From the NCBI RefSeq assembly GCF_900119495.1, contig NZ_LT632435.1:792359-856358 (forward strand): a DNA stretch of 64,000 nucleotides, given 5' to 3'. The notes below the pieces were generated by a model that saw only the letters and a list, made by a program, of their open reading frames with translations, searched no databases and was not told the DNA's origin. How positions within the stretch are numbered: the stretch's first letter is position 1; each line of letters begins with the position of its first letter. The translations under genes and the position numbers were made by a program. Source of the DNA: Arcanobacterium urinimassiliense (GTDB lineage Bacteria > Actinomycetota > Actinomycetes > Actinomycetales > Actinomycetaceae). This document shows, in pieces, positions 1 to 64,000 of the stretch.

Positions 1-1
1 C

Positions 2-1078
2 GGAGAGCACCCAATTTCTTGTGCAACTGCCGGAGCAGTTATGAGCGCTTTAGATACGGAGCGCTATGAAATTATTTCGATTGGAATCACCCGCAGCGGC
101 GCTTGGGTACCGGGGAGCACTAATCCAGCAGAATTACAGCTGAATGCAGCTGCTACTGAGGTAGCAGAGCAAGAATCGCGCATCGTATTTTCACCGGGAG
201 ACGGCAATCAAGAAATACTTTTAATTGCGCCAGCGGCAAACGGAGAAAAAAAGATTACTTCCCTCGGGAAAGTTGATGTGGTATTTCCGCTGTTACATGG
301 GCCTTTTGGAGAAGACGGCACTATTCAAGGGCTGCTAGAAATGGCGAATATTCCCTATGTGGGCTGCGGAGTATTTGCTTCCGCCGCCGGCATGGATAAA
401 GATTTTATGAAAATTATTCTGCGCGCAGCCGGAATTCCGGTAGGCCCGTATGTGGCAGTGCCTTATCGACGGTGGCTACAAGAGCGGGAAGCCGTACTGG
501 CTGAGGCAGCTGCTTTAGAGTTCCCTCTCTATGTGAAGCCGGCGCGCGCTGGTTCTTCGCTTGGCATTTCTCGAATTGAGAATTTAGAGCAACTCCCAGC
601 GGCAATTACCGAAGCGCAGCGCCATGATCCGAAAGTGATAATAGAGCAAGGAATAGCTGGCCGAGAGATAGAGTGTGCAGTGCTAGGCGCTTCGAGTGGA
701 AAGCCGGCGCGGGCATCTCTTCCAGGAGAAATAGTACTGAATAGCGAATCTGCCCAGTTCTACGATTTCGACCACAAATACGTACAAGTACAGGATTTAG
801 TAATGCAAGTGCCGGCCGCTATTCCGGAGGCGGTGCAGGAGCAGATACGGGAAACTGCCGTAGCTACTTTTGCTGCTTTTGGCGGAGAAGGTTTGGCGCG
901 CGTTGATTTCTTTTACACCCCAGGCGGCGAGATATTCGTCAATGAAATTAATACCATGCCCGGATTTACCCCGGTATCTATGTACCCGGTAATGTGGAAA
1001 AACACCGGTATTCCGTATGCCGATTTAGTGCAAAAGTTAGTCGATTTAGCTTTAGCGCGCGGCACGGGATTACATTAA
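2..1078 (+). CDS. ddl: D-alanine--D-alanine ligase, 5' end outside window
   Basis: ATP-dependent joining of two D-alanines for the peptidoglycan stem peptide, in the cytoplasm. The first ATG is at 41, but the frame is open back to base 2 and reads GEHPISCATAGAV just before it. This is the usual N-terminal Ddl sequence (an S-[GS]-EH-x-[IV]-S-x-x-[ST]-A block), so the gene begins left of the window and ATG 41 is internal. Other landmarks are LLHGPFGEDGTIQGLLE, the ATP-grasp segment YVKPARAGSSLGIS and the metal/substrate loop NEINTMPGFTP near the C-terminus. A 66-base gap separates it from thiL. Confidence 0.95.
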   Translation, partial: GEHPISCATAGAVMSALDTERYEIISIGITRSGAWVPGSTNPAELQLNAAATEVAEQESRIVFSPGDGNQEILLIAPAANGEKKITSLGKVDVVFPLLHGPFGEDGTIQGLLEMANIPYVGCGVFASAAGMDKDFMKIILRAAGIPVGPYVAVPYRRWLQEREAVLAEAAALEFPLYVKPARAGSSLGISRIENLEQLPAAITEAQRHDPKVIIEQGIAGREIECAVLGASSGKPARASLPGEIVLNSESAQFYDFDHKYVQVQDLVMQVPAAIPEAVQEQIRETAVATFAAFGGEGLARVDFFYTPGGEIFVNEINTMPGFTPVSMYPVMWKNTGIPYADLVQKLVDLALARGTGLH

Positions 1079-1144
1079 AAATAATTTAGGTACGCCGGAA
1101 ATTACCAAGCTCAGGCAAATCGGGGAAATTAGGAAGCTGAAAAT

Positions 1145-2110
1145 ATGCTGATAAGTGATATATCGGAAGATGCTTTAATTGCCGAAGTGACTGCCATCCT
1201 GCCGCGCCGCGCCGATGCGATAGTGCCCACGGGTGACGACTGTGCAGTACTCGCTTTCACTGGTAATACCGCCGTATCCACTGATCTTCTCGTAGAAGGT
1301 ACGCATTTTCGCTGTGATTGGGGAGAGGGGAAAGATATTGGCTTCCGCGCTGCTATGCAGAATTTGGCCGACGCAGTGGCAATCGGGGCGCAGCCTATCT
1401 CCCTCGTTATCGGTTTAGGGCTCCCGCGAGATACTAAAAAAGACTGGGTGCTCGATTTTGCGCAGGGAGTGAAGGAAGCCTGCGCGCCGCTCGGAGTGGG
1501 AGTAGACGGCGGTGATTTTGTAGCAGCCGATAAAATTGTCGTATCGGTAACTGTGCTCGGAGATGTACACCAGCCGATTCTGCGGTCGGGGGCGCGTCCG
1601 GGAGATTTAGTAATCCACAGTGGCAAACTTGGCTGTGCTCGCGCTGGATACGAACTTTTACAGGCTGGCTATCGGCGCAGTACCGCTGAAAAAGAATTTT
1701 CTGTGCTTATCACCGATTTTTTGCGCCCCACCCCGCCCCTGCAAACTGCGCTCGCTGCAGTTAAAGAAGGGAATTTGCACGCGCTTATGGACGTATCTGA
1801 TGGTTTAGTAATGGACGGGCGCCGCCTAGCGCGGGCTTCGGGAGTGAGCATTAATTTGCATAATGACGCATTTGGGGCAGCATTTAGGCGCATAGCCAAA
1901 GCGGCGGGGCGTTTGGGTGCCCGCCGGGCGGAATGGATTTTTACGGGAGGAGAAGACCACGGCTTCCTTGCCACTATTTCCCCGGATGCACCCTTGCCAG
2001 CTGGATTTATTCCCATCGGGAAAATAGGCAGCGCCGATCCACATGGGCGTGTCTACCTGGATGGAAAAGAATTTATTACCGCCGGGGGCTGGGATCATTT
2101 TCATCAGTAA
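1145..2110 (+). CDS. thiL: Thiamine-monophosphate kinase
   Basis: Phosphorylates thiamine monophosphate to thiamine diphosphate with ATP, the last step of cofactor synthesis. At 321 aa it has normal ThiL length. The N-terminal GDDCAVL and the DVSDGL motif near residue 218 are the Mg-ATP and substrate loops of the AIR synthase/ThiL fold. ATG 1145 is preceded by AGGAAG at suitable spacing. It follows ddl on the same strand, a common actinobacterial order. The short gap between them holds a degenerate direct repeat (GGAAATTAnnAAGCT twice). Confidence 0.95.
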   Translation: MLISDISEDALIAEVTAILPRRADAIVPTGDDCAVLAFTGNTAVSTDLLVEGTHFRCDWGEGKDIGFRAAMQNLADAVAIGAQPISLVIGLGLPRDTKKDWVLDFAQGVKEACAPLGVGVDGGDFVAADKIVVSVTVLGDVHQPILRSGARPGDLVIHSGKLGCARAGYELLQAGYRRSTAEKEFSVLITDFLRPTPPLQTALAAVKEGNLHALMDVSDGLVMDGRRLARASGVSINLHNDAFGAAFRRIAKAAGRLGARRAEWIFTGGEDHGFLATISPDAPLPAGFIPIGKIGSADPHGRVYLDGKEFITAGGWDHFHQ

Positions 2111-2212
2111 GGAAAAGTATTAAATCTTACTCTTAGCTGCGATGATTTGTGCAGTTACTGTGGTTGGTGTCGTTTTAGTTTTGTAGAGGTGGAGCTTTTC
2201 CGATTTTTCTTC

Positions 2213-2218
2213 TAAACT
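2213..2218 (+). promoter_or_regulatory. -10 box for a leaderless transcript
   Basis: TAAACT lies exactly six bases before ATG 2225, and no Shine-Dalgarno precedes that ATG. This is the actinobacterial TANNNT layout in which transcription starts on the start codon. Confidence 0.55.
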
Positions 2219-2224
2219 ACCGCT

Positions 2225-2911
2225 ATGCTTGAATTTCGCCCGATATGTGCAGCTGAATATGAAACAGTAATAGATGAATTATTGATTCCGAATTTTTCTT
2301 TAGCGGAGCGCGGCCCGCGCGCCGAACTTTTAGCTGATTTTCAATCTGGCCAATATATCGGCACTGCCGTCTGGGATGGGGAAACTGAGAAACCTCTCGC
2401 TACTGCCGTGGGATGGAGAGTTACTGGCGAATCAGTACTGCTTTCGTGGTTAGCGGTAGATAAGGCGGCTCGCGGCGGGGGAATCGGAGGAAAACTTCTC
2501 GATACTTCTATCCGCACCTGGGAAGAGACCTATCAACCGGCGCTTATTCTCGGAGAGATTGAATCTCCCTACGCCTATGGTGAGCACCCCGAATACGGTA
2601 ATCCGCAGGCGCGGTGGCGCTTCTATCAGCGCCATGGTGCTCGCCGGATAGATATCCCTTACGCTATGCCCAGCCTTGCTCCTGATTTACCTCCGGTAGA
2701 GGATATGTGGCTTCTCCTTTTTGGCGGCCGCGCCTACCAGCAAGCAGAAATTTTAGAGAAACCGGGTAGCTTTGCAGCTCATTTTGGGGATGAACTACGG
2801 GAATTTCTGCTCGCCTACTTAGAAAGTTCGGTAGAAATTCGTACTGCGGGGCATTACCGCCCCGCAGTAGAAGAAATGTTAGACGCAATCGCGCAAACGC
2901 GCCTTATCTGA
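2225..2911 (+). CDS. GNAT-family N-acetyltransferase
   Basis: Probable acetyl-CoA-dependent N-acetyltransferase; the substrate cannot be read from the sequence. The acetyl-CoA pyrophosphate loop is visible as ARGGGIGGKLL around residues 81-91, after the strand SWLAVD. The protein is 228 aa, longer than a minimal GNAT. The extra C-terminal part (from about residue 150) contains a helical tail not typical of the core fold. The start is chosen for the leaderless -10 box six bases upstream. It ends 24 bases from the convergent proline-rich protein gene, and AGCTAGAAC occurs twice around this junction. Confidence 0.8.
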   Translation: MLEFRPICAAEYETVIDELLIPNFSLAERGPRAELLADFQSGQYIGTAVWDGETEKPLATAVGWRVTGESVLLSWLAVDKAARGGGIGGKLLDTSIRTWEETYQPALILGEIESPYAYGEHPEYGNPQARWRFYQRHGARRIDIPYAMPSLAPDLPPVEDMWLLLFGGRAYQQAEILEKPGSFAAHFGDELREFLLAYLESSVEIRTAGHYRPAVEEMLDAIAQTRLI

Positions 2912-2935
2912 AGCTAGAACCAATTAGAGCTAGAA

Positions 2936-4363
2936 CTAGTCGCTATCGCTGCTATTGTCTTTATCTTCCTGAAAATCTACCTTAACTTTTCCATCTTTAA
3001 TGCTGAATCTAAAGCTGTTGCTAATAGATATCTTAAGCGGACTGCTGGCATCTTTCCATGGATCGCTATCCGTCATCCGTTCTTTATAATTTATGAGTGC
3101 TTGCCCGTCGATACTTACATATCCCTGGTAGGCTCCGGATTGGAAAATAGGAGATTTATCTGTAAGAGAAATTTTCGGATCTTTCTTCCAGCTGCGTTTA
3201 ATCTCGCTGATGGCTTTGTACACTGGATCTTGCATCTCTAAATCTGGGCAGTCCGCCACTTCAAAAGTGGTAGATTCCATGCACTTATCGTAGTGGGATT
3301 TCACCTGTTCTTGCGCCTGCTTAAGCACTTCGTCGGTGAATTGCATATCGATTTGCACATATTTGCTACTGCCGTCTACCGGTACCACTACTTCGGTATC
3401 ACTATCGGAAGTAATTAAATCTTCGTTGCTCTGCGCCGCAATCGTATAGGTGCCAGGAAAAGCTGGGAGGTAGTAGGATCCTCCGTCATCTTCTCCCTCA
3501 CTCAAAGCAGATAAATCTATTTCCACACCATTGATAGAAAGCTTTCCAGCGGTATTATCGATATTCATTGTGCCCAGCGGAGCTTCGGTAATTACCCAAT
3601 TATTGAATAAACCGAATTTCTTGCCGCGCTCTTCCACAGTGAGAAACACCGGATACTTCTTCATATCGATGGTCAGCTCGGCTTCTATCCCGACGCTGCG
3701 CGTTATTTTAGAGTCCTTTGAAGAATTTTTTGTTGCCGAATTTTCCTGTGCAATCACATTTAAAATTTGGAAATCGCTGGGGCGATCTTTTGCTTTGCTA
3801 TATATCTCATCCGTGAGCAAGATGCGTTCACGCGAGCTGTAATTGGGGTCGTATGCCGCTAAGGCTTTGCTGGCTTTTCCGTCTACCAGCGCCGAAAGAT
3901 ATTTTTCTGCCGTATTTTCCGCAGAAAATTTCCCTGCCACCACTTTGTAAGAAATTCCGCCTGCCAGCAAGATTACTAACGCAATGACAGCGAAAACTAT
4001 CCACTTTTTCCCTTTCCCTTTTTTCTTTTCTCCGTTATTCGGGAGATTAGGGATATTAGGAATGCTCGGCGCAGCTGGAGCGCTCGAGGCTGGTGAGTTA
4101 ATCGGCGGTACCGGGCTGGCCAGTGCAGGTGGAATAATTGGCGCAGCCGAATCTGCGGCAGCAGCTGGGGTATCGGGAATGACGGTCGTCTCGGTAGTGG
4201 TATCTGCTGGAGAAATTGGCGTCACTTCTGGCGCGGGCGGTACCGGCATAGATTCTGGAGCAGGCGGCGTGGGTGGTGCCGGGGGTGCTGGTGGTGTCGG
4301 AGGTGTGGGTGGCAACGGTGGCGGTGGAGGGGTGAGGGAATTGTTCTCAGCGTTATTATCCAT
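2936..4363 (-). CDS. Proline-rich single-pass membrane protein of unknown function
   Basis: 475 aa. Residues 1 to about 115 are almost entirely Pro, Ala, Ser and Thr, with long proline runs near the start. A basic KKKGKGKKW patch and one membrane helix (about 122-142, VFAVIALVILLAGGI) follow. The remaining 330 residues should be outside the cell. The extracellular part has a segment (LSINGVEIDL, then a Gly/Asp-rich turn and LPAFPGTYTI) resembling the small beta domains of TcaA-like surface proteins. No catalytic motif is seen. Topology suggests an envelope sensor or scaffold. It is transcribed divergently from the LRV-domain gene. Confidence 0.7.
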   Translation of the reverse strand: MDNNAENNSLTPPPPPLPPTPPTPPAPPAPPTPPAPESMPVPPAPEVTPISPADTTTETTVIPDTPAAAADSAAPIIPPALASPVPPINSPASSAPAAPSIPNIPNLPNNGEKKKGKGKKWIVFAVIALVILLAGGISYKVVAGKFSAENTAEKYLSALVDGKASKALAAYDPNYSSRERILLTDEIYSKAKDRPSDFQILNVIAQENSATKNSSKDSKITRSVGIEAELTIDMKKYPVFLTVEERGKKFGLFNNWVITEAPLGTMNIDNTAGKLSINGVEIDLSALSEGEDDGGSYYLPAFPGTYTIAAQSNEDLITSDSDTEVVVPVDGSSKYVQIDMQFTDEVLKQAQEQVKSHYDKCMESTTFEVADCPDLEMQDPVYKAISEIKRSWKKDPKISLTDKSPIFQSGAYQGYVSIDGQALINYKERMTDSDPWKDASSPLKISISNSFRFSIKDGKVKVDFQEDKDNSSDSD

Positions 4364-4697
4364 AATTTTCTTCTCTCTCTACCGGCTTGCGGCCTAATCC
4401 AACATTTCCTGGCCTAATATTTCCTAAATACTCCGATATCTTTGGGTTTAGAAGTATTACTACTTCTCTAATCTTCGAAATATCTAATTTAAATATCTTC
4501 GGACATAGGAAATTTTTTTACCTATTTTTCACTTTCGAGAGTAGTCGAAAATAATGGCTCTCTGCAATGAATATCGCGACTTTTCCAGTTTTGCGCCTCG
4601 CAAGCTTTTTGCAAAGTGTTCCCCGTTATTGCCAGAGCTTTTCTAAATTTACTAAAATGGGGTGTGAGTATTATTTAATTAGGGAAAGTAGGGCGCC
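4364..4697. other. Divergent intergenic region (334 bases)
   Basis: It separates two divergently transcribed membrane-protein genes and must hold both promoters. Near the left end GGCCTAAT and ATTTCCT each occur twice (about 4391-4425). The centre is AT-rich with a near-palindrome (about 4477-4502, CGAAATATC facing ATATCTTCG) that could bind a regulator. One promoter for the right-hand gene is listed separately. I see no small gene. Confidence 0.5.
4629..4658 (+). promoter_or_regulatory. Candidate promoter for the LRV-domain/ahpC unit
   Basis: TTGCCA (4629-4634) and TAAAAT (4653-4658) are separated by 18 bases and lie 40 bases before the start codon. Both hexamers are close to the housekeeping consensus. 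Confidence 0.5.
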
Positions 4698-5576
4698 ATG
4701 GCGTACGATCCGAAAACTATAACTGCGGAAAATATGCAAGATTCGCAAATAACTGCACAAGAATTAGCTGATATTGCTGCTAAACGGCCTGATTTATGGG
4801 ACGAGGTGGAGCGGCATCCTAATTGCTATCCTGCTTTGCAGGCGTGGATTGAAGATAGAAGAAAAGATAGCGCTCCGGCGCCGGAGCCACTTTCGCAGGC
4901 TGCTTGGCAAGAAAAATTCCAACAAGACAATGGGCGCGAGCCTACTTTGCGGGAATATCAGGAAGCTGTACTGAGCGGCCTGGTAAAAGAAGAGCGAGTG
5001 GCCGATGACTCAGTCGGTGATATGCAGGAGGGGTTAAAACAGTTTGCTGCCGGAGCCAAGACTTTTGTGAATAACCGGGTAACTCCGAATGTAGTAGAGC
5101 AAGCTGCCACTTTGAAAGGTGATATTCCGCGTACTAAAAACGCCAAAGGAATAGATGTGGGTATGCTAGCTCCGGCAGTACTGCTTGGTTCGCAGCTATT
5201 GGCTTTTATCAGTCTTTTCTTACCAGTGGTGAAAATTCCTATTCTAAACACTTCGCTGAATTTCTTTGCCAACGGCAAAATTTTTGATGCGGAGTATTCC
5301 TTCCATGGCGGCTGGATTCTCTTCGCGATTATTTTAGTAGCAGTACCGGCGGTATTGGCAATTTGGCAGCGGAAGAAATGGGCATATGCGGCAGCTGGTG
5401 CCTTGGGAGCTCTCATTGGTCTCATTCTGAGCATTAAAATGCTTTCGGCAATTTCCAATGTTTCTGGAACCGGCGTCACCGGGGTAGGCCTGGTATTTAT
5501 GTTTATCGCGGCTTTAGTAGAGTTAGCCTCTGCAATCCTCTGCCTGGTAATCGTATTTAAGAAACAAAATAAGTAA
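4698..5576 (+). CDS. Membrane protein with N-terminal variant leucine-rich-repeat (LRV-type) domain
   Basis: 292 aa. Residues about 17-52 (ITAQELADIAAKRPDLW followed by HPNCYPALQAWI) match the short LRV-like helical repeat found at the N-terminus of many actinobacterial proteins of unknown role. A hydrophilic linker follows, then four hydrophobic segments between about 155 and 288. The repeat probably mediates protein binding on the cytoplasmic side. A GGGAAAG ribosome site precedes ATG 4698. The next gene, ahpC, starts 25 bases downstream and is probably co-transcribed, a weak hint of a link to oxidative stress. Confidence 0.75.
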   Translation: MAYDPKTITAENMQDSQITAQELADIAAKRPDLWDEVERHPNCYPALQAWIEDRRKDSAPAPEPLSQAAWQEKFQQDNGREPTLREYQEAVLSGLVKEERVADDSVGDMQEGLKQFAAGAKTFVNNRVTPNVVEQAATLKGDIPRTKNAKGIDVGMLAPAVLLGSQLLAFISLFLPVVKIPILNTSLNFFANGKIFDAEYSFHGGWILFAIILVAVPAVLAIWQRKKWAYAAAGALGALIGLILSIKMLSAISNVSGTGVTGVGLVFMFIAALVELASAILCLVIVFKKQNK

Positions 5577-5601
5577 TAGTTAAGGAGAATGAAAAGTAAA
5601 T

Positions 5602-6165
5602 ATGGCACTTATAAACACCCCTGCTGCTTCTTGGAAAGGTATGGCATACCACAAAGGTGATTTTGTAGAAGTAGGGAGTGAAGATTATGCTGGTCAGTGG
5701 GCAATTCTCTTTTTCTACCCCGCAGATTTTACTTTTGTCTGTCCTACCGAGCTAGAAGATATGGCAGAGCTCTATCCTGAGTTTCAAAAATTGGGAGTAG
5801 AAATCTATTCGGTATCTACTGATAAACATTTTTCCCACAAGGCATGGCATGATTCTTCGCCGCGGATCGGGAAGATTGAATTCCCAATGGTGGGCGATCC
5901 TAGCTTCGAAATTACCGAAGCTTTCGATTCGCTTCGCCCCGGAGAAGGAGCGGCTGACCGCACTACGGTTTTAATTGATCCAAAGGGAATTATTCAGTAT
6001 GTGGAGACCACTTCGGAAGGAGTAGGGCGAAATGCAAAGGAATTATTGCGCAAGGTAAAAGCGGCGCAATATGTATACAACAATCCTGGTCAGGTTTGCC
6101 CAGCCAAGTGGGAAGTAGGAGACGCTACTCTCACTCCTTCCTTTGATTTGACGGGTCAGCTCTAA
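5602..6165 (+). CDS. ahpC: Alkyl hydroperoxide reductase C (2-Cys peroxiredoxin)
   Basis: Reduces hydrogen peroxide and organic hydroperoxides through a peroxidatic cysteine in FTFVCPTELEDM (about residue 49) and a resolving cysteine in the C-terminal VCPAKWE (about residue 169). At 187 aa it has standard AhpC length. The usual partner AhpF is not in the window, so the electron donor is unknown. It follows the LRV-domain gene closely and is closed by a strong hairpin terminator, so the two form one short unit. Confidence 0.95.
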   Translation: MALINTPAASWKGMAYHKGDFVEVGSEDYAGQWAILFFYPADFTFVCPTELEDMAELYPEFQKLGVEIYSVSTDKHFSHKAWHDSSPRIGKIEFPMVGDPSFEITEAFDSLRPGEGAADRTTVLIDPKGIIQYVETTSEGVGRNAKELLRKVKAAQYVYNNPGQVCPAKWEVGDATLTPSFDLTGQL

Positions 6166-6196
6166 AAGTAGCGCACCTAGATACTCGATTTAACTT

Positions 6197-6232
6197 GCTG
6201 CCTCCCTGAGTTCAGGGAGGCAGCTATTTTTA
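6197..6232 (+). terminator. Intrinsic terminator after ahpC
   Basis: Perfect 13-bp stem (GCTGCCTCCCTGA facing TCAGGGAGGCAGC) with a tight loop, followed by TATTTTTA. Confidence 0.85.
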
Positions 6233-6461
6233 ATAGTTTAGGCATATTGACAGCTAGTACCCCCTAAATTACTATTAAGATTGGGTTGCTAGTAAGGGGG
6301 ACCTAAATAAAATCTAGGTATTTTGGTTACCGGATATTCTAGATACCAGAAAATGGCGTCTATGCCATTTTAAGTGCACTATTTTCTACCTATTTACTGA
6401 TATTTAGTAGTTTAAGAATATATATAGAGGTAAATACGGTTAGCGAGGAGGTAGGTCTGCC
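6233..6461. other. Regulatory region upstream of the cation exporter
   Basis: 229 bases without a gene. Two boxes share the outer words CTAGTA and CTAAAT but carry a C-run in the first (6254-6269) and a G-run in the second (6289-6307), so their cores can pair. A separate perfect hairpin follows (AAAATGGC 6350-6357 facing GCCATTTT 6364-6371). Placement before a metal exporter makes metal-responsive control plausible, but the regulator is unknown. Confidence 0.4.
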
Positions 6462-7517
6462 ATGGGCAGCGAAAATCCACATTTTCATTCGCATCTACAT
6501 TCAAATGGTGAGTCGGCGGAGCACTCCCATTCAGCCGAGCACTCGCATTCGCATTCTCACTTTCATTCCCATTCGCATATTCCTACTGGCGATTCGGCTG
6601 CTTCTCCAATTGCCACGACTGCGAAATATCGGATTCGTTTGGCAATAGTCTTTGGTATTTATCTTTGCATAATAATCGGCCAGTTATTTACTTCTTGGCT
6701 CACCGGCAGTTTGGCTCTATTAGCGGAAGCCATGCATATGGGCGTAGATAGCGGGGGAATTCTGGTAGCTTTAATTGCCTCGATTCTTTCCACGCGTAAA
6801 GCTACAAAAAAACTCACTTATGGAATGATGCGGGCGGAAATTCTAGCTGTGCTCATTAATTGCGTACTACTTTTCGTAGTGGGAACTTTCATTCTTATTG
6901 AAGCGGTTCAGCACTGGCTAAACCCCCCAGCCATTGCCAGTACTGGCGTCATAATTATGGCGGTAATCGGCCTTAGCGCCTCCACGCTTTCTTTCTTTAT
7001 TCTCCGGCAAGGAGCAGCAGAGAGCTTAAATATGAAGGCTGCTTTCTTGGAAGTAATAAGCGACGGCATCGGTTCGCTGGCAATTATTCTTTCTGCGGTA
7101 CTTAACCTCACGCTGGGGTGGCGGCGCGCGGATGCGGTAGCGGCAGCGCTGATTGGGATATTTGTGTTGCCTCGTGCTTTTGCGTTGCTCCGGCAGGCGG
7201 TAAATATAATTTTACAAGGAGTGCCGGCGGGGATTGATTTACAGCAGCTGCTTGCGGAGATAAAAGAGATAGACGGAGTAGCAGAGGTACATTCTTTACA
7301 CGTATGGGCACTCACGAGTGGGGTGCCGGTCATGAGCGCTCATATAGTGGTAGATGCGGATGCATCTTCTCTTCCGGAACGCACCCGGATACTCGACGAA
7401 GCTACCGGCCATATGCGCCGTTGTTTCCATATTGAGCACGTGACCATTCAAATTGAAGAGCCCGGGCATCTCGATCATGAGGGTGTGCTCAACCGGGAAA
7501 TACAGGAACTAGAGTAG
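6462..7517 (+). CDS. Cation diffusion facilitator (zinc/divalent metal exporter)
   Basis: Six-helix proton-coupled metal exporter of the CDF family (CzcD/ZitB-like), 351 aa. The first 40 residues are extremely His-rich (repeated HSHS, HFHSH), a likely metal-binding tail. The first transport-site motif is HMGVD in TM2. The TM5 position that is HxxxD in ZitB/CzcD reads EVISD, with Glu in place of His, which may shift metal preference. A cytoplasmic ferredoxin-like domain occupies the last 80 residues. A strong GAGGAGGT site precedes ATG 6462. Confidence 0.9.
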   Translation: MGSENPHFHSHLHSNGESAEHSHSAEHSHSHSHFHSHSHIPTGDSAASPIATTAKYRIRLAIVFGIYLCIIIGQLFTSWLTGSLALLAEAMHMGVDSGGILVALIASILSTRKATKKLTYGMMRAEILAVLINCVLLFVVGTFILIEAVQHWLNPPAIASTGVIIMAVIGLSASTLSFFILRQGAAESLNMKAAFLEVISDGIGSLAIILSAVLNLTLGWRRADAVAAALIGIFVLPRAFALLRQAVNIILQGVPAGIDLQQLLAEIKEIDGVAEVHSLHVWALTSGVPVMSAHIVVDADASSLPERTRILDEATGHMRRCFHIEHVTIQIEEPGHLDHEGVLNREIQELE

Positions 7518-7537
7518 TGGAGCCCCGCCCCTTCCCG

Positions 7538-7543
7538 TACACT
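7538..7543 (+). promoter_or_regulatory. -10 box for a leaderless hemH transcript
   Basis: TACACT sits six bases before ATG 7550, which lacks a Shine-Dalgarno. An alternative in-frame GTG at 7517, overlapping the previous stop, has AGGA upstream and would allow coupled translation. Confidence 0.5.
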
Positions 7544-7549
7544 AGCCAT

Positions 7550-8500
7550 ATGAAATATGGGTGCCTTATAGTCGCTTTGGGGACTCCCGCATCTCCAGCT
7601 CCGGCGGATATTGCAGATTTTCTTCAGGAATTTCTTTCTGATCCGGCGGTAGTAGATTTCCCTGCTTGGCTCTGGAAGCCGATTTTGCGGCATGTAGTTT
7701 TAAAAACTCGCCCGGAAAAAATTCGCCCCCAATATGAGCATATTTGGCTGGCAGATGGCTCTCCTTTACAGGTGCATACGCAGGCACAGGCAGCAGCTCT
7801 CCAAGCTGAATTACCAGAAGTAGCAGTAGCCTATGCCAATACCTATACTGCGCCACGTATTAGTGAGACTATTGCGCGGCTCGTGGCAGAAGAGGCAGTA
7901 GAAGAATTAGTAATAATTCCGCTTTATCCGCAGTATGCTCCTTCTACGGTGTGTGATATTAGGAGGCAGGCGGAGGCTTATTGCGCCGGCGCCGAAGCTC
8001 CGCGCTTACACTGGGCAGATTCTTGGCAGATACAGGAGCAGTATGTAGCTTGGTATGCAGAAAAGCTCCAGGAAAAAATTTCGCGAGAAAATCCGGATAA
8101 AATTATTTTTTCTTTTCATGGGGTGCCACTCCGGGCGGCGCATGCTCCTACTAGTTATTTTCAGCAATGCGCGCAGACGGTAGCTGCGATTATGGAACGG
8201 GTGGGGGATTACCCGCATGAAATTACTTTCCAGTCTAAGTTTGGCCCGGGAAAATGGCTGCATCCGGCTACTATCGGGCGGATGCGGGAACTGCCGCGGG
8301 AAGGGGTAAAGAATATACTTTTACTTACGCCGGGCTTTTTTGCTGACTGTATTGAGACGCTTTATGAGCTGGATGTGCTAAATAAAGGCGAGTTTCAGAA
8401 GGCAGGTGGCGAAAAATTTACGCGCCTAGCTCCGCCTAATTCTGATGCTGCGGCGGGGAAAATATTGGCCGCTCTGTATCGAGAAATTCTGCCGAGTTGA
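7550..8500 (+). CDS. hemH: Ferrochelatase, E. coli-like type
   Basis: Inserts ferrous iron into a porphyrin, the end of heme synthesis. About 316 aa from ATG 7550. Landmarks are LYPQYAPSTV, the active-site FSFHGVPLR, FQSKFGPGKW and TPGFFADCIETL. These read like the gamma-proteobacterial protoporphyrin enzyme rather than the coproporphyrin-type chelatase normal in actinobacteria. No other heme-synthesis enzyme is in the window. The start at 7550 fits the family N-terminus (short lead, then LIVALGTP). GTG 7517 would add 11 residues. Confidence 0.88.
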   Translation: MKYGCLIVALGTPASPAPADIADFLQEFLSDPAVVDFPAWLWKPILRHVVLKTRPEKIRPQYEHIWLADGSPLQVHTQAQAAALQAELPEVAVAYANTYTAPRISETIARLVAEEAVEELVIIPLYPQYAPSTVCDIRRQAEAYCAGAEAPRLHWADSWQIQEQYVAWYAEKLQEKISRENPDKIIFSFHGVPLRAAHAPTSYFQQCAQTVAAIMERVGDYPHEITFQSKFGPGKWLHPATIGRMRELPREGVKNILLLTPGFFADCIETLYELDVLNKGEFQKAGGEKFTRLAPPNSDAAAGKILAALYREILPS

Positions 8501-8876
8501 GTTATTTCGCTAAATTTACTTCACTGTGTTGCGCTTGGCGCTTTTTAGCGCGCGAAATGGGGACTCTTCGCAGCCCTATTATTTTGTAAAAAATATATTA
8601 ATTGCGTTGTGTTGGAGATAAAGTCTGAAAAATCCAATTAGTAATTACAAAGTAATTTTCAAACGGGGGGGGGGTAGGTGTGGTGGATTTATTTTATAGT
8701 CCCAGGTTGTGGTCGTATTGCGGGTTTTTAGGTGCGGAATTTTTTACAAAATTGCATATTGCTTGCCGGAAAAAGAATTTAAATTTATATTTAATTTGTA
8801 GGACTAAAGTGCTATCAAATATGGTGATGCACTGGAAGTTTTAATTGAATTAATTTCATTCCTGAGGGGATAGATT
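8501..8876. other. Upstream region of the pilus operon (376 bases)
   Basis: AT-rich, no gene. GCGC-TTG-GCGC followed by five T (8531-8546) could be a weak terminator for hemH. The striking element is the G-run at 8665-8674, listed separately. TATAGT at 8695-8700 could be a -10 box whose -35 position would overlap the end of that run. Further downstream TTGCAT and a T/A-rich stretch (about 8751-8800) offer a second promoter candidate. The start site cannot be fixed by reading. Confidence 0.5.
8665..8674 (+). repeat. Homopolymeric G10 tract, possible phase-variation switch
   Basis: Ten consecutive G, about 200 bases before the pilus tip gene. G-runs of this length are prone to slipped-strand length change and in several pathogens switch surface genes on and off by altering promoter spacing. 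I noticed no comparable G-run elsewhere in the window. Confidence 0.85.
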
Positions 8877-11800
8877 TTGAGCGCGCGTAAATTTCTCGCA
8901 GGTATCTCGGCGGTAGCAGTAGGGTTCTCCGGTCTGTTAATCGGGGGAATAGCTGTGGGCGCTGATGAGCCGAATGATCGTGGTACTACAGTGGAGAATT
9001 CTGCTCCAGCTGCGGAAAATACGGAGAGCGGTGCTGGTAATAAAGCCAGTGTCGGTAAGAGTGCGGAACACGCTAATGAGCAGGCAGATTCGGCGGAAAA
9101 AGAAAATGCGCGCAAATCTGGAGCGCAGCCGGATGCTCTTAGTCAGCGGCTTTCCCCGCTTTATTTAGCGCAAGGTGCTGGGACTACCCGCAGTGAAGGA
9201 GATGTGCCGTCTCCCGATACCGGCGATGTAGGCACGCCCGGTCCAATTACTACTTCCCGTACCACTCCGGTGGAAGCCGATGCTTTGGCGCCGAATCCGG
9301 GCCCCGAATCTACTGTACGATGGGCAGATTGTAGCGATTATCCCGATACTGCGCGGGCTTATGGTTATCCCTATATACAAAACGGCGTCGAGCTCACTAA
9401 TGCGTCAAATTCTTGCCGCGGTGGTAAAAATGTACTCTCCGGGCGCCTCTACTATACGAATGCGCTTTCTTTTGATGCTACTTCTACAGATGCTGGCCGG
9501 TTAAATGGCTATAAAGTGTATGTGCAGTGGCAAGATAACGATGGTTCGGTATCCCCAGTGTACTGGGCAGTCACTAGATATTTATCAGGATCGCAAGGTG
9601 GAGATGGTTCCTATGCCTTCTACCTTCCGGAGTGGACGGATTCGCGGGGAGTAGTCCACAGCCCCAAGTTCTCAGCTTTAATAGGAAATATTCAATACAA
9701 ACTTTGGATTGCGCCTAATCAGAAAGGTCCCGGTGGCGGTAACTTAGTAGCAGTACGCCAAGGCCCCGGTAACGGTATTGGTTTTAAAAATGGCGGGCGC
9801 GATGGCTACTTTGGCTCTTTCTTCTTAGAATCCGCTAATTTGCAGCGCACCTCTATCTGGGCTTGGGAAGTACCACAGGATTATATGACTGCCGATACCT
9901 GGAAAGTGGACGGTAAAGATTACGTAAGTGATCTCAATATGGGCGATAGCGGTCTGCTCGGTTCGCCTCTGCAAAATAAGCCAGTACTTTCTGGAGATGT
10001 CTGGTGGGAAACAAAAGAGCCAGATCTTTCAGTTAATATGCCTACTTCCACTCGGGAGTATACTGCCGGAGGTAGTGATATCTGGGTGGTATCTTCGGTG
10101 CTGACCCCAGCAGGCGTATCGGCAATTCAGTGCGGGCCAAAATGGGATCCCCGCTTGGCTGGTGGCAAAGGCGACTGGAGTGATATTCCAGCTTGGAATT
10201 TAAAGACTAATACTTGTATACAAGATCCAAATGCTCCAAGATGGGATTCACGTAGCTACCAGGTAGCGGCAGTGAAATTCCAAAAGAAACTGCTCAGCGA
10301 AAATCGCTCTTTGATTGCGCAGACTGTGGCTTCTTATGTGCATCCGCAGCCAGGAAATCCGGAAAATTCTCCAGTTGGTTATTATGTGGCGCGCTTTGAT
10401 GAGAAGTTAGTCAAATCAATTCCGCAGGGGGCGGTGCCGAAAATGGGTGACGGCATTTTCCAATATGCGGTGCGCTTAGCGTATGAAACTGATGAACAGG
10501 GGAATATGCGCCGCGATAAAAATAATGCGCCGGTGCTGAAATATGATGAGAATGGCCGACCCATCGTCACCGAAATTGTGCAAGAAATTTCGGCTACTTC
10601 TGCTCCTTTCTACGGGCCACGCACCCGGTGGGCCACTTCGGCTTATCAATACAATAGTTCTGCCCATCCGATGGATGATATGAACCATGCTCTGTATGCC
10701 AATCAGTGGTCCGCAATTGATGTGACTAATTTCGATACCCATGAAAAGAAAGCTGCTCCGGGCGATATTGCTCAACTCAATGTAGATCACCACTATGTAA
10801 AAGGGCAGAAAGTTTGGATTCGCTGGCGCGATCAAAACGGTAAAATTGTAATGTCACCTAATGCGGATGAGAACCCGGAGATTCTCAATCCAGGCTGTTG
10901 GTACTATGGGCCGAATGATGAAGATCCTAGTGATAATGCGAGTGCGGCCACTCCAGGTAATCCCAATGGTGGGAAAGGCGGTTGCTGGCTGCAAGTGCCG
11001 AAGAATTTGAGTGGAGAGAAATTATATACCGCCGAATTAGTGGTATTCGGCGATGTAGTGGATGCCGATTCGTTCGTAGCTGTGGGCAACGGGCGCCCTG
11101 ATTACGAGTTGATTCCTTCGGCTATTGCCAATCCAAATCGCCCAGAAGATCCAAAAGATCCTTATGACAGTGCTGGTTACGGAGCGCGATTAAAGAATGT
11201 GCCGTACTGGGTAGATAATGAGGGGCACCGGATGGAGCTCTCAGTAGATAAGAATGGCAAGAAAATTCATCCGCATGGGCATTTTGGGTTGCAGAAATTC
11301 CCGGGTACCGTAACAGTTGGAAAACTGCGGAAAGATGGCGAATTTATTGATTACCATTGGAGTGAATCTGGTGGTACGGATGGCCATTTCACCATTTGTG
11401 GAAAATATGTGCGTTCTGCCGAATACAACGAAAGCTATGAATGGACTTGCGAGCCTAGCTCAGATTATGAATACGGAGAAGTGACTTATACTCCGAATCT
11501 AAATAGCCATGGTACTGGTCTCTACGAACTGCCGATGCGTTGGTATCCCACAGATGAAAATGGCAATGTACTCACCGTACAAGAAGCTCGTAATGTGTAC
11601 GGCGATATTGTCAAAGATAGTACATCGAGAGGCAAGCCCTATATTGAAATATTCGCGCCTTTCTGGGTGGAGAATCCGAATCTTAGTTACGCTTATGATT
11701 ATGACCCGCAATATGGCGAGCATACGGCGCATCCGCTGCAGACGGTCACTTTTGATATCCAGTGGAATGAAACTAATACTATGGCCGGAGATAATCGTTT

Positions 11801-12731
11801 CCCAGGTTCTTGGCCACAAGGTGTGGGGGTAAATCGAGTACAGAAATGTAAGATACCGGAACCTGGAGTGAAAACGGCAGTGCCTTTCCCCGAAGAAATG
11901 CGCGATTGGGTACTACTTAACCCCGGGAAAGTAAATAGTAACGGCGATTTGGGCAGTGTGGACTGGAAGACTAATCCCGATAATGCTTGCCAGCTAAAAG
12001 TGAAAGTACCGCCCACGGCTAAGAATGGCGATATTATAAAAATTCCGGTGCAGGTCATCTATCGACGCCAAGATACTAAAGCTACTACGACCGATATCGC
12101 TATTGCCACGGTAAAAGTGTGGGCACCGCAGGCGAGTGGTACGGTAATTTACGATCAAAACGGCAATGCGGTAATTGGGGCCAGTGAACCCAATGAAATT
12201 GGGCTCCCCGGCGTGCAGGTAGTGGCAAAGGCGAGTATTCCCTATACTGATATATTCGGCAGAGCTACCAAGAACGGGAAGCGACTCATGGCGGAAGTGA
12301 CCCGAATTGGAAATACCGATAAGAACGGCAAATTCGTCATCGACTCTATAGTGGCAGGTGATTGTAGAGGCAGTGATAGCGGCTCTCAATGCCCGAAAGC
12401 TGATTACAAGCTTTCGCTGAATCCGCTTTCTTTTGCCGAGCAAGGTAAAGCGCCGTGCCCAGATAACCCTGCGCAGATGTGTGATGTGCGCGTGCCGGGC
12501 GGGCCGGATCGATGGCTGGGCACGGTAATACCACCTAATCAAAAACGCCCCGTCACCGTGAGCGGGGATCCGCAGTTTACTTTCCTGCGCAAAGTGGTGG
12601 AAGATCAAGATGGTAAGCGCGAGGTGCAGTATTCCGGTACTGGGCAAAATATTCCGGTACAGATGGAATGGGGTAGCCAAGCAACTTATGACAAGGTGAA
12701 TACTCCACAATTATGGGCTGTGGTTCTCTAA
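8877..12731 (+). CDS. Pilus tip/surface adhesin, N-terminal part of a frameshifted gene
   Basis: Large secreted surface protein of a sortase-assembled pilus, 1284 aa up to an apparent frameshift. TTG start with GAGGGG seven bases upstream. A signal peptide is seen (MSARKFLAGISAVAVG, cleavage probably after VGA). Residues 30-130 are a Ser/Thr/Ala/Pro-rich stalk, followed by large beta-rich repeats. A SdrD/Cna-B-like segment lies near residues 1090-1220 (GLPGVQVVAKA, then NGKFVIDSIVAGD). The frame stops at TAA 12729, while homologous-looking sequence continues in the next frame as WFSNPRLDVQKTISK. The intact product would be about 1660 aa. It is the first gene of the pilus operon. Confidence 0.8.
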   Translation: MSARKFLAGISAVAVGFSGLLIGGIAVGADEPNDRGTTVENSAPAAENTESGAGNKASVGKSAEHANEQADSAEKENARKSGAQPDALSQRLSPLYLAQGAGTTRSEGDVPSPDTGDVGTPGPITTSRTTPVEADALAPNPGPESTVRWADCSDYPDTARAYGYPYIQNGVELTNASNSCRGGKNVLSGRLYYTNALSFDATSTDAGRLNGYKVYVQWQDNDGSVSPVYWAVTRYLSGSQGGDGSYAFYLPEWTDSRGVVHSPKFSALIGNIQYKLWIAPNQKGPGGGNLVAVRQGPGNGIGFKNGGRDGYFGSFFLESANLQRTSIWAWEVPQDYMTADTWKVDGKDYVSDLNMGDSGLLGSPLQNKPVLSGDVWWETKEPDLSVNMPTSTREYTAGGSDIWVVSSVLTPAGVSAIQCGPKWDPRLAGGKGDWSDIPAWNLKTNTCIQDPNAPRWDSRSYQVAAVKFQKKLLSENRSLIAQTVASYVHPQPGNPENSPVGYYVARFDEKLVKSIPQGAVPKMGDGIFQYAVRLAYETDEQGNMRRDKNNAPVLKYDENGRPIVTEIVQEISATSAPFYGPRTRWATSAYQYNSSAHPMDDMNHALYANQWSAIDVTNFDTHEKKAAPGDIAQLNVDHHYVKGQKVWIRWRDQNGKIVMSPNADENPEILNPGCWYYGPNDEDPSDNASAATPGNPNGGKGGCWLQVPKNLSGEKLYTAELVVFGDVVDADSFVAVGNGRPDYELIPSAIANPNRPEDPKDPYDSAGYGARLKNVPYWVDNEGHRMELSVDKNGKKIHPHGHFGLQKFPGTVTVGKLRKDGEFIDYHWSESGGTDGHFTICGKYVRSAEYNESYEWTCEPSSDYEYGEVTYTPNLNSHGTGLYELPMRWYPTDENGNVLTVQEARNVYGDIVKDSTSRGKPYIEIFAPFWVENPNLSYAYDYDPQYGEHTAHPLQTVTFDIQWNETNTMAGDNRFPGSWPQGVGVNRVQKCKIPEPGVKTAVPFPEEMRDWVLLNPGKVNSNGDLGSVDWKTNPDNACQLKVKVPPTAKNGDIIKIPVQVIYRRQDTKATTTDIAIATVKVWAPQASGTVIYDQNGNAVIGASEPNEIGLPGVQVVAKASIPYTDIFGRATKNGKRLMAEVTRIGNTDKNGKFVIDSIVAGDCRGSDSGSQCPKADYKLSLNPLSFAEQGKAPCPDNPAQMCDVRVPGGPDRWLGTVIPPNQKRPVTVSGDPQFTFLRKVVEDQDGKREVQYSGTGQNIPVQMEWGSQATYDKVNTPQLWAVVL

Positions 12732-12744
12732 TCCGCGCTTAGAC

Positions 12745-13869
12745 GTGCAGAAAACTATTTCCAAAGTTAATGGGGCAGATCCAGATGGTACCCTCGCCTT
12801 GCGCCCCGGAGATAAAGTGGAATACCGAATTGAAGCGGTAAATAAAGGCAATACTCCGGTAGGGGAAGTGACGTTCTTAGACCAGTTGCTGGTGCCTATG
12901 GAGTGCGGCGTAAATGATAGTAAAGATGCTTGGGTGCCCAATCCCTTACAAGATGGAGAATTAGTCTGCAGTAAGTGGAAGAAAGTTGATGCAGCGCATC
13001 CAGATTTGCATATTACGGCCAGTGCGGGAGTGGATATAAGTAATTTGGAGAATATTACGCTCCGCCCTGGCGATAAATTAATTGCATCTGGTACTTATAC
13101 GGTGCAAGAAGATGACGCTCGTACCGGTGCCGTATTGAACCACGCCTTTGTATTTGCGAAAGAAGGATTCCCACCTCCCGCAGATCCCTGGAAAGTTGGC
13201 TATGTAGAGGGGCGGAGTAGCGTACGGAGTGAAGCAAAGCGCGATATGAGTGTCTGCCTAGTGAAAGTGGCCCACGATGTGCCGGCCGATAAAGGAGCTC
13301 CGGCTGCGGGTGGAGATAACACTTTGCCTGAGTGTAAGCATATTGGGCTTACGGCAGAGACTCCGAAAGATTCGTTGCTGCAGAATAAGCGCCTAGCTGG
13401 TGCAGAATTTACTCTCTACGAAGTAGACGATAATGGGCAGAAGATTGTAGATGCCTCAGGCAACCCCACTAAGTCTTATCCGGCGCGCCTAAATGGACAG
13501 GGTGTACTAGTGGCGACGCGGGTGCCGGCTGGTCAATATCTACTTGAAGAGCAGAAAGCACCTGCTGGGTATCAGCTACTTCCGAGTGCTTTGGCACTGC
13601 GGCTGTTCTGGGATGATTCCGCTCCGCGGGGCGTGGCAAAAGCCGAATTTGCTTTTAAAGGCGTGGTGAGCACCAGTGAAAGCGCACAGGTGCTGAGTAG
13701 CGGAAGTATCGATGAACCGGTGGAAATTGCCGTAGGTGATTCTCATATCGGTACGCTGCCGAAGGCAGGCAAAATAGGAGTTTTACCATTCATTATTGCG
13801 GGGGGAAGCCTCTTCCTCGCGGCTGTACTGAGCGCTCGCTCTGCGGGGCGCCGGAAGAGGCGGGGGTGA
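12745..13869 (+). CDS. Pilus tip/surface adhesin, C-terminal part with cell-wall sorting signal
   Basis: Continuation of the upstream reading frame after a +1 shift. This frame is open from about 12700, so GTG 12745 is only the first possible start and has no ribosome site. It carries a DUF11-like repeat (PGDKVEYRIEAVNKGNTP), a Cna-B-type domain with a pilin E-box-like segment (LLEEQKAPAGYQLLP), and a C-terminal sorting signal: LPKAG (13756-13770), a hydrophobic helix and a basic tail. Without restored frame the upstream product would lack any wall anchor. Together the two parts look like one Actinomyces-type tip fimbrial subunit. Confidence 0.8.
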   Translation: MQKTISKVNGADPDGTLALRPGDKVEYRIEAVNKGNTPVGEVTFLDQLLVPMECGVNDSKDAWVPNPLQDGELVCSKWKKVDAAHPDLHITASAGVDISNLENITLRPGDKLIASGTYTVQEDDARTGAVLNHAFVFAKEGFPPPADPWKVGYVEGRSSVRSEAKRDMSVCLVKVAHDVPADKGAPAAGGDNTLPECKHIGLTAETPKDSLLQNKRLAGAEFTLYEVDDNGQKIVDASGNPTKSYPARLNGQGVLVATRVPAGQYLLEEQKAPAGYQLLPSALALRLFWDDSAPRGVAKAEFAFKGVVSTSESAQVLSSGSIDEPVEIAVGDSHIGTLPKAGKIGVLPFIIAGGSLFLAAVLSARSAGRRKRRG

Positions 13870-13973
13870 AGGCAAGGAAAGAGAAAGATATAGACGAAGA
13901 AATAAAAATCTGGAAAACACCTAAAATTATTTATTAAAAATTTTTCGGAAATCCGAGAAGAAAAGGAAAGAAA

Positions 13974-15494
13974 ATGGGAAGAAGCAAGTTTTTGAGTCGC
14001 GGCACTGCCGTACTTGCCACCATTGCTCTAGGCCTGGTAGGTCTAGGAGCTTTTGGTGGAGCAGCTACGGCAGCTCCCACGGTTAATATCGATGCCAGCA
14101 AGAAAGGCAGCATTTCTGTACATAAGTACTCCGGAGATAATGCCAGCAATGCCGAGCGTACCGGTACGGAAGCTGATAAGGCTAATGTGCCAGCTGGATC
14201 TACTCCGTTAAACGATGTGACTTTCAAGCTGGAAAAGTTAAACTACGACATTACTACGCCGGATGGGTTTAAAGCAGCTGCGAAAGCTACGGTAGCTACG
14301 GCAGAAAAAGATACGAACTTTACTGCTCTTACGCAGCAGACGGCGGGAGACGGCTTAGCCAAATTTAGTAATCTGGCAGTTGGCGCCTATCTTTTGACTG
14401 AAACGGTCACTCCGGTAGGTCATATTCCAGCCGAGCCTTCCATTGTCTTTGTGCCGATGACGAAGCCAGATGGTACGGGCTGGAATTACGATATACATGT
14501 ATATCCGAAGAATAAGAAGACTACTGATAATCCGGTAAAGACCGATATCACGCCGAAAGATAAGATAATTACGGTAGGTCAGTACATTTCTTATCAGATT
14601 ACAAAGACTCTACCGAAGGCTGCTGAGGATCCTAATACGAACTTCAGCAAGTTCGTCTTTGTGGACGACCTTTCCAATCACCAGTATCTGGAATTAGATG
14701 CAGCAAAGCTGAATCTGAAGTTAATGGTGGGGGATGCTGAATATAAAGTAAATGACGATTACACAAAAGACACTACGGGCGGCAAGCTTACTGTAACCCT
14801 TACCGAAGAGGGCTTGGCGAAGATGACGCAAGCTAAGCGGGCTGCCGGAGCGGCTGACGTGACCGCTACGCTGACCTTCGATGCAAAAGTGAAGGCGTTG
14901 CCGCCATTTGATTCTGCTAACGATAAGGGCATGATTATCAACGTTGCCTCTACCATCACCAATAACGGTACTACCTCTACGGATGTCACCCAGAATACGG
15001 ATCCGAGTAGCGGAGGAAAGACCCAATTTGGAAATATCAAGATCAAGAAGATCAATGCAAATGGCGAAGCTCTAGCTAAAGCAGAATTCCAATTGTACGA
15101 GTGCGCAGCTGATGGAACAGCTACTGGCGATCCAATTAAAGCGGGCGCACAGGGTACAGAAGATACGTTTACCACTGCTACTGGCACTGGTGAAGCAACT
15201 ATCACGGGTGTGCGTGCTGGTGATAATTTGAAACTCTGCTTAGTGGAGAAGAAAGCTCCAGAAGGATACCAGCTGCTGCCGAAGCCGGCACAGGTAGACT
15301 TCACTCCGGATATTGTAAAGGCTGCGGCTGATCTCACCGTTGTTGCGCAAGTGAAAAACGAAGTAGATGACGGAAGCATCTTCGGGAAACTGCCTCTCAC
15401 TGGTGGAGCCGGTGTAGCTTTGATCATTATTCTGGGCGGTGCAGTACTAGGCGGAGCTGTATATTCGGCACGCCGGGCTGCCAAGCGTTCCTAA
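13974..15494 (+). CDS. Major (shaft) pilin, SpaA/FimA type
   Basis: Backbone subunit of a covalent pilus, 506 aa. Signal peptide at residues 1-35 (cleavage near ATAAP). The pilin motif IHVYPKN (about residues 172-178) provides the lysine that sortase links to the next subunit. The E-box LVEKKAPEGY (about 423-432) supports isopeptide bonds. Sorting signal is LPLTG near the C-terminus, then a helix and ARRAAKRS. AAGGAAAG precedes ATG 13974. A small palindrome (TCGGAaaTCCGA, 13945-13956) between tip and shaft genes may uncouple their expression, as shaft subunits are needed in excess. Confidence 0.93.
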   Translation: MGRSKFLSRGTAVLATIALGLVGLGAFGGAATAAPTVNIDASKKGSISVHKYSGDNASNAERTGTEADKANVPAGSTPLNDVTFKLEKLNYDITTPDGFKAAAKATVATAEKDTNFTALTQQTAGDGLAKFSNLAVGAYLLTETVTPVGHIPAEPSIVFVPMTKPDGTGWNYDIHVYPKNKKTTDNPVKTDITPKDKIITVGQYISYQITKTLPKAAEDPNTNFSKFVFVDDLSNHQYLELDAAKLNLKLMVGDAEYKVNDDYTKDTTGGKLTVTLTEEGLAKMTQAKRAAGAADVTATLTFDAKVKALPPFDSANDKGMIINVASTITNNGTTSTDVTQNTDPSSGGKTQFGNIKIKKINANGEALAKAEFQLYECAADGTATGDPIKAGAQGTEDTFTTATGTGEATITGVRAGDNLKLCLVEKKAPEGYQLLPKPAQVDFTPDIVKAAADLTVVAQVKNEVDDGSIFGKLPLTGGAGVALIIILGGAVLGGAVYSARRAAKRS

Positions 15495-15543
15495 ATAATA
15501 GGGAAGAGCTAATTAAAAGTCGATAACTCGAAAGGAGGGGAAG

Positions 15544-16626
15544 ATGGGAAAAATTGATTTAGCAGCACCGGGAATGCCGCGGCATCGCAGCCGGATAAAT
15601 CGTTTCCGGAAAGGTAATGCGGCGGCAGCGCTGAGCGGGGCAGATCGGATCGGAGAGCCGAAAACTGTCCCTCGGCAAGATTCTGGGAATAAATCAATTA
15701 GAGCTTTCCTACTTCCCCTCCTTTTACTCTTAATCGGTTTAGGAATAATTCTCTATCCGCTGGTCGCCACCCAGATTGGTAACTGGGAACGGGCACGTAT
15801 AGCGCAGAATTATTCCCAAGAAATAGTCAGCGTAGATAATAGTGATCTGGAAGAAGTGATTCAGGCAGCTCGCGCCTATAACCAGCGCAATGCGGGAGCG
15901 CCTATTTTGGATCCGTGGTTAGCTCGGGTGGCGAAAGATAATCTTGCCTATCAAGAGTATTTGCAGAAGCTGGCAATTCTTCCAGAGATGGGGCGGCTCC
16001 GCATCCCAGCTATAAAAGTTGATTTACCTATTTATCACGGCACTGACAATAAAACTCTAGAAAGAGGAGTGGGGCATCTCTACGGCACCGATTTACCTAT
16101 TGGAGATACTCCTTCGCATAGTGTGCTCACTGCCCATTCTGGTTTGAGTAGTGCTACGCTTTTTGACAACTTAACTGATTTGAAACCGGGAGATGTTTTC
16201 TATCTGGAAGTAGCCGGTAAACAAATGAAATACCAAGTAGTGCAAACTAAGGTGGTATTGCCAGAAGAAGTATCTTCTTTACATCAGCAGGTTGGAAAAG
16301 ATTTAGTCACCTTAATTACCTGTACTCCGTATGGAATTAATAGCCATCGCCTTATGGTCACTGGTGAAAGAGTGGAAATGGATAGCGCCGAAACTCCTTT
16401 TGCTAGTACCGCTACCTGGAACTGGCAGTGGTGGATGAGCCTTATTGTGGCAATAGTGCTGGCGGTGCTGCTGTTCTTTGCCCGCTGGCTATATAAGATG
16501 CGTAAAGAATTTCGGGAATCTCTTTCCGGCAAAGCTGCCCCCAAAATAGCTACTGCCGGCGGCGAAAACGATAAAAATCGAGAACAGATAGAGCATAATC
16601 GCCTGAGAATTTCTCGATTGATCTAG
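15544..16626 (+). CDS. srtC: Class C (pilus-polymerising) sortase
   Basis: Membrane transpeptidase that cleaves pilin sorting signals and joins subunits, 360 aa. Membrane helices lie at about residues 57-77 and 291-313. The catalytic histidine is in VLTAHSGL, and the cysteine and arginine are in TLITCTPYGINSHRLMVTG. The segment ARVAKDNLAYQEY before the core lies where class C enzymes have their lid, but a clear DPW/DPF lid motif is present slightly earlier as DPWLA. A very strong AAGGAGGGG ribosome site precedes ATG 15544. It directly follows the shaft pilin. Confidence 0.95.
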   Translation: MGKIDLAAPGMPRHRSRINRFRKGNAAAALSGADRIGEPKTVPRQDSGNKSIRAFLLPLLLLLIGLGIILYPLVATQIGNWERARIAQNYSQEIVSVDNSDLEEVIQAARAYNQRNAGAPILDPWLARVAKDNLAYQEYLQKLAILPEMGRLRIPAIKVDLPIYHGTDNKTLERGVGHLYGTDLPIGDTPSHSVLTAHSGLSSATLFDNLTDLKPGDVFYLEVAGKQMKYQVVQTKVVLPEEVSSLHQQVGKDLVTLITCTPYGINSHRLMVTGERVEMDSAETPFASTATWNWQWWMSLIVAIVLAVLLFFARWLYKMRKEFRESLSGKAAPKIATAGGENDKNREQIEHNRLRISRLI

Positions 16627-16645
16627 AAACAGAGTAGTGGAGATA

Positions 16646-17680
16646 ATGAAGACGAATATAAATTCTTCTTTGAAAATAGTGGGTGGGATACTCCTACTTT
16701 GTGCACTAATTTTTGGCACTACGCCGGCTGGTGCTGATATCTACAAGCTTCCGCATACCGTCACCGGTAATACAGAGGGGCTCGCCATCGCCAATATCTT
16801 AGACAAGCAAGGTGGTATGCAGGTGCGCCTACCCGTGCCTAATCCCGCCGATGATCATCCGGCGCCGAGCCCGGCCGGTGCGAAAGTGAGCATTGCGCAA
16901 GTGCGCGGAGTAGATTTGCGTACGGAAGCTGGCTGGCAGCAGGCGAAATCTCTTACTCCCGAAAAAGCGCAGGCACAGGGCTTAGAAAAAGAAATTACGG
17001 AAACTGCCGGCGCTGATGGAAAAATTAATTTTATGGGTTTACCGATTGGGCTTTACCTGGTGCGCGAGCAAGCTCCGGCGGGGGCGGGAGCAGATTATAA
17101 AGTTTCACTGCCTTTTCTAATCACGCTGCCGATAGGAAACCCGACTGGCAGCGCTTGGGATTACTATCCGGTAGTGAATAGTAAACCAGCGGTAGAAATA
17201 GTGCCAAAATTTTCTCCTATTAATATCAACTTCACATCCGATAAATGCCGCATTGTAAATAAAAATATCGCTGATTTAGCGGCCCAGAATCCAGATTTGC
17301 CCGCTGGAAGTACTTTCACTATTAAAGCAGCCGCTAATAAAGTACCGGCTGGGTTAAAGATATCGACCGCCGGTAAAGTAGCGGTAGATATGAGTGCCGG
17401 CGAAGTAGCAAATGGTACTTATATAATTCCAGTGCTGGTAGCGGCCCCTAACGGGGAAAGCCAACTTGCCGATTTGACCGTAAATATAAACGGGGTGGAG
17501 TACTGCAAAGCTGCTCCGGCCCAGCCGGCACCTAAATTAGGGAAGACTGGCGCCCAGATTCTCGGTATTGCCTTGGCTGCTACGGGCGCAATTTTATTGG
17601 GAATTTTTGCGCTGCGGCGGCGGAAAAAAGCAGATGAAGATACTGAAGCAGACAAAGATAGCAAAGAATCTGAAAAATAG
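16646..17680 (+). CDS. Small LGKTG-anchored surface protein of the pilus locus (putative minor pilin)
   Basis: About 344 aa. Signal peptide up to about residue 30 (GTTPAGA). A pilin-like domain contains an E-box-like LYLVREQAPAG and a degenerate pilin motif (WDYYPVVN in place of YPKN). An Ig-like module follows (KCRIVNK to LADLTVNI). The C-terminus is LGKTG, a hydrophobic helix, RRRKK and an unusually long acidic tail. It starts 19 bases after the sortase gene (ATG 16646; GTG 16637 is an alternative). Lacking a clean pilin lysine motif, it may be the base subunit linked to the wall. Role inferred. Confidence 0.75.
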   Translation: MKTNINSSLKIVGGILLLCALIFGTTPAGADIYKLPHTVTGNTEGLAIANILDKQGGMQVRLPVPNPADDHPAPSPAGAKVSIAQVRGVDLRTEAGWQQAKSLTPEKAQAQGLEKEITETAGADGKINFMGLPIGLYLVREQAPAGAGADYKVSLPFLITLPIGNPTGSAWDYYPVVNSKPAVEIVPKFSPININFTSDKCRIVNKNIADLAAQNPDLPAGSTFTIKAAANKVPAGLKISTAGKVAVDMSAGEVANGTYIIPVLVAAPNGESQLADLTVNINGVEYCKAAPAQPAPKLGKTGAQILGIALAATGAILLGIFALRRRKKADEDTEADKDSKESEK

Positions 17681-17884
17681 CGAGCGGCCAAGTATTTAGT
17701 AGTTAAACGGATAGATAGCGCATATAGGGCTAACTAAAGCGAAAATAGTACATTAATTAAAAGCGCGCGCCTGCTTCGCTCCGTAAAAAATCCGACTACG
17801 CTGGATATGTGGTTTTCGAAAAAATGCTGCGGCAGTTTTTGATTTTCCTGCTTTAGTGGGGTTTAATTACTGCATACTCAAACA

Positions 17885-19357
17885 ATGGAGGAAAGCGTGC
17901 AGAATAATTCGACGCAACAAGAGCAAAATGGCGGTTTACGCCGAAGCCTCCGCGCTCGGCACTTAAATATGATTGCCATAGGCGGGGCAATTGGCACCGG
18001 CCTATTTGTAGCTTCTGGAGCTACTATTTCCCAAGCAGGCCCAGGTGGAGCCCTGCTCGCTTACGCTTTGATTGGCGTAATGGTTTACTTCCTGATGCAG
18101 TCTTTAGGAGAGATGGCTACCTATATGCCAGTATCGGGCTCTTTCGAAGAGTACGGTACTCGTTTTGTCAGCCCCTCTTTTGGATTCGCCACTGGCTGGA
18201 ACTATTGGTACAACTGGGCTATTACTGTCGCAGCTGAACTGGTAGCGGCAGCTATTGTTATGCAGTATTGGTTCCCGCAAGTGCCTTCCTGGATCTGGTC
18301 ACTGGCTTTCTTGCTGCTGCTATTTTTAATCAACGCTTTCTCCGTCCGGAGTTTCGGCGAAGGAGAATTCTGGTTTGCCCTCATTAAAGTGGTGACGGTA
18401 GTAGTATTCCTCGGCCTCGGGCTACTGATGGTAGTCGGAATCATGGGCGGTAAATCTCCTGGTTTCGTCAATTGGCAGCTCGGTGAGGCTCCCTTCGTAA
18501 ATGGCGGAGTGGGTATTCTAGCAGTGTTCATGATTGCTGGTTTCTCTTTCCAGGGCACGGAAATGCTCGGAATTGCCGCTGGAGAGACAGCGGATCCAGT
18601 GAAGACTATTCCACGCGCAGTCCGCTCCATTTTCTGGCGAATTCTGCTCTTCTACATTGGTGCCATCGCCATTATCGGTTTCCTCGTACCTTATACTGAT
18701 CCGGCTCTATTGAACCCAGATGGAGATATTGCGCTTAGCCCCTTCACTTTGGTCTTTGAAAGAGCGGGAGTAGCGGCGGCCGCCTCTATTATGAATGCCG
18801 TAATTTTGACCTCTGTGCTCTCTGCCGGTAATTCTGGCCTGTACGTATCTACTCGGATGCTGCACGCCTTGAGCACTTCTGGAAAAGCCCCGAAGATATT
18901 TTCGCGCACTACCCGGCGTGGCATCCCCATGCCCGCCCTGCTAGCTACTTCGCTAATCGGGTTAATGGGCTTTTTCCTTTCACTGCTGGGAAGCGGCCAA
19001 GCCTATACCTGGCTCGTAAATGCCTCCGGTTTAGCCGGATTCATCACTTGGGTAGGGATTGCCTGGTGTCATTTGAAGTTCCGGCGTGCTTATGTGGCGC
19101 AGGGGCATGACGTAAAGGATCTTCCCTACAAATCTCCGCTCTATCCTTTCGGGCCAATTTTAGCTCTAGCTATGTGTATCCTCGTGATATTAGGGCAGAA
19201 CTTTGAAGCTCTGGTAGGCAACGGAGATTTCCTCTCTTTGCTCTCCAGCTATATCGGTCTGCCGCTCTTCCTGCTCCTTTGGGTGGGTCATAAGCTAGTT
19301 ACGCGAGCTCCGAAGATCGATCCGACCAAGGCGGATTTAACGCGTACACATCACTGA
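17885..19357 (+). CDS. lysP: Lysine-type amino acid permease
   Basis: Proton-coupled amino acid transporter of the APC family, 490 aa, 12 predicted helices. Strong LysP resemblance: ARHLNMIAIGGAIGTGLF, LVAAAIVMQYWFP and GFSFQGTEMLG. Lysine is the best guess for substrate but specificity is not proven by motifs. ATG 17885 has CATACT six bases upstream (near-leaderless layout). GTG 17897 with GGAGGA just before it is an equally good start. Lone gene, closed by a long palindrome. Confidence 0.88.
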   Translation: MEESVQNNSTQQEQNGGLRRSLRARHLNMIAIGGAIGTGLFVASGATISQAGPGGALLAYALIGVMVYFLMQSLGEMATYMPVSGSFEEYGTRFVSPSFGFATGWNYWYNWAITVAAELVAAAIVMQYWFPQVPSWIWSLAFLLLLFLINAFSVRSFGEGEFWFALIKVVTVVVFLGLGLLMVVGIMGGKSPGFVNWQLGEAPFVNGGVGILAVFMIAGFSFQGTEMLGIAAGETADPVKTIPRAVRSIFWRILLFYIGAIAIIGFLVPYTDPALLNPDGDIALSPFTLVFERAGVAAAASIMNAVILTSVLSAGNSGLYVSTRMLHALSTSGKAPKIFSRTTRRGIPMPALLATSLIGLMGFFLSLLGSGQAYTWLVNASGLAGFITWVGIAWCHLKFRRAYVAQGHDVKDLPYKSPLYPFGPILALAMCILVILGQNFEALVGNGDFLSLLSSYIGLPLFLLLWVGHKLVTRAPKIDPTKADLTRTHH

Positions 19358-19398
19358 GATAATTCCAGTGCTGTAAATTTTCTAATTTAGATGGCGTA

Positions 19399-19429
19399 GG
19401 CGCCAGAATTATTAAATAATTCTGGCGCC
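19399..19429. terminator. Bidirectional hairpin between lysP and the inositol-phosphatase gene
   Basis: Almost perfect 31-base palindrome with 15-base arms (GGCGCCAGAATTATT) between convergent genes, followed by TTTCCC. Short T-run, so efficiency is uncertain. Confidence 0.7.
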
Positions 19430-19508
19430 TTTCCCGTATCTTATTTGCGTTATTAGCTTGCGCTCTACTATTTATTGCTACGCAGTACTAAGAAATCAAC
19501 TGGCAGAT

Positions 19509-20279
19509 CTATGCCGAGAATTGCAATTTTTGTAAATCTTTAGCTACTTGCGGCCAGGCATAAATAATAGATCCACTTTCTAGAGGTGCAAAAGCAGAGC
19601 CATCTATCCGCTCTACGCACGTGCCTGTTTCTGCTCCTAATACTAAAGCGGCACCGATATCCCAAGGTGAGATATGGCTATGCACAAAAGCTGCGGCTTG
19701 CCCACTTGCCACTTCTGCACATTCTAGAGCGGCTGCTCCATAGCGGCGCTGACCGCGTGAAACCGCAATAGCTGCGCGAAGAAAGGGATAAGTCTCTACG
19801 TCATAAGGAGAAGTAATAAGTACCCCTTCTCCTAAGCCTTGTGTGCCTAGTGCAGGGAGTGCTATTCCGTTTTTGTAGGCACCGCCGCCCCGCACCGCCG
19901 TATAGAGGATATTCGCCGTCGGGTCGAGAATAATTCCTATCTGCGGTATTCCTTCTTCGTAGAGCGCTAAAGAAATAGCCCAGTCGCGCCGGGTATACAC
20001 ATAATTCAAAGTTCCATCTATCGGGTCTAATACCCAGATTCTGCCCGCGGAAGAATCTACCTGATGGCCTTCTTCTCCCATAAGTGGATAACCGCTTGCT
20101 GCATATAATTTTTGGGCAATAAAATCTTCTAAATACTTATCGACTGCCGTCACCAAATCGTTGCGCCCGCTCTTGGTGGTTACGTCGAGGGGGATAGGAG
20201 GGTCTAAAGCGATCTTTCCCGCCTCGCGTATAATCGGTATCGCCATTTCTAAGAGGGAAGAAAAACTTTGTAAGCCCAT
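19509..20279 (-). CDS. Inositol monophosphatase family protein
   Basis: Mg-dependent, Li-sensitive-type phosphatase fold, 256 aa. Metal-site motifs: GEEGHQ (about residue 67), WVLDPIDGTLNY (about 81-92) and the C-terminal SPWDIGAALVL. Members hydrolyse myo-inositol phosphate, histidinol phosphate or nucleotide bisphosphates. In a mycothiol-related actinobacterium a myo-inositol phosphate role is plausible but not shown. Convergent with lysP, divergent from hup. Confidence 0.88.
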   Translation of the reverse strand: MGLQSFSSLLEMAIPIIREAGKIALDPPIPLDVTTKSGRNDLVTAVDKYLEDFIAQKLYAASGYPLMGEEGHQVDSSAGRIWVLDPIDGTLNYVYTRRDWAISLALYEEGIPQIGIILDPTANILYTAVRGGGAYKNGIALPALGTQGLGEGVLITSPYDVETYPFLRAAIAVSRGQRRYGAAALECAEVASGQAAAFVHSHISPWDIGAALVLGAETGTCVERIDGSAFAPLESGSIIYAWPQVAKDLQKLQFSA

Positions 20280-20480
20280 AGTGTCACAATCGCACTTTTT
20301 CCTAGTTTCTGCAAGTATTATTGCGCCGAATTCGGGGCTTTTCGCAGTTCAGCGGGAGAAAGAAATTGTGAAAAATGAGGTTAATGTGAAAATTTTTTTG
20401 AGTTGAAGGTGGTAAATATAGCAAATCTCTTTAAAAATTGGTGTTTAGCAGTGGATTTCCGCTAGATTGCAAGGTAGCAA

Positions 20481-20516
20481 CCTACTGGTGTTCAGTCTTT
20501 TTGGGCTGAGAGTAGG
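20481..20516 (+). promoter_or_regulatory. Hairpin in the hup leader
   Basis: CCTACT (20481-20486) pairs with AGTAGG (20511-20516), with inner CAG/CTG pairing. It ends about 35 bases before the hup start and could affect mRNA stability or translation of this abundant protein. Confidence 0.35.
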
Positions 20517-20551
20517 AGCTGAAATATCAACTATTATTCGAGAGGAAAGAA

Positions 20552-20833
20552 ATGACCCTCAACCGTACTGAACTTATTGCGAAGATCGCCGAAGTATCCG
20601 GTTTGACTAAGACCGATGCCGATAAAGCAATCGCCGGTTTGCAGAGTGTATTGATTGATTCGCTTTCTGCGGGCGAAGCAGTAAAGATTACCGGTTTAAT
20701 GTCGGTACAGCGTACCGAACGGGCAGCCCGGAAGGGCCGTAACCCCCGCACCAAGGAAGAAATCCTTATTCCCGCGGGCTTCGGAGTAAAGATTACCCCC
20801 GGTTCCACCTTGAAGAAGGCTGTGAGCAAGTAA
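20552..20833 (+). CDS. hup: HU-family DNA-binding protein
   Basis: Histone-like nucleoid protein that bends DNA as a dimer, 93 aa. The HU signature in the beta arm is seen (RKGRNPRTKEEILIPAG, about residues 59-75). GAGAGGAAAG precedes ATG 20552. It lacks the long Lys/Ala-rich tail found in mycobacterial HU, which is usual for Actinomyces relatives. Monocistronic, with its own terminator. Confidence 0.95.
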   Translation: MTLNRTELIAKIAEVSGLTKTDADKAIAGLQSVLIDSLSAGEAVKITGLMSVQRTERAARKGRNPRTKEEILIPAGFGVKITPGSTLKKAVSK

Positions 20834-20889
20834 GTAATTTTCTGCAAAAGAAAATAAGGAGAAGCCGCAGTGCTTTTCCAAATTGCAAA

Positions 20890-20920
20890 AAGGCGGGAAG
20901 AATTTAATTCTTCCCGCCTT
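20890..20920 (+). terminator. Terminator of hup
   Basis: 31-base palindrome with 15-base arms (AAGGCGGGAAGAATT) flanked by an A-run on the left. It ends only five bases before the -10 box of the next gene, so the two units are insulated. Confidence 0.8.
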
Positions 20921-20925
20921 CTGCA

Positions 20926-20931
20926 TAGAAT
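20926..20931 (+). promoter_or_regulatory. -10 box for leaderless DUF3039 gene
   Basis: TAGAAT six bases before ATG 20938, with no Shine-Dalgarno. The preceding terminator leaves hardly any room for a leader, which supports a transcript starting at the ATG. Confidence 0.6.
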
Positions 20932-20937
20932 GAGAAC

Positions 20938-21264
20938 ATGAGTACTTCTGATCCCCATGCGGCCCCCGCTGGCCCAGCCGGCCCGGAAACGCAGCACGAA
21001 AGCGCTATATCCGTACTAGAACGGCCGGAAGAAAGCTACAGTCCGGGTGATAATGAGCGCTACGCTCACTATGTGCGTAAAGATCGTATTACGCAATCGC
21101 TAGTGGAGGGGACACCGGTAGTAGCTCTCTGCGGAAAAGTCTGGATTCCGGTGCGCAATCCCGATAGATTTCCGCTCTGCCCGACTTGTAAAGAAATCTA
21201 TGCCAAATTAGGTAAAGGCGGCGGAGATTCTTGGCCTTTTGGTCCGGGCACGCCAAGTAACTAA
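20938..21264 (+). CDS. DUF3039 family protein
   Basis: 108 aa protein of a small family of unknown function that, as far as I know, is largely confined to actinobacteria. Conserved core: HYVRKDRITQS, then GTPVVALCGKVWIPVRNP and CPTCKEIY. Three cysteines (CG and CPTC) suggest a small zinc-binding fold. The N-terminal 30 residues are low-complexity Ala/Pro. I cannot assign a function. Confidence 0.85.
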   Translation: MSTSDPHAAPAGPAGPETQHESAISVLERPEESYSPGDNERYAHYVRKDRITQSLVEGTPVVALCGKVWIPVRNPDRFPLCPTCKEIYAKLGKGGGDSWPFGPGTPSN

Positions 21265-21309
21265 ATCGAGTCACTAAAGATTCAGATATATCGAGTTAAG
21301 AGCGCGGGG

Positions 21310-21336
21310 GCGCCGCGCTAGTTAGCAACGCGGCGC
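21310..21336. other. GC-rich inverted repeat between DUF3039 and pncB
   Basis: GCGCCGCG facing CGCGGCGC across an 11-base loop, between convergent genes. It has no T-run on either side, so a terminator role is possible but unproven. Confidence 0.35.
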
Positions 21337-21348
21337 GGCGCGCCTAGA

Positions 21349-22695
21349 TTAGAAAATATCCACCATTTCGGTAGGAATTCCTGGTTCCCCTTCGGAAAGG
21401 CGCCATGCTGCATAAGGGAGAGCCGCTCGCGAATTGCGGTGCCGCTCTGCTGCTAAAGCTAGCGAATCCATATCGGCATACTTTTCGTTTATGACTCCAC
21501 CTTTTACTAACTCTACTTGGAGCGGGCGGGCTTCCCGGGACTCCAAATAAGCTAAGCCCTCTTCCCAAGTGCGGGCGGAAACTATAATATCGCCGGCTGC
21601 GCGCCCTGTTTCATCATGAGTGCGCCCAGCAATTTTCATTCCTCCCACGGTGCTCTTTCCGCCGGCTCGCTTCGCCACTTTCTCCAGTTCGCCGTCTTTA
21701 TTCTCGCGTGCTACTAGCTTGTACACTAGCTCCGCAGTGGGGTGGCCCGAGCCAGTCACTACTCGGGTACCTACGCCATAGGAATCTACCGGCGCGGCAT
21801 TGAGAGCGGCAATCGAATATTCATCGAGATCAGAGGTGACGGTTATCTTAGTGGAAACTGCCCCCAGGGCATCTAGTTGTTCGCGCACCTGGAAAGCTTG
21901 CGCCACTAAATCTCCAGAATCAATCCGCACACAGCCGAGCTCTCCACCAGCGGCGCGCGCTGCCTCCACGGCACGCTCCACTCCTTGCTTTACATCATAA
22001 GTATCTACCAGCAGGGTGGTTCCAGTACCCATCGTGGAAATCTGACTCGCAAAAGCGGCTTCTTCGGAATCGTGGAGCAGCGTAAAAGCATGCGCCGAAG
22101 TACCTATCGGCTTAATTCCGTAGGAACGCCCCGCCTCTAAATTAGAAGTGCCTAAGAATCCTCCTACTACGCAAGCGCGCGCCGCCGCCACAGCTGCCAT
22201 TTCGTGCGCCCGCCGTGCCCCCATATCTAGGCAAGGCCGATCATGAGCGGCAATAGTCATACGAGAAGCTGCAGTAGCTACCGCCGAATCATAGTTCAAA
22301 ATTGAAAGTACTACCGTCTCTAGCAGCACACACTCGGCGAAAGATCCGGTAATTGTAAGCAGGGGAGCGTGCGGGAAATAGCACTCGCCCTCGGCGTAGC
22401 CGTGAATATCGCCGGAGAAATGGTAATCAGCTAGCCACTGCAGAGTATTTTCGTTTACCACCTGCGCTTGGCGTAAGTAGGCAATATCTTCTTCGGAAAA
22501 ATGAAACTGTTTTACGGCTTCTAGTACGCGGGCAATTCCTGCCACTACTCCATAGCGCCTACTGCCGGGCAATCGCCGTGAAAACACTTCGAATACTGCG
22601 TGGCGTTGTGCTGTGCCGTCTTCCAAAGCGGATTCCAGCATAGTGAGTTCATACATATCAGTGAGCAGAGCAGTGCTGCCAGTAAAAGGTTTCAT
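21349..22695 (-). CDS. pncB: Nicotinate phosphoribosyltransferase
   Basis: Converts nicotinate and PRPP to nicotinate mononucleotide (NAD salvage), 448 aa. N-terminal TDMYELTM is the family signature. The central LDMGARRAHEMAA and GTSNLEAGRSYGI, and the phosphate-site region RIDSGDLV, are in place. Start codon ATG 22695 has TATTGT exactly six bases upstream on the minus strand and no ribosome site, so it is likely leaderless. Convergent with DUF3039, divergent from murI. Confidence 0.93.
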   Translation of the reverse strand: MKPFTGSTALLTDMYELTMLESALEDGTAQRHAVFEVFSRRLPGSRRYGVVAGIARVLEAVKQFHFSEEDIAYLRQAQVVNENTLQWLADYHFSGDIHGYAEGECYFPHAPLLTITGSFAECVLLETVVLSILNYDSAVATAASRMTIAAHDRPCLDMGARRAHEMAAVAAARACVVGGFLGTSNLEAGRSYGIKPIGTSAHAFTLLHDSEEAAFASQISTMGTGTTLLVDTYDVKQGVERAVEAARAAGGELGCVRIDSGDLVAQAFQVREQLDALGAVSTKITVTSDLDEYSIAALNAAPVDSYGVGTRVVTGSGHPTAELVYKLVARENKDGELEKVAKRAGGKSTVGGMKIAGRTHDETGRAAGDIIVSARTWEEGLAYLESREARPLQVELVKGGVINEKYADMDSLALAAERHRNSRAALPYAAWRLSEGEPGIPTEMVDIF

Positions 22696-22701
22696 ATTTT
22701 T

Positions 22702-22707
22702 ACAATA
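22702..22707 (-). promoter_or_regulatory. -10 box for leaderless pncB
   Basis: On the minus strand TATTGT lies six bases before the ATG of pncB. Confidence 0.5.
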
Positions 22708-22873
22708 GTACTAAAGCCCCAAAAAGTCTTTATCGCTTAGCCGTTTATCTACAAGTATTTTTAGATACAATTTTTCAATTTACAAAATAGAATAGAAAAA
22801 ATAAAAATAAGGGAAGTAAAAGAGTGGTGGTAAGATTCACTGCCCTCGGCCCTTGATTGCTCCCTTAAGGACG

Positions 22874-22879
22874 TAAAGT
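22874..22879 (+). promoter_or_regulatory. -10 box for murI
   Basis: TAAAGT seven bases before ATG 22887, with no Shine-Dalgarno. Likely leaderless start of the murI-MBL transcript. Confidence 0.5.
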
Positions 22880-22886
22880 AGATACT

Positions 22887-23717
22887 ATGAACAACGCGCC
22901 AATAGGGATTTTCGATTCCGGCCTAGGAGGCCTGACGGTAGCGCGCGCAATTATCGACCAGCTCCCGCACGAATCCATTAACTACATTGGTGACACCAAA
23001 AATTCTCCGTACGGGCCACGCCCAATTGCACAGGTGCGCTCGCTCTCACTCGAAGTGATGGATAAATTGGTGGATTCGGGTGTAAAGATGCTCGTAATAG
23101 CCTGTAATTCTGCGTCTTCTGCGGTGCTGCGGGATGCTCGCGAGCGCTATACCCAAAAGGCGGGAATTCCGATAGTGGAGGTAATTCAGCCGGCAGTTCG
23201 CCATGCGGTAGTGACCACTCGCAACGGAAAAATCGGGGTGATTGGCACACAGACCACTATTCGCTCGGGTGCCTATGCTGATTCTTTTGCCGCTGCCCCC
23301 AATTTAGAGCTCACTATGGCGGCTTGCCCGCGTTTTGTGGAATTCGTAGAAAAAGGTATTACCAATAGTCCAGAGCTATTAGAAGTAGCTCGGCACTATC
23401 TAGCTCCGGTAAAAGCGGCGGGAGTGGATACGCTGGTGCTCGGATGTACCCATTATCCTTTACTATCCGGAGTGATTTCCTATGTGATGGGAGAAGAAGT
23501 GACGCTGGTATCTTCTGCCGAAGAGACGGCAAAAGATGTATATCAGCAGCTTCTAGCGCAAAATATGATGGCGGATTACACCCAAAAGTCAGTGCATAAT
23601 TTCTATGCCACTGGCAATGCGCAAGATTTTGCTAAGCTCGCTAGCCGTTTTCTTGGCCCGGAAGTTCGTCACGTTATTCCTATTTCTGATTGTGTGGCGG
23701 GAAAGGACTCAGAGTGA
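22887..23717 (+). CDS. murI: Glutamate racemase
   Basis: Interconverts L- and D-glutamate to supply D-Glu for peptidoglycan, 276 aa. The two catalytic cysteines are in [11 protein letters not shown] (about residue 74) and [10 protein letters not shown] (about 185). The N-terminal [10 protein letters not shown] is diagnostic. The last four bases overlap the next gene (GTGA), so the two are translationally coupled. Order murI, MBL hydrolase, rph, rdgB is conserved in many actinobacteria. Confidence 0.96.
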
Positions 23718-24511
23718 GACTTACGATTATTGGTTGCACTGGCTCTATGTCTGGGAAAGATGCGGCCGCTTCCAGTTATCTTTTACAGGCCGAAGCTCCG
23801 GATGAGGAAGGTGCAATCCGTACTTATTCTCTTATTTTTGATCTCGGGCCCGGAGCTATGGGGCAGTCTTTGCGCTATATTAATCCGGCTTCCTTGGACG
23901 GTATCGTAATCTCGCATATGCACGCTGACCATATCGCGGATATTGTCGGTATGCAGGTATATCGCCGTTGGCATCCCGATGGGCCGCTCGGGCAGATTCC
24001 CGTGATTACTCCGGGAGACGGAGCAGCGCGTGTCCGAGGTATTTCCGCTGATCCAGAATTTGAAGATTACACCGGGGAGTTTAAGTTTCTCGCGGCGAAA
24101 GCGGGAAATACTTTGCGCCTCGGGCCTTTTACCATGGAGTTTTTCCCCGCTTGGCACACTATCGAAGCTTACTGCATTCGCCTGCGTGGACCGCGGGAAA
24201 ATGATAGCCAAAAAGAATCGATATTCACTTATACCGGAGATACCGATTACTGCGAAGGAGCTGTACAAGCAGCGCAAGATGCAGATCTTTTATTGACGGA
24301 AGCTGCCTTCGAAACTGGCCGGGATACCGTCCGGGGAGTACATATGACGGGTGTACGCGCTGGTGAATTAGCTCGCGATGCACAAGCTAAACGAGTGGTA
24401 CTTACTCATCTGCAGCCTTGGACGAGCCGCGAGCTGGCCTATAAAGATGTTTCTGCTATCTACTCTGGAGATATATCTATTGCCGCTCCTGGCAAGGTAT
24501 ATGAGTTCTAA
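23714..24511 (+). CDS. MBL-fold metallo-hydrolase
   Basis: Metallo-beta-lactamase-fold hydrolase, 265 aa from GTG 23714, chosen because it overlaps the murI stop by four bases and has AAAGGA upstream. The metal motif HMHADH is at about residue 71, with the downstream YTGDTDY aspartate. It resembles the cyclic-nucleotide phosphodiesterase/RNase Z-like proteins encoded between murI and rph in other actinobacteria. Substrate unknown. Confidence 0.88.
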
Positions 24512-24517
24512 GCGCGT

Positions 24518-24523
24518 TATTCT
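24518..24523 (+). promoter_or_regulatory. -10 box for leaderless rph
   Basis: TATTCT six bases before ATG 24530, in an 18-base gap after the MBL gene. No ribosome site is present, so rph may have its own leaderless transcript. Confidence 0.5.
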
Positions 24524-24529
24524 GTTCTT

Positions 24530-25273
24530 ATGAGTAATGAAATACGGAAAGATGGCCGGCAAGCAAATGAATTGCGTCCGGTAAAAATCACGCGGCATTT
24601 TCTCAGCCACGGTGAAGGATCGGTACTAGTAGAGTTTGGAAATACGAAAGTACTGTGTGTAGCTTCGTTTACAGAAGGAGTGCCACGGTGGCGGAAAGAT
24701 TCCGGGCTGGGGTGGGTGACTGGCGAATATGCCATGCTTCCGCGGGCCACGGATACGCGTAATGCTCGGGAATCGGTACGCGGAAAAATAAGTGGCCGTA
24801 CGCAAGAAATATCGCGTCTACTAGGGCGCTCGCTGCGCGCAGTAGTGGATATGGCAGCTCTCGGGGAAAATACGATTATTTTAGATTGCGATGTACTACA
24901 AGCAGACGGTGGCACCCGCACTGCCTCTATCACCGGCGCCTATGTAGCGCTCTGGGAGGCAATAGCATGGGGAATAGAGCGCGGATACGTGCAAGCAGCT
25001 AGCCCAGAAGCCGTGCTCAGCGATACAGTATCTGCCATATCGGTAGGGATTATAGACGGGCAGCCCTGCCTAGATTTGCCTTACGAAGAAGATTCGCGCG
25101 CGGAAACAGATATGAATGTGGTAATGACGGGGCAAGGAAAATTTATTGAAATTCAAGGTACCGCCGAAGGGGCGCCTTTTGCGCAAGCGGAGCTGGAAAA
25201 ACTATTAGCTTTGGCGCAGCAAGGTTGCCATGAATTAAGTCTGATTCAGCAAAAAGCCTTAGCTGAATCTTAA
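24530..25273 (+). CDS. rph: Ribonuclease PH
   Basis: Phosphorolytic 3'-5' exoribonuclease that trims tRNA 3' ends, 247 aa. Family landmarks: [28 protein letters not shown] and the catalytic-site [14 protein letters not shown] (about residues 123-136). Followed by rdgB after 21 bases, the standard pairing. Confidence 0.95.
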
Positions 25274-25294
25274 AAATGGGTGAGGAATACATAG

Positions 25295-25924
25295 ATGCCA
25301 GAGCCAAAAGTACTGCTTGCCACGCATAATCAGCATAAAGTAGCAGAAATTCGCGAGATTCTCGTGGCAGCTCTTCCGGGATTTTCTCCTACTATGCTGA
25401 TATCGGCAGCTGATTTGGAAATTCCTGAACCAGTAGAAGATGCGACTTCTTTTGCCGGAAATGCCCTAATAAAAGCGGGGGAAGCTGCTCGCGCGGCGGG
25501 GATTCCCGCTTTAGCTGATGATTCTGGAATACGGGTAGATATATTGGGAGGAGCACCCGGTATATTTTCAGCGCGCTGGAGTGGAAAGCACGGCGCAGAT
25601 AGAGAAAATTTAGAGTTGTTGCTCGCCCAATTGGCAGATGTGCCAGAGGGGAGCCGGGGAGCTAATTTTACTTGTACCGCTGCGCTAGCTCTGCCGGATG
25701 GGCGCTGGAAGACCTGTAGTGGGCAAATATACGGTAGTTTGGGCTTTGCGCCGGCTGGAACGAATGGTTTCGGATACGATCCGATATTTGTGCCGCAAGG
25801 TGAGCAGCGCACGCTGGCCGAAATGACTCCGGAAGAAAAAAATCGCATCTCCCACCGGCGAGCTGCTTTCCAAAGAATTGCTCCGTGGGTAGGAAAAGCC
25901 TTAGGGCTTACTTCGAATAGCTAG
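25295..25924 (+). CDS. rdgB: XTP/dITP diphosphatase
   Basis: Hydrolyses non-canonical purine triphosphates (dITP, XTP) to protect DNA, 209 aa. The HAM1/RdgB signature is complete: ATHNQHKVAEI at the start, ALADDSGI (about residue 72) and TNGFGYDPIFVP (about 151-162). GTGAGGAAT lies upstream of ATG 25295. Confidence 0.95.
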   Translation: MPEPKVLLATHNQHKVAEIREILVAALPGFSPTMLISAADLEIPEPVEDATSFAGNALIKAGEAARAAGIPALADDSGIRVDILGGAPGIFSARWSGKHGADRENLELLLAQLADVPEGSRGANFTCTAALALPDGRWKTCSGQIYGSLGFAPAGTNGFGYDPIFVPQGEQRTLAEMTPEEKNRISHRRAAFQRIAPWVGKALGLTSNS

Positions 25925-25969
25925 AAGCTAGGGCAAGCGCAGAAAGTATAGGAAGCGCCGGATAAGCAC

Positions 25970-26041
25970 GGCTAGTGTAGGTAGCACAGGTAGCGTAGGA
26001 AGCATGGCTAGCGCAGAAAATTTAGGAAGTACAGGTAGAGT
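25970..26041 (+). repeat. Degenerate 9-bp tandem repeat array
   Basis: Eight consecutive 9-base units, consensus near AGGTAGCNN (AGGTAGCAC, AGGTAGCGT, AGGAAGCAT, GGCTAGCGC and others). Less regular copies extend left to about 25930. The last unit supplies the TAGAGT -10 box of the next gene. Confidence 0.75.
26036..26041 (+). promoter_or_regulatory. -10 box inside the repeat array
   Basis: TAGAGT six bases before ATG 26048, formed by the last unit of the 9-bp repeat. Earlier units carry similar words (TAGTGT, TAGCGT). Confidence 0.45.
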
Positions 26042-26047
26042 GGTCTT

Positions 26048-26362
26048 ATGGAAAAAATTTTAAGATTCCTCCTCATTACGAGCGCACTTTTTGCTTTTCT
26101 GATGGCAATATTCGGAATCCGAAATCTTTTCGTGGCCGGTGCACAGCCCGCTGTTTTCGGGATTGGAATTATTGGAATAGCTGCTCTAGCGGCCGCCCTA
26201 ATTGGTTGGCGAAAAGAAAATACTTTTTGGGCTGCCGGAGGAGCGCTCGGAGCGGGAATTATATTCCCTACCCAATGGGGGATAATTCCGATGGTAGCTG
26301 GATTCTTGATTTTTATTTCGCTGATATCTCTGCAACTTTATTGCGATAATATGCGCCAATGA
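26048..26362 (+). CDS. Small membrane protein of unknown function
   Basis: 104 aa, very hydrophobic, with probably four short membrane helices (about residues 5-24, 34-52, 58-76 and 80-98). I recognise no family. Support for a real gene comes from the even hydrophobic pattern, the leaderless-type -10 box six bases upstream and the absence of a competing frame. It lies between rdgB and bcp, with no evident functional link. Confidence 0.6.
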   Translation: MEKILRFLLITSALFAFLMAIFGIRNLFVAGAQPAVFGIGIIGIAALAAALIGWRKENTFWAAGGALGAGIIFPTQWGIIPMVAGFLIFISLISLQLYCDNMRQ

Positions 26363-26437
26363 AGTGATTTACATAAGGATAAATAAAGCGATTTAAATGT
26401 GTGCAAATGCAGTGACCAATTAGGAAAGGAAGTAAAA

Positions 26438-26905
26438 ATGGCGAAATTAGAAGTGGGCGAAATCGCTCCTGATTTTACGTTACCGGTAGCTGGAGGAGGA
26501 AGCTTCACTCTTTCTCAAGCACTTACAAAGGTGGAAAAAGGCTATATTATCTATTTCTATCCGCGGGCTATGACTCCAGGTTGCACCACAGAAGCTTGTG
26601 ATTTTCGGGACGCCTATAGTGAATTACAGAAGGAGGGCTACGGGATATTGGGAATTTCTCCAGACCCGGTGGAGCGGTTAGAAAAATTCCAAGCAAAACA
26701 GACTCTTAATTTTCCCCTCGCTGCTGACCCAGAAAAAGAGGTGCTCAGCGCCTGGGGAGCTTATGGAGAGAAAAAGAATTTTGGAAAAATTGTGCGCGGA
26801 GTAATCCGTTCCACCTTTGTGGTTGGTAAAGATGGAAAAATAGTGCAAGCTGAATACGGAGTGCGCGCTAAGGGGCATGTCGATCGGTTGCAGCAAAAAT
26901 TGTGA
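26438..26905 (+). CDS. bcp: Thioredoxin-dependent thiol peroxidase (BCP/PrxQ)
   Basis: Peroxiredoxin that reduces lipid and hydrogen peroxides, 155 aa. Start ATG 26438 has AAAGGAAG seven bases upstream; the in-frame GTG at 26399 is not used. Peroxidatic and resolving cysteines are both in TPGCTTEACDFRD, the typical two-Cys PrxQ helix arrangement. With ahpC the window holds two peroxidases. Confidence 0.93.
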   Translation: MAKLEVGEIAPDFTLPVAGGGSFTLSQALTKVEKGYIIYFYPRAMTPGCTTEACDFRDAYSELQKEGYGILGISPDPVERLEKFQAKQTLNFPLAADPEKEVLSAWGAYGEKKNFGKIVRGVIRSTFVVGKDGKIVQAEYGVRAKGHVDRLQQKL

Positions 26906-27048
26906 GCTTGCCAGTTTGAATATTTACTAAAAATCCCGTTATGCTTAATCACGTTCTGTTTATTATGCCGAACGCGGTCTGCTAATAAAACTTAGTGGGC
27001 TGAAGCAGAAGATACAGTAAGTATCTCGGGTGGTAAATAGGCAAAGAT

Positions 27049-27130
27049 GCGCGAGTGGCGGAATTGGTAGACGCGCTAGATTTAGGTTCTAGTGCCTGCG
27101 GGCGTAGGGGTTCGAGTCCCCTCTCGCGCA
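27049..27130 (+). tRNA. tRNA-Leu (anticodon UAG)
   Basis: Seven-base acceptor stem GCGCGAG/CTCGCGC, the class II body with GGTAGACGCGC D-arm, anticodon stem CTAGA/TCTAG around a loop whose central bases are TAG, a long variable arm and GGTTCGAGTCC T-arm. 82 bases. The 3' CCA is not encoded and must be added. Confidence 0.95.
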
Positions 27131-27134
27131 CGAG

Positions 27135-27178
27135 CCCCTTTTCTTGGAACTAAGAGGAAAGGGGTAATTTTATTTTTA
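27135..27178 (+). terminator. Terminator after tRNA-Leu
   Basis: CCCCTTTTCTT faces AAGAGGAAAGGGG with minor mismatches, followed by a run of T broken by single A. Confidence 0.7.
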
Positions 27179-27313
27179 GATTTTTATATACCGGGCAGTA
27201 GGTATCCTAGTTTTTGTAGTGGAATATCTAAAGCGAGTAGTAGAGCCGTTAATATGGCCAGTAAAGCTTAATTTAATAGGCGAGCGAGAAAAAGAAAGAG
27301 TGTAAAGAGAATA

Positions 27314-28981
27314 TTGACTGATAAAGTAGCAAAACTTTGTACCGGAGTAATCTATCAAGTATATTTACGTTCTTTTTATGACGGTAACGGGGATGGAATC
27401 GGTGATCTAGCTGGCTTACGGGAAAAACTTCCGGCTATTGCCGATTTAGGCTGCGATGCTATCTGGATTAACCCCTGCTATCCCTCCCCGCAGCACGACC
27501 ACGGATACGATATTTCCGATTACCGCTCTATTAATCCAGAATATGGTACTTTTGCAGATTTTTTGCAGCTAATAGAGCAAGCCCATGCTTATGGTTTGCA
27601 GGTATTAATGGATATAGTGCCCAATCATTGCTCTATAGAGCATGCATGGTTTCAAGCGGCTCTTCACTCTGCTCCAAATTCGCCGGCCCGTAACCGCTTC
27701 ATCTTCCGCTCCGGGCGAGGAGAAAACGGAGAACTTCCTCCAAATAATTGGCAAAGCGTCTTTGGCGGTTCAGCGTGGAGCAGAATTACGGAACCTTCCG
27801 GTGAACCCGGGCAATGGTATTTACATCTTTTTGATTCCAGCCAGCCAGATTTCAATTGGCGTAACCCCGAAGTAGCTCAAGAATTTCTTTCTATTCTCAA
27901 TTTTTGGTATGACTGCGGGGTAGATGGATTCCGGATTGACGTGGCGCACGGCAATTTCAAATCTGCCGACCTCGGAGACGATACGAGCCCTGATTTTCCC
28001 TATAGCTACAATTGGCGGATGTGGAACCAGCCCGAAGTGCATGATATTTACCGCAGTTGGCGCGCTTGTGGCGATGAGCGAGGAGGAAGATATCTCGTAG
28101 GTGAAGTTTGGCTGCCAGCTGGAGTAGCGAAAGGCGAATATGTACGTCCTGATGAATTACACCAAGCCTTTGCGTTTGATCTTTTAGTCCAGCCCTGGAG
28201 AGCACCGGAAATGCGCGCAGCTATCGATTTCGCCTTAGCGGAGTGTGCCGGAAATAATTTCCCCGCTTGGGCCCTCGCTAACCACGATGTACATCGTGCC
28301 GTCACCCGCTATGGGCAAAACCAAGTGGCCGATAATCCTTCGGCTGCAGCCATGATCGCAGCGGGTCGGAATTTTGCGCAAACCGATATTGAATTGGGCA
28401 CTAGGCGCGCTTTAGCTGCTATAGCTCTCGTATTGGCTCTGCCGGGTTCCACCTTTATTTACCAGGGGGAAGAACTCGGATTGCCAGAATACTTAGATAT
28501 TCCAGATGCGGCGCGCCAAGATCCCATTTGGCTGCGCAGCCAAGGCGTAGATAAAGGTAGAGACGGCTGCCGGATACCTCTACCTTGGGATGCAGAAAAA
28601 CAAAATTTCGGTTTTTCTACTGCTGAGAAGCACAAGCTGTGGTTGCCGCAGCCGGAGTGGTTTGCTAAGTATGCGCGCAGCAAGCAGGAAAAACTTTCCG
28701 ATTCTTTTCTCGCTAAATATCGAAATTTGCTTAAGTTGCGCGCGGAAATCTTCCACCCGAACGCTAATCTAGAGTGGCTGAGTGATAAAGATGCAAGCAA
28801 TGTATTAGCTTTTCGCGCCGGATGTGGGGCGTGTGTAGTAAATCTCGCCGCGCAGGAATTTTCCGTACCCTCTACCTGGAATTTAACCAATTTAGCTTTC
28901 AATACGGCAGGCGGATGCCAAGCTGAGATAGTCCCAGCCAACTCCACGAGCTGGTATACATGCGAGAATTCTGCTCAATAA
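27314..28981 (+). CDS. Alpha-glucosidase, GH13 family
   Basis: Hydrolyses alpha-glucosidic bonds of maltose- or isomaltose-type oligosaccharides, cytoplasmic (no signal peptide), 555 aa. TIM-barrel motifs in order: DIVPNHCS, GFRIDVAHG (nucleophile Asp), LVGEVWLP (acid/base Glu) and ALANHDVHR (transition-state Asp). TTG start at 27314 leads directly into the barrel (GVIYQVYLRSF). The ribosome site is weak (AGAGA), so an alternative start cannot be excluded. Single gene after tRNA-Leu, with no transporter nearby. Confidence 0.88.
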   Translation: MTDKVAKLCTGVIYQVYLRSFYDGNGDGIGDLAGLREKLPAIADLGCDAIWINPCYPSPQHDHGYDISDYRSINPEYGTFADFLQLIEQAHAYGLQVLMDIVPNHCSIEHAWFQAALHSAPNSPARNRFIFRSGRGENGELPPNNWQSVFGGSAWSRITEPSGEPGQWYLHLFDSSQPDFNWRNPEVAQEFLSILNFWYDCGVDGFRIDVAHGNFKSADLGDDTSPDFPYSYNWRMWNQPEVHDIYRSWRACGDERGGRYLVGEVWLPAGVAKGEYVRPDELHQAFAFDLLVQPWRAPEMRAAIDFALAECAGNNFPAWALANHDVHRAVTRYGQNQVADNPSAAAMIAAGRNFAQTDIELGTRRALAAIALVLALPGSTFIYQGEELGLPEYLDIPDAARQDPIWLRSQGVDKGRDGCRIPLPWDAEKQNFGFSTAEKHKLWLPQPEWFAKYARSKQEKLSDSFLAKYRNLLKLRAEIFHPNANLEWLSDKDASNVLAFRAGCGACVVNLAAQEFSVPSTWNLTNLAFNTAGGCQAEIVPANSTSWYTCENSAQ

Positions 28982-29075
28982 GCTGGCTGCCTTTGTAAAT
29001 CCTGCCCAGTGTGCGATTGGATTTATAAATTTTACTCGGCTATTTGGGTTGTCTTTCCATTCGTGAGGGCATAGC

Positions 29076-30446
29076 TTAAGCAGGAGTATCTTCATTCCAA
29101 GGTGGTAGTGATATCGCCTTTTCCATCAAATGCCCAGTAGCGTGCGGCCCAAGCGTCTTGAGTGCCAATCTTCCCGCCAGTTGCTGGTTAGTTATAGAGC
29201 GCTCGGAACGCCCACTGGAAAGAAAACTAATTGCCCAACGGGCAAGAGTAGAAAAACGGCTTTTAAAACCGGTGAGCGTGAAAAGATGTAAAGCACACCA
29301 AGCCGCCCAAGCTGGAAAACCATGCAATTCCACTTTTCCAATTTTTGCTACTGCCTGCGCTTTCCCGATTATAGCCATAGAGCCTTTATCACGATAATGG
29401 AACTGAGCGGGCGGCTCTGTATGGTGGAGCCGAGCCAGAATAGTCTGCGTAGCAAAATCTGCTGATTGAATCGCTCCCTGAGCTACTCCCGGTACCCCCG
29501 GATAAGCCATTAAATCTCCTATTACAAAAATTTCTGGATGCCCCGGAAGTGTCAAATCAGGCTCTACACGCACTCTGCCCGCCCTATCTAGTTCAGCACC
29601 AGTAGCAGCAGCCAGTTTCTTCCCAATTGCTGCTCCCTGTACTCCTGCCGACCATACTTTACAGCTGCAAGGCACTATTTGCTCTTCTCCAGTGCTATTG
29701 CGCAGAGTGACGCTGCGGGAATCGATATTAACGACCGTCTGCCCCGTCCAAACTTCTACGCCAAGTTTCTTCAATTCCGCTATCGTGCGCCGGCTGATAT
29801 TTTCTCCAAAAGCCCGCAGCGGATGCTCACTGCGATTCACTAAAATTACCTGCGCCTCTGCCGGAGAAAAATTCCGAAATTCTCCGCGCAACGTGCGCGT
29901 AGCTAATTCACATATCTGCCCAGCTACCTCTACACCAGTGGGCCCACCACCTATCACCATAAAAGTGAGTAATTCAGCTCGCTCTTGCGGATCGGAAGTC
30001 AGTTCAGCTAATTCAAAGGCTCCGAGTATGCGCGCGCGAATTTCTAAAGCGTCGTCAATAGTTTTCAGACCAGGGGCGAAGATAGAAAAATCGTCATTCC
30101 CGAAGTACGACTGAGTAGCTCCCGCCGCCACAATTAAAGTGTCGTAGGGTGTGCGCATTTGCCGATTATGAGCCCGCCAGCAAACTTCGCGATTTTCTAC
30201 GTCGATATCTTCTACTAAGCCGCGCAACACCGCCACATTTTTTTGCGAAGCTAGTATCTCGCGCGTACTCGGAGCTATATCGCCCGGAGAAAGAATACCG
30301 GTAGCTACTTGATACAAGAGAGGTTGAAAAAGATGATGAGAGGTGCGCGAAATGAGGGTAATATCCACTGCGGCTTTGCGAAGTTTTTTCGCGGCAAAAA
30401 GCCCACCGAAGCCTGAACCAATAATTACTACCCGCTTTTTAGCCAC
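29076..30446 (-). CDS. ndh: Type II NADH dehydrogenase (NDH-2)
   Basis: Non-proton-pumping FAD enzyme passing electrons from NADH to quinone, 456 aa. N-terminal dinucleotide motif VVIIGSGFGGLFAAKKLR, second nucleotide motif FMVIGGGPTGVEVAG (about residues 163-177) and FAD-binding VIGDLMAYPGVPGVAQGAIQ. GTG start at 30446 with GAGGAGG four bases upstream. The hydrophobic C-terminal helices (about 375-400) fit membrane attachment. Convergent with the glucosidase. Confidence 0.92.
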   Translation of the reverse strand: MAKKRVVIIGSGFGGLFAAKKLRKAAVDITLISRTSHHLFQPLLYQVATGILSPGDIAPSTREILASQKNVAVLRGLVEDIDVENREVCWRAHNRQMRTPYDTLIVAAGATQSYFGNDDFSIFAPGLKTIDDALEIRARILGAFELAELTSDPQERAELLTFMVIGGGPTGVEVAGQICELATRTLRGEFRNFSPAEAQVILVNRSEHPLRAFGENISRRTIAELKKLGVEVWTGQTVVNIDSRSVTLRNSTGEEQIVPCSCKVWSAGVQGAAIGKKLAAATGAELDRAGRVRVEPDLTLPGHPEIFVIGDLMAYPGVPGVAQGAIQSADFATQTILARLHHTEPPAQFHYRDKGSMAIIGKAQAVAKIGKVELHGFPAWAAWCALHLFTLTGFKSRFSTLARWAISFLSSGRSERSITNQQLAGRLALKTLGPHATGHLMEKAISLPPWNEDTPA

Positions 30447-30690
30447 TTTTCCTCCTCGAAAATTGCTACCAACTCCTAATTCTAAAGGAAATAAGCCATC
30501 CGTAAAGCAGAGAAGGTAGAATATAAAGAAAGAGCAGGGGAAGGGGAGCTGTGCAAAACGAAATTACCGCCAATATACAGCTGGCACTTCCGGGGTGGCG
30601 GTTAAATTCCTCAGTAGCAGGGTATTTACCCCATCTATCTTACACATCTCCATATGTCTGCTCTGATATATTATAAGCGCTGGTGAACGC

Positions 30691-32919
30691 ATGAAAATCG
30701 GAATAATTTGCTATCATACTAATCCTTTTGCTTCTCCTGGTTCCGGAGAAGTGGGAGGAATGAATATAACAGTGGCGGGGCAAACGCGCGAATTAGCAGC
30801 CGGCGGCGACGAAGTAGATATATATACCCGCTCTAGTGCACCAGATGAGAGAGGAAGCTTTGAAATAGCTCCGCGGCTCCGCCTGCATTTCCTTCCCGCT
30901 GGTGCTCCGCGCAGTTATCCGAAAGGGGAACTTCCGCAATTTATTTCTGAATTTTCTGCTTCCTTAGCACAGTTTTTAGAAGATGCAGATCCCTGGGATG
31001 TGCTGCACTCTCAGCATTGGATGAGCGGTATAGCGGCTCTGGAAGTGCTCGAATTACTAGCAAAAAATGGGGGAAAACGCTGGGAAAATATTGCCTATAT
31101 TCCGCATGTGGTTTCCTATCATTCTATTGCCGCTCCTAGCCTAGAATCAGCGCTCGAATTGGGAGAGCGCGCAGAAGCAGCTGCACGCCCAGCTGCAGAA
31201 AAACACCTTGCGCAGCATGCTGATATAATCGCCGCCGTATCGCAGGCCGAAGCTGATACTGTGGTGCGGCGTCTCCAAGGATTTCCAGAGCGTATCCGCA
31301 TCGTACATCCGGGCGTGGATACCGAAAAATTTACGCCACATCCGAAATCGGCACTGCCCGATAAACAGAATCAGGTAGATGAGCTGAGTCAGTTGGACTC
31401 CGATCAGCCGAATCAGTCGAGTCAACTGGATAAAAAAGACTACTTTTTACTCGCCGCTCGCTTGCAGCCTTTAAAAGGGATTGAATTAGCTATCCGCACT
31501 TGGGCAGAAATTCCGCTTGCAAAGCGCCCACATCTTTATATTGCCGGAGGAGAAGCTTCAGATTCTCCCGGATATGCCGAAAAAATGCACGAACTCGTGC
31601 ATCACTTAGATCTTAGCGAAGAAATAAAATTTCTCGGCGCCCGCCCCGCAGAAGAAATAGCGAATTTTATGCGGGGTGCCCGCGGATTGCTGATCCCCTC
31701 TTACTCCGAAACTTATGGTTTAGTCGCCCTAGAAGCAGCGGCGAGCGGTGTGCCGGTAATAGCTGCAGACGTGGGAGGATTGCGGGAATCAGTGCGCGAT
31801 GAAAAAACGGGACTACTTTTAGAATCGCGCAACCCAGCAGATTGGGCGGCACAGATCAACTATCTAATTACCCATCCGCAGGTGGCAGCAGAGCTGGGCG
31901 CGCGCGGGCGTAAATACGCCTTGGCGCATTCGTGGAAAGAATCGGCGCATAAATTGCGTGTTCTGTACGAAGAAGCGCGTGCTTTTATGGATCTACGTTG
32001 TAATAGCCAAAATATGCAGAAGCTTCATCCGGAAAAAGCCCCAGTGCCTGAGCTTGCCCAATTAGCTGCGGAGAATGTGCTTTTTGTACATGCCCACCCC
32101 GATGATGATACTATTTCGACCGGCGCCTTACTAAGTGCTTTAAGTAAAGAACGAAAGAAAAATAATACTGATTCTTTTCTCGGAGTTCTTACCGCTACAC
32201 GCGGGGAAAAAGGAGAAATTCGCCCCGAAAGTGGCTACGGAGGGCTGAGTGAAGAAGAGTTGACGCAGGTGCGGGAAAAGGAGCTTCTCGCCGCTTTAGC
32301 AGAGCTCGGTGCGGGAGAAAAAATTTCTCACTATTTTCTCGGCATGCCTCCGGCCCGCGCAGCGGGGCTTCCCCCTCGTAGATACCATGATTCGGGGATG
32401 CGCTGGGTGAGTAAAGATCGAGCGGGTGCTAGTTTAGATAACGATCGCCAATCCTTTACCGCTGCTTCTTTACTGGAAAGCGCTGCAGATATTGAGGCGC
32501 TAATAAAAAATCAGAATATTAAGTGGGTAATTTCTTATGACAATGCGGGTACTTATGGGCATCCAGACCATATCCGAGCACATGAAGCAACACGTATTGC
32601 TGCTTGCCGCGCTGGTGCCCACTTTTTAGAGATAGTGACTTCTCCGGCGTTTGCTCCGGTGGCAGATAGTGCCCCTAACTTAGGCACTGCTGCAAATATT
32701 GACGAAGCTCCGAATTCTGCCGCTGCTTCTAACGCGGTGGAAAGCATGCAAGCGGCCGTAAATGAACGCTATTTCTTCCTCGAGAAAGAAGAAAATCGCT
32801 TACGTGCCGCTCTTCGCCACTATCGCACGCAACTAGCCGTAGAAGAATCGGGAATTCGCCACGTAGGCGGGCAAAGAGAAGAATTACATACCCGTATATG
32901 CCTGCGCCGCCGCTGGTAA
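30691..32919 (+). CDS. Fused mycothiol enzymes: MshA-type glycosyltransferase plus MshB-type deacetylase
   Basis: 742 aa two-domain protein. Residues 1 to about 425 are a GT-B glycosyltransferase like MshA, which joins GlcNAc to inositol-3-phosphate (SPGSGEVGGMNITV, then PSYSETYGLVALEAAASG). Residues about 455-742 are a PIG-L zinc deacetylase like MshB/Mca (HAHPDDDT and the metal-site GTYGHPDHIRAHEA). The first site reads HPDDD where many members have HPDDE; the zinc ligands themselves are kept. Residues 224-250 are a Gln/Asn/Ser/Asp-rich insertion with internal repeats. The two enzymes catalyse steps 1 and 3 of mycothiol synthesis and are normally separate. MshC and MshD are not in the window. 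The 3' end overlaps the convergent next gene by 36 bases. Confidence 0.88.
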   Translation: MKIGIICYHTNPFASPGSGEVGGMNITVAGQTRELAAGGDEVDIYTRSSAPDERGSFEIAPRLRLHFLPAGAPRSYPKGELPQFISEFSASLAQFLEDADPWDVLHSQHWMSGIAALEVLELLAKNGGKRWENIAYIPHVVSYHSIAAPSLESALELGERAEAAARPAAEKHLAQHADIIAAVSQAEADTVVRRLQGFPERIRIVHPGVDTEKFTPHPKSALPDKQNQVDELSQLDSDQPNQSSQLDKKDYFLLAARLQPLKGIELAIRTWAEIPLAKRPHLYIAGGEASDSPGYAEKMHELVHHLDLSEEIKFLGARPAEEIANFMRGARGLLIPSYSETYGLVALEAAASGVPVIAADVGGLRESVRDEKTGLLLESRNPADWAAQINYLITHPQVAAELGARGRKYALAHSWKESAHKLRVLYEEARAFMDLRCNSQNMQKLHPEKAPVPELAQLAAENVLFVHAHPDDDTISTGALLSALSKERKKNNTDSFLGVLTATRGEKGEIRPESGYGGLSEEELTQVREKELLAALAELGAGEKISHYFLGMPPARAAGLPPRRYHDSGMRWVSKDRAGASLDNDRQSFTAASLLESAADIEALIKNQNIKWVISYDNAGTYGHPDHIRAHEATRIAACRAGAHFLEIVTSPAFAPVADSAPNLGTAANIDEAPNSAAASNAVESMQAAVNERYFFLEKEENRLRAALRHYRTQLAVEESGIRHVGGQREELHTRICLRRRW

Positions 32920-34098
32920 AATTTCCCCTAATTTTTTCCGATGCCCGGCAATGCGCGCTGTGCGCAGAGGATTAGAATCTACCTGATAGTCGAGCGCATT
33001 ACCCGTATTGGCATAGCGATCTGGAGCTTGGAAATATGCTAAATCTTCTCCGCTGAGCATTTTCTCCACTGCGCTGCGGGTAGCGGTAATCCAATTAAAA
33101 GGTCGGCGTTCTATCGGGGCCATTTCGGCGCCCTGGAAATCACGCATCGCCTGTTCAATAAAATTAACTCCATTGAGGTTTGCATAATAAAAACTGCGCC
33201 CGAGGCGAGTATTTAATTCCAACATATACGGCTTATCAGTGTGGGCATCTACTTTGAAATCAAAGTTAAAGAATCCGTAGTACCCCAGACTCTCTAGTGC
33301 TCGTTGGCAAAGTGGATATAAATCAGGGCGATCGCTATCGGTGAGAAGAAGATGGTTCCCTACCCACATGGGGCGCTGGTCGGTGAGAATGCTACGCGCC
33401 TGCACGAAAACGCATTCTCCATCTTGCCGGCGATAACCATTGACGGAATACTCCTGCCTATTAGAACCAGCAATATAGGTCTGGACAAGCATCTCGCCCG
33501 AAAAACCACTGGAGTAGACAGCCGCTAGATAATCCTGAGCTGCTTGGGCATTTTCTGCCAAAAATCCCTTATGTTTTTGCGGAAAATCATAGGAATTAAA
33601 GAGTTCGTAATCAGCTGCTTTTATAAAAAGCTTCGCCTCCCAGAGCACATCTCGATAATTTTCGGCGGTTGCTACGCGCGTACGGGGAATCTCCACCCCG
33701 CATTCTTCCATTCGCCCATAGAAATAATTTTTATCCATCAAAGCAATACCGAGCTCTTTTTCTGGATAAGGAAGTAAGGGAGTGAAATTTAAATTCTCTA
33801 AATTAGTGTAGAGAAGTTTGAGATATTCTTCAGTCGGCCCGAAAAGCATAAATTTTTCGGCTTTTTCTTGATACTTTTCGTACACCGAATTCAATAAATC
33901 GCTAAATATGCGTCCATCACTGGAGAAATGTTCAGCTGTGTAGATATCTGCGATTTTACTCTTATAAAAAGGCAATAGAATACCGGCTCCACACACCACT
34001 ACTTTTTCCCCAAAAGCAGCGTGAAAACTACGGGCAATTGTATAAGAATTCTCATCGGTGCCTAAAATAATTGGCAAAATTTTTTCCGTATTTTTCAT
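32884..34098 (-). CDS. ATP-grasp carboxylate-amine ligase, probably a cell-wall amino acid ligase
   Basis: 404 aa. ATP-grasp features: FIKAADYELFNSYDFPQKHK in the ATP lid region, GEMLVQTYIAGSNRQEYSVN, and the metal-site MLELNTRLGRSFYYA. Overall size and arrangement resemble ligases that add an amino acid such as D-aspartate to a peptidoglycan side chain. Placement just downstream of a FemABX-type gene and MurJ supports a role in the interpeptide bridge. Its acceptor and amino acid are inferred only. It is 8 bases from the FemABX gene, so co-translated. Confidence 0.75.
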   Translation of the reverse strand: MKNTEKILPIILGTDENSYTIARSFHAAFGEKVVVCGAGILLPFYKSKIADIYTAEHFSSDGRIFSDLLNSVYEKYQEKAEKFMLFGPTEEYLKLLYTNLENLNFTPLLPYPEKELGIALMDKNYFYGRMEECGVEIPRTRVATAENYRDVLWEAKLFIKAADYELFNSYDFPQKHKGFLAENAQAAQDYLAAVYSSGFSGEMLVQTYIAGSNRQEYSVNGYRRQDGECVFVQARSILTDQRPMWVGNHLLLTDSDRPDLYPLCQRALESLGYYGFFNFDFKVDAHTDKPYMLELNTRLGRSFYYANLNGVNFIEQAMRDFQGAEMAPIERRPFNWITATRSAVEKMLSGEDLAYFQAPDRYANTGNALDYQVDSNPLRTARIAGHRKKLGEILPAAAQAYTGM

Positions 34099-34106
34099 AT
34101 CCGCGC

Positions 34107-35108
34107 CTAAGCCTTTTTTCGCTGCGTAAATTGTTCATATTTCGCCACATCGAGCGGAATATCCAGATTCCCAATCCAATTTACTACTCCGTCGGCAGTG
34201 AATTTCCGCTTGAAAAGATAGAGGCCATCTGCTTCGTCAGTAGAAAAAATTCCGCCCATATCGTAGTAGCGGTAGCCATTTTCGAAAGCGAATTTAATTT
34301 CTTCAAAATTGATTTGATAGCTCTGGCCTAAATTGTGCTCATGGGTATCTGCTCCATACATGGAAAAGGCTCTATTGCCGTGCATTACCAGTAGGGAAGT
34401 GGCAATAGCTTCTCCTTCATACATCGAGAAACTCAGGCGCACATTATCAGAAAAAGCATCGTAGAGGCGCTCAAAATAATCGTACGGCCGGTAAGTAATA
34501 CCGTGGTACTTATTCATAATCTCTAAAATGCGATAAAACTCTGGTAAATCAGCACGGCTCCCTACTCGATTGCTAATACCTAGACGATAAGAACGGCGTA
34601 CCGTCTTACGGGTGCTCTTTGAGAGAGAATTGAGAATTTCTTCCGCATCTTGGTAGCCATGCTCGGCAAAATCTAGCACGAGGCTCTGCAGAGGCTGGGA
34701 GGTGGCGCCGTGGTCTTTTTGGAAATAGTAGCCACGTTGGTTATAAAGCTTCTCTAGCTCTGAATTTTCTCCTACTTCTGGATCTACGCGCAATAAGAAG
34801 CCGCCATGTGCGCGGGCATAGGCGCTAGCTTCTTCCAGAAGTTCTGCCACCCGCTCTATATCTTCTAGAGCGCAGACTGGCCCGCGGGGAGCGTAGAAAA
34901 ACCGGCCGTCAATCGCCTTATCATAGATCGAGAGCACGGAGAGAGCCGCGGTGATTTTGCCGGCTTCTTCTAAATAAAAATAGTGTGGCTGCCAATTGTT
35001 TTTTACTTTTGCCCAGCCAAAATTTTGCGTGAGCGCACTGTGAGGAGAATCAGCAATAAACTGGCGCAATTCTTGCGCTTTTTCCATATCTTCCAAATTT
35101 AAAAGCAC
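34107..35108 (-). CDS. FemABX-type peptidoglycan bridge aminoacyltransferase
   Basis: 333 aa GNAT-fold protein of the Fem family, which transfers amino acids from aminoacyl-tRNA to the lysine/ornithine of lipid II. Landmarks: LTQNFGWAKVKNNWQPHYFYL near the N-terminus, LSKSTRKTVRRSYRLGI (about residues 154-170), and HEHNLGQSYQINFEEIKFA followed by YDMGGIF near the C-terminus. No coiled-coil arm is evident, as in FemX. GTG 35108 has TACACT six bases upstream and is probably leaderless; an in-frame ATG seven codons on is an alternative. Confidence 0.85.
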   Translation of the reverse strand: MLLNLEDMEKAQELRQFIADSPHSALTQNFGWAKVKNNWQPHYFYLEEAGKITAALSVLSIYDKAIDGRFFYAPRGPVCALEDIERVAELLEEASAYARAHGGFLLRVDPEVGENSELEKLYNQRGYYFQKDHGATSQPLQSLVLDFAEHGYQDAEEILNSLSKSTRKTVRRSYRLGISNRVGSRADLPEFYRILEIMNKYHGITYRPYDYFERLYDAFSDNVRLSFSMYEGEAIATSLLVMHGNRAFSMYGADTHEHNLGQSYQINFEEIKFAFENGYRYYDMGGIFSTDEADGLYLFKRKFTADGVVNWIGNLDIPLDVAKYEQFTQRKKA

Positions 35109-35114
35109 ACCGTA

Positions 35115-35120
35115 AGTGTA
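35115..35120 (-). promoter_or_regulatory. -10 box for the FemABX/ATP-grasp unit
   Basis: On the minus strand TACACT lies six bases before GTG 35108. Confidence 0.5.
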
Positions 35121-35223
35121 TCGAAGATAAAGAAGAAAGGAGGTCAGACACGCATCTGGCAGTGTTTATCCAGTTCAAAGCTGTAGTTTTAGAAATCAGG
35201 AATTAAGAATTAGGAATCAAAGA

Positions 35224-36966
35224 TTAAGAATCAGAAATGCGAGCCGCTAAGCTCTTCAATCCGAGTTTCCCAGCTACCATAGCTAAAGCTTGTAAAATAG
35301 AGCGCAATTCACGTACCCGGAAAAGTTTTAACAGCAGTAAGAAAAATGTGCCCATTATCGGCGTCACCACCAAAATCGTAGCGACTGCCGCCAAGAAGCT
35401 TCCCGTTACTTTTTCTATTCCCACCGTATGAATAGCTAGCACTCCCGGAATAGTGATGAGTAAAGCAATCAGAGCGAGTTTTAAATGTGCCCATAAAATA
35501 TCGCGACCGTAGATATGGCGGAGAAGTTTTCGCGAATAGAGAATCAGTAATATTCCGGTAGTGGCAGTGGAGAGGCTCATTACTACCCCTACGCCGCTTA
35601 CGGTACGAGTAGGAGGAAGGAAGGAGCAGAGTAGATAGCCCACTATCATGACGGCTTGCCCAGGCAATGCCATAAAGAAAGCTCCGCGCATATCGTTTAG
35701 TGAGTAGCAAACGCGGTTATAAACGATTGTGACGCCGGTGCCGAGCAAGCTAAAACTCATCGGAATAATTACGTGGGCGAGAGAGGCAATTTCACCAGCA
35801 GATCCGGCCGGCACAAAGACGCGGGAAACGGGGAAAGCTAAAGTAATAATCAGAGAGAGTGCTAAGAAATTAAAAGCAGAAATCGTATTTACCGTATAGG
35901 CGGCTTGCTTGCGCATGATTTGGTAATTACGCTGCCGAGCCGCTTTAGCTAGGCGCGTAAACATTGCCGTCGAGATAGATACCGTAATCAGGGAAGTGGG
36001 CAGACCACAGATAGCATAAGATACTGAGCTGGCGGCATTCCCAGCTACCAGAGCAGTATCAATCCCGGCATTTAGCGCCCGTTGCATAGCTCCGGCAGAT
36101 ACATTCGTCTCTAAAGCAGTAGGGATGAGACTAATAAGCGTCAAAGAGAGAACCCAGAGAGAAGCTTTTCCTGCTGCTCCGAGGCCGGAATTGCGCCAAG
36201 CGAAATCGGGACGGAAGCGAATTCCGGAGCGGTGTAGGGGCCAAAACAAGATTAATGCTTGAGATGCCACGCCGGCGGTGGAGAAGCCGACTAGCACTAG
36301 ACCGCGGGTACTTTGCCATACCGATGCGTTTTGGATGCTATCGGGGCTCGCAGATCCGAAAACTCCTAGAATTATGAAGAGTCCCAGAATTGCTACCACA
36401 TTGTTTAATACAGGGGACCACATATAGGGACCAAAGTTTTCGCGTGCATTTAGAATCTCTCCGACTATGGCGTACAGACCGTAGAAAAAAATTTGCGGTA
36501 AACACCAGTAGGCGAAAATTACCGTCATTTCATACCACTCTTGATTCAAACTAGCTGCAAAAGCCTTTACCACCAAAGGAGTGGCGAGAGTGAGTAAGAA
36601 AGTTAGAGCACCCAGTATGACGATAGAGATGGTGAGAAGTTTATTAATAAAAGTATTGCCTGCATCTTCTTGTTCACTAGAGGCCTTTACAATAGAAGGC
36701 ACCAGTACCGCATTTATTAGCCCTCCGGCGATAATGCTGAAAATAATATTGGGCAGCTTATTAGCGATATCGAAAGAGTTTGCAATCGGAGAATTTAGCC
36801 CCAAGACTAAGGTGAGCAGAATAGGGGAGCGAATCATTCCCAGTATGCGGGAAGTGAAAGTCCCTAAGAACATCACGAGCGAGGATTTCACTATTGAAGT
36901 GTGCCCGCTGGTACGCGGAGGTCTTCCTGCTGCTGCCTTCGCTGAATTCTTTACATCCTTAGCCAT
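35224..36966 (-). CDS. murJ: Lipid II flippase MurJ
   Basis: Polytopic MOP-superfamily transporter (about 14 helices) that flips lipid II outward, 580 aa. N-terminal VMFLGTFTSRILGMIRSPIL and ANKLPNIIFSIIAGGLINAVLVP are MurJ landmarks, with basic residues lining the central cavity. No kinase-like C-terminal extension is present, unlike mycobacterial MviN. ATG 36966 has TAGACT six bases upstream. The next gene downstream, 115 bases on, starts the bridge-modifying pair, so modification and export are encoded side by side. Confidence 0.92.
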   Translation of the reverse strand: MAKDVKNSAKAAAGRPPRTSGHTSIVKSSLVMFLGTFTSRILGMIRSPILLTLVLGLNSPIANSFDIANKLPNIIFSIIAGGLINAVLVPSIVKASSEQEDAGNTFINKLLTISIVILGALTFLLTLATPLVVKAFAASLNQEWYEMTVIFAYWCLPQIFFYGLYAIVGEILNARENFGPYMWSPVLNNVVAILGLFIILGVFGSASPDSIQNASVWQSTRGLVLVGFSTAGVASQALILFWPLHRSGIRFRPDFAWRNSGLGAAGKASLWVLSLTLISLIPTALETNVSAGAMQRALNAGIDTALVAGNAASSVSYAICGLPTSLITVSISTAMFTRLAKAARQRNYQIMRKQAAYTVNTISAFNFLALSLIITLAFPVSRVFVPAGSAGEIASLAHVIIPMSFSLLGTGVTIVYNRVCYSLNDMRGAFFMALPGQAVMIVGYLLCSFLPPTRTVSGVGVVMSLSTATTGILLILYSRKLLRHIYGRDILWAHLKLALIALLITIPGVLAIHTVGIEKVTGSFLAAVATILVVTPIMGTFFLLLLKLFRVRELRSILQALAMVAGKLGLKSLAARISDS

Positions 36967-36972
36967 AGCAGT

Positions 36973-36978
36973 AGTCTA
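36973..36978 (-). promoter_or_regulatory. -10 box for leaderless murJ
   Basis: On the minus strand TAGACT lies six bases before the ATG of murJ. Confidence 0.55.
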
Positions 36979-37140
36979 AAGCACGCGGATTTAATCTGCG
37001 CTTTCTTAGAGGTGATTTGTGTGCCTTGCGAGTGTTTATGGAGTTTTCTTTGGTTGATTTCTTTAGAAGTGTTCTAGAGAGCTTTAGAGAGTAGGTATAT
37101 ACTTTTAAGTGCGAAAATTTTAATTGGAGAGAAGGCTGAT

Positions 37141-37626
37141 ATGGCAAAAATAATCGCTTTTTCAGAAGAAACTGTGCAAATTGGCACTCCGGAAGGAGAT
37201 TTACTGGAAATACCGCGCTCAGATTGCCTTTTTGCAGATCCAGTAATAGGTGAAAAAGTAGAAGTATTTCGTTCTGGAGAGCGCTTGGTGGTGCAGCGCC
37301 CGCTTGCTTCGGAAGGAACTTTCTCGGGAATACCGGCTGCTCCGCAGGTCACAGAGCAAAAGTACGGTGCTGAAGCAGACGATCTCCCTCCCGCTAGCAG
37401 TGTATGGCGGAACCCGAATCCGAAACGAGTGAGTAAAGTGGCTTACGTAGTACTCGCTTTACTACTCGGCGGAGTAGGAGCGCATAAATTTTATTCTGGC
37501 CATATTTCGGCAGCGCTAGTATATTTAATTTTCTTCTGGACGAGTGTGCCGGCAATTTTGGCACTTATAGATGCAGTGATGGGGATACTTGCTCCGGCTG
37601 ATAAAGAAGGAAGAATTTTCGTATAG
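37141..37626 (+). CDS. TM2-domain protein
   Basis: 161 aa. The N-terminal 70 residues look like a small beta-barrel (repeated short strands, IGTPEGDLLEIPRSDC). A 25-residue linker follows, then a TM2 domain at about residues 98-155 with two helices and the family loop GGVGAHKFYSGH. TM2 proteins are small membrane proteins of poorly known function. TTGGAGAGAAGG precedes ATG 37141. Convergent with metQ. Confidence 0.82.
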   Translation: MAKIIAFSEETVQIGTPEGDLLEIPRSDCLFADPVIGEKVEVFRSGERLVVQRPLASEGTFSGIPAAPQVTEQKYGAEADDLPPASSVWRNPNPKRVSKVAYVVLALLLGGVGAHKFYSGHISAALVYLIFFWTSVPAILALIDAVMGILAPADKEGRIFV

Positions 37627-37691
37627 TTTTTATCTCTGCTTAGCTCTTAAGCGTAGACAAGCCTTAGGTAAAATTTTTAGCAGAAACAACA

Positions 37692-37728
37692 AGCGAGGCG
37701 GTGCTCTTTAAAAGAGCACCGCCTCGCT
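37692..37728. terminator. Bidirectional terminator between the TM2 gene and metQ
   Basis: Perfect 18-base arms (AGCGAGGCGGTGCTCTTT) around a single central A. No long T-run on either side, but the position between convergent genes is clear. Confidence 0.8.
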
Positions 37729-37770
37729 ATATTAGTCTAGATAAATTATTCAGCTTCTAGAACTTAGCTT

Positions 37771-38601
37771 TTAGAAAGCCGGAATAATTTCTCCATTCGG
37801 GTACTTATCTTTAATGAACTGAGCTACTTCTGGAGAGTGCAGCAGCTTTTCAAGGATTGCGATAGCTTCTGCTTTCTTCGAATCCTTACGCCAAGCTATG
37901 ATATTGGCATAGGGGTTATCTTTTCCATCCTCGATAGCCAAGGCTTCTTTAGCCGGCACTAAACCAGCTTCCAGCGCAAAGTTACCGTTAATTACGGCTG
38001 CCCCCACATCTGGTAGCTGTATCGGAATTGCCGGAGCTTCGGCTTCCACTACCTTGATGTTTTTCTTACTTCCCGTAATATCCAGCAGCGAAGGATTATC
38101 TACTTTCTTCAATTCGATTAGACCCTGTGATTCCAGCAACTTCAGAGCCCGCGCCTGATTAGACGGATCGTTATTTACCAGAATGGTTTCGCCATCTTTA
38201 ATATCGGCTACCGACTTATACTTCTTCGAGAAAAGTGCGTAGGGCTCAATATGTATGCCTTTGCCACCTTCCAAATTATATTTCTTATCTTTTATTTCCT
38301 GCTCTAGATAAGGTAGGTGCTGAAAGAAGTTAACGTCTAATTCGCCCGCATCGAGAGCGGCATTCGGCTGCACGTAGTCGGTGTATTCTTTAATTTCCAA
38401 ATCGATGCCCGCATCTTTCGCGAGATTATCATCTACGAATTTCAGAATATCGGCGTGCGGTACTGGGGAAGCTCCCACTACCAGCTTCGTCAAATGCTCG
38501 CCGTCTTTGCTCTCTTTTTCTGCACTGCCAGAGCAGGCGGTAAGGGCTAGAGCTCCAGCCAACAAAGCTGCAGATATCTTAGTAATAGTTGAAGTACGCA
38601 T
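37771..38601 (-). CDS. metQ: Methionine ABC transporter substrate-binding lipoprotein
   Basis: Extracytoplasmic methionine-binding protein of the NlpA family, 276 aa. Lipoprotein signal ends in ALTAC (Cys about residue 23). Landmarks: VGASPVPHADIL, DVNFFQHLPYLEQE and AVINGNFALEAGL. Third gene of metN-metI-metQ. A CCGCAA/TTGCGG hairpin (38615-38636) stands just before its ribosome site and may stabilise the metQ message, since the binding protein is needed in excess. Confidence 0.94.
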   Translation of the reverse strand: MRTSTITKISAALLAGALALTACSGSAEKESKDGEHLTKLVVGASPVPHADILKFVDDNLAKDAGIDLEIKEYTDYVQPNAALDAGELDVNFFQHLPYLEQEIKDKKYNLEGGKGIHIEPYALFSKKYKSVADIKDGETILVNNDPSNQARALKLLESQGLIELKKVDNPSLLDITGSKKNIKVVEAEAPAIPIQLPDVGAAVINGNFALEAGLVPAKEALAIEDGKDNPYANIIAWRKDSKKAEAIAILEKLLHSPEVAQFIKDKYPNGEIIPAF

Positions 38602-38713
38602 GATTTTTCCTTTCCCGCAATCTTTAAAAGTTGCGGTTTATATATATGGATTTAGTTAAATAAAGTTACTTTAAAATATGTATAGTGATGCCGAAGCTAA
38701 AGCCCGGTGGCTC

Positions 38714-38750
38714 CCGGCTGGTATCGCCTCAGCGGTGATCTACCAGCCGG
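38714..38750. other. Hairpin across the metI stop codon
   Basis: CCGGCTGGTA (38714-38723) faces TACCAGCCGG (38741-38750), with further inner pairing. It overlaps the end of metI and has no T-run on the transcribed strand, so RNA processing or stability is more likely than termination. Confidence 0.4.
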
Positions 38751-39457
38751 CTGAGCATGTCGCCGACCATCTGGACGATCTGCACCATAATTAGAATGAC
38801 AACTACCACTATTACTATCACATCAAGATTATAACGTTGATAGCCGTAATTAATAGCTAGGGCACCTAGACCGCCGCCACCTACTGCAGAAGCCATGGCC
38901 GAGTAGCCGATGATAGTAATCGTAATAATGGAACAAGACTGAATAATAGAGGGCAAAGATTCTTTTACCAATACTCCCGCCATGATGTGGAGGGGGCGTG
39001 CTCCCATCATCTGGGCGGCTTCTACTTTCCCCGGCTCGATGGCGAGTACATTAGATTCAACCATTCGGGCAAAATAAGGAATAGCAGAAACTGCTAAAGC
39101 GATGGTGAAAGCCTGCCAGCCGACGGCCGTCAGCCAAGGAAAGTTCAAAGCTCGAATCGCAAAGAGTACGATAATAGCCAGAATGATAAAAGGAATAGCT
39201 CTTCCCAGATTGACTATAGTGCCAATGATTCGATTTCCGATAGGGCTGGAAATTAGCCCTCCTTTACGACTCTCCGCCAGATAAACTCCCAAAGGAATTC
39301 CGAGCAGAATCGTGAAGAAAGTGGAAACCCCTACCATGAGGATAGTTTCCCAGATAGATTCCAAAAGCTTTTGCTGGATTGCTTCATTATTTATAAAAGT
39401 ATCTCCAGCTTGTATAGTCGTAGCAGCCAGAGTAGCAGTGCTTTGTAGTAGACTCAT
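38729..39457 (-). CDS. metI: Methionine ABC transporter permease
   Basis: Inner-membrane permease of the methionine importer, 242 aa, with about six hydrophobic segments and the ABC-contact loop EAAQMMGARPLHIMAGVLVKE (EAA motif). The first base of its start codon overlaps the last base of the metN stop, indicating translational coupling. Confidence 0.94.
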   Translation of the reverse strand: MSLLQSTATLAATTIQAGDTFINNEAIQQKLLESIWETILMVGVSTFFTILLGIPLGVYLAESRKGGLISSPIGNRIIGTIVNLGRAIPFIILAIIVLFAIRALNFPWLTAVGWQAFTIALAVSAIPYFARMVESNVLAIEPGKVEAAQMMGARPLHIMAGVLVKESLPSIIQSCSIITITIIGYSAMASAVGGGGLGALAINYGYQRYNLDVIVIVVVVILIMVQIVQMVGDMLSRLVDHR

Positions 39458-40443
39458 TAGCTCCGCACCTCCGCAAAAATTCCGTTATTTTTCAGCTCGG
39501 CTAGTACTTTTTCCGTATTAGGGCTGGGTACAGTTAAGGCAATTCGCGATACCTGAATTTTTCCTACCGTTTCGAATAGGCCAGCGGCAATATCCGCTCC
39601 GAGCTGTGCCACTAAACCAATCACTTTGGCTCCGGCTGGCTCCTGCGGATGGGCAGTAAAGAAAATATCTATTAAATCTTTTCCAGAAAGATCGTAATTC
39701 TCTATTTTTGGCCGCGGAATAAGTTTCAAACTGAGCGGAGAATTCGGTACCGAAACCGCTTGGGAAATTTCTTTCGATTCTACAATCCGCCCCGCTTCTA
39801 GTAGCGTCACCGAATCACAAATCTTTCGTACCACGGGCATTTCGTGGGTAATTACTACGACCGTAACTCCGGTCTGGCGCTGCACATTCTTAATCAAATC
39901 TAGAATCTGCTCCGTAGTCTCCATATCTAGAGCAGAAGTAGGTTCGTCAGCAAGTAATACAGAAGGATTAGTAGCGATAGCACGCGCTATACCCACGCGC
40001 TGGCGCTGCCCACCGGAAAGTTGGGCAGGGTAGGAGCCTTCGCGCCCCTCTAAACCCACCAGCTTAAAAAGTTCGCTAATTCGCTTTTTGCGTTCGGCGG
40101 CGGGTACACCGGCTATTTTCAGTGGATATTCCACATTTGCTCCGGCAGTACGGGCACTTAAAAGATTAGCGCCTTGAAAAACCATACCGATTTCGCGGCG
40201 AGCTTCCCGCAATTCTTTGGGATTGAGTTCCGTGAAATTTTTCCCTGCTACCTGTACCGAACCGGAAGTGGGATGCTCCAAGGCGGTAAGACACCGAATA
40301 AGAGTAGATTTTCCAGCGCCAGATTCACCCACAATACCGTGGATACTACCTTCAGACACGGAAAGACTTAAATGATCCAAGGCTACTACCGGATCTTGCC
40401 CTTTTCGGGGATATATTTTCGTTACTTCCTGTAACTCAATCAT
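39457..40443 (-). CDS. metN: Methionine ABC transporter ATP-binding protein
   Basis: ATPase of the D/L-methionine importer, 328 aa. Walker A GESGAGKST, signature LSGGQRQR, Walker B VLLADEPTSALD and the switch His in VVITHEM. The C-terminal 75 residues form the NIL/ACT-like domain that binds methionine and inhibits transport when methionine is plentiful. GGAGGT precedes the ATG. Directly upstream is a SAM-I-like riboswitch, so the whole operon should shut off at high S-adenosylmethionine. Confidence 0.95.
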   Translation of the reverse strand: MIELQEVTKIYPRKGQDPVVALDHLSLSVSEGSIHGIVGESGAGKSTLIRCLTALEHPTSGSVQVAGKNFTELNPKELREARREIGMVFQGANLLSARTAGANVEYPLKIAGVPAAERKKRISELFKLVGLEGREGSYPAQLSGGQRQRVGIARAIATNPSVLLADEPTSALDMETTEQILDLIKNVQRQTGVTVVVITHEMPVVRKICDSVTLLEAGRIVESKEISQAVSVPNSPLSLKLIPRPKIENYDLSGKDLIDIFFTAHPQEPAGAKVIGLVAQLGADIAAGLFETVGKIQVSRIALTVPSPNTEKVLAELKNNGIFAEVRS

Positions 40444-40450
40444 TTTACCT

Positions 40451-40535
40451 CCATCGATCTCGGCATTAGCACCCGTCTATCCGGGTTGCTGCAGCTTCAA
40501 AGAGCCGAGTCTCTCTGCTGCTCTGGATGAACAGT
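40451..40535 (-). promoter_or_regulatory. SAM-I-type riboswitch upstream of metNIQ
   Basis: On the minus strand the leader reads ATCCAGAGCAGC, a P3-like hairpin, CTTTGAAGCTGCAGCAACC, a four-base stem CCCG/CGGG, then GGTGCTAATGCC. This matches the SAM-I core order (AGAG, TGAAGC, GCAACC, GGTGCTAA). P2 is GCAGC/GCTGC. A CATC/GATG pairing can close P1 right beside the GGAGG ribosome site, which points to translational control. Confidence 0.8.
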
Positions 40536-40728
40536 TTTAGAATTCCACAAAGATTGAAAAGGCGCAAGTTTATCGGTGTGACCTTCCCTATAGTGGCGAT
40601 ATTGCAGGAAATCTTACTTTACTGAACTGCGCTAATGCGGAGGCAAGTGCTGAAGAGAGCAGAGAGTCAAGAAAAATTTCGGAGGCGAAGAGGAGAATTT
40701 TTTAAAGAGTAGTGAAGGAGCTAAGAAG

Positions 40729-40944
40729 ATGTTTAATAATTTTTCCACCCACAATTCGCCGTTTCCGGCGCCACAAAATTCTGCTAATTCTCGTAATTCG
40801 CCCCATTCTGGCAATTCCCAAAATTCCGCTCCGCTGGCCGGAAATCCGTCGAAAAATCCGCCGGCAAATTTATTTACTATTCCACCCAGTGGGCTTTTAA
40901 TAATTCCAGATTACTGCCGATGCAGTATTGCGGAATTAGGGTGA
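40729..40944 (+). CDS. Possible small Asn/Ser/Pro-rich protein
   Basis: 71-codon frame with AAGGAG eight bases before ATG 40729. Residues about 17-34 are six Asn-Ser-X triplets (one begins with His), encoded by a 9-base tandem repeat in phase. The end is hydrophobic with two cysteines (LFTIPPSGLLIIPDYCRC). No family recognised. It lies opposite in strand to the metN and DtxR-type genes. It may be a real short peptide gene or only a repeat that stays open. Confidence 0.3.
   Translation: MFNNFSTHNSPFPAPQNSANSRNSPHSGNSQNSAPLAGNPSKNPPANLFTIPPSGLLIIPDYCRCSIAELG
40777..40830 (+). repeat. 9-bp tandem repeat, six units
   Basis: AATTCTGCT, AATTCTCGT, AATTCGCCC, CATTCTGGC, AATTCCCAA, AATTCCGCT, consecutive and in phase with the possible small ORF. 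Confidence 0.8.
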
Positions 40945-41028
40945 ATTAGGAATTTAGGGTAGAGAATTGGAATAGAGAATTGAGGTAGCGAATTTAGTAG
41001 ATAAAAGCGCGGGTGTCACTTTTCCTAA
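40945..41028. other. Repeat-rich spacer downstream of the DtxR-type gene
   Basis: The metN-regulator gap (40444-41028) holds the riboswitch, a possible small ORF and this stretch of imperfect GAATTAGG/TAGAGAATT repeats. Between 40536 and 40728 an AT-rich segment should hold the metN promoter, which I cannot pin down. Confidence 0.4.
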
Positions 41029-41703
41029 CTAGGGTTGGCGTACCCAAATTTGCCGTGCAATAGTGAATGATAAATCAAGTTGTTTTTGCCCAGTATCTAC
41101 CGAAATAATTCCTAAAGCTGGTTTTAAGCTCGCGATTTTAATCGTGGTATGCGGTTTAATCCCCATATCGGCCAAATAGCTTAAAATTTCGGAATTCTTA
41201 TCGGATACGCGCACTACTTCTACCTCTCCAGGGGTAGATAAATCGGCAATTCGCACTGCCTCTACCCGGGAAATTTTTCCACTTGCGCTGGGAATAGAAT
41301 CTCCGTGGGGGTCATGGGTGGGGTATCCCAGTAACTTATCGATACGTTCGATAAAAATATCTGACACCGTATGCTCTAAAGCTTCTGCTTCTGCATGTAC
41401 CTCGTCCCAGCCATAGCCGAGCTCTGCTACTAAAAAAGTTTCAATTAAGCGATGTTTTCGCACCATATTAAGAGCAATTTCTGTGCCCTTCGGAGTGAGA
41501 GATACATTTCCGTAGCGATGATGATGTACTAACCCCAGCGCGGCGAGTTTTTTAATACCTTCCGAAACGGTAGAAGGGCTCAACTCCATGCGTTCAGCAA
41601 TATCTTTGGGAGCTGCTCCGCTATTCTCTACACTGGCACTCGGCCACTCTGATAACTGCCAAATATGTTTTAAGTAATTTTCATTACTGGGAGTAAGATC
41701 CAT
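41029..41703 (-). CDS. DtxR/MntR-family metal-dependent transcriptional regulator
   Basis: Iron- or manganese-activated repressor, 224 aa. N-terminal winged helix (SPSTVSEGIKKLAALGLVHHH), a dimer/metal domain with ETFLVAELGYGWDEVHAEAEALEH that carries the Glu and His ligands, and a C-terminal SH3-like FeoA domain (from about residue 150). Cys at the DtxR metal site is not evident in that helix, and the sequence does not settle Fe versus Mn. Its targets are unknown; the cation exporter at 6.5 kb is not nearby. Confidence 0.9.
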   Translation of the reverse strand: MDLTPSNENYLKHIWQLSEWPSASVENSGAAPKDIAERMELSPSTVSEGIKKLAALGLVHHHRYGNVSLTPKGTEIALNMVRKHRLIETFLVAELGYGWDEVHAEAEALEHTVSDIFIERIDKLLGYPTHDPHGDSIPSASGKISRVEAVRIADLSTPGEVEVVRVSDKNSEILSYLADMGIKPHTTIKIASLKPALGIISVDTGQKQLDLSFTIARQIWVRQP

Positions 41704-41787
41704 TTCATACTTCCTTCAATGCCTCTCCTGCATTACTACTTCTAGACTAGCAATTTGGAGCAACTTTCGGGAGATAGGGCGCAGTTG

Positions 41788-43032
41788 CTATTTTTTATGC
41801 GAATTTTTCCGCAGTTTCTGCTGTTTTTTCGCTCCTTGCCGGGCGGCATTTTCGTTAAATTGCTGCCAATGTAGTTCGGTATAAGTAGAGAAAGGCTGCG
41901 GGGCTCCGCCCGGGCGGTTTTTATTATCTTGTAGATAGGGGAAAGAATCATGGCCCAGCAAATAGAGCACCGCACTATTTATAGCTGCTGCTATCGGTAC
42001 CGCAAATAGGGCTCCCACTACTCCGGCTACTGCGGAGCCGCCGGTTACCAGCAGCACAATCGCTAAAGCGTGCATATTTAAAGCATTTCCTTGGAGAAGT
42101 GGCTGTAAAAGATTGCCTTCTACTTGTTGCACTAAAATTACTCCGCCAAACATTAATAAAGCCATAAAGGGACTGCCGGTATTTACCAGCACTATTAGTA
42201 CTGCTATTGCTCCGGAAAGAAAAGCTCCAATTATCGGAATAAAAGAGCCTAAAAAGACTAGTGCAAAAATTGGCAGAGCAATTGTAATAGGGGTGCGCAG
42301 TAGGAGAGCAATAATCGTTATTCCCAAGGCATCTACAAAGGCCACTATTACCTGGGTGCGCATATAATTCCCAATAGTTACCCACCCGCGGATACCGGCT
42401 TCATTGATTGCATCGCGATAAGGAGGGGGAGCTAAGCGTACAAACCAATGCCAGATGCGGCGTCCATCTTTTAAGAAAAAGAATAATGCAAAGAAGGCCA
42501 GCACTGCTCCCGTCAAGAAAGAAGTTACGGAAGAGCCTACGGCCATTACACCGCCCAAAATATGTTGACTATTTCCGCGTGCCGCATTTTGCAATGAATT
42601 CCAAGCATTATCTAATTCGGCTTGCGCGCCCGGAAAACTGGCGTTTATCCAGCTAAAAATGCTTTGCATTCCTTTTTCTAGATTGCTGCCCAGCTCTGAA
42701 AATCCTTTGTAAAGTGCCGTGCCAGAAGTTCCTAAAATGCCAAAGATAATAAACAAAATTGCAAATAATCCAAGGGCGGCTCCAGCAGCGGGAGGAAGAT
42801 GTAACTTGCGGCGCGCGCCGGCGGCAATTGGCTCCACCAATACCGTCATCAATATAGCGGCGAGTAAAGAAATAAGGAGAGTGGAAAACTTTAGGAGTAG
42901 CCAACCACCGAGAGCTAAAGTTGCAGCGATGATTAACAGCCGCCATGCCCAGCCCGCAGCTATCTGCAAAACCAATGGTATATGTGCGGAGAGGGGGGAA
43001 TCTTTTTTAGAATTCAGATGGGTATCGGGCAT
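41788..43032 (-). CDS. AI-2E family transporter (PerM-like permease)
   Basis: 414 aa with about eight helices in the AI-2E exporter/permease arrangement. Helix pair at the N-terminus (IAATLALGGWLLLKFSTLLI), amphipathic middle region, and a C-terminal helical block with the family segment GNLLQPLLQGNALNMHALAIV. A basic, Gln-rich cytoplasmic tail ends the protein. Members differ in role (autoinducer, sodium/proton or unknown export), so substrate is open. Confidence 0.85.
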   Translation of the reverse strand: MPDTHLNSKKDSPLSAHIPLVLQIAAGWAWRLLIIAATLALGGWLLLKFSTLLISLLAAILMTVLVEPIAAGARRKLHLPPAAGAALGLFAILFIIFGILGTSGTALYKGFSELGSNLEKGMQSIFSWINASFPGAQAELDNAWNSLQNAARGNSQHILGGVMAVGSSVTSFLTGAVLAFFALFFFLKDGRRIWHWFVRLAPPPYRDAINEAGIRGWVTIGNYMRTQVIVAFVDALGITIIALLLRTPITIALPIFALVFLGSFIPIIGAFLSGAIAVLIVLVNTGSPFMALLMFGGVILVQQVEGNLLQPLLQGNALNMHALAIVLLVTGGSAVAGVVGALFAVPIAAAINSAVLYLLGHDSFPYLQDNKNRPGGAPQPFSTYTELHWQQFNENAARQGAKKQQKLRKNSHKK

Positions 43033-43150
43033 AGAATTTCTCTCGGGTAGATAAGTCTCTTAGGTAGATAAGTCGTTTAGTTAATTTTAGTATAATTTAA
43101 GCTGTCTATTTGCTGTGGAAATAATGGAATGAAAAGCAGCTATGAAATTA

Positions 43151-43166
43151 GAAAGAAAGAAAGAAA
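43151..43166 (+). repeat. Tetranucleotide repeat (GAAA)4 before the HAD gene
   Basis: Four GAAA units followed by GAAGAGGA, immediately upstream of and merging into the ribosome site of the next gene. Copy-number change would move or alter the purine-rich leader, not the reading frame. Confidence 0.6.
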
Positions 43167-43178
43167 GAAGAGGAACCT

Positions 43179-43928
43179 ATGGAGAGCTATGCGCTACTCG
43201 CTTTCGATTTAGATGACACCTTGGCTCCTTCGAAGTCTCCACTACCGCCGCGAATGGGGGAGGAATTAAAAAAATTATTAGTGGACACCCCCGTATGCGT
43301 GATATCCGGTGGAAATTTTGCCCAGTTTCGTACTCAGCTCTTGGCAGGTTTGGAAAGTGTGGGAGCTAAGCTAGAGAATCTGCATATTATGCCTACCTGC
43401 GGTACTCGTTATTTGCGCTATCGAAATGGAAAATGGGAAACGCTCTACGCTCGTGATTTACCGGTGGAATTGCGTGAGAAAACTAAAAGAGTCTTAGAAG
43501 AAGAAGCGAAACAGCTCGGAGTATGGGAAACAGAGACTTGGGGGCCAATTTTAGAAGACCGAGGTTCCCAGATTACTTTTTCTGCATTAGGCCAGCAGGC
43601 GCCTTTGGAAGCGAAAAAAGCTTGGGATCCGAACGGAGAAAAAAAGGAAGCTCTGCGGGAAAGAGTGGCGCGGCGGCTCCCAGAATTAGAAGTGCGCAGT
43701 GGGGGGTCTACGTCTATTGACGTGACTCAAAAAGGAGTAGATAAAGCCTACGGAATAGCAGCTTTAGCGGAAGAAACCGGCATTGCAATTTCACAGATGC
43801 TCTTTATTGGCGATCGCCTCGACGAGGGCGGAAATGACTATCCAGTAAAACGGCTAGGTATTGCCACCTATGCAGTGAAAGGCTGGGAAGAAACAGCTGA
43901 TTTTATTGCCAAATATACTGCCCGCTAA
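43179..43928 (+). CDS. HAD-IIB hydrolase, phosphomannomutase-like
   Basis: Cytoplasmic Mg-dependent phosphatase/phosphomutase of the HAD superfamily, 249 aa. Motif I is FDLDDTLAPS with both catalytic aspartates; motif IV is FIGDRLDEGGNDYP near residue 208. The segment LEDRGSQITFSALG followed by GGSTSIDVTQKGVDKAYG resembles eukaryotic-type phosphomannomutase and sucrose-phosphatase relatives. Activity on a hexose phosphate is likely; mutase versus phosphatase cannot be told. Confidence 0.82.
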   Translation: MESYALLAFDLDDTLAPSKSPLPPRMGEELKKLLVDTPVCVISGGNFAQFRTQLLAGLESVGAKLENLHIMPTCGTRYLRYRNGKWETLYARDLPVELREKTKRVLEEEAKQLGVWETETWGPILEDRGSQITFSALGQQAPLEAKKAWDPNGEKKEALRERVARRLPELEVRSGGSTSIDVTQKGVDKAYGIAALAEETGIAISQMLFIGDRLDEGGNDYPVKRLGIATYAVKGWEETADFIAKYTAR

Positions 43929-44042
43929 AATGTGAAATTACTAAGCTGGAAAGCTAGTAACGGGAAGCTAATAACGACGCGGAATCTTTGCAGCTGCAAC
44001 AGGTAGCATCTGCGGAGAGAGAAACTACGAAAAGAGAAAGAA

Positions 44043-44741
44043 GTGCCGGAAATGCGAAATAAAGATTTAGACGCAGAACTGGAGGAACTTTCTGCTGCAG
44101 AAGTAGAGAGACGGCTCCAGAAACTTTCCGGTGCTCCCGATGCATGGCAAGAAGCAGGTGGTGCTGGGCTCGCTACGGCTCTCTGTTTAGCAATCTGTTC
44201 TTTTCTGGGGGTGGTGGCTTCTCTCGGATTAATTACCGCGGAAAAGACCCATCTACAAGATCCCGAAGCAGCTTTAGTCTGTGACGTGAACCCGCTTATT
44301 GGTTGTGGAAAATGGATAGGCACCTGGCAAAATGAAATTTTCTTCGGAATTTCCAATTCGGTATGGGGTTTAGCAGCTTTTTCGGCGCTATTCATGCTGG
44401 CACTAGTGCTTTTAGCTCGCGGTCGGTTCCACTCATTACTTTGGCGAGTGCTCAGTATCGGGGCAGCTGGCGGATTGCTATGGATTATCTGGTTTGTATA
44501 CGAATCCTTTTTCGTATCAGGTACTATTTGCCCCTATTGCTTTATCGTCTGGCTGGCCACTATTCCCATTATTGTGCTTCTGATCAGCCGTTCTCTCCAA
44601 GGTGGCCATTGGGGAGATAAAGGGCGCGGCGTCGGTCAATTTTTAGTGCGCAACCGTTTTCTATGCGTATTTTTACTCTATGGAATTCTTATAGCCTTGG
44701 GGATTTTTCAGCTTGGCGGCAAATTTTCCGCTCTGTTCTAG
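44043..44741 (+). CDS. Vitamin K epoxide reductase (VKOR) family protein
   Basis: Quinone-linked membrane oxidoreductase that reoxidises DsbA-like partners for disulfide formation outside the cell, 232 aa. Four or five helices from about residue 40. Outer cysteine pair in CDVNPLIGCG (about residues 80-89) and active-site CPYC (about 160-163). A 35-residue charged cytoplasmic N-terminus precedes them. The GTG 44043 start has a weak purine-rich site; ATG 44052 is possible. Secreted pilins with cysteines in this window are plausible clients. Confidence 0.88.
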   Translation: MPEMRNKDLDAELEELSAAEVERRLQKLSGAPDAWQEAGGAGLATALCLAICSFLGVVASLGLITAEKTHLQDPEAALVCDVNPLIGCGKWIGTWQNEIFFGISNSVWGLAAFSALFMLALVLLARGRFHSLLWRVLSIGAAGGLLWIIWFVYESFFVSGTICPYCFIVWLATIPIIVLLISRSLQGGHWGDKGRGVGQFLVRNRFLCVFLLYGILIALGIFQLGGKFSALF

Positions 44742-44749
44742 CGGGAGGG

Positions 44750-44803
44750 TAGCTCCGGTAGCTTATATAGCCTAAATAGCTTCTATAGTTCGAGTAGCTC
44801 ATA
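44750..44803. repeat. 9-bp tandem repeat with core TAGCT
   Basis: Six consecutive 9-base units each beginning TAGC or TAGT (TAGCTCCGG, TAGCTTATA, TAGCCTAAA, TAGCTTCTA, TAGTTCGAG, TAGCTCATA) between the convergent VKOR and HIT genes. The last unit contains the stop of the HIT gene. Confidence 0.75.
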
Positions 44804-45242
44804 ATTTATTTTTTAATTGGCATAAATCGGGCACAAATTCGCCGTAACCCATATCAATTAAAACTTGCCGCAGTTTCTGCATAGGAGCTTCCAAATTTTT
44901 ATGTGCTTGCGGAGCAGCTTTTCGGAAATTGTGCACATCTGCCGGATTAGCCGGTATCAGGTGTAGATGCACATGCGGTACGGAAAATCCCATAATGGTG
45001 AGTATCGAACCTGTGGTATGAAAAGCTGTTTCTTGGGCGCGCCCGATTATCTGGGCGGTCTTTACCAAATGGGCAAATATCTGGGGTGGTAAATCGAAGT
45101 ATTTATCTACTTCCAAGCGTGGTACCACCAATACGTGCCCCGGCGTCACCGGTTCAATCGTAGCTAAAACTACGCAGACCTCATCTTCCCATACAAATCT
45201 GCCTGGGGCGCGCCCGGCAAAAATTTCGCTGTAAATACTCAT
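44799..45242 (-). CDS. HIT-family nucleotide hydrolase/transferase (copy 1)
   Basis: 147 aa. Histidine triad HVHLHLIP (about residues 90-97), the catalytic motif of Hint/Fhit-type enzymes acting on nucleoside phosphoramidates or dinucleotides. Closely similar to the next gene over the first 110 residues (GRFVWEDE, IEPVTPGHVLVVPR), with a diverged C-terminus. Fifty bases separate the two, so this looks like a local duplication. Substrate unknown. Confidence 0.9.
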   Translation of the reverse strand: MSIYSEIFAGRAPGRFVWEDEVCVVLATIEPVTPGHVLVVPRLEVDKYFDLPPQIFAHLVKTAQIIGRAQETAFHTTGSILTIMGFSVPHVHLHLIPANPADVHNFRKAAPQAHKNLEAPMQKLRQVLIDMGYGEFVPDLCQLKNKL

Positions 45243-45292
45243 ATCGCTACAAATAATACGGCAGAGGAACGTTCGAAATACTTAAAGTAGCG

Positions 45293-45745
45293 TCACTGCA
45301 AAGCAGTGGAGCGTAAATGATGCATATCGGCAGGCACGTTAGAGCCATACCCTAAACCCTGCAGAGCGCTCCGCAGTTTTTCCATAGCTGCATCTAGTTC
45401 CTCGGCGCTAGCTGCTTGTGCTCGTGCCAAATTCCCATCTGCTTCGGAAGTGGCTGGAATTACGTGTATATGGGTATGCGGTACTTCGAATCCTAAAATA
45501 GTGAGGATAGAGCGTGGCACCTGAAAAGCTTTTTCCTGGGCACGCCCGATTATTTGTGCCACTTTAGCTAGGTGAGCAAAATCTTCTGGAGCTACATCAC
45601 TATATTTATCTATCGCTTGGCGTGGTACTACCAATACGTGCCCCGGCGTCACCGGCTCAATCGTGGCAAAAGCTACGCAAATTTCATCTTCCCATACAAA
45701 ACGGCCGGGAAATTCTCCACAAATAATTTTTTGAAAAACACTCAT
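45293..45745 (-). CDS. HIT-family nucleotide hydrolase/transferase (copy 2)
   Basis: 150 aa, triad HTHIHVIPA. It is the promoter-proximal copy of the tandem pair and, unlike copy 1, has a leaderless-type -10 box (TAGACT) six bases before its ATG. The substitution of Val-Leu by Thr-Ile in the triad and the different tail suggest divergence in substrate. Confidence 0.9.
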   Translation of the reverse strand: MSVFQKIICGEFPGRFVWEDEICVAFATIEPVTPGHVLVVPRQAIDKYSDVAPEDFAHLAKVAQIIGRAQEKAFQVPRSILTILGFEVPHTHIHVIPATSEADGNLARAQAASAEELDAAMEKLRSALQGLGYGSNVPADMHHLRSTALQ

Positions 45746-45751
45746 GCTCTA

Positions 45752-45757
45752 AGTCTA
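45752..45757 (-). promoter_or_regulatory. -10 box for the HIT pair
   Basis: On the minus strand TAGACT lies six bases before the ATG of the upstream HIT gene; no ribosome site. Confidence 0.5.
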
Positions 45758-45887
45758 AATCTAAAAAACTCAGAATGCGGGGTGAAATACCGGCGTGAAG
45801 TAGGCGGCAAAGCAAAATATCTAGGTATATTTCCAATTTTCTCTGCGCTACTATGGGGGAGATAGATAAACATCTAGAGGAGAAACT

Positions 45888-48773
45888 ATGAGTAGTGAAG
45901 CGGCAGCGCTCCCATATCGCTATACGGCAGAACTCGCTAATAAGATAGAAGCTAAATGGCAAGAGCGCTGGGAAAAAGAAGAAACTTTTAATGCTCCCAA
46001 TCCGGTAGGTGATCTAGCCACTTCCGGAGAGCTACCGAAGGAATCTTTTTATCTACTAGATATGTTTCCTTATCCTTCTGGAAAAGGCTTACACGTAGGC
46101 CATCCGCTAGGTTTTATCGCCACTGATACCATTGCTCGCTATCAGCGGATGCAGGGGAAAAACGTCCTCTATACGATGGGCTACGACGCCTTCGGATTAC
46201 CGGCAGAGCAATATGCAGTGCAGACAGGGCAGCATCCGCGGATAACTACCGAAGAAAACATTGAGAATATGCGCCGGCAGTTGCGCCGTCTTGGGCTTTC
46301 GCATGAAAAGCGCCGTTCTTTTGCCACAACTGATGTGGACTATATGCGTTGGACGCAGTGGATTTTCTTGCAAATTTTTAATTCTTGGTACGATCCGGAA
46401 GCGCCGGGCAGAAAAGCTGGAACGCGCGGGCGGGCTCGGCCGATTTCGGAACTAATTGCTGGCTATAAAGATGGCTCCATTTCCACTCCCGATGGGCGAG
46501 AGTGGGCAGAACTGAATAAAGCCGAGCAGGAGCAAGCCGTAAATTCGCGCCGCCTCGCCTATATTGATTTTGCCCCGGTGAATTGGTGCCCAGGACTAGG
46601 CACCGTATTGGCAAATGAAGAAGTGACAGCAGAAGGGCGCTCTGAACGCGGCAATTATCCGGTATTCAAGCGCAATCTGCGGCAGTGGATGATGCGTATT
46701 ACCGACTATGCAGATCGCTTGGTAATGGATCTGGATATGGTGGACTGGCCGGAAAAAGTGCGGCTTATGCAGCGCAACTGGATTGGGAAATCGATTGGAG
46801 CAGAAGTAGCTTTCGTGCTGCAGCATGCCGCTGGCTCCGAGACCTTGCGCGTATTTACTACTCGCCCAGATACTCTTTTTGGAGCTACTTTTATGGTAGT
46901 TTCCCCCGAGCATCCGCTATTACAAGAAGCCGAGAATATCCCAGCTAATTGGCCAGCAGGTACTCGCACTCCTTGGACTGGCGGTTATAGCAATCCACAA
47001 GAAGCTGTGCATGCCTATCAGAAGCAGGCGGCTCGTAAATCCGATATGGACCGCAGCGCCCTCGATAAAGAAAAGACCGGCGTATTCACTGGTCTATATG
47101 CTAAGAATCCGGTGAACGGGAAAGAGATTCCCGTATTTACCGCTGACTATGTGATGATGGGCTACGGTACTGGTGCAATTATGGCGGTGCCTGCACATGA
47201 CCAGCGCGATTTCGATTTCGCGAAGAAATTTGATCTCGATATTATCCCAACTATGCAGGCTCCGGCGGATTTTGACGGCGAAAGTGCCTGGGTGGAAGAT
47301 GGAGTAATAATCAATTCCGCCAATGCCGATATTTCTCTAAACGGTCTAGGAATTAGCGAAGGTAAGAAACTAATTACGGACTGGATGGAAAAGCAAGGCT
47401 GCGGAAAAGAAAGTATTTCTTATCGGTTGCGGGATTGGCTTTTCAGCCGGCAGCGCTACTGGGGAGAGCCTTTCCCGATAGTTTATGACGCAGATGGGAA
47501 TGTACACGCTCTGCCGGAGCAAATGCTGCCGATAGAACTTCCCGATATTCCAGATTATTCTCCGCGTTCCTACGATCCGGATGACGCCGATTCACAGCCC
47601 GAACCACCTTTAGGGAGATTGACGGATTGGGTGCGGGTGCGCCTCGATTTAGGAGACGGTGAAAAAGAGTATTTCCGCGATACTAATACCATGCCGAACT
47701 GGGCCGGTTCTTGTTGGTATGAATTGCGTTATCTAGATCCACACAACCACCAAGAATTTGTGGCAAGTGAAAATGAAGCCTACTGGATGGGGCCAAAAGC
47801 TGGAAAAGAATCTGGCGGTACTGATCTCTATGTAGGAGGAGTGGAGCACGCCGTCTTGCATCTACTCTATGCGCGTTTCTGGCATAAAGTACTTTACGAT
47901 TTAGGGTATGTAAGTTCTTGCGAGCCTTTCCACAAGTTGTTTAATCAAGGCTATGTGCAGGCTTATGCCTATACCGATAGTCGCGGCCAGTACGTGCCGG
48001 CTGATGAAGTGGAAGAGCAAATGCCTGCCGATGGGGAAGGCGAACCCACATTTACCTGGAAGGGGCAAACCGTCTACCGAGAATACGGAAAGATGGGTAA
48101 ATCGCTGAAGAATATAGTCACTCCAGATGAAATGTGTGCGACCTACGGTGCTGATACTTTCCGGCTTTATGAGATGTCAATGGGTCCGCTCGACATATCT
48201 CGCCCATGGGAGACACGTGCGGTAATTGGATCACAACGCTTCTTACAGCGGCTGTGGCGGAATATCATCGATGAAGAGAGTGGAAAAGTAATCGTAACGG
48301 AGGAAGCTCCCGAAGGTGAAACAGCAAAACTGCTGGCGCGCACAATTGCGGGAGTACAAGATGATTACGGGCAGATGCATATAAATACGGCAATTGCCAA
48401 GCTCATCATGTTTAATAACCACCTAACTGGAATGGCAGTGCCCCGCGCTGCTGCCGAAGCATTGGTAATAATGGTAGCTCCCGTAGCTCCGCATATTGCT
48501 GAAGAGCTTTGGGAACTGTTGGGGCATACTACTTCTTTAGCACGCGTACCTTTCCCGGAAGTTAGCGATAAATCGCTGCTAGTAGACAACACCGTCACTT
48601 GTGTGGTGCAAGTGCAGGGTAAAGTGCGCGATCGGCTGGAAGTACCGAGAGATATTAGCGCTGCTGATTTGCAGGCACAAGCATTGGCATCGCCGCGAAT
48701 TCAGCAATTCCTAGATGGTGAGCCGCGGAAAATAATCGTGCGCGAACCTAAATTGATTAATTTCGTGATTTAA
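45888..48773 (+). CDS. leuS: Leucyl-tRNA synthetase
   Basis: Class I synthetase charging tRNA-Leu, 961 aa. HIGH-type motif in [15 protein letters not shown] (about residues 63-77). The CP1 editing domain holds the [11 protein letters not shown] region. The KMSKS loop reads KMGKS (about residue 737). A 27-residue Gly/Arg-rich segment after WYDPEAPG (about 170-200) is an insertion seen in actinobacterial LeuRS. AGAGGAG precedes ATG 45888. A cognate tRNA-Leu (UAG) lies at 27 kb. Confidence 0.96.
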
Positions 48774-48815
48774 TTACCTATTTCGCCGCGACGCGATAGG
48801 GAAAGAAAATTATAG

Positions 48816-48849
48816 CGGGAGAGTGTTCCAACCAGCGGACACTCTCCCG
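48816..48849 (+). terminator. Hairpin after leuS
   Basis: CGGGAGAGTGT faces ACACTCTCCCG across a 12-base loop, without a good T-run. Possible terminator. Confidence 0.5.
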
Positions 48850-48918
48850 TTACACAAAATGCTGTACTAGAATCTGCTTAATTACTAATAAGAAATACGG
48901 AAAATTTAAGGAAAAATT

Positions 48919-49908
48919 ATGGCGAATACTTCTTTTTCAGCGGTAGAGAAAGCCGATTTTTTTGGTTTCCCAGCTTGGCGAATCAGAAGTGTATCTGGAG
49001 CGAGTGCGCTCATAGCAGAACGCGGAGCTACTCTTATATCTTGGCAGCCGGAGCTCGGGCAAGAAGTGATAGACGGCTATCAAGATGCAGCTGAACTAGA
49101 AAACCATATTGCCTATCGCAGCGCTATTTTGGCGCCTTGGGCGGGAAGAATCAAAGCTGGAAAGTATGTATTCGCAGATTCTACTCAGCAACTTTCCCTC
49201 AATGAGCAGGGAGAAGCCTTACATGGATTTCTTGCCGGGCGTGATTTTCAGGTAAAGGAAAAAGGAGCTGCCCTCACTTTGGAAACTACGGTGCCGGCTC
49301 AGGAAGGGTATCCGGGAGAATTTTCTGTGCAAGTCACGTACTCGCTAGAAGAAGGCTCCGATAAAGCGCAGCATTTATCGCTAGAGATATGCGCAAAAAA
49401 TACCGGGAAAGATCCGCTGCCTTTGGCTTTGGGATGGCACCCCTATGTGCGTTTTCCGGGAAGTAGCGGTATCTCGAACTACAGTTTAGAAATTCCGGCG
49501 CGTACAAAAATTTTAGCTGATTCGCAATTAATTCCTTTAGCCGGGGAAGCTGCCTATGCGGGAATTAAAGCCCCCTTACATATCGATTATTTGGGCAATC
49601 AAAAGCTGGATGTATCTTTCCGTGGTTTGATTCCAGACGAAGACGGCGTAGTAACTACGCGGGTGCGTGATTTAGCTTCCGGAGCTATGTTGGAACTCAC
49701 CCAAGAACCAGCCGATGCACCAGTAATCCATATTTTTACCGCAGATAATCTAAATCGCGATAGCCGTAATTCGCTGGCTCTCGAGCCGCTCTCGCACCTT
49801 CCCGATGCTTTTAATCGAGCAGATGCTCGCGCTAGCTTGCGCCTTGAGAGTGGAGATATTCGCCGGCTATATGCGACGCTTACCTACCGGAAGAATAACA
49901 ATCAGTAG
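48919..49908 (+). CDS. Aldose 1-epimerase family protein
   Basis: Interconverts alpha and beta anomers of an aldose or phosphosugar, 329 aa. Galactose-mutarotase fold landmarks: ILAPWAGRIKAGKY, ALHGFLAGRDF, the catalytic-type His in LGWHPYVRF (about residue 174), and a C-terminal Glu in LALEPLSHLPDAFN. With galE and the UDP-glucose pyrophosphorylase further on it fits galactose use, though these are not one operon. Downstream (49909-50086) is a gap with TAGTTAGCT/GATAGCTG repeats. Confidence 0.85.
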   Translation: MANTSFSAVEKADFFGFPAWRIRSVSGASALIAERGATLISWQPELGQEVIDGYQDAAELENHIAYRSAILAPWAGRIKAGKYVFADSTQQLSLNEQGEALHGFLAGRDFQVKEKGAALTLETTVPAQEGYPGEFSVQVTYSLEEGSDKAQHLSLEICAKNTGKDPLPLALGWHPYVRFPGSSGISNYSLEIPARTKILADSQLIPLAGEAAYAGIKAPLHIDYLGNQKLDVSFRGLIPDEDGVVTTRVRDLASGAMLELTQEPADAPVIHIFTADNLNRDSRNSLALEPLSHLPDAFNRADARASLRLESGDIRRLYATLTYRKNNNQ

Positions 49909-50086
49909 CCGCCTAATTACTAATTAGTAGTTAGCTAGCAGCTGATTGGTAGTTAACTGATAGCTGGAAGGCTGGATAGGTCTAAGACAGATAGCTGATA
50001 GTTGTCCACAAAGCTAGAAATAGCTTTAATATCCTCAAGGAAAAATAGCACTCAACAGCGCGGAAAATTTTTTTGAAAATAGAGGT

Positions 50087-50914
50087 ATGTATCAACCTCC
50101 ACCGCGTTTAGAAAAACTGACTGACCGAGCTAATTTACGCCGCCGTATGCCACGGCATGCGGAAATTTCTGATTCCAAAATCTCTGATTCGGGAGGAAAG
50201 CTAGGCATCGCTAGTACCGGAGAAGAGCTACGCAATCTGGCTTTTGAAAATGCGCTGGGCAACGATATGGGAGTGCTCACGGAGCAGCTGCAGCGCCCGC
50301 GTTTTCGCCTTTCCCAGCGCGCCATGCGCAGTCTAATAATTCTTTTAGGGCTCATGATGGGCGGATTAGGAATATCAGTTTTTACCCAACTGAGTCATTC
50401 AGATTCAGCTGCCCATTCCGCTCCGCCGGCCTCGCCGCCCGCTGCAGCTGAGGAAGTGGCGAAAAACGATTCTGCCGCGGTAGGGAAAGAAGCGCTTATC
50501 TATGTAACCGGAGCAGTGAAAACTCCCGGCGTAGTGAGCCTACGGGGAGAAGTTCGAGTGCAAGATGCACTAGAAGCTGCAGGTGGATTCAGCGAAACAG
50601 CTGATAAAATAGCTGTTAATTTGGCAGCTCCCGTGCACGACGGGGAGCATTTACATTTTCCTGCGCAAGGAGAAGCACCTAGCGGAGGGGGAGCAGAGCA
50701 AAACAATGTAGATGGAGCTGCTGCTCCGATTAATCTCAATCAAGCCGATAAAGAAGCTCTGCAAAAAATACCGGGAATCGGGCCGACCACTGCGCAAAAT
50801 ATCGTAAATTGGCGCACAGAAAAAGGGCCATTTCGGAAAGTAGAAGATTTGCTAAATATCCCGGGAATCGGGCAGAAAAATCTCGAAAAAATGAAGCCGT
50901 ACCTTACGCTCTAG
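50087..50914 (+). CDS. comEA: ComEA-like DNA-binding competence protein
   Basis: Membrane-anchored dsDNA receptor for uptake, 275 aa. Cytoplasmic N-terminus to about residue 82, one helix (about 83-104, LIILLGLMMGGLGISVF), then a SLBB domain (IYVTGAVKTPGVVSLRG) and a C-terminal double helix-hairpin-helix (INLNQADKEALQKIPGIG and LLNIPGIGQKNL). The 80-residue N-terminal extension is longer than in Bacillus ComEA. Eight bases separate it from comEC. Confidence 0.92.
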   Translation: MYQPPPRLEKLTDRANLRRRMPRHAEISDSKISDSGGKLGIASTGEELRNLAFENALGNDMGVLTEQLQRPRFRLSQRAMRSLIILLGLMMGGLGISVFTQLSHSDSAAHSAPPASPPAAAEEVAKNDSAAVGKEALIYVTGAVKTPGVVSLRGEVRVQDALEAAGGFSETADKIAVNLAAPVHDGEHLHFPAQGEAPSGGGAEQNNVDGAAAPINLNQADKEALQKIPGIGPTTAQNIVNWRTEKGPFRKVEDLLNIPGIGQKNLEKMKPYLTL

Positions 50915-50922
50915 GAACCGCG

Positions 50923-52545
50923 ATGCACGATTACCGGCTCCTCCCGGCAGCCTGCACTATCTGGTTTATCACCGCCAGCAAGCCTTATTTCTCGGCCACT
51001 ATATTTTTGCAAGGTACCTGCTATTTTTTCGTTATTGGAGTGTTGTTCAGCATCTTAATGAGAAAAATTTTTCCGCTCCCCAATCAGCCTTCTTCATTAG
51101 CGGCCTTACCTCCTGTTGCGTCATCTTCTTTACCTGCTGCTGCGCTATTTTCGCCAATTATTTTTACTCCGTATATTTCTGAAAAAAGCTGGGGAATAGC
51201 AAGGCAAATAGTTATTTGCCTTCTTGCTGCTAGCTGCGCTTGTGGAGCTAATAGTTTACGCAGCTGGCAAGAAGCTAATTCGCTCTTAGAAGCGAGCGCG
51301 CAAACACAATTTTCTATCACTGGAAAAGTGTTAATTACTCGGGTGGGGCGAAATATGGGGGAGAATTCAGAAGATAAAATGCCGAAAATTCCTTTCGGTA
51401 CTCGCGCGCGCCTAGAAAATATTGCCGGAGGCGGCCTAAAGCAAAGATATCGCAGGGAAGTATGCCTAAAAAATATGCCGAATAGCGCAGCTACCGAATC
51501 AAAAATTTCTGCCCCGGGAGCAGAATCAGCTTTTTCGCTCCGGACTGGAGAGGAACTCCTTATCAAAGGGAAAATTCAAAAAACTGCTGATAGGTATTGC
51601 AGCTACACTCTAGAAGCAGAGCAGATGCGCCGGGCCCCGCATCCGCAATTTTTTCGAAAGATCAGCGCTACGCTGCGGAGTGATTTCCAAAAAGAATTGC
51701 AAAAAAATTCTCTTTCTTATCCGGCGCTCATATCTGGGGTAGTGCTAGGAGATGATTCGCAGCTCGAGATACAACTGCAAAGAGCTTTGAAAAAAGCCGG
51801 TTTAGCGCACCTCACCGCGGTATCGGGTGCCCACATTTCTCTGCTACTCGGAGGAGTGATTCTTTTATTAGGGAAAAGCAAACCACTTCTCACCGCCGGA
51901 GCTGGCACCTTGATACTGCTGCAGCTACTGGCACTAGTTGGTTTATCGCCTTCGGTGGTGCGCGCAGCTTTGATGGGGGTCTGGGTATTAGTTGCGCTCG
52001 CGCTAGAAAGGCGCGGAAATTCTTTACCTTTTTTAGCTCTTTCGATTATGCTCACTTCCTTATTTTTCCCAGAGATAGCGAGAGAATTGGGGTTTCAGAT
52101 GTCTGTGCTAGCTACTCTGAGTATCCTCACGCTAGGAAATTATCTACAAAAAAATTTAGCTAAATTTTACCCGGCCGCCATCGCTCGGCTACTTGCTTAT
52201 CCACTGGCCGCGGGAGTGGCTACTATGCCGCTAGTGGCAGAAATTCAAGATAGCCTCTCACTCTGGACAGTGGCAGCGAATCTAGCCGCTGCCCCGGTGG
52301 TAGCGCCTTTTACAATATGTGGATTAGCGGCGGTGCTAGGCAGTTCTTTGCCTGGATTCCCAGTATTGCCCCTATTAAAAATTTGTAGTTTCTGTGCTAG
52401 CTGGATTGTAAAAGTGGCAGAATTTGCTTGCCAACTACCGGCGGGGGCGTTGCCGGTGGGAAAAAATCTTTTTCTACATATACTGTTGATATTTCTCATT
52501 CTGGCTTCTACTCGGCGGAAAGCTGCTGCGCGTGGAATAATATAA
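50923..52545 (+). CDS. comEC: ComEC/Rec2 DNA-uptake channel, short form
   Basis: Polytopic channel for single-stranded DNA import, 540 aa from ATG 50923, chosen because it follows the comEA stop with TAGGAA upstream; the frame upstream is only the shadow of comEA. The competence-domain core is seen (ALISGVVLGDDSQL, then HLTAVSGAHISLLLGG and LSPSVVRAALMG). The protein ends soon after the last helix (HILLIFLILA), so the metallo-beta-lactamase-like domain usual at the C-terminus is missing. Such short forms exist, but a lost domain cannot be excluded. Confidence 0.88.
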   Translation: MHDYRLLPAACTIWFITASKPYFSATIFLQGTCYFFVIGVLFSILMRKIFPLPNQPSSLAALPPVASSSLPAAALFSPIIFTPYISEKSWGIARQIVICLLAASCACGANSLRSWQEANSLLEASAQTQFSITGKVLITRVGRNMGENSEDKMPKIPFGTRARLENIAGGGLKQRYRREVCLKNMPNSAATESKISAPGAESAFSLRTGEELLIKGKIQKTADRYCSYTLEAEQMRRAPHPQFFRKISATLRSDFQKELQKNSLSYPALISGVVLGDDSQLEIQLQRALKKAGLAHLTAVSGAHISLLLGGVILLLGKSKPLLTAGAGTLILLQLLALVGLSPSVVRAALMGVWVLVALALERRGNSLPFLALSIMLTSLFFPEIARELGFQMSVLATLSILTLGNYLQKNLAKFYPAAIARLLAYPLAAGVATMPLVAEIQDSLSLWTVAANLAAAPVVAPFTICGLAAVLGSSLPGFPVLPLLKICSFCASWIVKVAEFACQLPAGALPVGKNLFLHILLIFLILASTRRKAAARGII

Positions 52546-52547
52546 CT

Positions 52548-53531
52548 ATGGCTGTTTGGGAAGATATAGAAATAGCGCCGGTCATGCTCATAAATTCCGA
52601 AGAACCCGTATATGCAGACCGAGCAATAGATACGTGGAAAGAAAAACTCCGCCAAAGTTTTCCCGAGCTAGATATTAACGTAGTAACTTCCCAGAACTAT
52701 ACACCGCAACTACTTGGGCAAGTTTTTAGCCCCAGTTTATTTAGTGAACCGCGGCTAGCTATAATTCCAGATCTAGAAAAAGCCAGTAAATTGGCGGGAG
52801 AAGAAATAGCTGCATATTTAGAAGCGATACCGCCGGATTGTTTCCTTATTTTGCGCCACAATTCGACGGGAAAAAAATTGAACGTCAGCGGGAAAAAGAT
52901 ATTCACCCAAGCCGCTGCCCAAGGTTTCCCGATCGTGGAAATAAAAAAAGTAAAATATCCGAAAGATAAAGTAAAAGCGGTCATAGCTGAAGGTACAGCT
53001 AGAAAGCGCATAATCACAAATGACGCAGCAGCAGCTCTGGTCGATGCGCTCGGTTCTGATCTGCGCGAACTTTTAGCTGCCACGGATCAACTTCTAGCCG
53101 ACGTATCCGGAAAAATAACAGCGGCTAATGTTCACACCTATTTTTCGGGGCGCATCGAAGCGAGCGGTTTCAACGTAGCTGATCAAGTCGTAAATGGAAA
53201 TATAGAAGAAGCAATTCGCCTTAGTCGGCACGCGCTCGCCACCGGAACTGCTCCTGGGCAAATAGTGGCCGCCCTCGCCGTAAAATTTCGGCAAATGGCG
53301 CAAGTAATTGGAATGCAAAACTCTCATATCGGAGTAAAAATCAATCTCGCTAGCTGGCAAATTCGCCAAGCGCAAAATAGTCAACGCTACTGGAAAGAAG
53401 CCGCTCTAGCTAAGGCGATTCAAGAAATAGCACAGGCAGATGCAGATGTGAAAGGTCAATCTCGAGATCCGGGCTATGCGCTGGAAAGAGCTATTTTAGC
53501 TATTGGGAGAGCTCGCGCCAGTGCGAAGTGA
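52548..53531 (+). CDS. holA: DNA polymerase III subunit delta
   Basis: Clamp-loader subunit that opens the sliding clamp, 327 aa from ATG 52548, two bases after the comEC stop. Fold landmarks: MLINSEEPVYADRAIDTW at the start, SLFSEPRLAIIPDLEKA, DLRELLAATDQLLADVSG and FNVADQVVNGN. The comEA-comEC-holA order is conserved across many bacteria. Confidence 0.92.
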   Translation: MAVWEDIEIAPVMLINSEEPVYADRAIDTWKEKLRQSFPELDINVVTSQNYTPQLLGQVFSPSLFSEPRLAIIPDLEKASKLAGEEIAAYLEAIPPDCFLILRHNSTGKKLNVSGKKIFTQAAAQGFPIVEIKKVKYPKDKVKAVIAEGTARKRIITNDAAAALVDALGSDLRELLAATDQLLADVSGKITAANVHTYFSGRIEASGFNVADQVVNGNIEEAIRLSRHALATGTAPGQIVAALAVKFRQMAQVIGMQNSHIGVKINLASWQIRQAQNSQRYWKEAALAKAIQEIAQADADVKGQSRDPGYALERAILAIGRARASAK

Positions 53532-53623
53532 AATCTATATTTGGAGCTGTATAGCCAGCTTCTAATTGCTCGCCTAGGGATAGCGTAAACTAAAAATATC
53601 TACAATAACTGCAGCGGAGAAAA

Positions 53624-54646
53624 ATGGAACAGAAAACTATTCTAGTAGCCGGCGGATCTGGATACATCGGCACCCATACGCTGATTAGCCTCTATGCGGC
53701 GGGATATTGGGCTGTATGTGCCGATAATTTCACTAATTCTCATCCGGAAGCTCTCCGGCGCACCGAAGCTATTATCGGTACTAAAATCCCGCTTTACGAA
53801 GTAGACGTCTGCGATAGGCAAGCAGTAGAGCAGATATTTGCCGAGAATTCTATAGCGGGAGTAATTAATTTTGCCGGTTTGAAAGCAGTGGGAGAATCGG
53901 TAGAAAAACCGCTGGAGTACTACGATATAAATTTGAATTCTACGCTTTCGCTTTTGCAGGCTATGCGCCGGCATAATTGCCGAGTAATGATTTTTAGCTC
54001 TTCCGCTACGGTATATGGAATGGATAATGAATCGCCGCTGCGAGAAGGAATGCCTACTTCTGCCACTAATCCCTATGGCTGGTCAAAAGTAATGAATGAG
54101 CAAATCCTCACTGATTATTGTGGTAGCGATAAGAATTTTTCGGCTGTACTACTGCGCTATTTTAACCCAATCGGTGCACATCCCAGCGGGTTAATCGGAG
54201 AAAATCCCTGCGGAATTCCCAATAATATAATGCCCTATATTACGCAAGTGGCCGTTGGGAAATTGCCAGAACTGCACATATTTGGTCAAGATTATCCCAC
54301 TCCAGACGGTACCGGCGTGCGCGATTATATTCACGTCCTCGACCTGGGGGAAGGGCATGTGCAAGCGCTTGACTACGCATTCACCCACCCGGGAGCGATA
54401 GAAATCAATTTAGGCACTTCCCGCGGATACTCCGTACTAGAACTAGTGAAAGAATTTGAAAAGGCGAGCGGAGTAAAAATACCTTATGTTATAGATCCGC
54501 GCCGTCCGGGCGACGTCGCTTCAGTATTTGCCGATGCGAGCCGCGCCGAGAACTTACTAGCTTGGAGAGCGCGCCGTAACCTAGCGCAAATGTGCCGAGA
54601 TTCCTGGAACTGGCAACAAAAAAATCCCGATGGCTACGCTCAGTAG
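53624..54646 (+). CDS. galE: UDP-glucose 4-epimerase
   Basis: Interconverts UDP-glucose and UDP-galactose, 340 aa. NAD-binding GGSGYIGTHT at the N-terminus, catalytic Ser in FSSSATVYG (about residue 125) and YGWSK (Tyr and Lys). The last four codons and the stop lie inside the first unit of a 21-bp tandem repeat. With the pyrophosphorylase 0.7 kb downstream it supplies galactosyl and glucosyl donors. Confidence 0.95.
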   Translation: MEQKTILVAGGSGYIGTHTLISLYAAGYWAVCADNFTNSHPEALRRTEAIIGTKIPLYEVDVCDRQAVEQIFAENSIAGVINFAGLKAVGESVEKPLEYYDINLNSTLSLLQAMRRHNCRVMIFSSSATVYGMDNESPLREGMPTSATNPYGWSKVMNEQILTDYCGSDKNFSAVLLRYFNPIGAHPSGLIGENPCGIPNNIMPYITQVAVGKLPELHIFGQDYPTPDGTGVRDYIHVLDLGEGHVQALDYAFTHPGAIEINLGTSRGYSVLELVKEFEKASGVKIPYVIDPRRPGDVASVFADASRAENLLAWRARRNLAQMCRDSWNWQQKNPDGYAQ

Positions 54647-54694
54647 TTGCGAGGCTACGCTCAGTAGTTGCGAGGCTACGCTCAGTAGTTGCGA
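54632..54694 (+). repeat. Three perfect 21-bp tandem repeats across the galE stop
   Basis: Units begin at 54632, 54653 and 54674 (GGCTACGCTCAG then TAGTTGCGA). The galE stop TAG is in unit 1, so units 2 and 3 are downstream copies of the gene end and do not alter the protein. Confidence 0.95.
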
Positions 54695-54726
54695 ACAGGT
54701 ACATGTATAGAAATAGGCAGATATAG

Positions 54727-54762
54727 AAAAATGCCCGGAAATTTTATTTTCCGAGCATTTTT
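54727..54762. terminator. Bidirectional terminator between galE and rpsT
   Basis: AAAAATGCCCGGAAA faces TTTCCGAGCATTTTT with one mismatch. It has A- and T-runs on both sides, so it can serve both convergent genes. Confidence 0.85.
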
Positions 54763-54790
54763 GAGATTAGATAACTACTTAAGCTAGGGC

Positions 54791-55063
54791 TTAAGCGTCT
54801 TTCGTAAGCGCATCAACCTGCTTAGCCAGTTTAGACTTCCGGTTCGCAGCCTGATTCTTATGGATTACTCCCTTGGAAACAGCCTTATCTAGTTTCCGGC
54901 CAGCAAGACGCAGAGCTGCCTCTGCCGCTTCCGGATCTTTAGCTGCAATCGCTTCCCGAGTCTTCCGCACTAAGGTTTTCAACTCAGATTTATAGCTCTT
55001 ATTGCGCAGCCGGCGCTTCTCATTAGTCTTAATCCGCTTTTTTTGCGACTTAATATTTGCCAC
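54791..55063 (-). CDS. rpsT: 30S ribosomal protein S20
   Basis: 16S-binding ribosomal protein, 90 aa, very Lys/Arg/Ala-rich, with the family start [20 protein letters not shown]. It has its own promoter, a leader of about 140 bases rich in inverted repeats, and its own terminator. In other bacteria S20 represses its own translation; the long structured leader is compatible with that. Confidence 0.96.
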
Positions 55064-55209
55064 TATTTAACTCTTTCAATTCTTTCGCTATTGCGAATGG
55101 ATATGGTCGGTGAGGGCTTGCTCTCTCTGGACTGCCAGGCGTGGGGACACCCGTGGTTAAAAGAAAAGAGCCGGACCTTTCACCCGACCAGGTGCCAAGT
55201 CCACTAGGT

Positions 55210-55238
55210 ACTTTAGCAGTATTTGCCGCCAGAGCCAA
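55210..55238 (-). promoter_or_regulatory. Promoter of rpsT
   Basis: On the minus strand TTGGCT (55233-55238) and TAAAGT (55210-55215) are separated by 17 bases. Confidence 0.6.
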
Positions 55239-55313
55239 AGAAAAGCTCCAAGGGTGGTAAAAATCATCGCTTTCGGGTAAAGAAATTATCGCTTTCAGTA
55301 AAGAAAGCCGTAA

Positions 55314-56639
55314 CTATGCGTTCCCAATTTCTACCCGCCCCCGCAATTTTTCCATTCCGGTGAAGGTATAATCGCCTTTTACAGTTATTTTCTCTACCTC
55401 TCGCAGAGAAGGTAAATGGCGAGTACGCTCAGTAAAATCGTGTATAAAACGAAAATACTGGGGATCCAAATCGGCAATAGGGGCAGTTGAAACCTGTAAA
55501 AGTACCCGCCCTTCCTCCGTAAACTTATAGACATCAGAACGCAATACAAATAAATCATTCGTAGTCTTTACTGGTAAAAATCGCTCTCGTTCCACAATAA
55601 GAGCCTGCGCATCGGAAAATTTTTCGACTATAGCTCCCATCGCACATTCCAGCTGATACACCGGCACTGAATCTTTATTGCACGGATCTACCGTTTTTTG
55701 GTTACGAATTAGGGGGAGATGCAACACCCCGGCTGTTTTCTTTAATAAATCTCGTAAAGCCTCGATATTAAACCACAGATTATTCGTATGAAAATAAGGG
55801 TGGCGCTTTTCGTCCGTAAAATACTGCATATCAGCTGGAGGAGTTTGCCCGGTATCGCGCAATATAAGCTGCTTATCGCTACGCCGCACCGCTAAATGCC
55901 CGCCTTTGCGGTCAGCTGGAGTACGCCGGCAGACCTCGGCTGCATAAGAAACTCCACTTTCAGCGAACCAAGCGGCAATTTCTCCAGAGGGATAAGCCCC
56001 CAAGTTATCAGCATTAGAAGTCATAAGATAGCGGAAACCGCGGCGCAGTAAATCCTCTAATAAAGAATTATTACTAAGAGCAGTGTAGATATCGCCGTGC
56101 CCAGGCGGGCACCATTCTAGTTCTGGATTTTCCTCCCAGACCACTGGATATAGATTATCGCGCCGTAGCTTCGGCTCCCGCCCTTGCAGAAAACTTAGGG
56201 GAATTCCCGGTATTTCCATATCCTTATCTAAGGCTGCGAGCGTATCACGCTGCGTGCGGAAAGAATCCATAAAAATTATAGGAAGCAATTTTCCGCTCTG
56301 CTCGCGCGCGCTGCGTATTTGCCGGCAGATCAAACGCAAAAAACTTTCTCCCGCGCGCACTGGAATAAGAGATTTAGCTTTATCCATCCCCATAGAGGTG
56401 CCTAAACCGCCGTTTAGCTTTAAAAAGGCCGTCTTTCCCAGTGCCTCTGCTTGTGCGGCAGGGCTAAAATTCTTCTCTGCTAGCCGGGGCGCCGGAGGCA
56501 TCGGGTCGATAGTAGACTCGGGAATTAACCCAGTAGCTCCGTGCTGTAAATCTGCAAAATAAGAGCTAAAGACGTTTATCCCGCATTCGCTAACTCCGGC
56601 AGTGCGCATTTTCTGCTGTGCCGCGCTCAAAGCTTCCAT
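55314..56639 (-). CDS. UTP--glucose-1-phosphate uridylyltransferase, eukaryotic-type
   Basis: Makes UDP-glucose from glucose-1-phosphate and UTP, 441 aa. It belongs to the large UDPGP family also found in eukaryotes and bifidobacteria, not the short GalU family. Nucleotide loop FLKLNGGLGTSMGMDKAKS (about residues 71-89), then PIIFMDSFRT, PPGHGDIYTAL and MTSNADNLGA. GGAGGG lies six bases before the ATG. Probably provides substrate for galE. Confidence 0.92.
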   Translation of the reverse strand: MEALSAAQQKMRTAGVSECGINVFSSYFADLQHGATGLIPESTIDPMPPAPRLAEKNFSPAAQAEALGKTAFLKLNGGLGTSMGMDKAKSLIPVRAGESFLRLICRQIRSAREQSGKLLPIIFMDSFRTQRDTLAALDKDMEIPGIPLSFLQGREPKLRRDNLYPVVWEENPELEWCPPGHGDIYTALSNNSLLEDLLRRGFRYLMTSNADNLGAYPSGEIAAWFAESGVSYAAEVCRRTPADRKGGHLAVRRSDKQLILRDTGQTPPADMQYFTDEKRHPYFHTNNLWFNIEALRDLLKKTAGVLHLPLIRNQKTVDPCNKDSVPVYQLECAMGAIVEKFSDAQALIVERERFLPVKTTNDLFVLRSDVYKFTEEGRVLLQVSTAPIADLDPQYFRFIHDFTERTRHLPSLREVEKITVKGDYTFTGMEKLRGRVEIGNA

Positions 56640-56784
56640 ATAAATCCCTCCGCCCTTTTTTATAATTCTATAGAGAAAAGCTGCCCGCGCAGAATTTCAC
56701 AAAGCTATTCCTCCCGAAAAATCGGCTTTAGTTTCCGGCGCTGGTAGCCTTAGAGCTATTAGTAGTGAATAAGGAGATACGTTA

Positions 56785-58644
56785 GTGCCCATTTCCACTC
56801 CGGCAGAGCTGAAAGAAATTCAACCGGCCTCCACGCCGGCTGCACAAATTCGCAATTTTTGCATAATTGCGCATATTGACCACGGTAAATCCACTTTAGC
56901 GGATCGTATGTTGCAATTGACGGGAGTAATAGCAGAACGTGATATGCGTGCCCAATACCTCGACAGAATGGATATTGAGCGCGAACGCGGAATCACTATT
57001 AAATCGCAAGCGGTACGGATTCCTTGGACAGTAGATGGCACGCCTTATGTGCTGAATATGATAGACACCCCCGGGCACGTCGATTTTGCTTACGAAGTAT
57101 CTCGCTCTTTAGCCGCCTGCGAAGGGGCAATTCTACTGGTGGATTCGGCACAAGGCATTGAAGCGCAAACCCTGGCCAATCTCTATCAAGCTCTCGAAAA
57201 TGATTTAACTATCATACCCGTCTTAAATAAAATAGATTTACCAGCTGCAGAGCCCGATAAATACGCTGAAGAATTGAGCGCTCTGATTGGCTGCGAACCA
57301 GAAGATTGTATAAAAGTATCTGGTAAGACCGGAGTGGGCGTAGAAGAACTTCTCAACCGGATAGTGAAAGAAGTACCTGCTCCGCAAGGGAAAAAAGATG
57401 CCCCCACGCGCGCACTTATTTTTGATTCGGTTTACGATACTTACCGGGGAGTAGTTACTTATGTACGTGTGGTAGACGGGCAGCTGCGCCCACGTGAACA
57501 AGTGCAGATGCTTTCCACCGGAGAAACGCATGAGCTCCAAGAAATTGGAATTATTTCTCCGGAACCGCTCAGCTCTACCGGTCTGAGTGCCGGAGAAGTA
57601 GGGTATTTGATTACGGGGGCGAAAGATGTAGCGCAGTCTCGAGTAGGCGATACGGTGACTACTTTACGCAACCCGGCGCGTACTCCGCTTTCCGGATATG
57701 CCAATCCGCAGCCAATGGTGTTTTCTGGTTTATATCCGATAGATGGCTCGGATTATCCAGCTCTACGCGATGCTCTAGATAAACTGCGGCTCAACGATGC
57801 TTCTCTCACTTACGAACCGGAAAATTCCGTAGCTTTAGGATTCGGCTACCGTTGTGGATTTTTAGGTCTACTTCACCTCGAGATCATCACGGAAAGACTC
57901 GAAAGAGAATTCAATCTCGATTTGATAGCTACGGCTCCTTCTGTCACTTACCAAGTAATTACCGAAAATAGAGAAAAAATAGCGGTATCAAACCCCTCGG
58001 AATTTCCAGAAGGGAAAGTACACGAAATAGTAGAACCGCTAGTAGAAGCTACCATTCTCACTCCGAGTGAATACGTGGGCGCAATCATGGAACTTTGCCA
58101 GCAGCGCCGGGGAGAAATGCAAAATATGAGTTACCTTTCTCCCGAACGAGTGGAACTGCATTATTCTTTACCGCTGGCGGAAATAGTCACCGATTTTTTC
58201 GATCAACTAAAATCGCGCACCAAAGGCTATGCCTCGCTGGATTACCACCAAAAAGGAGAACAAAGCGCCGATTTGGTGAAAGTAAATATCTTACTTAATC
58301 ACGAAGTAGTAGATGCTTTTTCGGCAATCGTGCACCGCGATAAGGCCTATAGCTACGGGGTGGAAATGACGGAAAAATTGCGCCAATTAATTCCGCGGCA
58401 GAATTTTGAAATTCCAGTACAGGCAGCAGTAGGAGCTCGCATAATTGCGCGTTCTACCATTAAAGCTCTCCGCAAAGACGTATTGGCAAAATGCTACGGG
58501 GGCGACGTATCTCGAAAGCGTAAATTGCTCGAAAAGCAAAAAGAAGGTAAAAAACGGATGAAAGCAGTCGGCAGGGTAGAAGTGCCCCAAGAAGCATTTA
58601 TCGCCGCGCTCAGTTCCGAAATGCCGACGGGTAAGAAAAAATAA
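56785..58644 (+). CDS. lepA: Elongation factor 4 (LepA)
   Basis: Ribosome-associated GTPase that back-translocates or aids biogenesis, 619 aa. G1 [10 protein letters not shown]2 region [11 protein letters not shown]3 DTPGHVDF and G4 NKIDLP. The LepA-specific C-terminal domain ends [20 protein letters not shown] start with AAGGAG nine bases upstream. First gene of a tight lepA-trmB-hemW run. Confidence 0.97.
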
Positions 58645-58645
58645 C

Positions 58646-59590
58646 ATGAAACAGAATTCCCACTCGGAGCTCCCTAATCCGCAATATGGGCGAATTCGCT
58701 CCTTTTCTGCGCGGGGAAAACGCTTGGGTGAAAAATATAAAACCCTGCAAGCAGAATTTGGACCGCAATATTTCCTCGATTTTCCTCCCGGAATGGGAAT
58801 CTCCACTATTAGGGAAGATGCGCGCATCGATTTAGCGGCCGCTTTTCCGCACCGGCAACCCCTCATAATCGAAATAGGGCCTGGATCTGGAGAACAACTT
58901 ATTCATGCTGCACAGGCACATCCGCAAATAAATTTTCTCGCCCTAGAGGCCTGGCAGCCCGGAGCGGCGCGTTGTCTGGCTGCCACCGTCGCAGCGGGGG
59001 TAGAAAATGTGCGCATAGCGCAATTAGATGCTGCTCAAAGTCTTCCTATCCTTTTCCCTCCTGATTCAGCTTATCGCGCACGCGAAATCTGGACTTTTTT
59101 CCCCGACCCTTGGCGGAAGAAAAAACATCGGAAACGCCGCTTAGTATCACCGCAGTTTGCACACATCGTAGCTGGAGCATTAGAGCCCGGCGGGTGCTGG
59201 CGTCTTGCTACTGATTGGGATAACTACGCTTGGCAGATGCGCGATGTATTGCAAGAATCTCCTTGGTTCGACAACCCGTACTTGGCGCAAAATCCAGATG
59301 CGCAAGATGAAGGGATTTACGCAGGGGGATTTGCTCCCCGTTACAGCGGTCGGGTGCTTACGCGTTTTGAATCACGCGGGCAAGCGGCCCAGCGCCGTGT
59401 ACACGATTTATATGTGATTCGCAATCAGGTGGCACTGGCGGCAGCGGTGGTGCCAGAAGATCCGTGGGTTGCCGCTGCGAAAAATGGACAGGAAGTGAAA
59501 GCCGATAGGGGTGGAGAGCGCCCGCCATCTCGTACTCCGGCTAGCACCCGCGCGGGAAAACCGGCTGCGGAAAATCAGAAACGAAAATAG
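58646..59590 (+). CDS. trmB: tRNA (guanine-N7-)-methyltransferase
   Basis: Methylates G46 of tRNA with S-adenosylmethionine, 314 aa. SAM-binding IEIGPGSGEQL, then WTFFPDPWRKKKHRKRR, the family signature (about residues 151-167). The N-terminal 60 residues and a basic tail after residue 280 extend beyond the usual 220-aa core. ATG begins one base after the lepA stop. Confidence 0.94.
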   Translation: MKQNSHSELPNPQYGRIRSFSARGKRLGEKYKTLQAEFGPQYFLDFPPGMGISTIREDARIDLAAAFPHRQPLIIEIGPGSGEQLIHAAQAHPQINFLALEAWQPGAARCLAATVAAGVENVRIAQLDAAQSLPILFPPDSAYRAREIWTFFPDPWRKKKHRKRRLVSPQFAHIVAGALEPGGCWRLATDWDNYAWQMRDVLQESPWFDNPYLAQNPDAQDEGIYAGGFAPRYSGRVLTRFESRGQAAQRRVHDLYVIRNQVALAAAVVPEDPWVAAAKNGQEVKADRGGERPPSRTPASTRAGKPAAENQKRK

Positions 59591-59595
59591 CTCTT

Positions 59596-60795
59596 ATGCA
59601 GCCACTTTCTTCTTCGCCGGTTTCAACTGCGCTAGAATTGCCCGACCCCGATGTGCAAAATGGATTTTCGGCTTATATCCATATTCCTTTCTGCGCTCGC
59701 CGCTGTGGATACTGTGATTTTAATACCTATACAAATCTGCATTTTCCGGCGGGTGCGGGAGCTGCGGAGTTTCCCGCTACTCTCTGCCGTGAAATAGAGC
59801 TCTCTGCAAAAATGCTGAATGCCGGCGCTCCCGCCGGCGAGTTACGCAGTGTATTTTTCGGGGGAGGAACTCCCACTTTGCTTCCGACAACTGCGCTAAA
59901 GAAAATTTTAGAGAAACTGCGTAGCATATACGGAATTTCGGCCACCGCGGAAATTACTACGGAAGCAAATCCGGAGACGCTCACTTATGAAAAACTTTGC
60001 CAGCTCCAAGAGAGCGGTATCAACCGCATATCTTTTGGAATGCAATCTGCGGTGGAATCTGTACTGCAGACTTTAGATAGGATGCACACTCCCGGGCAGA
60101 CTGCTCGAGTCTGCCACTGGGCAGAAAAATTAGGGATGCGCTATTCCTTAGACCTCATTTATGGCACTCCGGGGGAGAGCATGGCAGATTGGGATTTTTC
60201 CCTCCGAGAAGCTATTGCGCTCCGGCCAGAGCATATTTCCGCCTATGCTCTCACCGTGGAAAAAAATACCAAAATGGGGCGCGCGCTGCAGCGCGAAGAA
60301 ATCTCTGCTCCCGATCCGGATATTTTGGCTGATAAATATCAGCACGCCGAAGAGACCCTCACTTCCCACGGTTATCAATGGTATGAAATCTCTAATTGGG
60401 CGCGCCCGGGCGCAGCTTGCCAACACAATTTGCACTACTGGCAGCGCGATAACTACTGGGGATACGGCCCAGGTGCCCATTCCTGTATCAACGACACTCG
60501 CTTTTGGAATACTGCTCATCCGCTTGCCTATGCGCAGCAGCTCATTTCCTCTGATCCGCAACTACCTATAGCTGGGCAAGAGCATCTAGGCGCAGCAGAG
60601 ATAAGAGAAGAGGAAATAATGCTAGGAATTCGCTGCCGAGAAGGTATACCATGTTCTTTTTCGCCTTCTCCAGCCATCACCCGTCAATTATTAGCAGATG
60701 GCTTAATAGACGCAGTAGCTTGGGCGGAGGGTCGTTTACAATTGACGCTCCGCGGGAGATTATTAGCCGATACGGTCATTCGCGCGCTATGGTAA
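59596..60795 (+). CDS. hemW: HemW-like radical SAM protein
   Basis: Radical-SAM protein thought to load heme rather than oxidise coproporphyrinogen, 399 aa. Cluster motif HIPFCARRCGYCDF (CxxxCxxC), followed by FFGGGTPTLL and ISFGMQSA. The extra N-terminal Cys that marks true HemN is not seen. Five bases after trmB. Note that the window also has hemH. Confidence 0.9.
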   Translation: MQPLSSSPVSTALELPDPDVQNGFSAYIHIPFCARRCGYCDFNTYTNLHFPAGAGAAEFPATLCREIELSAKMLNAGAPAGELRSVFFGGGTPTLLPTTALKKILEKLRSIYGISATAEITTEANPETLTYEKLCQLQESGINRISFGMQSAVESVLQTLDRMHTPGQTARVCHWAEKLGMRYSLDLIYGTPGESMADWDFSLREAIALRPEHISAYALTVEKNTKMGRALQREEISAPDPDILADKYQHAEETLTSHGYQWYEISNWARPGAACQHNLHYWQRDNYWGYGPGAHSCINDTRFWNTAHPLAYAQQLISSDPQLPIAGQEHLGAAEIREEEIMLGIRCREGIPCSFSPSPAITRQLLADGLIDAVAWAEGRLQLTLRGRLLADTVIRALW

Positions 60796-60828
60796 TACGG
60801 TAGTAACACCGCCAGAAAGCGAAGCGAT

Positions 60829-61491
60829 ATGGGAGATACTTACGTTAAATTAGTGCTAATCGTGCTTATCGGAGGAATTGCCCTCTGGGCTCTTTCCGGA
60901 TTTTTTGCAAAAAACCCGCGCGGTGCTTGGGATGAGCGTACCAAAATAGCGGGCTTAGCTCGTTCCCGCCGCTGGAATTACCGTGAATATATTGAAAATG
61001 CGCAGAAGTTTTTACTTCCGGAAGCCACCAAACTAAGGCACTGGCCGGTGCTAGAAAATGCGGCTGGCTACGACGGAATCAAAAATTTTCGTTCTAGCTC
61101 CTGGCGGTCGATTTTTGTGCGCACTCCCGCTAATCCACATAATCTAGTTTTTTCGTATGAAATTCCCATTACTCCCGCGGGCGCGCAGTTCCAATTCCCA
61201 GAAGCGCTTTTTCATTTTCCCACTTCTGCCCCCACTTCTGCTGCTTCCTTTCCGGCTGCGCAGTGGGACATAACTGGAGATAGAGAGCTCACGGCTGCAA
61301 TATGTGCCAGTGCAGCTGGAGAATTTTTTACCGAATTAGCGAAGATAGAATACGTACATATCTATCGAAACTACATCAGTTTTCTTTTACCTGAGCAAAA
61401 ATTTAATCGTTCTAGCCTCGAGCTTCTGGATTGGTGTGCCCAGCGAGCCGGAAAATTAGCTCAGCTATTACCGAAGTCTTATCTCGATTAA
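60829..61491 (+). CDS. Membrane-anchored protein of unknown function
   Basis: 220 aa with one N-terminal helix (about residues 6-27, VKLVLIVLIGGIALWALSGF) and a soluble remainder with many Trp, Phe and Arg. No family recognised. Thirty-three bases after hemW and before the CIRCE site, so it may be the last gene of the lepA run. The middle has an Ala/Ser/Thr/Pro-rich low-complexity stretch (about 126-142). Confidence 0.6.
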   Translation: MGDTYVKLVLIVLIGGIALWALSGFFAKNPRGAWDERTKIAGLARSRRWNYREYIENAQKFLLPEATKLRHWPVLENAAGYDGIKNFRSSSWRSIFVRTPANPHNLVFSYEIPITPAGAQFQFPEALFHFPTSAPTSAASFPAAQWDITGDRELTAAICASAAGEFFTELAKIEYVHIYRNYISFLLPEQKFNRSSLELLDWCAQRAGKLAQLLPKSYLD

Positions 61492-61542
61492 AAATTAGCT
61501 CCTTCGAGCAGGAAATTAGTTCGGAGAAAAACTAGAGTAGAA

Positions 61543-61569
61543 TTAGCACTCGAGAGCAAAGAGTGCGCA
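61543..61569 (+). promoter_or_regulatory. CIRCE operator of hrcA-dnaJ
   Basis: TTAGCACTC, nine bases, GAGTGCGCA. The left arm is a perfect CIRCE half-site and the right arm differs at two bases from GAGTGCTAA. HrcA binds this inverted repeat, so the operon should be autoregulated and heat-inducible. TAGAAT (61538-61543) just before it may be the -10 box. Confidence 0.88.
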
Positions 61570-61580
61570 GATTTGTGCCT

Positions 61581-61632
61581 GTTTTGCAAATACGTTTTGC
61601 AAATACGTTTTGCTAATACGTTTTGCTAATAG
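61581..61632 (+). repeat. Four 13-bp tandem repeats in the hrcA leader
   Basis: GTTTTGCAAATAC twice, then GTTTTGCTAATAC and GTTTTGCTAATAG, head to tail between CIRCE and hrcA. Confidence 0.95.
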
Positions 61633-61705
61633 GGTCTATGACGAAGCTTTAAGGAATAAGCTTTAGGGAATGGACTTTGGGGAGAGACGAAGGGAAGGAG
61701 TGAGA

Positions 61706-62728
61706 ATGCGTAATTCGGATGCCCGCCGGCGTTTAGTACTTAATGCCATTATTGAAGATTACATTGCGACTCGCGAACCAGTCGGTTCGAAAGCAGTGGC
61801 GCGGCGGCACAATCTCGGCGTTTCTCCTGCTACTATTCGCAACGATATGGCGCAACTAGAAGAAGCGGGATTAATCGTCCAGCCGCATACTTCTGCTGGG
61901 CGTATACCTACCGATAGCGGTTATCGCGCTTTTGTAGATGCAATTGCTGATATTAAGCCGCTCTCAGTGCCGCAACGCAAAGCTATTGAGCAAATTCTCA
62001 CCCAGTCGGTGGATTTAGATGATGTAGTGAATCGTGCTGTCCGTCTTCTAGCGCAGATAACTCAACAAGTGGCAGTGGTGCAGTATCCTTCTTTGCAACG
62101 CACCCTTTTACGGCATATAGAGCTAGTAGCTCTAAGTAAACAGCTCATCTTAATAGTGTTGATTGCCAATACGGGCCGCGTAGAACAGCGCACCGTAGAA
62201 GTAGAAGATATTCTCTCTGAAGAATCTGTAGATTTAATCAGAAAAGCAGCTAATGAGCACTTGGTAGGAATGGAAATGCGCCATTTAGGTAAAAAAATTC
62301 CGACCACTTTAGAGGCTCTGCCGCCGTTGATTCGCCCTGCTGGAAAAATAGTATTTACGGCGGTGGCAAAAATGCTGCAGAGTGAGGGAGAAGAAAAAGT
62401 AGTAGTAGCCGGTACGGGTAATCTCAGCCGTTATGATTACGATTTTGCTCATTCTATTTCTCCCGTTTTAGATCTGCTCGAAGAGCAAGTAATACTGTTA
62501 CGCCTTATTACCCAGCAAGAGCAAGGAATAAACGTAAAAATCGGGAGCGAAAATACTGAAGAAGCCCTCGCGGAAACTTCTATAGTTTCTACAAATTACG
62601 GCGTAGACAACGAAGCAGATATTGCGCGGTTGGGAATAATTGGCCCGACCCGGATGGATTACCGAGGTGCAATGGCGGGAGTGTATGCCGTAGCGCAATA
62701 TTTGACTTCAATTTTGAGCAGTGAGTGA
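61706..62728 (+). CDS. hrcA: Heat-inducible transcription repressor HrcA
   Basis: Repressor of chaperone genes acting at CIRCE, about 340 aa. Start ATG 61706 has AAGGAG five bases upstream and gives the family N-terminus (RRRLVLNAIIEDYI). An upstream in-frame ATG at 61670 has TAAGCT seven bases before it and could give a 12-residue longer form from a leaderless transcript. Winged helix: LGVSPATIRNDMAQLEEAGLI, then QPHTSAGRIPTDSGYR. Followed by dnaJ after 98 bases. Confidence 0.95.
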   Translation: MRNSDARRRLVLNAIIEDYIATREPVGSKAVARRHNLGVSPATIRNDMAQLEEAGLIVQPHTSAGRIPTDSGYRAFVDAIADIKPLSVPQRKAIEQILTQSVDLDDVVNRAVRLLAQITQQVAVVQYPSLQRTLLRHIELVALSKQLILIVLIANTGRVEQRTVEVEDILSEESVDLIRKAANEHLVGMEMRHLGKKIPTTLEALPPLIRPAGKIVFTAVAKMLQSEGEEKVVVAGTGNLSRYDYDFAHSISPVLDLLEEQVILLRLITQQEQGINVKIGSENTEEALAETSIVSTNYGVDNEADIARLGIIGPTRMDYRGAMAGVYAVAQYLTSILSSE

Positions 62729-62826
62729 AATTCGCCCGCTTCTGCGCTTAGTGGCTGTTTTCCGCAGATAGAGCGCATAGAATACAGAAAGAATATTTTA
62801 ATCTAATAGGCAAGGGAAAAATATAA

Positions 62827-63219
62827 GTGGCTGATTACTACCAGATTCTAGGAGTATCACGGCAAGCTTCCGCAGAAGAAATAAAAAAATCTTATAGAAA
62901 ATTAGCGCGGAAACTACATCCCGATGTGGCTGGGCCAGAAGGGGCCGAAAAATTTAAAGAAGTCACAGTGGCTTATGAAGTACTTTCTAATACCGAAAAG
63001 CGCCGTCTCTATGACCTCGGCGGAGAAGACGCAGTAAAAAGCGGTCAAGCCGGAGGCGGAGCGAGTGCCTTCGGCGGCTTCGAAGATATATTTTCCGCAT
63101 TCTTTGGCGGTGGCAGTGCGGGGCGTGGCCCGGTATCTCGCACCCGTCCCGGGGATGATTCTTTAGTGCGTTTGCAGCTCACCCTGAAAGATGTGGTATT
63201 CGGGGTAGATAAAAAGTAA
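62827..63219 (+). CDS. dnaJ: Chaperone DnaJ, N-terminal part (apparent frameshift)
   Basis: J-domain co-chaperone that stimulates DnaK. This frame holds the J domain ([16 protein letters not shown] in KLHPDVAG) and the Gly/Phe-rich region ([20 protein letters not shown]). It stops at TAA 63217 right after GAT AAA AAG (five A). The zinc-finger and C-terminal domains continue in the -1 frame. One extra A in the run would restore a normal DnaJ of about 372 aa. GTG start at 62827. Confidence 0.88.
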
Positions 63220-63260
63220 AAGTAAATATCGCCGGGCTCTGCCCAGAATGTCATGGAAAT

Positions 63261-63947
63261 TTGACTGCTCCTGGCACTGAGTTGGTGACTTGCGCAGATT
63301 GCCAAGGAAGTGGCACTATTCAAAAACTCACTAATTCGCTCTTTGGGCAGATGATGTCGAGTAGCCCTTGCCCGGGCTGTGGCGGGTATGGCACAAAAGT
63401 GGTCACTCCTTGCCCGGAATGTGCAGGTAGTGGCCGCGTAAAGATGCAAAAAGAAGTGGTGTTTAATGTGCCGGCCGGAGTAGAAAACGCTACCCGAATT
63501 CGTTTGCGTGGTGCGGGTAATGCTGGAGTATACGGTGGTCCGGCCGGAGATCTGTATGGAGAAATAAGCGTTAAACGCGATGCAGTATTCGAGAGAAGCG
63601 GTGATGATCTACACGCCACTTTAGAGGTGCCGATGACTGCCGCTGCCTTAGGCTGCCAGTTACAAATATCCACTTTTGACGGTCTGCAAAATATAGAAGT
63701 AAAACCAGGCACGCAATCTGGAGAAATCATCACCCTTCCCGGCTTGGGAGTTGGGCATTTACGCCGGCGTGGTCGTGGAGATATACATGTGCTTATGCAG
63801 GTACGTACACCTACCGATCTGCCAGATGAGCAGCGAGAACTACTTAAAGAACTCGCAAAATTGCGCGGCGAAGAAAAAGTAGCATCCGATTTAAGTGCCG
63901 AAAAAGATTCTCTTTTTACGCGATTTAAAGATATCTTCGTTAAATAA
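63261..63947 (+). CDS. dnaJ: Chaperone DnaJ, C-terminal part (apparent frameshift)
   Basis: Zinc-finger domain with CADCQG, CPGCGG and CPECAG here and the first motif (CPECHG) just upstream in the same frame, then substrate-binding domains (FNVPAGVENATRIRLRG, GDLYGEISVKRD). The C-terminus is intact. TTG 63261 has no ribosome site, so independent translation is unlikely; it belongs to the upstream J-domain frame. Confidence 0.85.
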   Translation: MTAPGTELVTCADCQGSGTIQKLTNSLFGQMMSSSPCPGCGGYGTKVVTPCPECAGSGRVKMQKEVVFNVPAGVENATRIRLRGAGNAGVYGGPAGDLYGEISVKRDAVFERSGDDLHATLEVPMTAAALGCQLQISTFDGLQNIEVKPGTQSGEIITLPGLGVGHLRRRGRGDIHVLMQVRTPTDLPDEQRELLKELAKLRGEEKVASDLSAEKDSLFTRFKDIFVK

Positions 63948-63955
63948 GGGAAAAG

Positions 63956-64000
63956 ATGTCACTACCGGTATTTTATAGTGCAGAAATATCTAATTTAGCG
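63956..64000 (+). CDS. Start of a gene cut by the window end, probably rsmE
   Basis: ATG 63956 with AAGGGAAAAG upstream, reading MSLPVFYSAEISNLA to the last base. A 16S rRNA m3U1498 methyltransferase commonly follows dnaJ in actinobacteria and starts like this. Only 15 codons are visible, so the call rests mainly on position. Confidence 0.6.
   Translation, partial: MSLPVFYSAEISNLA

Follow-up and report, generated by a model that had tools for sequence, protein, structure and literature searches.

A ten-guanine tract upstream of a predicted pilus operon in Arcanobacterium urinimassiliense as a candidate slippage switch

The stretch of the Arcanobacterium urinimassiliense genome analysed here (64,000 nucleotides, hereafter the window) carries a homopolymer of ten G residues shortly before a cluster of pilus genes. 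The locus raises the question of whether this tract acts as a random switch of the pilus and, if so, at which step of gene expression it would do so. A preliminary description had placed the run at 8665-8674, about 200 bases before the pilus tip gene and outside the coding frame. Direct reading gives exactly these coordinates on the plus strand, which is the sense strand with respect to the operon; the tract ends 202 nt short of the TTG start of the tip gene at 8877, and an in-frame TAG stop codon (8871-8873) just upstream of this TTG keeps the tract out of the tip-gene frame. The intergenic region that holds the tract (8501..8876, plus strand) is 376 nt long. It extends from the ferrochelatase gene (7517..8500, plus strand), the upstream neighbour and left border of the locus, to the tip gene, whose likely ribosome-binding site, GAGGGG, was read directly at 8864..8869 (plus strand).

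The downstream genes, all on the plus strand, are predicted to form a sortase-dependent pilus operon of the SpaA type, in which a major pilin, a class C sortase and an LPXTG-type protein are clustered. The first gene (8877..12731) encodes the N-terminal 1284 aa of the tip protein, with a signal-peptide-like start by our home-made rule; at E 0.001, neither Pfam nor NCBIfam gave a match. A probable C-terminal part of the tip follows in another frame (12745..13869) and contains SpaA/DUF7507 domains and an LPKAG sorting signal. Next come a major pilin of the SpaH/EbpB family with an LPLTG motif (13974..15494), the class C sortase (15544..16626) and a further pilin-like protein (GramPos_pilinD1) with an LGKTG-type end (16637..17680). 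Proteins of the operon gave matches to solved pilins and sortases. The frame of the tip gene changes within 12700-12760, at a site without a long repeat. Either the tip gene is genuinely disrupted or the sequence contains an error here; the pilus operon may therefore be decaying or misread. A search of the genus with the tip protein recovered it from its own genome only (1/10).

The G10 tract is the sole G/C run of at least 7 residues within the window, in which runs of 1, 2, 3, 4, 5 and 6 residues number 17351, 4561, 1018, 226, 58 and 4, respectively, followed by the single run of 10. A first-order Markov model predicts 0.08 runs of at least 10 per window, or about 2 per genome, and the latter figure speaks for the view that the homopolymer is neutral or decaying, has no effect on the pilus and is adjacent to the operon by history or chance. 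The division of the tip gene between two frames and the lack of a clear promoter at the tract agree with this view. However, the run-length background drops faster than the first-order model, since 20 control regions of the same genus (400 kb; 6 of the 20 from the window's own genome, none from genomes G005 or G007) contain no run of more than 7 residues and a single one of that length, next to 296 of 5 and 15 of 6. Moreover, tracts of this kind are associated with pilus and surface genes, as described below, and we consider a neutral homopolymer to be a somewhat unlikely account of the locus.

The entire 1.68-Mb assembly contains nine G/C runs of at least 7 (four of 7, one of 8, one of 9 and three of 10). 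Four, the window tract among them, are of at least 9, and there is one A/T run of at least 9. The G10 tract exceeds the background, and its length falls within the range of at least 8 that is reported to slip (PMC11287997). A sequencing error could also have generated the run, and the authors of a Bifidobacterium study warn that database sequences may give homopolymer lengths incorrectly (PMC9187656). Nevertheless, the tract lies within a continuous stretch of sequence, and in other species, similar tracts precede pilus and surface genes; an assembly artefact is thus extremely improbable. The exact count of ten G residues may still be wrong.

The preliminary description had proposed the run as a candidate slippage tract of the pilus operon, and comparison across the genus sustains this proposal, as poly-G recurs upstream of pilus and surface genes. 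Class C sortase yielded 24 matches in ten same-genus genomes, of which 20 fall into 17 clusters with complete upstream DNA; loci L062, L064, L076 and L081, which are truncated by contig ends in the first gene or upstream of it, were omitted. The starts of the first genes were picked by hand from the list of open reading frames (ORFs). A sense-strand run of at least 8 G residues in the 400 nt preceding the first gene was found in 7/17 pilus clusters, compared to 0/301 control ORFs and 0/131 control ORFs with at least 150 nt of free upstream DNA. The tract-bearing clusters are those of the window (G10), L061 (G10), L079 (G9), L073 (G9 and G8), L065 (G8), L066 (G8) and L063 (G8); the L063 tract has mirrored C-runs nearby and was kept only in the mechanical count of 7/17. 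Because the window had been picked for its tract, the fair count is 6/16 (p 6e-9 against the 301 controls and 6e-7 against the 131). When the window, L063 and one member of the L061/L079 pair are all left out, the count is 4/14 (p 2e-6 and 6e-5, respectively); dropping one of this orthologous pair is the only correction for kinship among the genomes in these p values. The other 10/17 clusters lack such a tract, which counts against the explanation preferred below.

The orthologous operons L061 and L079, which belong to two species, have retained the tract as G10 and G9, respectively. By eye, it is located in a better-conserved block, and the DNA between this block and the start region is poorly conserved. 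Several other runs were not counted: the C-runs upstream of L069 and L070 are, by eye, arms of terminator-like hairpins, and the G9 of L060 is 1.26 kb from its pilus operon. The omitted L062 begins with a G13 before its tip gene, which is suggestive and uncounted owing to the contig start.

The survey was extended to all 89 distinct tracts of at least 9 residues in the genus; this set contains neither tracts from genome G005 nor the L062 tract at a contig start. Contig ends at tracts (e.g., G004 C13 and C14; G008 C8 and C10) were excluded, as they may be sequencing artefacts. Seven of the 89 are hairpin-like, and the 82 others were analysed; 58 of these are not inside an ORF of at least 150 aa. 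Among genes whose start lies no more than 400 nt past a tract on the G-sense strand, 18/34 have a signal-peptide-like start, compared to 37/301 control ORFs (one-sided p 1.7e-7), as judged by a crude home-made rule that gives false positives; for the C-sense strand the figure is 7/26 (p 0.04). Behind tracts of at least 10, 12/13 genes score positive, of which L020, L083 and perhaps L087 look falsely positive. Taken together, these sequence comparisons suggest that the G10 tract is probably one of the slippery tracts which surface-protein genes of related bacteria keep for random switching.

Three further observations may be added. In a sister species, a G10 occupies the signal-peptide region of a gene for a surface-type protein (L025:1501-1510). 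The ends of the G008 contigs C8 and C10 (L130 and L131) both read G16 followed by CCC, with atgggtggt before each, and may represent sequencing artefacts or heterogeneous tracts. A scan of viral contigs with a 17-base flank returned eight loci with no long G-run past the flank, and these were taken as chance matches.

The means by which the tract might act was sought in the surrounding DNA. A possible -10 box near the tract had been pointed out, and the hexamer TATAGT is indeed present at 8695-8700 (plus strand), beginning 20 nt past the tract with no -35 box at normal distance. It carries no weight as a promoter by itself, because hexamers with a 5/6 match to TATAAT occur at the chance rate in 8500-8876 (6 seen, 5.5 expected in shuffles). 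The accompanying idea that tract length would alter the spacing to this -10 box found no support: with TATAGT as the -10 box and a spacer of 17 nt, the -35 position reads GGGTAG, with 1/6 matches. The best -35/-10 pair around the tract has 7/12 matches and does not surpass shuffled flanks (p 0.64 and 0.44), so that no convincing pair of boxes flanks the window tract at 16-18 bp (7/12, p 0.44). The only sigma-70-like match in a scan of 8480-8900 is TTGCCG-17-TATATT at 8763..8791 on the plus strand (9/12 matches, 0.9 expected by chance). Direct footprinting of the tract is impossible, since a DNA query spanning 8440-8960 matched its own genome alone (1/10), with no match in the other nine genomes of the genus.

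In relatives of the bacterium, some tracts do have a promoter-like arrangement. Among 213 genomes of the same family, TTGACA occurs 1-10 nt before a run of at least 9 G residues at 19 sites in 18 genomes, compared to two occurrences in one genome for a reversed control pattern; some of the 19 sites are near-identical pairs, and most are without a good -10 box at normal spacing. The genome of the window contains none of these sites. To judge from sequence, the placement of the tract after a predicted -35 box is thus real in relatives and absent from the window's genome. In L099 and L123, TTGACA-N8-Gn-TAG is found 47 and 80 nt, respectively, before a surface-type gene. Runs of at least 8 G followed by TATAAT were detected in four of the 213 genomes versus one control genome, a weak difference. 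In addition, two loci from two genera of the family (L173 and L180) code for similar proteins, which start with MS... and contain TSFQLAPGE; TTGACA-N6-Gn-TAG precedes them at a distance of 39-44 nt.

These arrangements bear on whether the window tract might be a classical spacer switch, located between -35 and -10 boxes that are too weak to be recognised. When 16 loci were scored for promoters, L123 (TTGACA-N8-G10-TAGCGT), L066b (TTGAAA-N4-G10-ACG-TAAAAA, spacer 17) and L010 fitted such a design at their sequenced lengths (nominal p 0.001-0.03), and L099 (TTGACA-N8-G12-TAGATT) fitted only when the length was left free (p 0.019). The summed scores of the 16 loci were reached by 20/1000 shuffles with length free and by 96/1000 at the sequenced length. 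The 19 family sites argue for the design as well, and a long leader is no obstacle to it, as 150 nt lie between the tract of L066b and the start codon. On the other hand, at least 10 of the 16 loci are individually unremarkable, most of the family sites have no good -10 box at normal spacing, and the best pair at the window performs no better than shuffled flanks. We therefore regard a spacer switch at the window, as one form of the promoter-level explanation given below, as unlikely.

Alternatively, the tract may be transcribed and act in the 5' leader, either by folding into a G-rich structure, as RNA or DNA, or by serving as a translation-start-like signal of a small ORF through which the operon is attenuated. 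In this regard, a small ORF of 54 aa (GTG start, 8680-8844) begins 5 nt after the tract, and the G10 together with the GG pairs that follow could form a two-layer G-quadruplex. Yet no ORF of at least 20 aa runs across the tract, and within 8501..8876 a consensus scan found no terminator-like site, Rfam gave no match (E up to 1) and the folding of leader-sized RNA was ordinary (z 0.56). Action in the leader is accordingly very unlikely.

The explanation we prefer, with a rough probability of 0.6, is that slippage of the G10 tract changes transcription of the pilus operon by altering distances around its promoter. Replication slippage would add or remove G residues, and the length of the tract would set the transcription of the tip, the major pilin, sortase C and the accessory pilin. 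The length would alter the distance or helical phase between parts of the promoter, or between the promoter and the DNA just upstream, which could be a weak -35 region or an activator site; the site of action would be the promoter, not the leader RNA. Such a distance effect, comparable to that described for the C-stretch of the Bordetella fim genes (PMC1891110), is favoured because the RNA-level mechanisms lack a terminator-like site, an Rfam match or unusual folding, and because some relatives place their tracts after a predicted -35 box. Several features of the locus count against this explanation. No promoter with the tract in its spacer stands out, the only sigma-70-like match sits downstream of the tract, the tip gene is divided between two frames, and the genome of the window has no TTGACA placed before a run of at least 9 G. 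Moreover, the 202 nt to the start codon put the tract in the class of more than 150 nt, to which a Bordetella study assigned a low probability of overlapping the promoter (PMC1891110).

By analogy, the window locus would join the known slippage-tract systems as a member of the upstream, non-coding type, with precedents in Bifidobacterium, Gardnerella and Bordetella. In Bifidobacterium breve UCC2003, G-tracts of 8-13 residues at the first gene of sortase-pilus clusters are reported to turn expression ON or OFF by slippage (PMC9187656), so that both cases are actinobacterial clusters for sortase-dependent pili that bear a G-tract. In the two B. breve loci studied, the tract is intragenic and switches the frame of the first pilin (PMC9187656), whereas in the window 202 nt and an in-frame stop codon intervene, and the tract is not inside the reading frame of the first pilus gene. 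The B. breve survey spanned up to 500 bp upstream, and upstream cases may therefore be among its loci; its authors also mention, without data, further G-tracts in promoter spacers (PMC9187656).

Gardnerella, likewise a member of the Actinobacteria, has G/C tracts upstream of surface genes: about 70% of those of at least 8 residues are reported to occur in the 300 bp preceding an ORF, the genes concerned commonly encoding surface-protein motifs such as LPXTG and also methyltransferases, and one tract differed in length between colonies (PMC11287997). In the available text of that report, the tracts are given no link to sortase pilus operons, nor are they shown to affect transcription (PMC11287997). 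In the Bordetella fim2, fim3 and fimX genes, a C-stretch between the activator-binding region and the -10 box alters the transcript level according to its length, and its authors favour graded effects over a threshold of distance (PMC1891110). In the window as in fim, the homopolymer is not part of the coding frame of the pilus or fimbrial gene. Unlike the Gram-negative fim system, with its mapped promoter and C-tract (PMC1891110), the window has G residues on the sense strand and a TATAGT, a hexamer type at chance level, 20 nt past the tract.

In the case of Streptococcus gallolyticus pil1, a Gram-positive pilus operon that also has a slippage-type repeat upstream, GCAGA repeats in a leader-peptide gene work together with a transcription attenuator (PMC3894217); here, neither a leader ORF spanning the tract nor a terminator was found. 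The adhesin gene nadA of Neisseria meningitidis provides a further parallel, in that a repeat near its promoter shifts the spacing of distal regulatory elements; in nadA, operators of the repressor NadR flank this repeat (PMC2791445). For the bacterial family examined here, none of the papers listed by a literature search (titles and abstract openings of open-licence PMC papers) describes such tracts. Poly-G switching of pili is documented in Bifidobacterium, and similar tracts before pilus and surface genes of a second actinobacterial genus suggest that random switching of the surface may be widespread in such bacteria; it may be easily missed because an assembly displays one length only.

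The locations of the other three G/C runs of at least 9 in this genome also speak for the preferred explanation. A G10 (L002:2345-2354; G000:C2:282844-282853) is located at the junction of two ORFs in different frames. The Pfam matches of the first (MmeI_N, MmeI_hel, and MmeI_Mtase to profile position 53) continue in those of the second (MmeI_Mtase from profile position 56, MmeI_TRD, MmeI_C), and the two ORFs, by their domains, add up to one predicted MmeI-type restriction-methyltransferase. This anatomy is that of either a candidate phase-variable restriction-modification gene or a broken one. It is tentatively possible that the genus, and in part the family, maintains a poly-G repertoire by which sortase pili, LPXTG proteins and an MmeI-type methyltransferase would each be switched independently, with a recurrent TTGACA-N1-10-Gn promoter design alongside a distal class (150-350 nt before the start codon) for pilus operons, including that of the window. 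If so, a single genome would combine random switching of the pilus with random switching of DNA methylation. The loci listed above, as well as the MmeI-type methyltransferase, are directly checkable at the level of sequencing reads. Elsewhere in the same genome, a C10 and a C9 border a stretch of 2,075 N, either an assembly gap or withheld sequence, one on each side (L001:2358-4451; G000:C2:82357-84450), and the ORF of an LPXTG/G5-domain protein begins one base after the C9.
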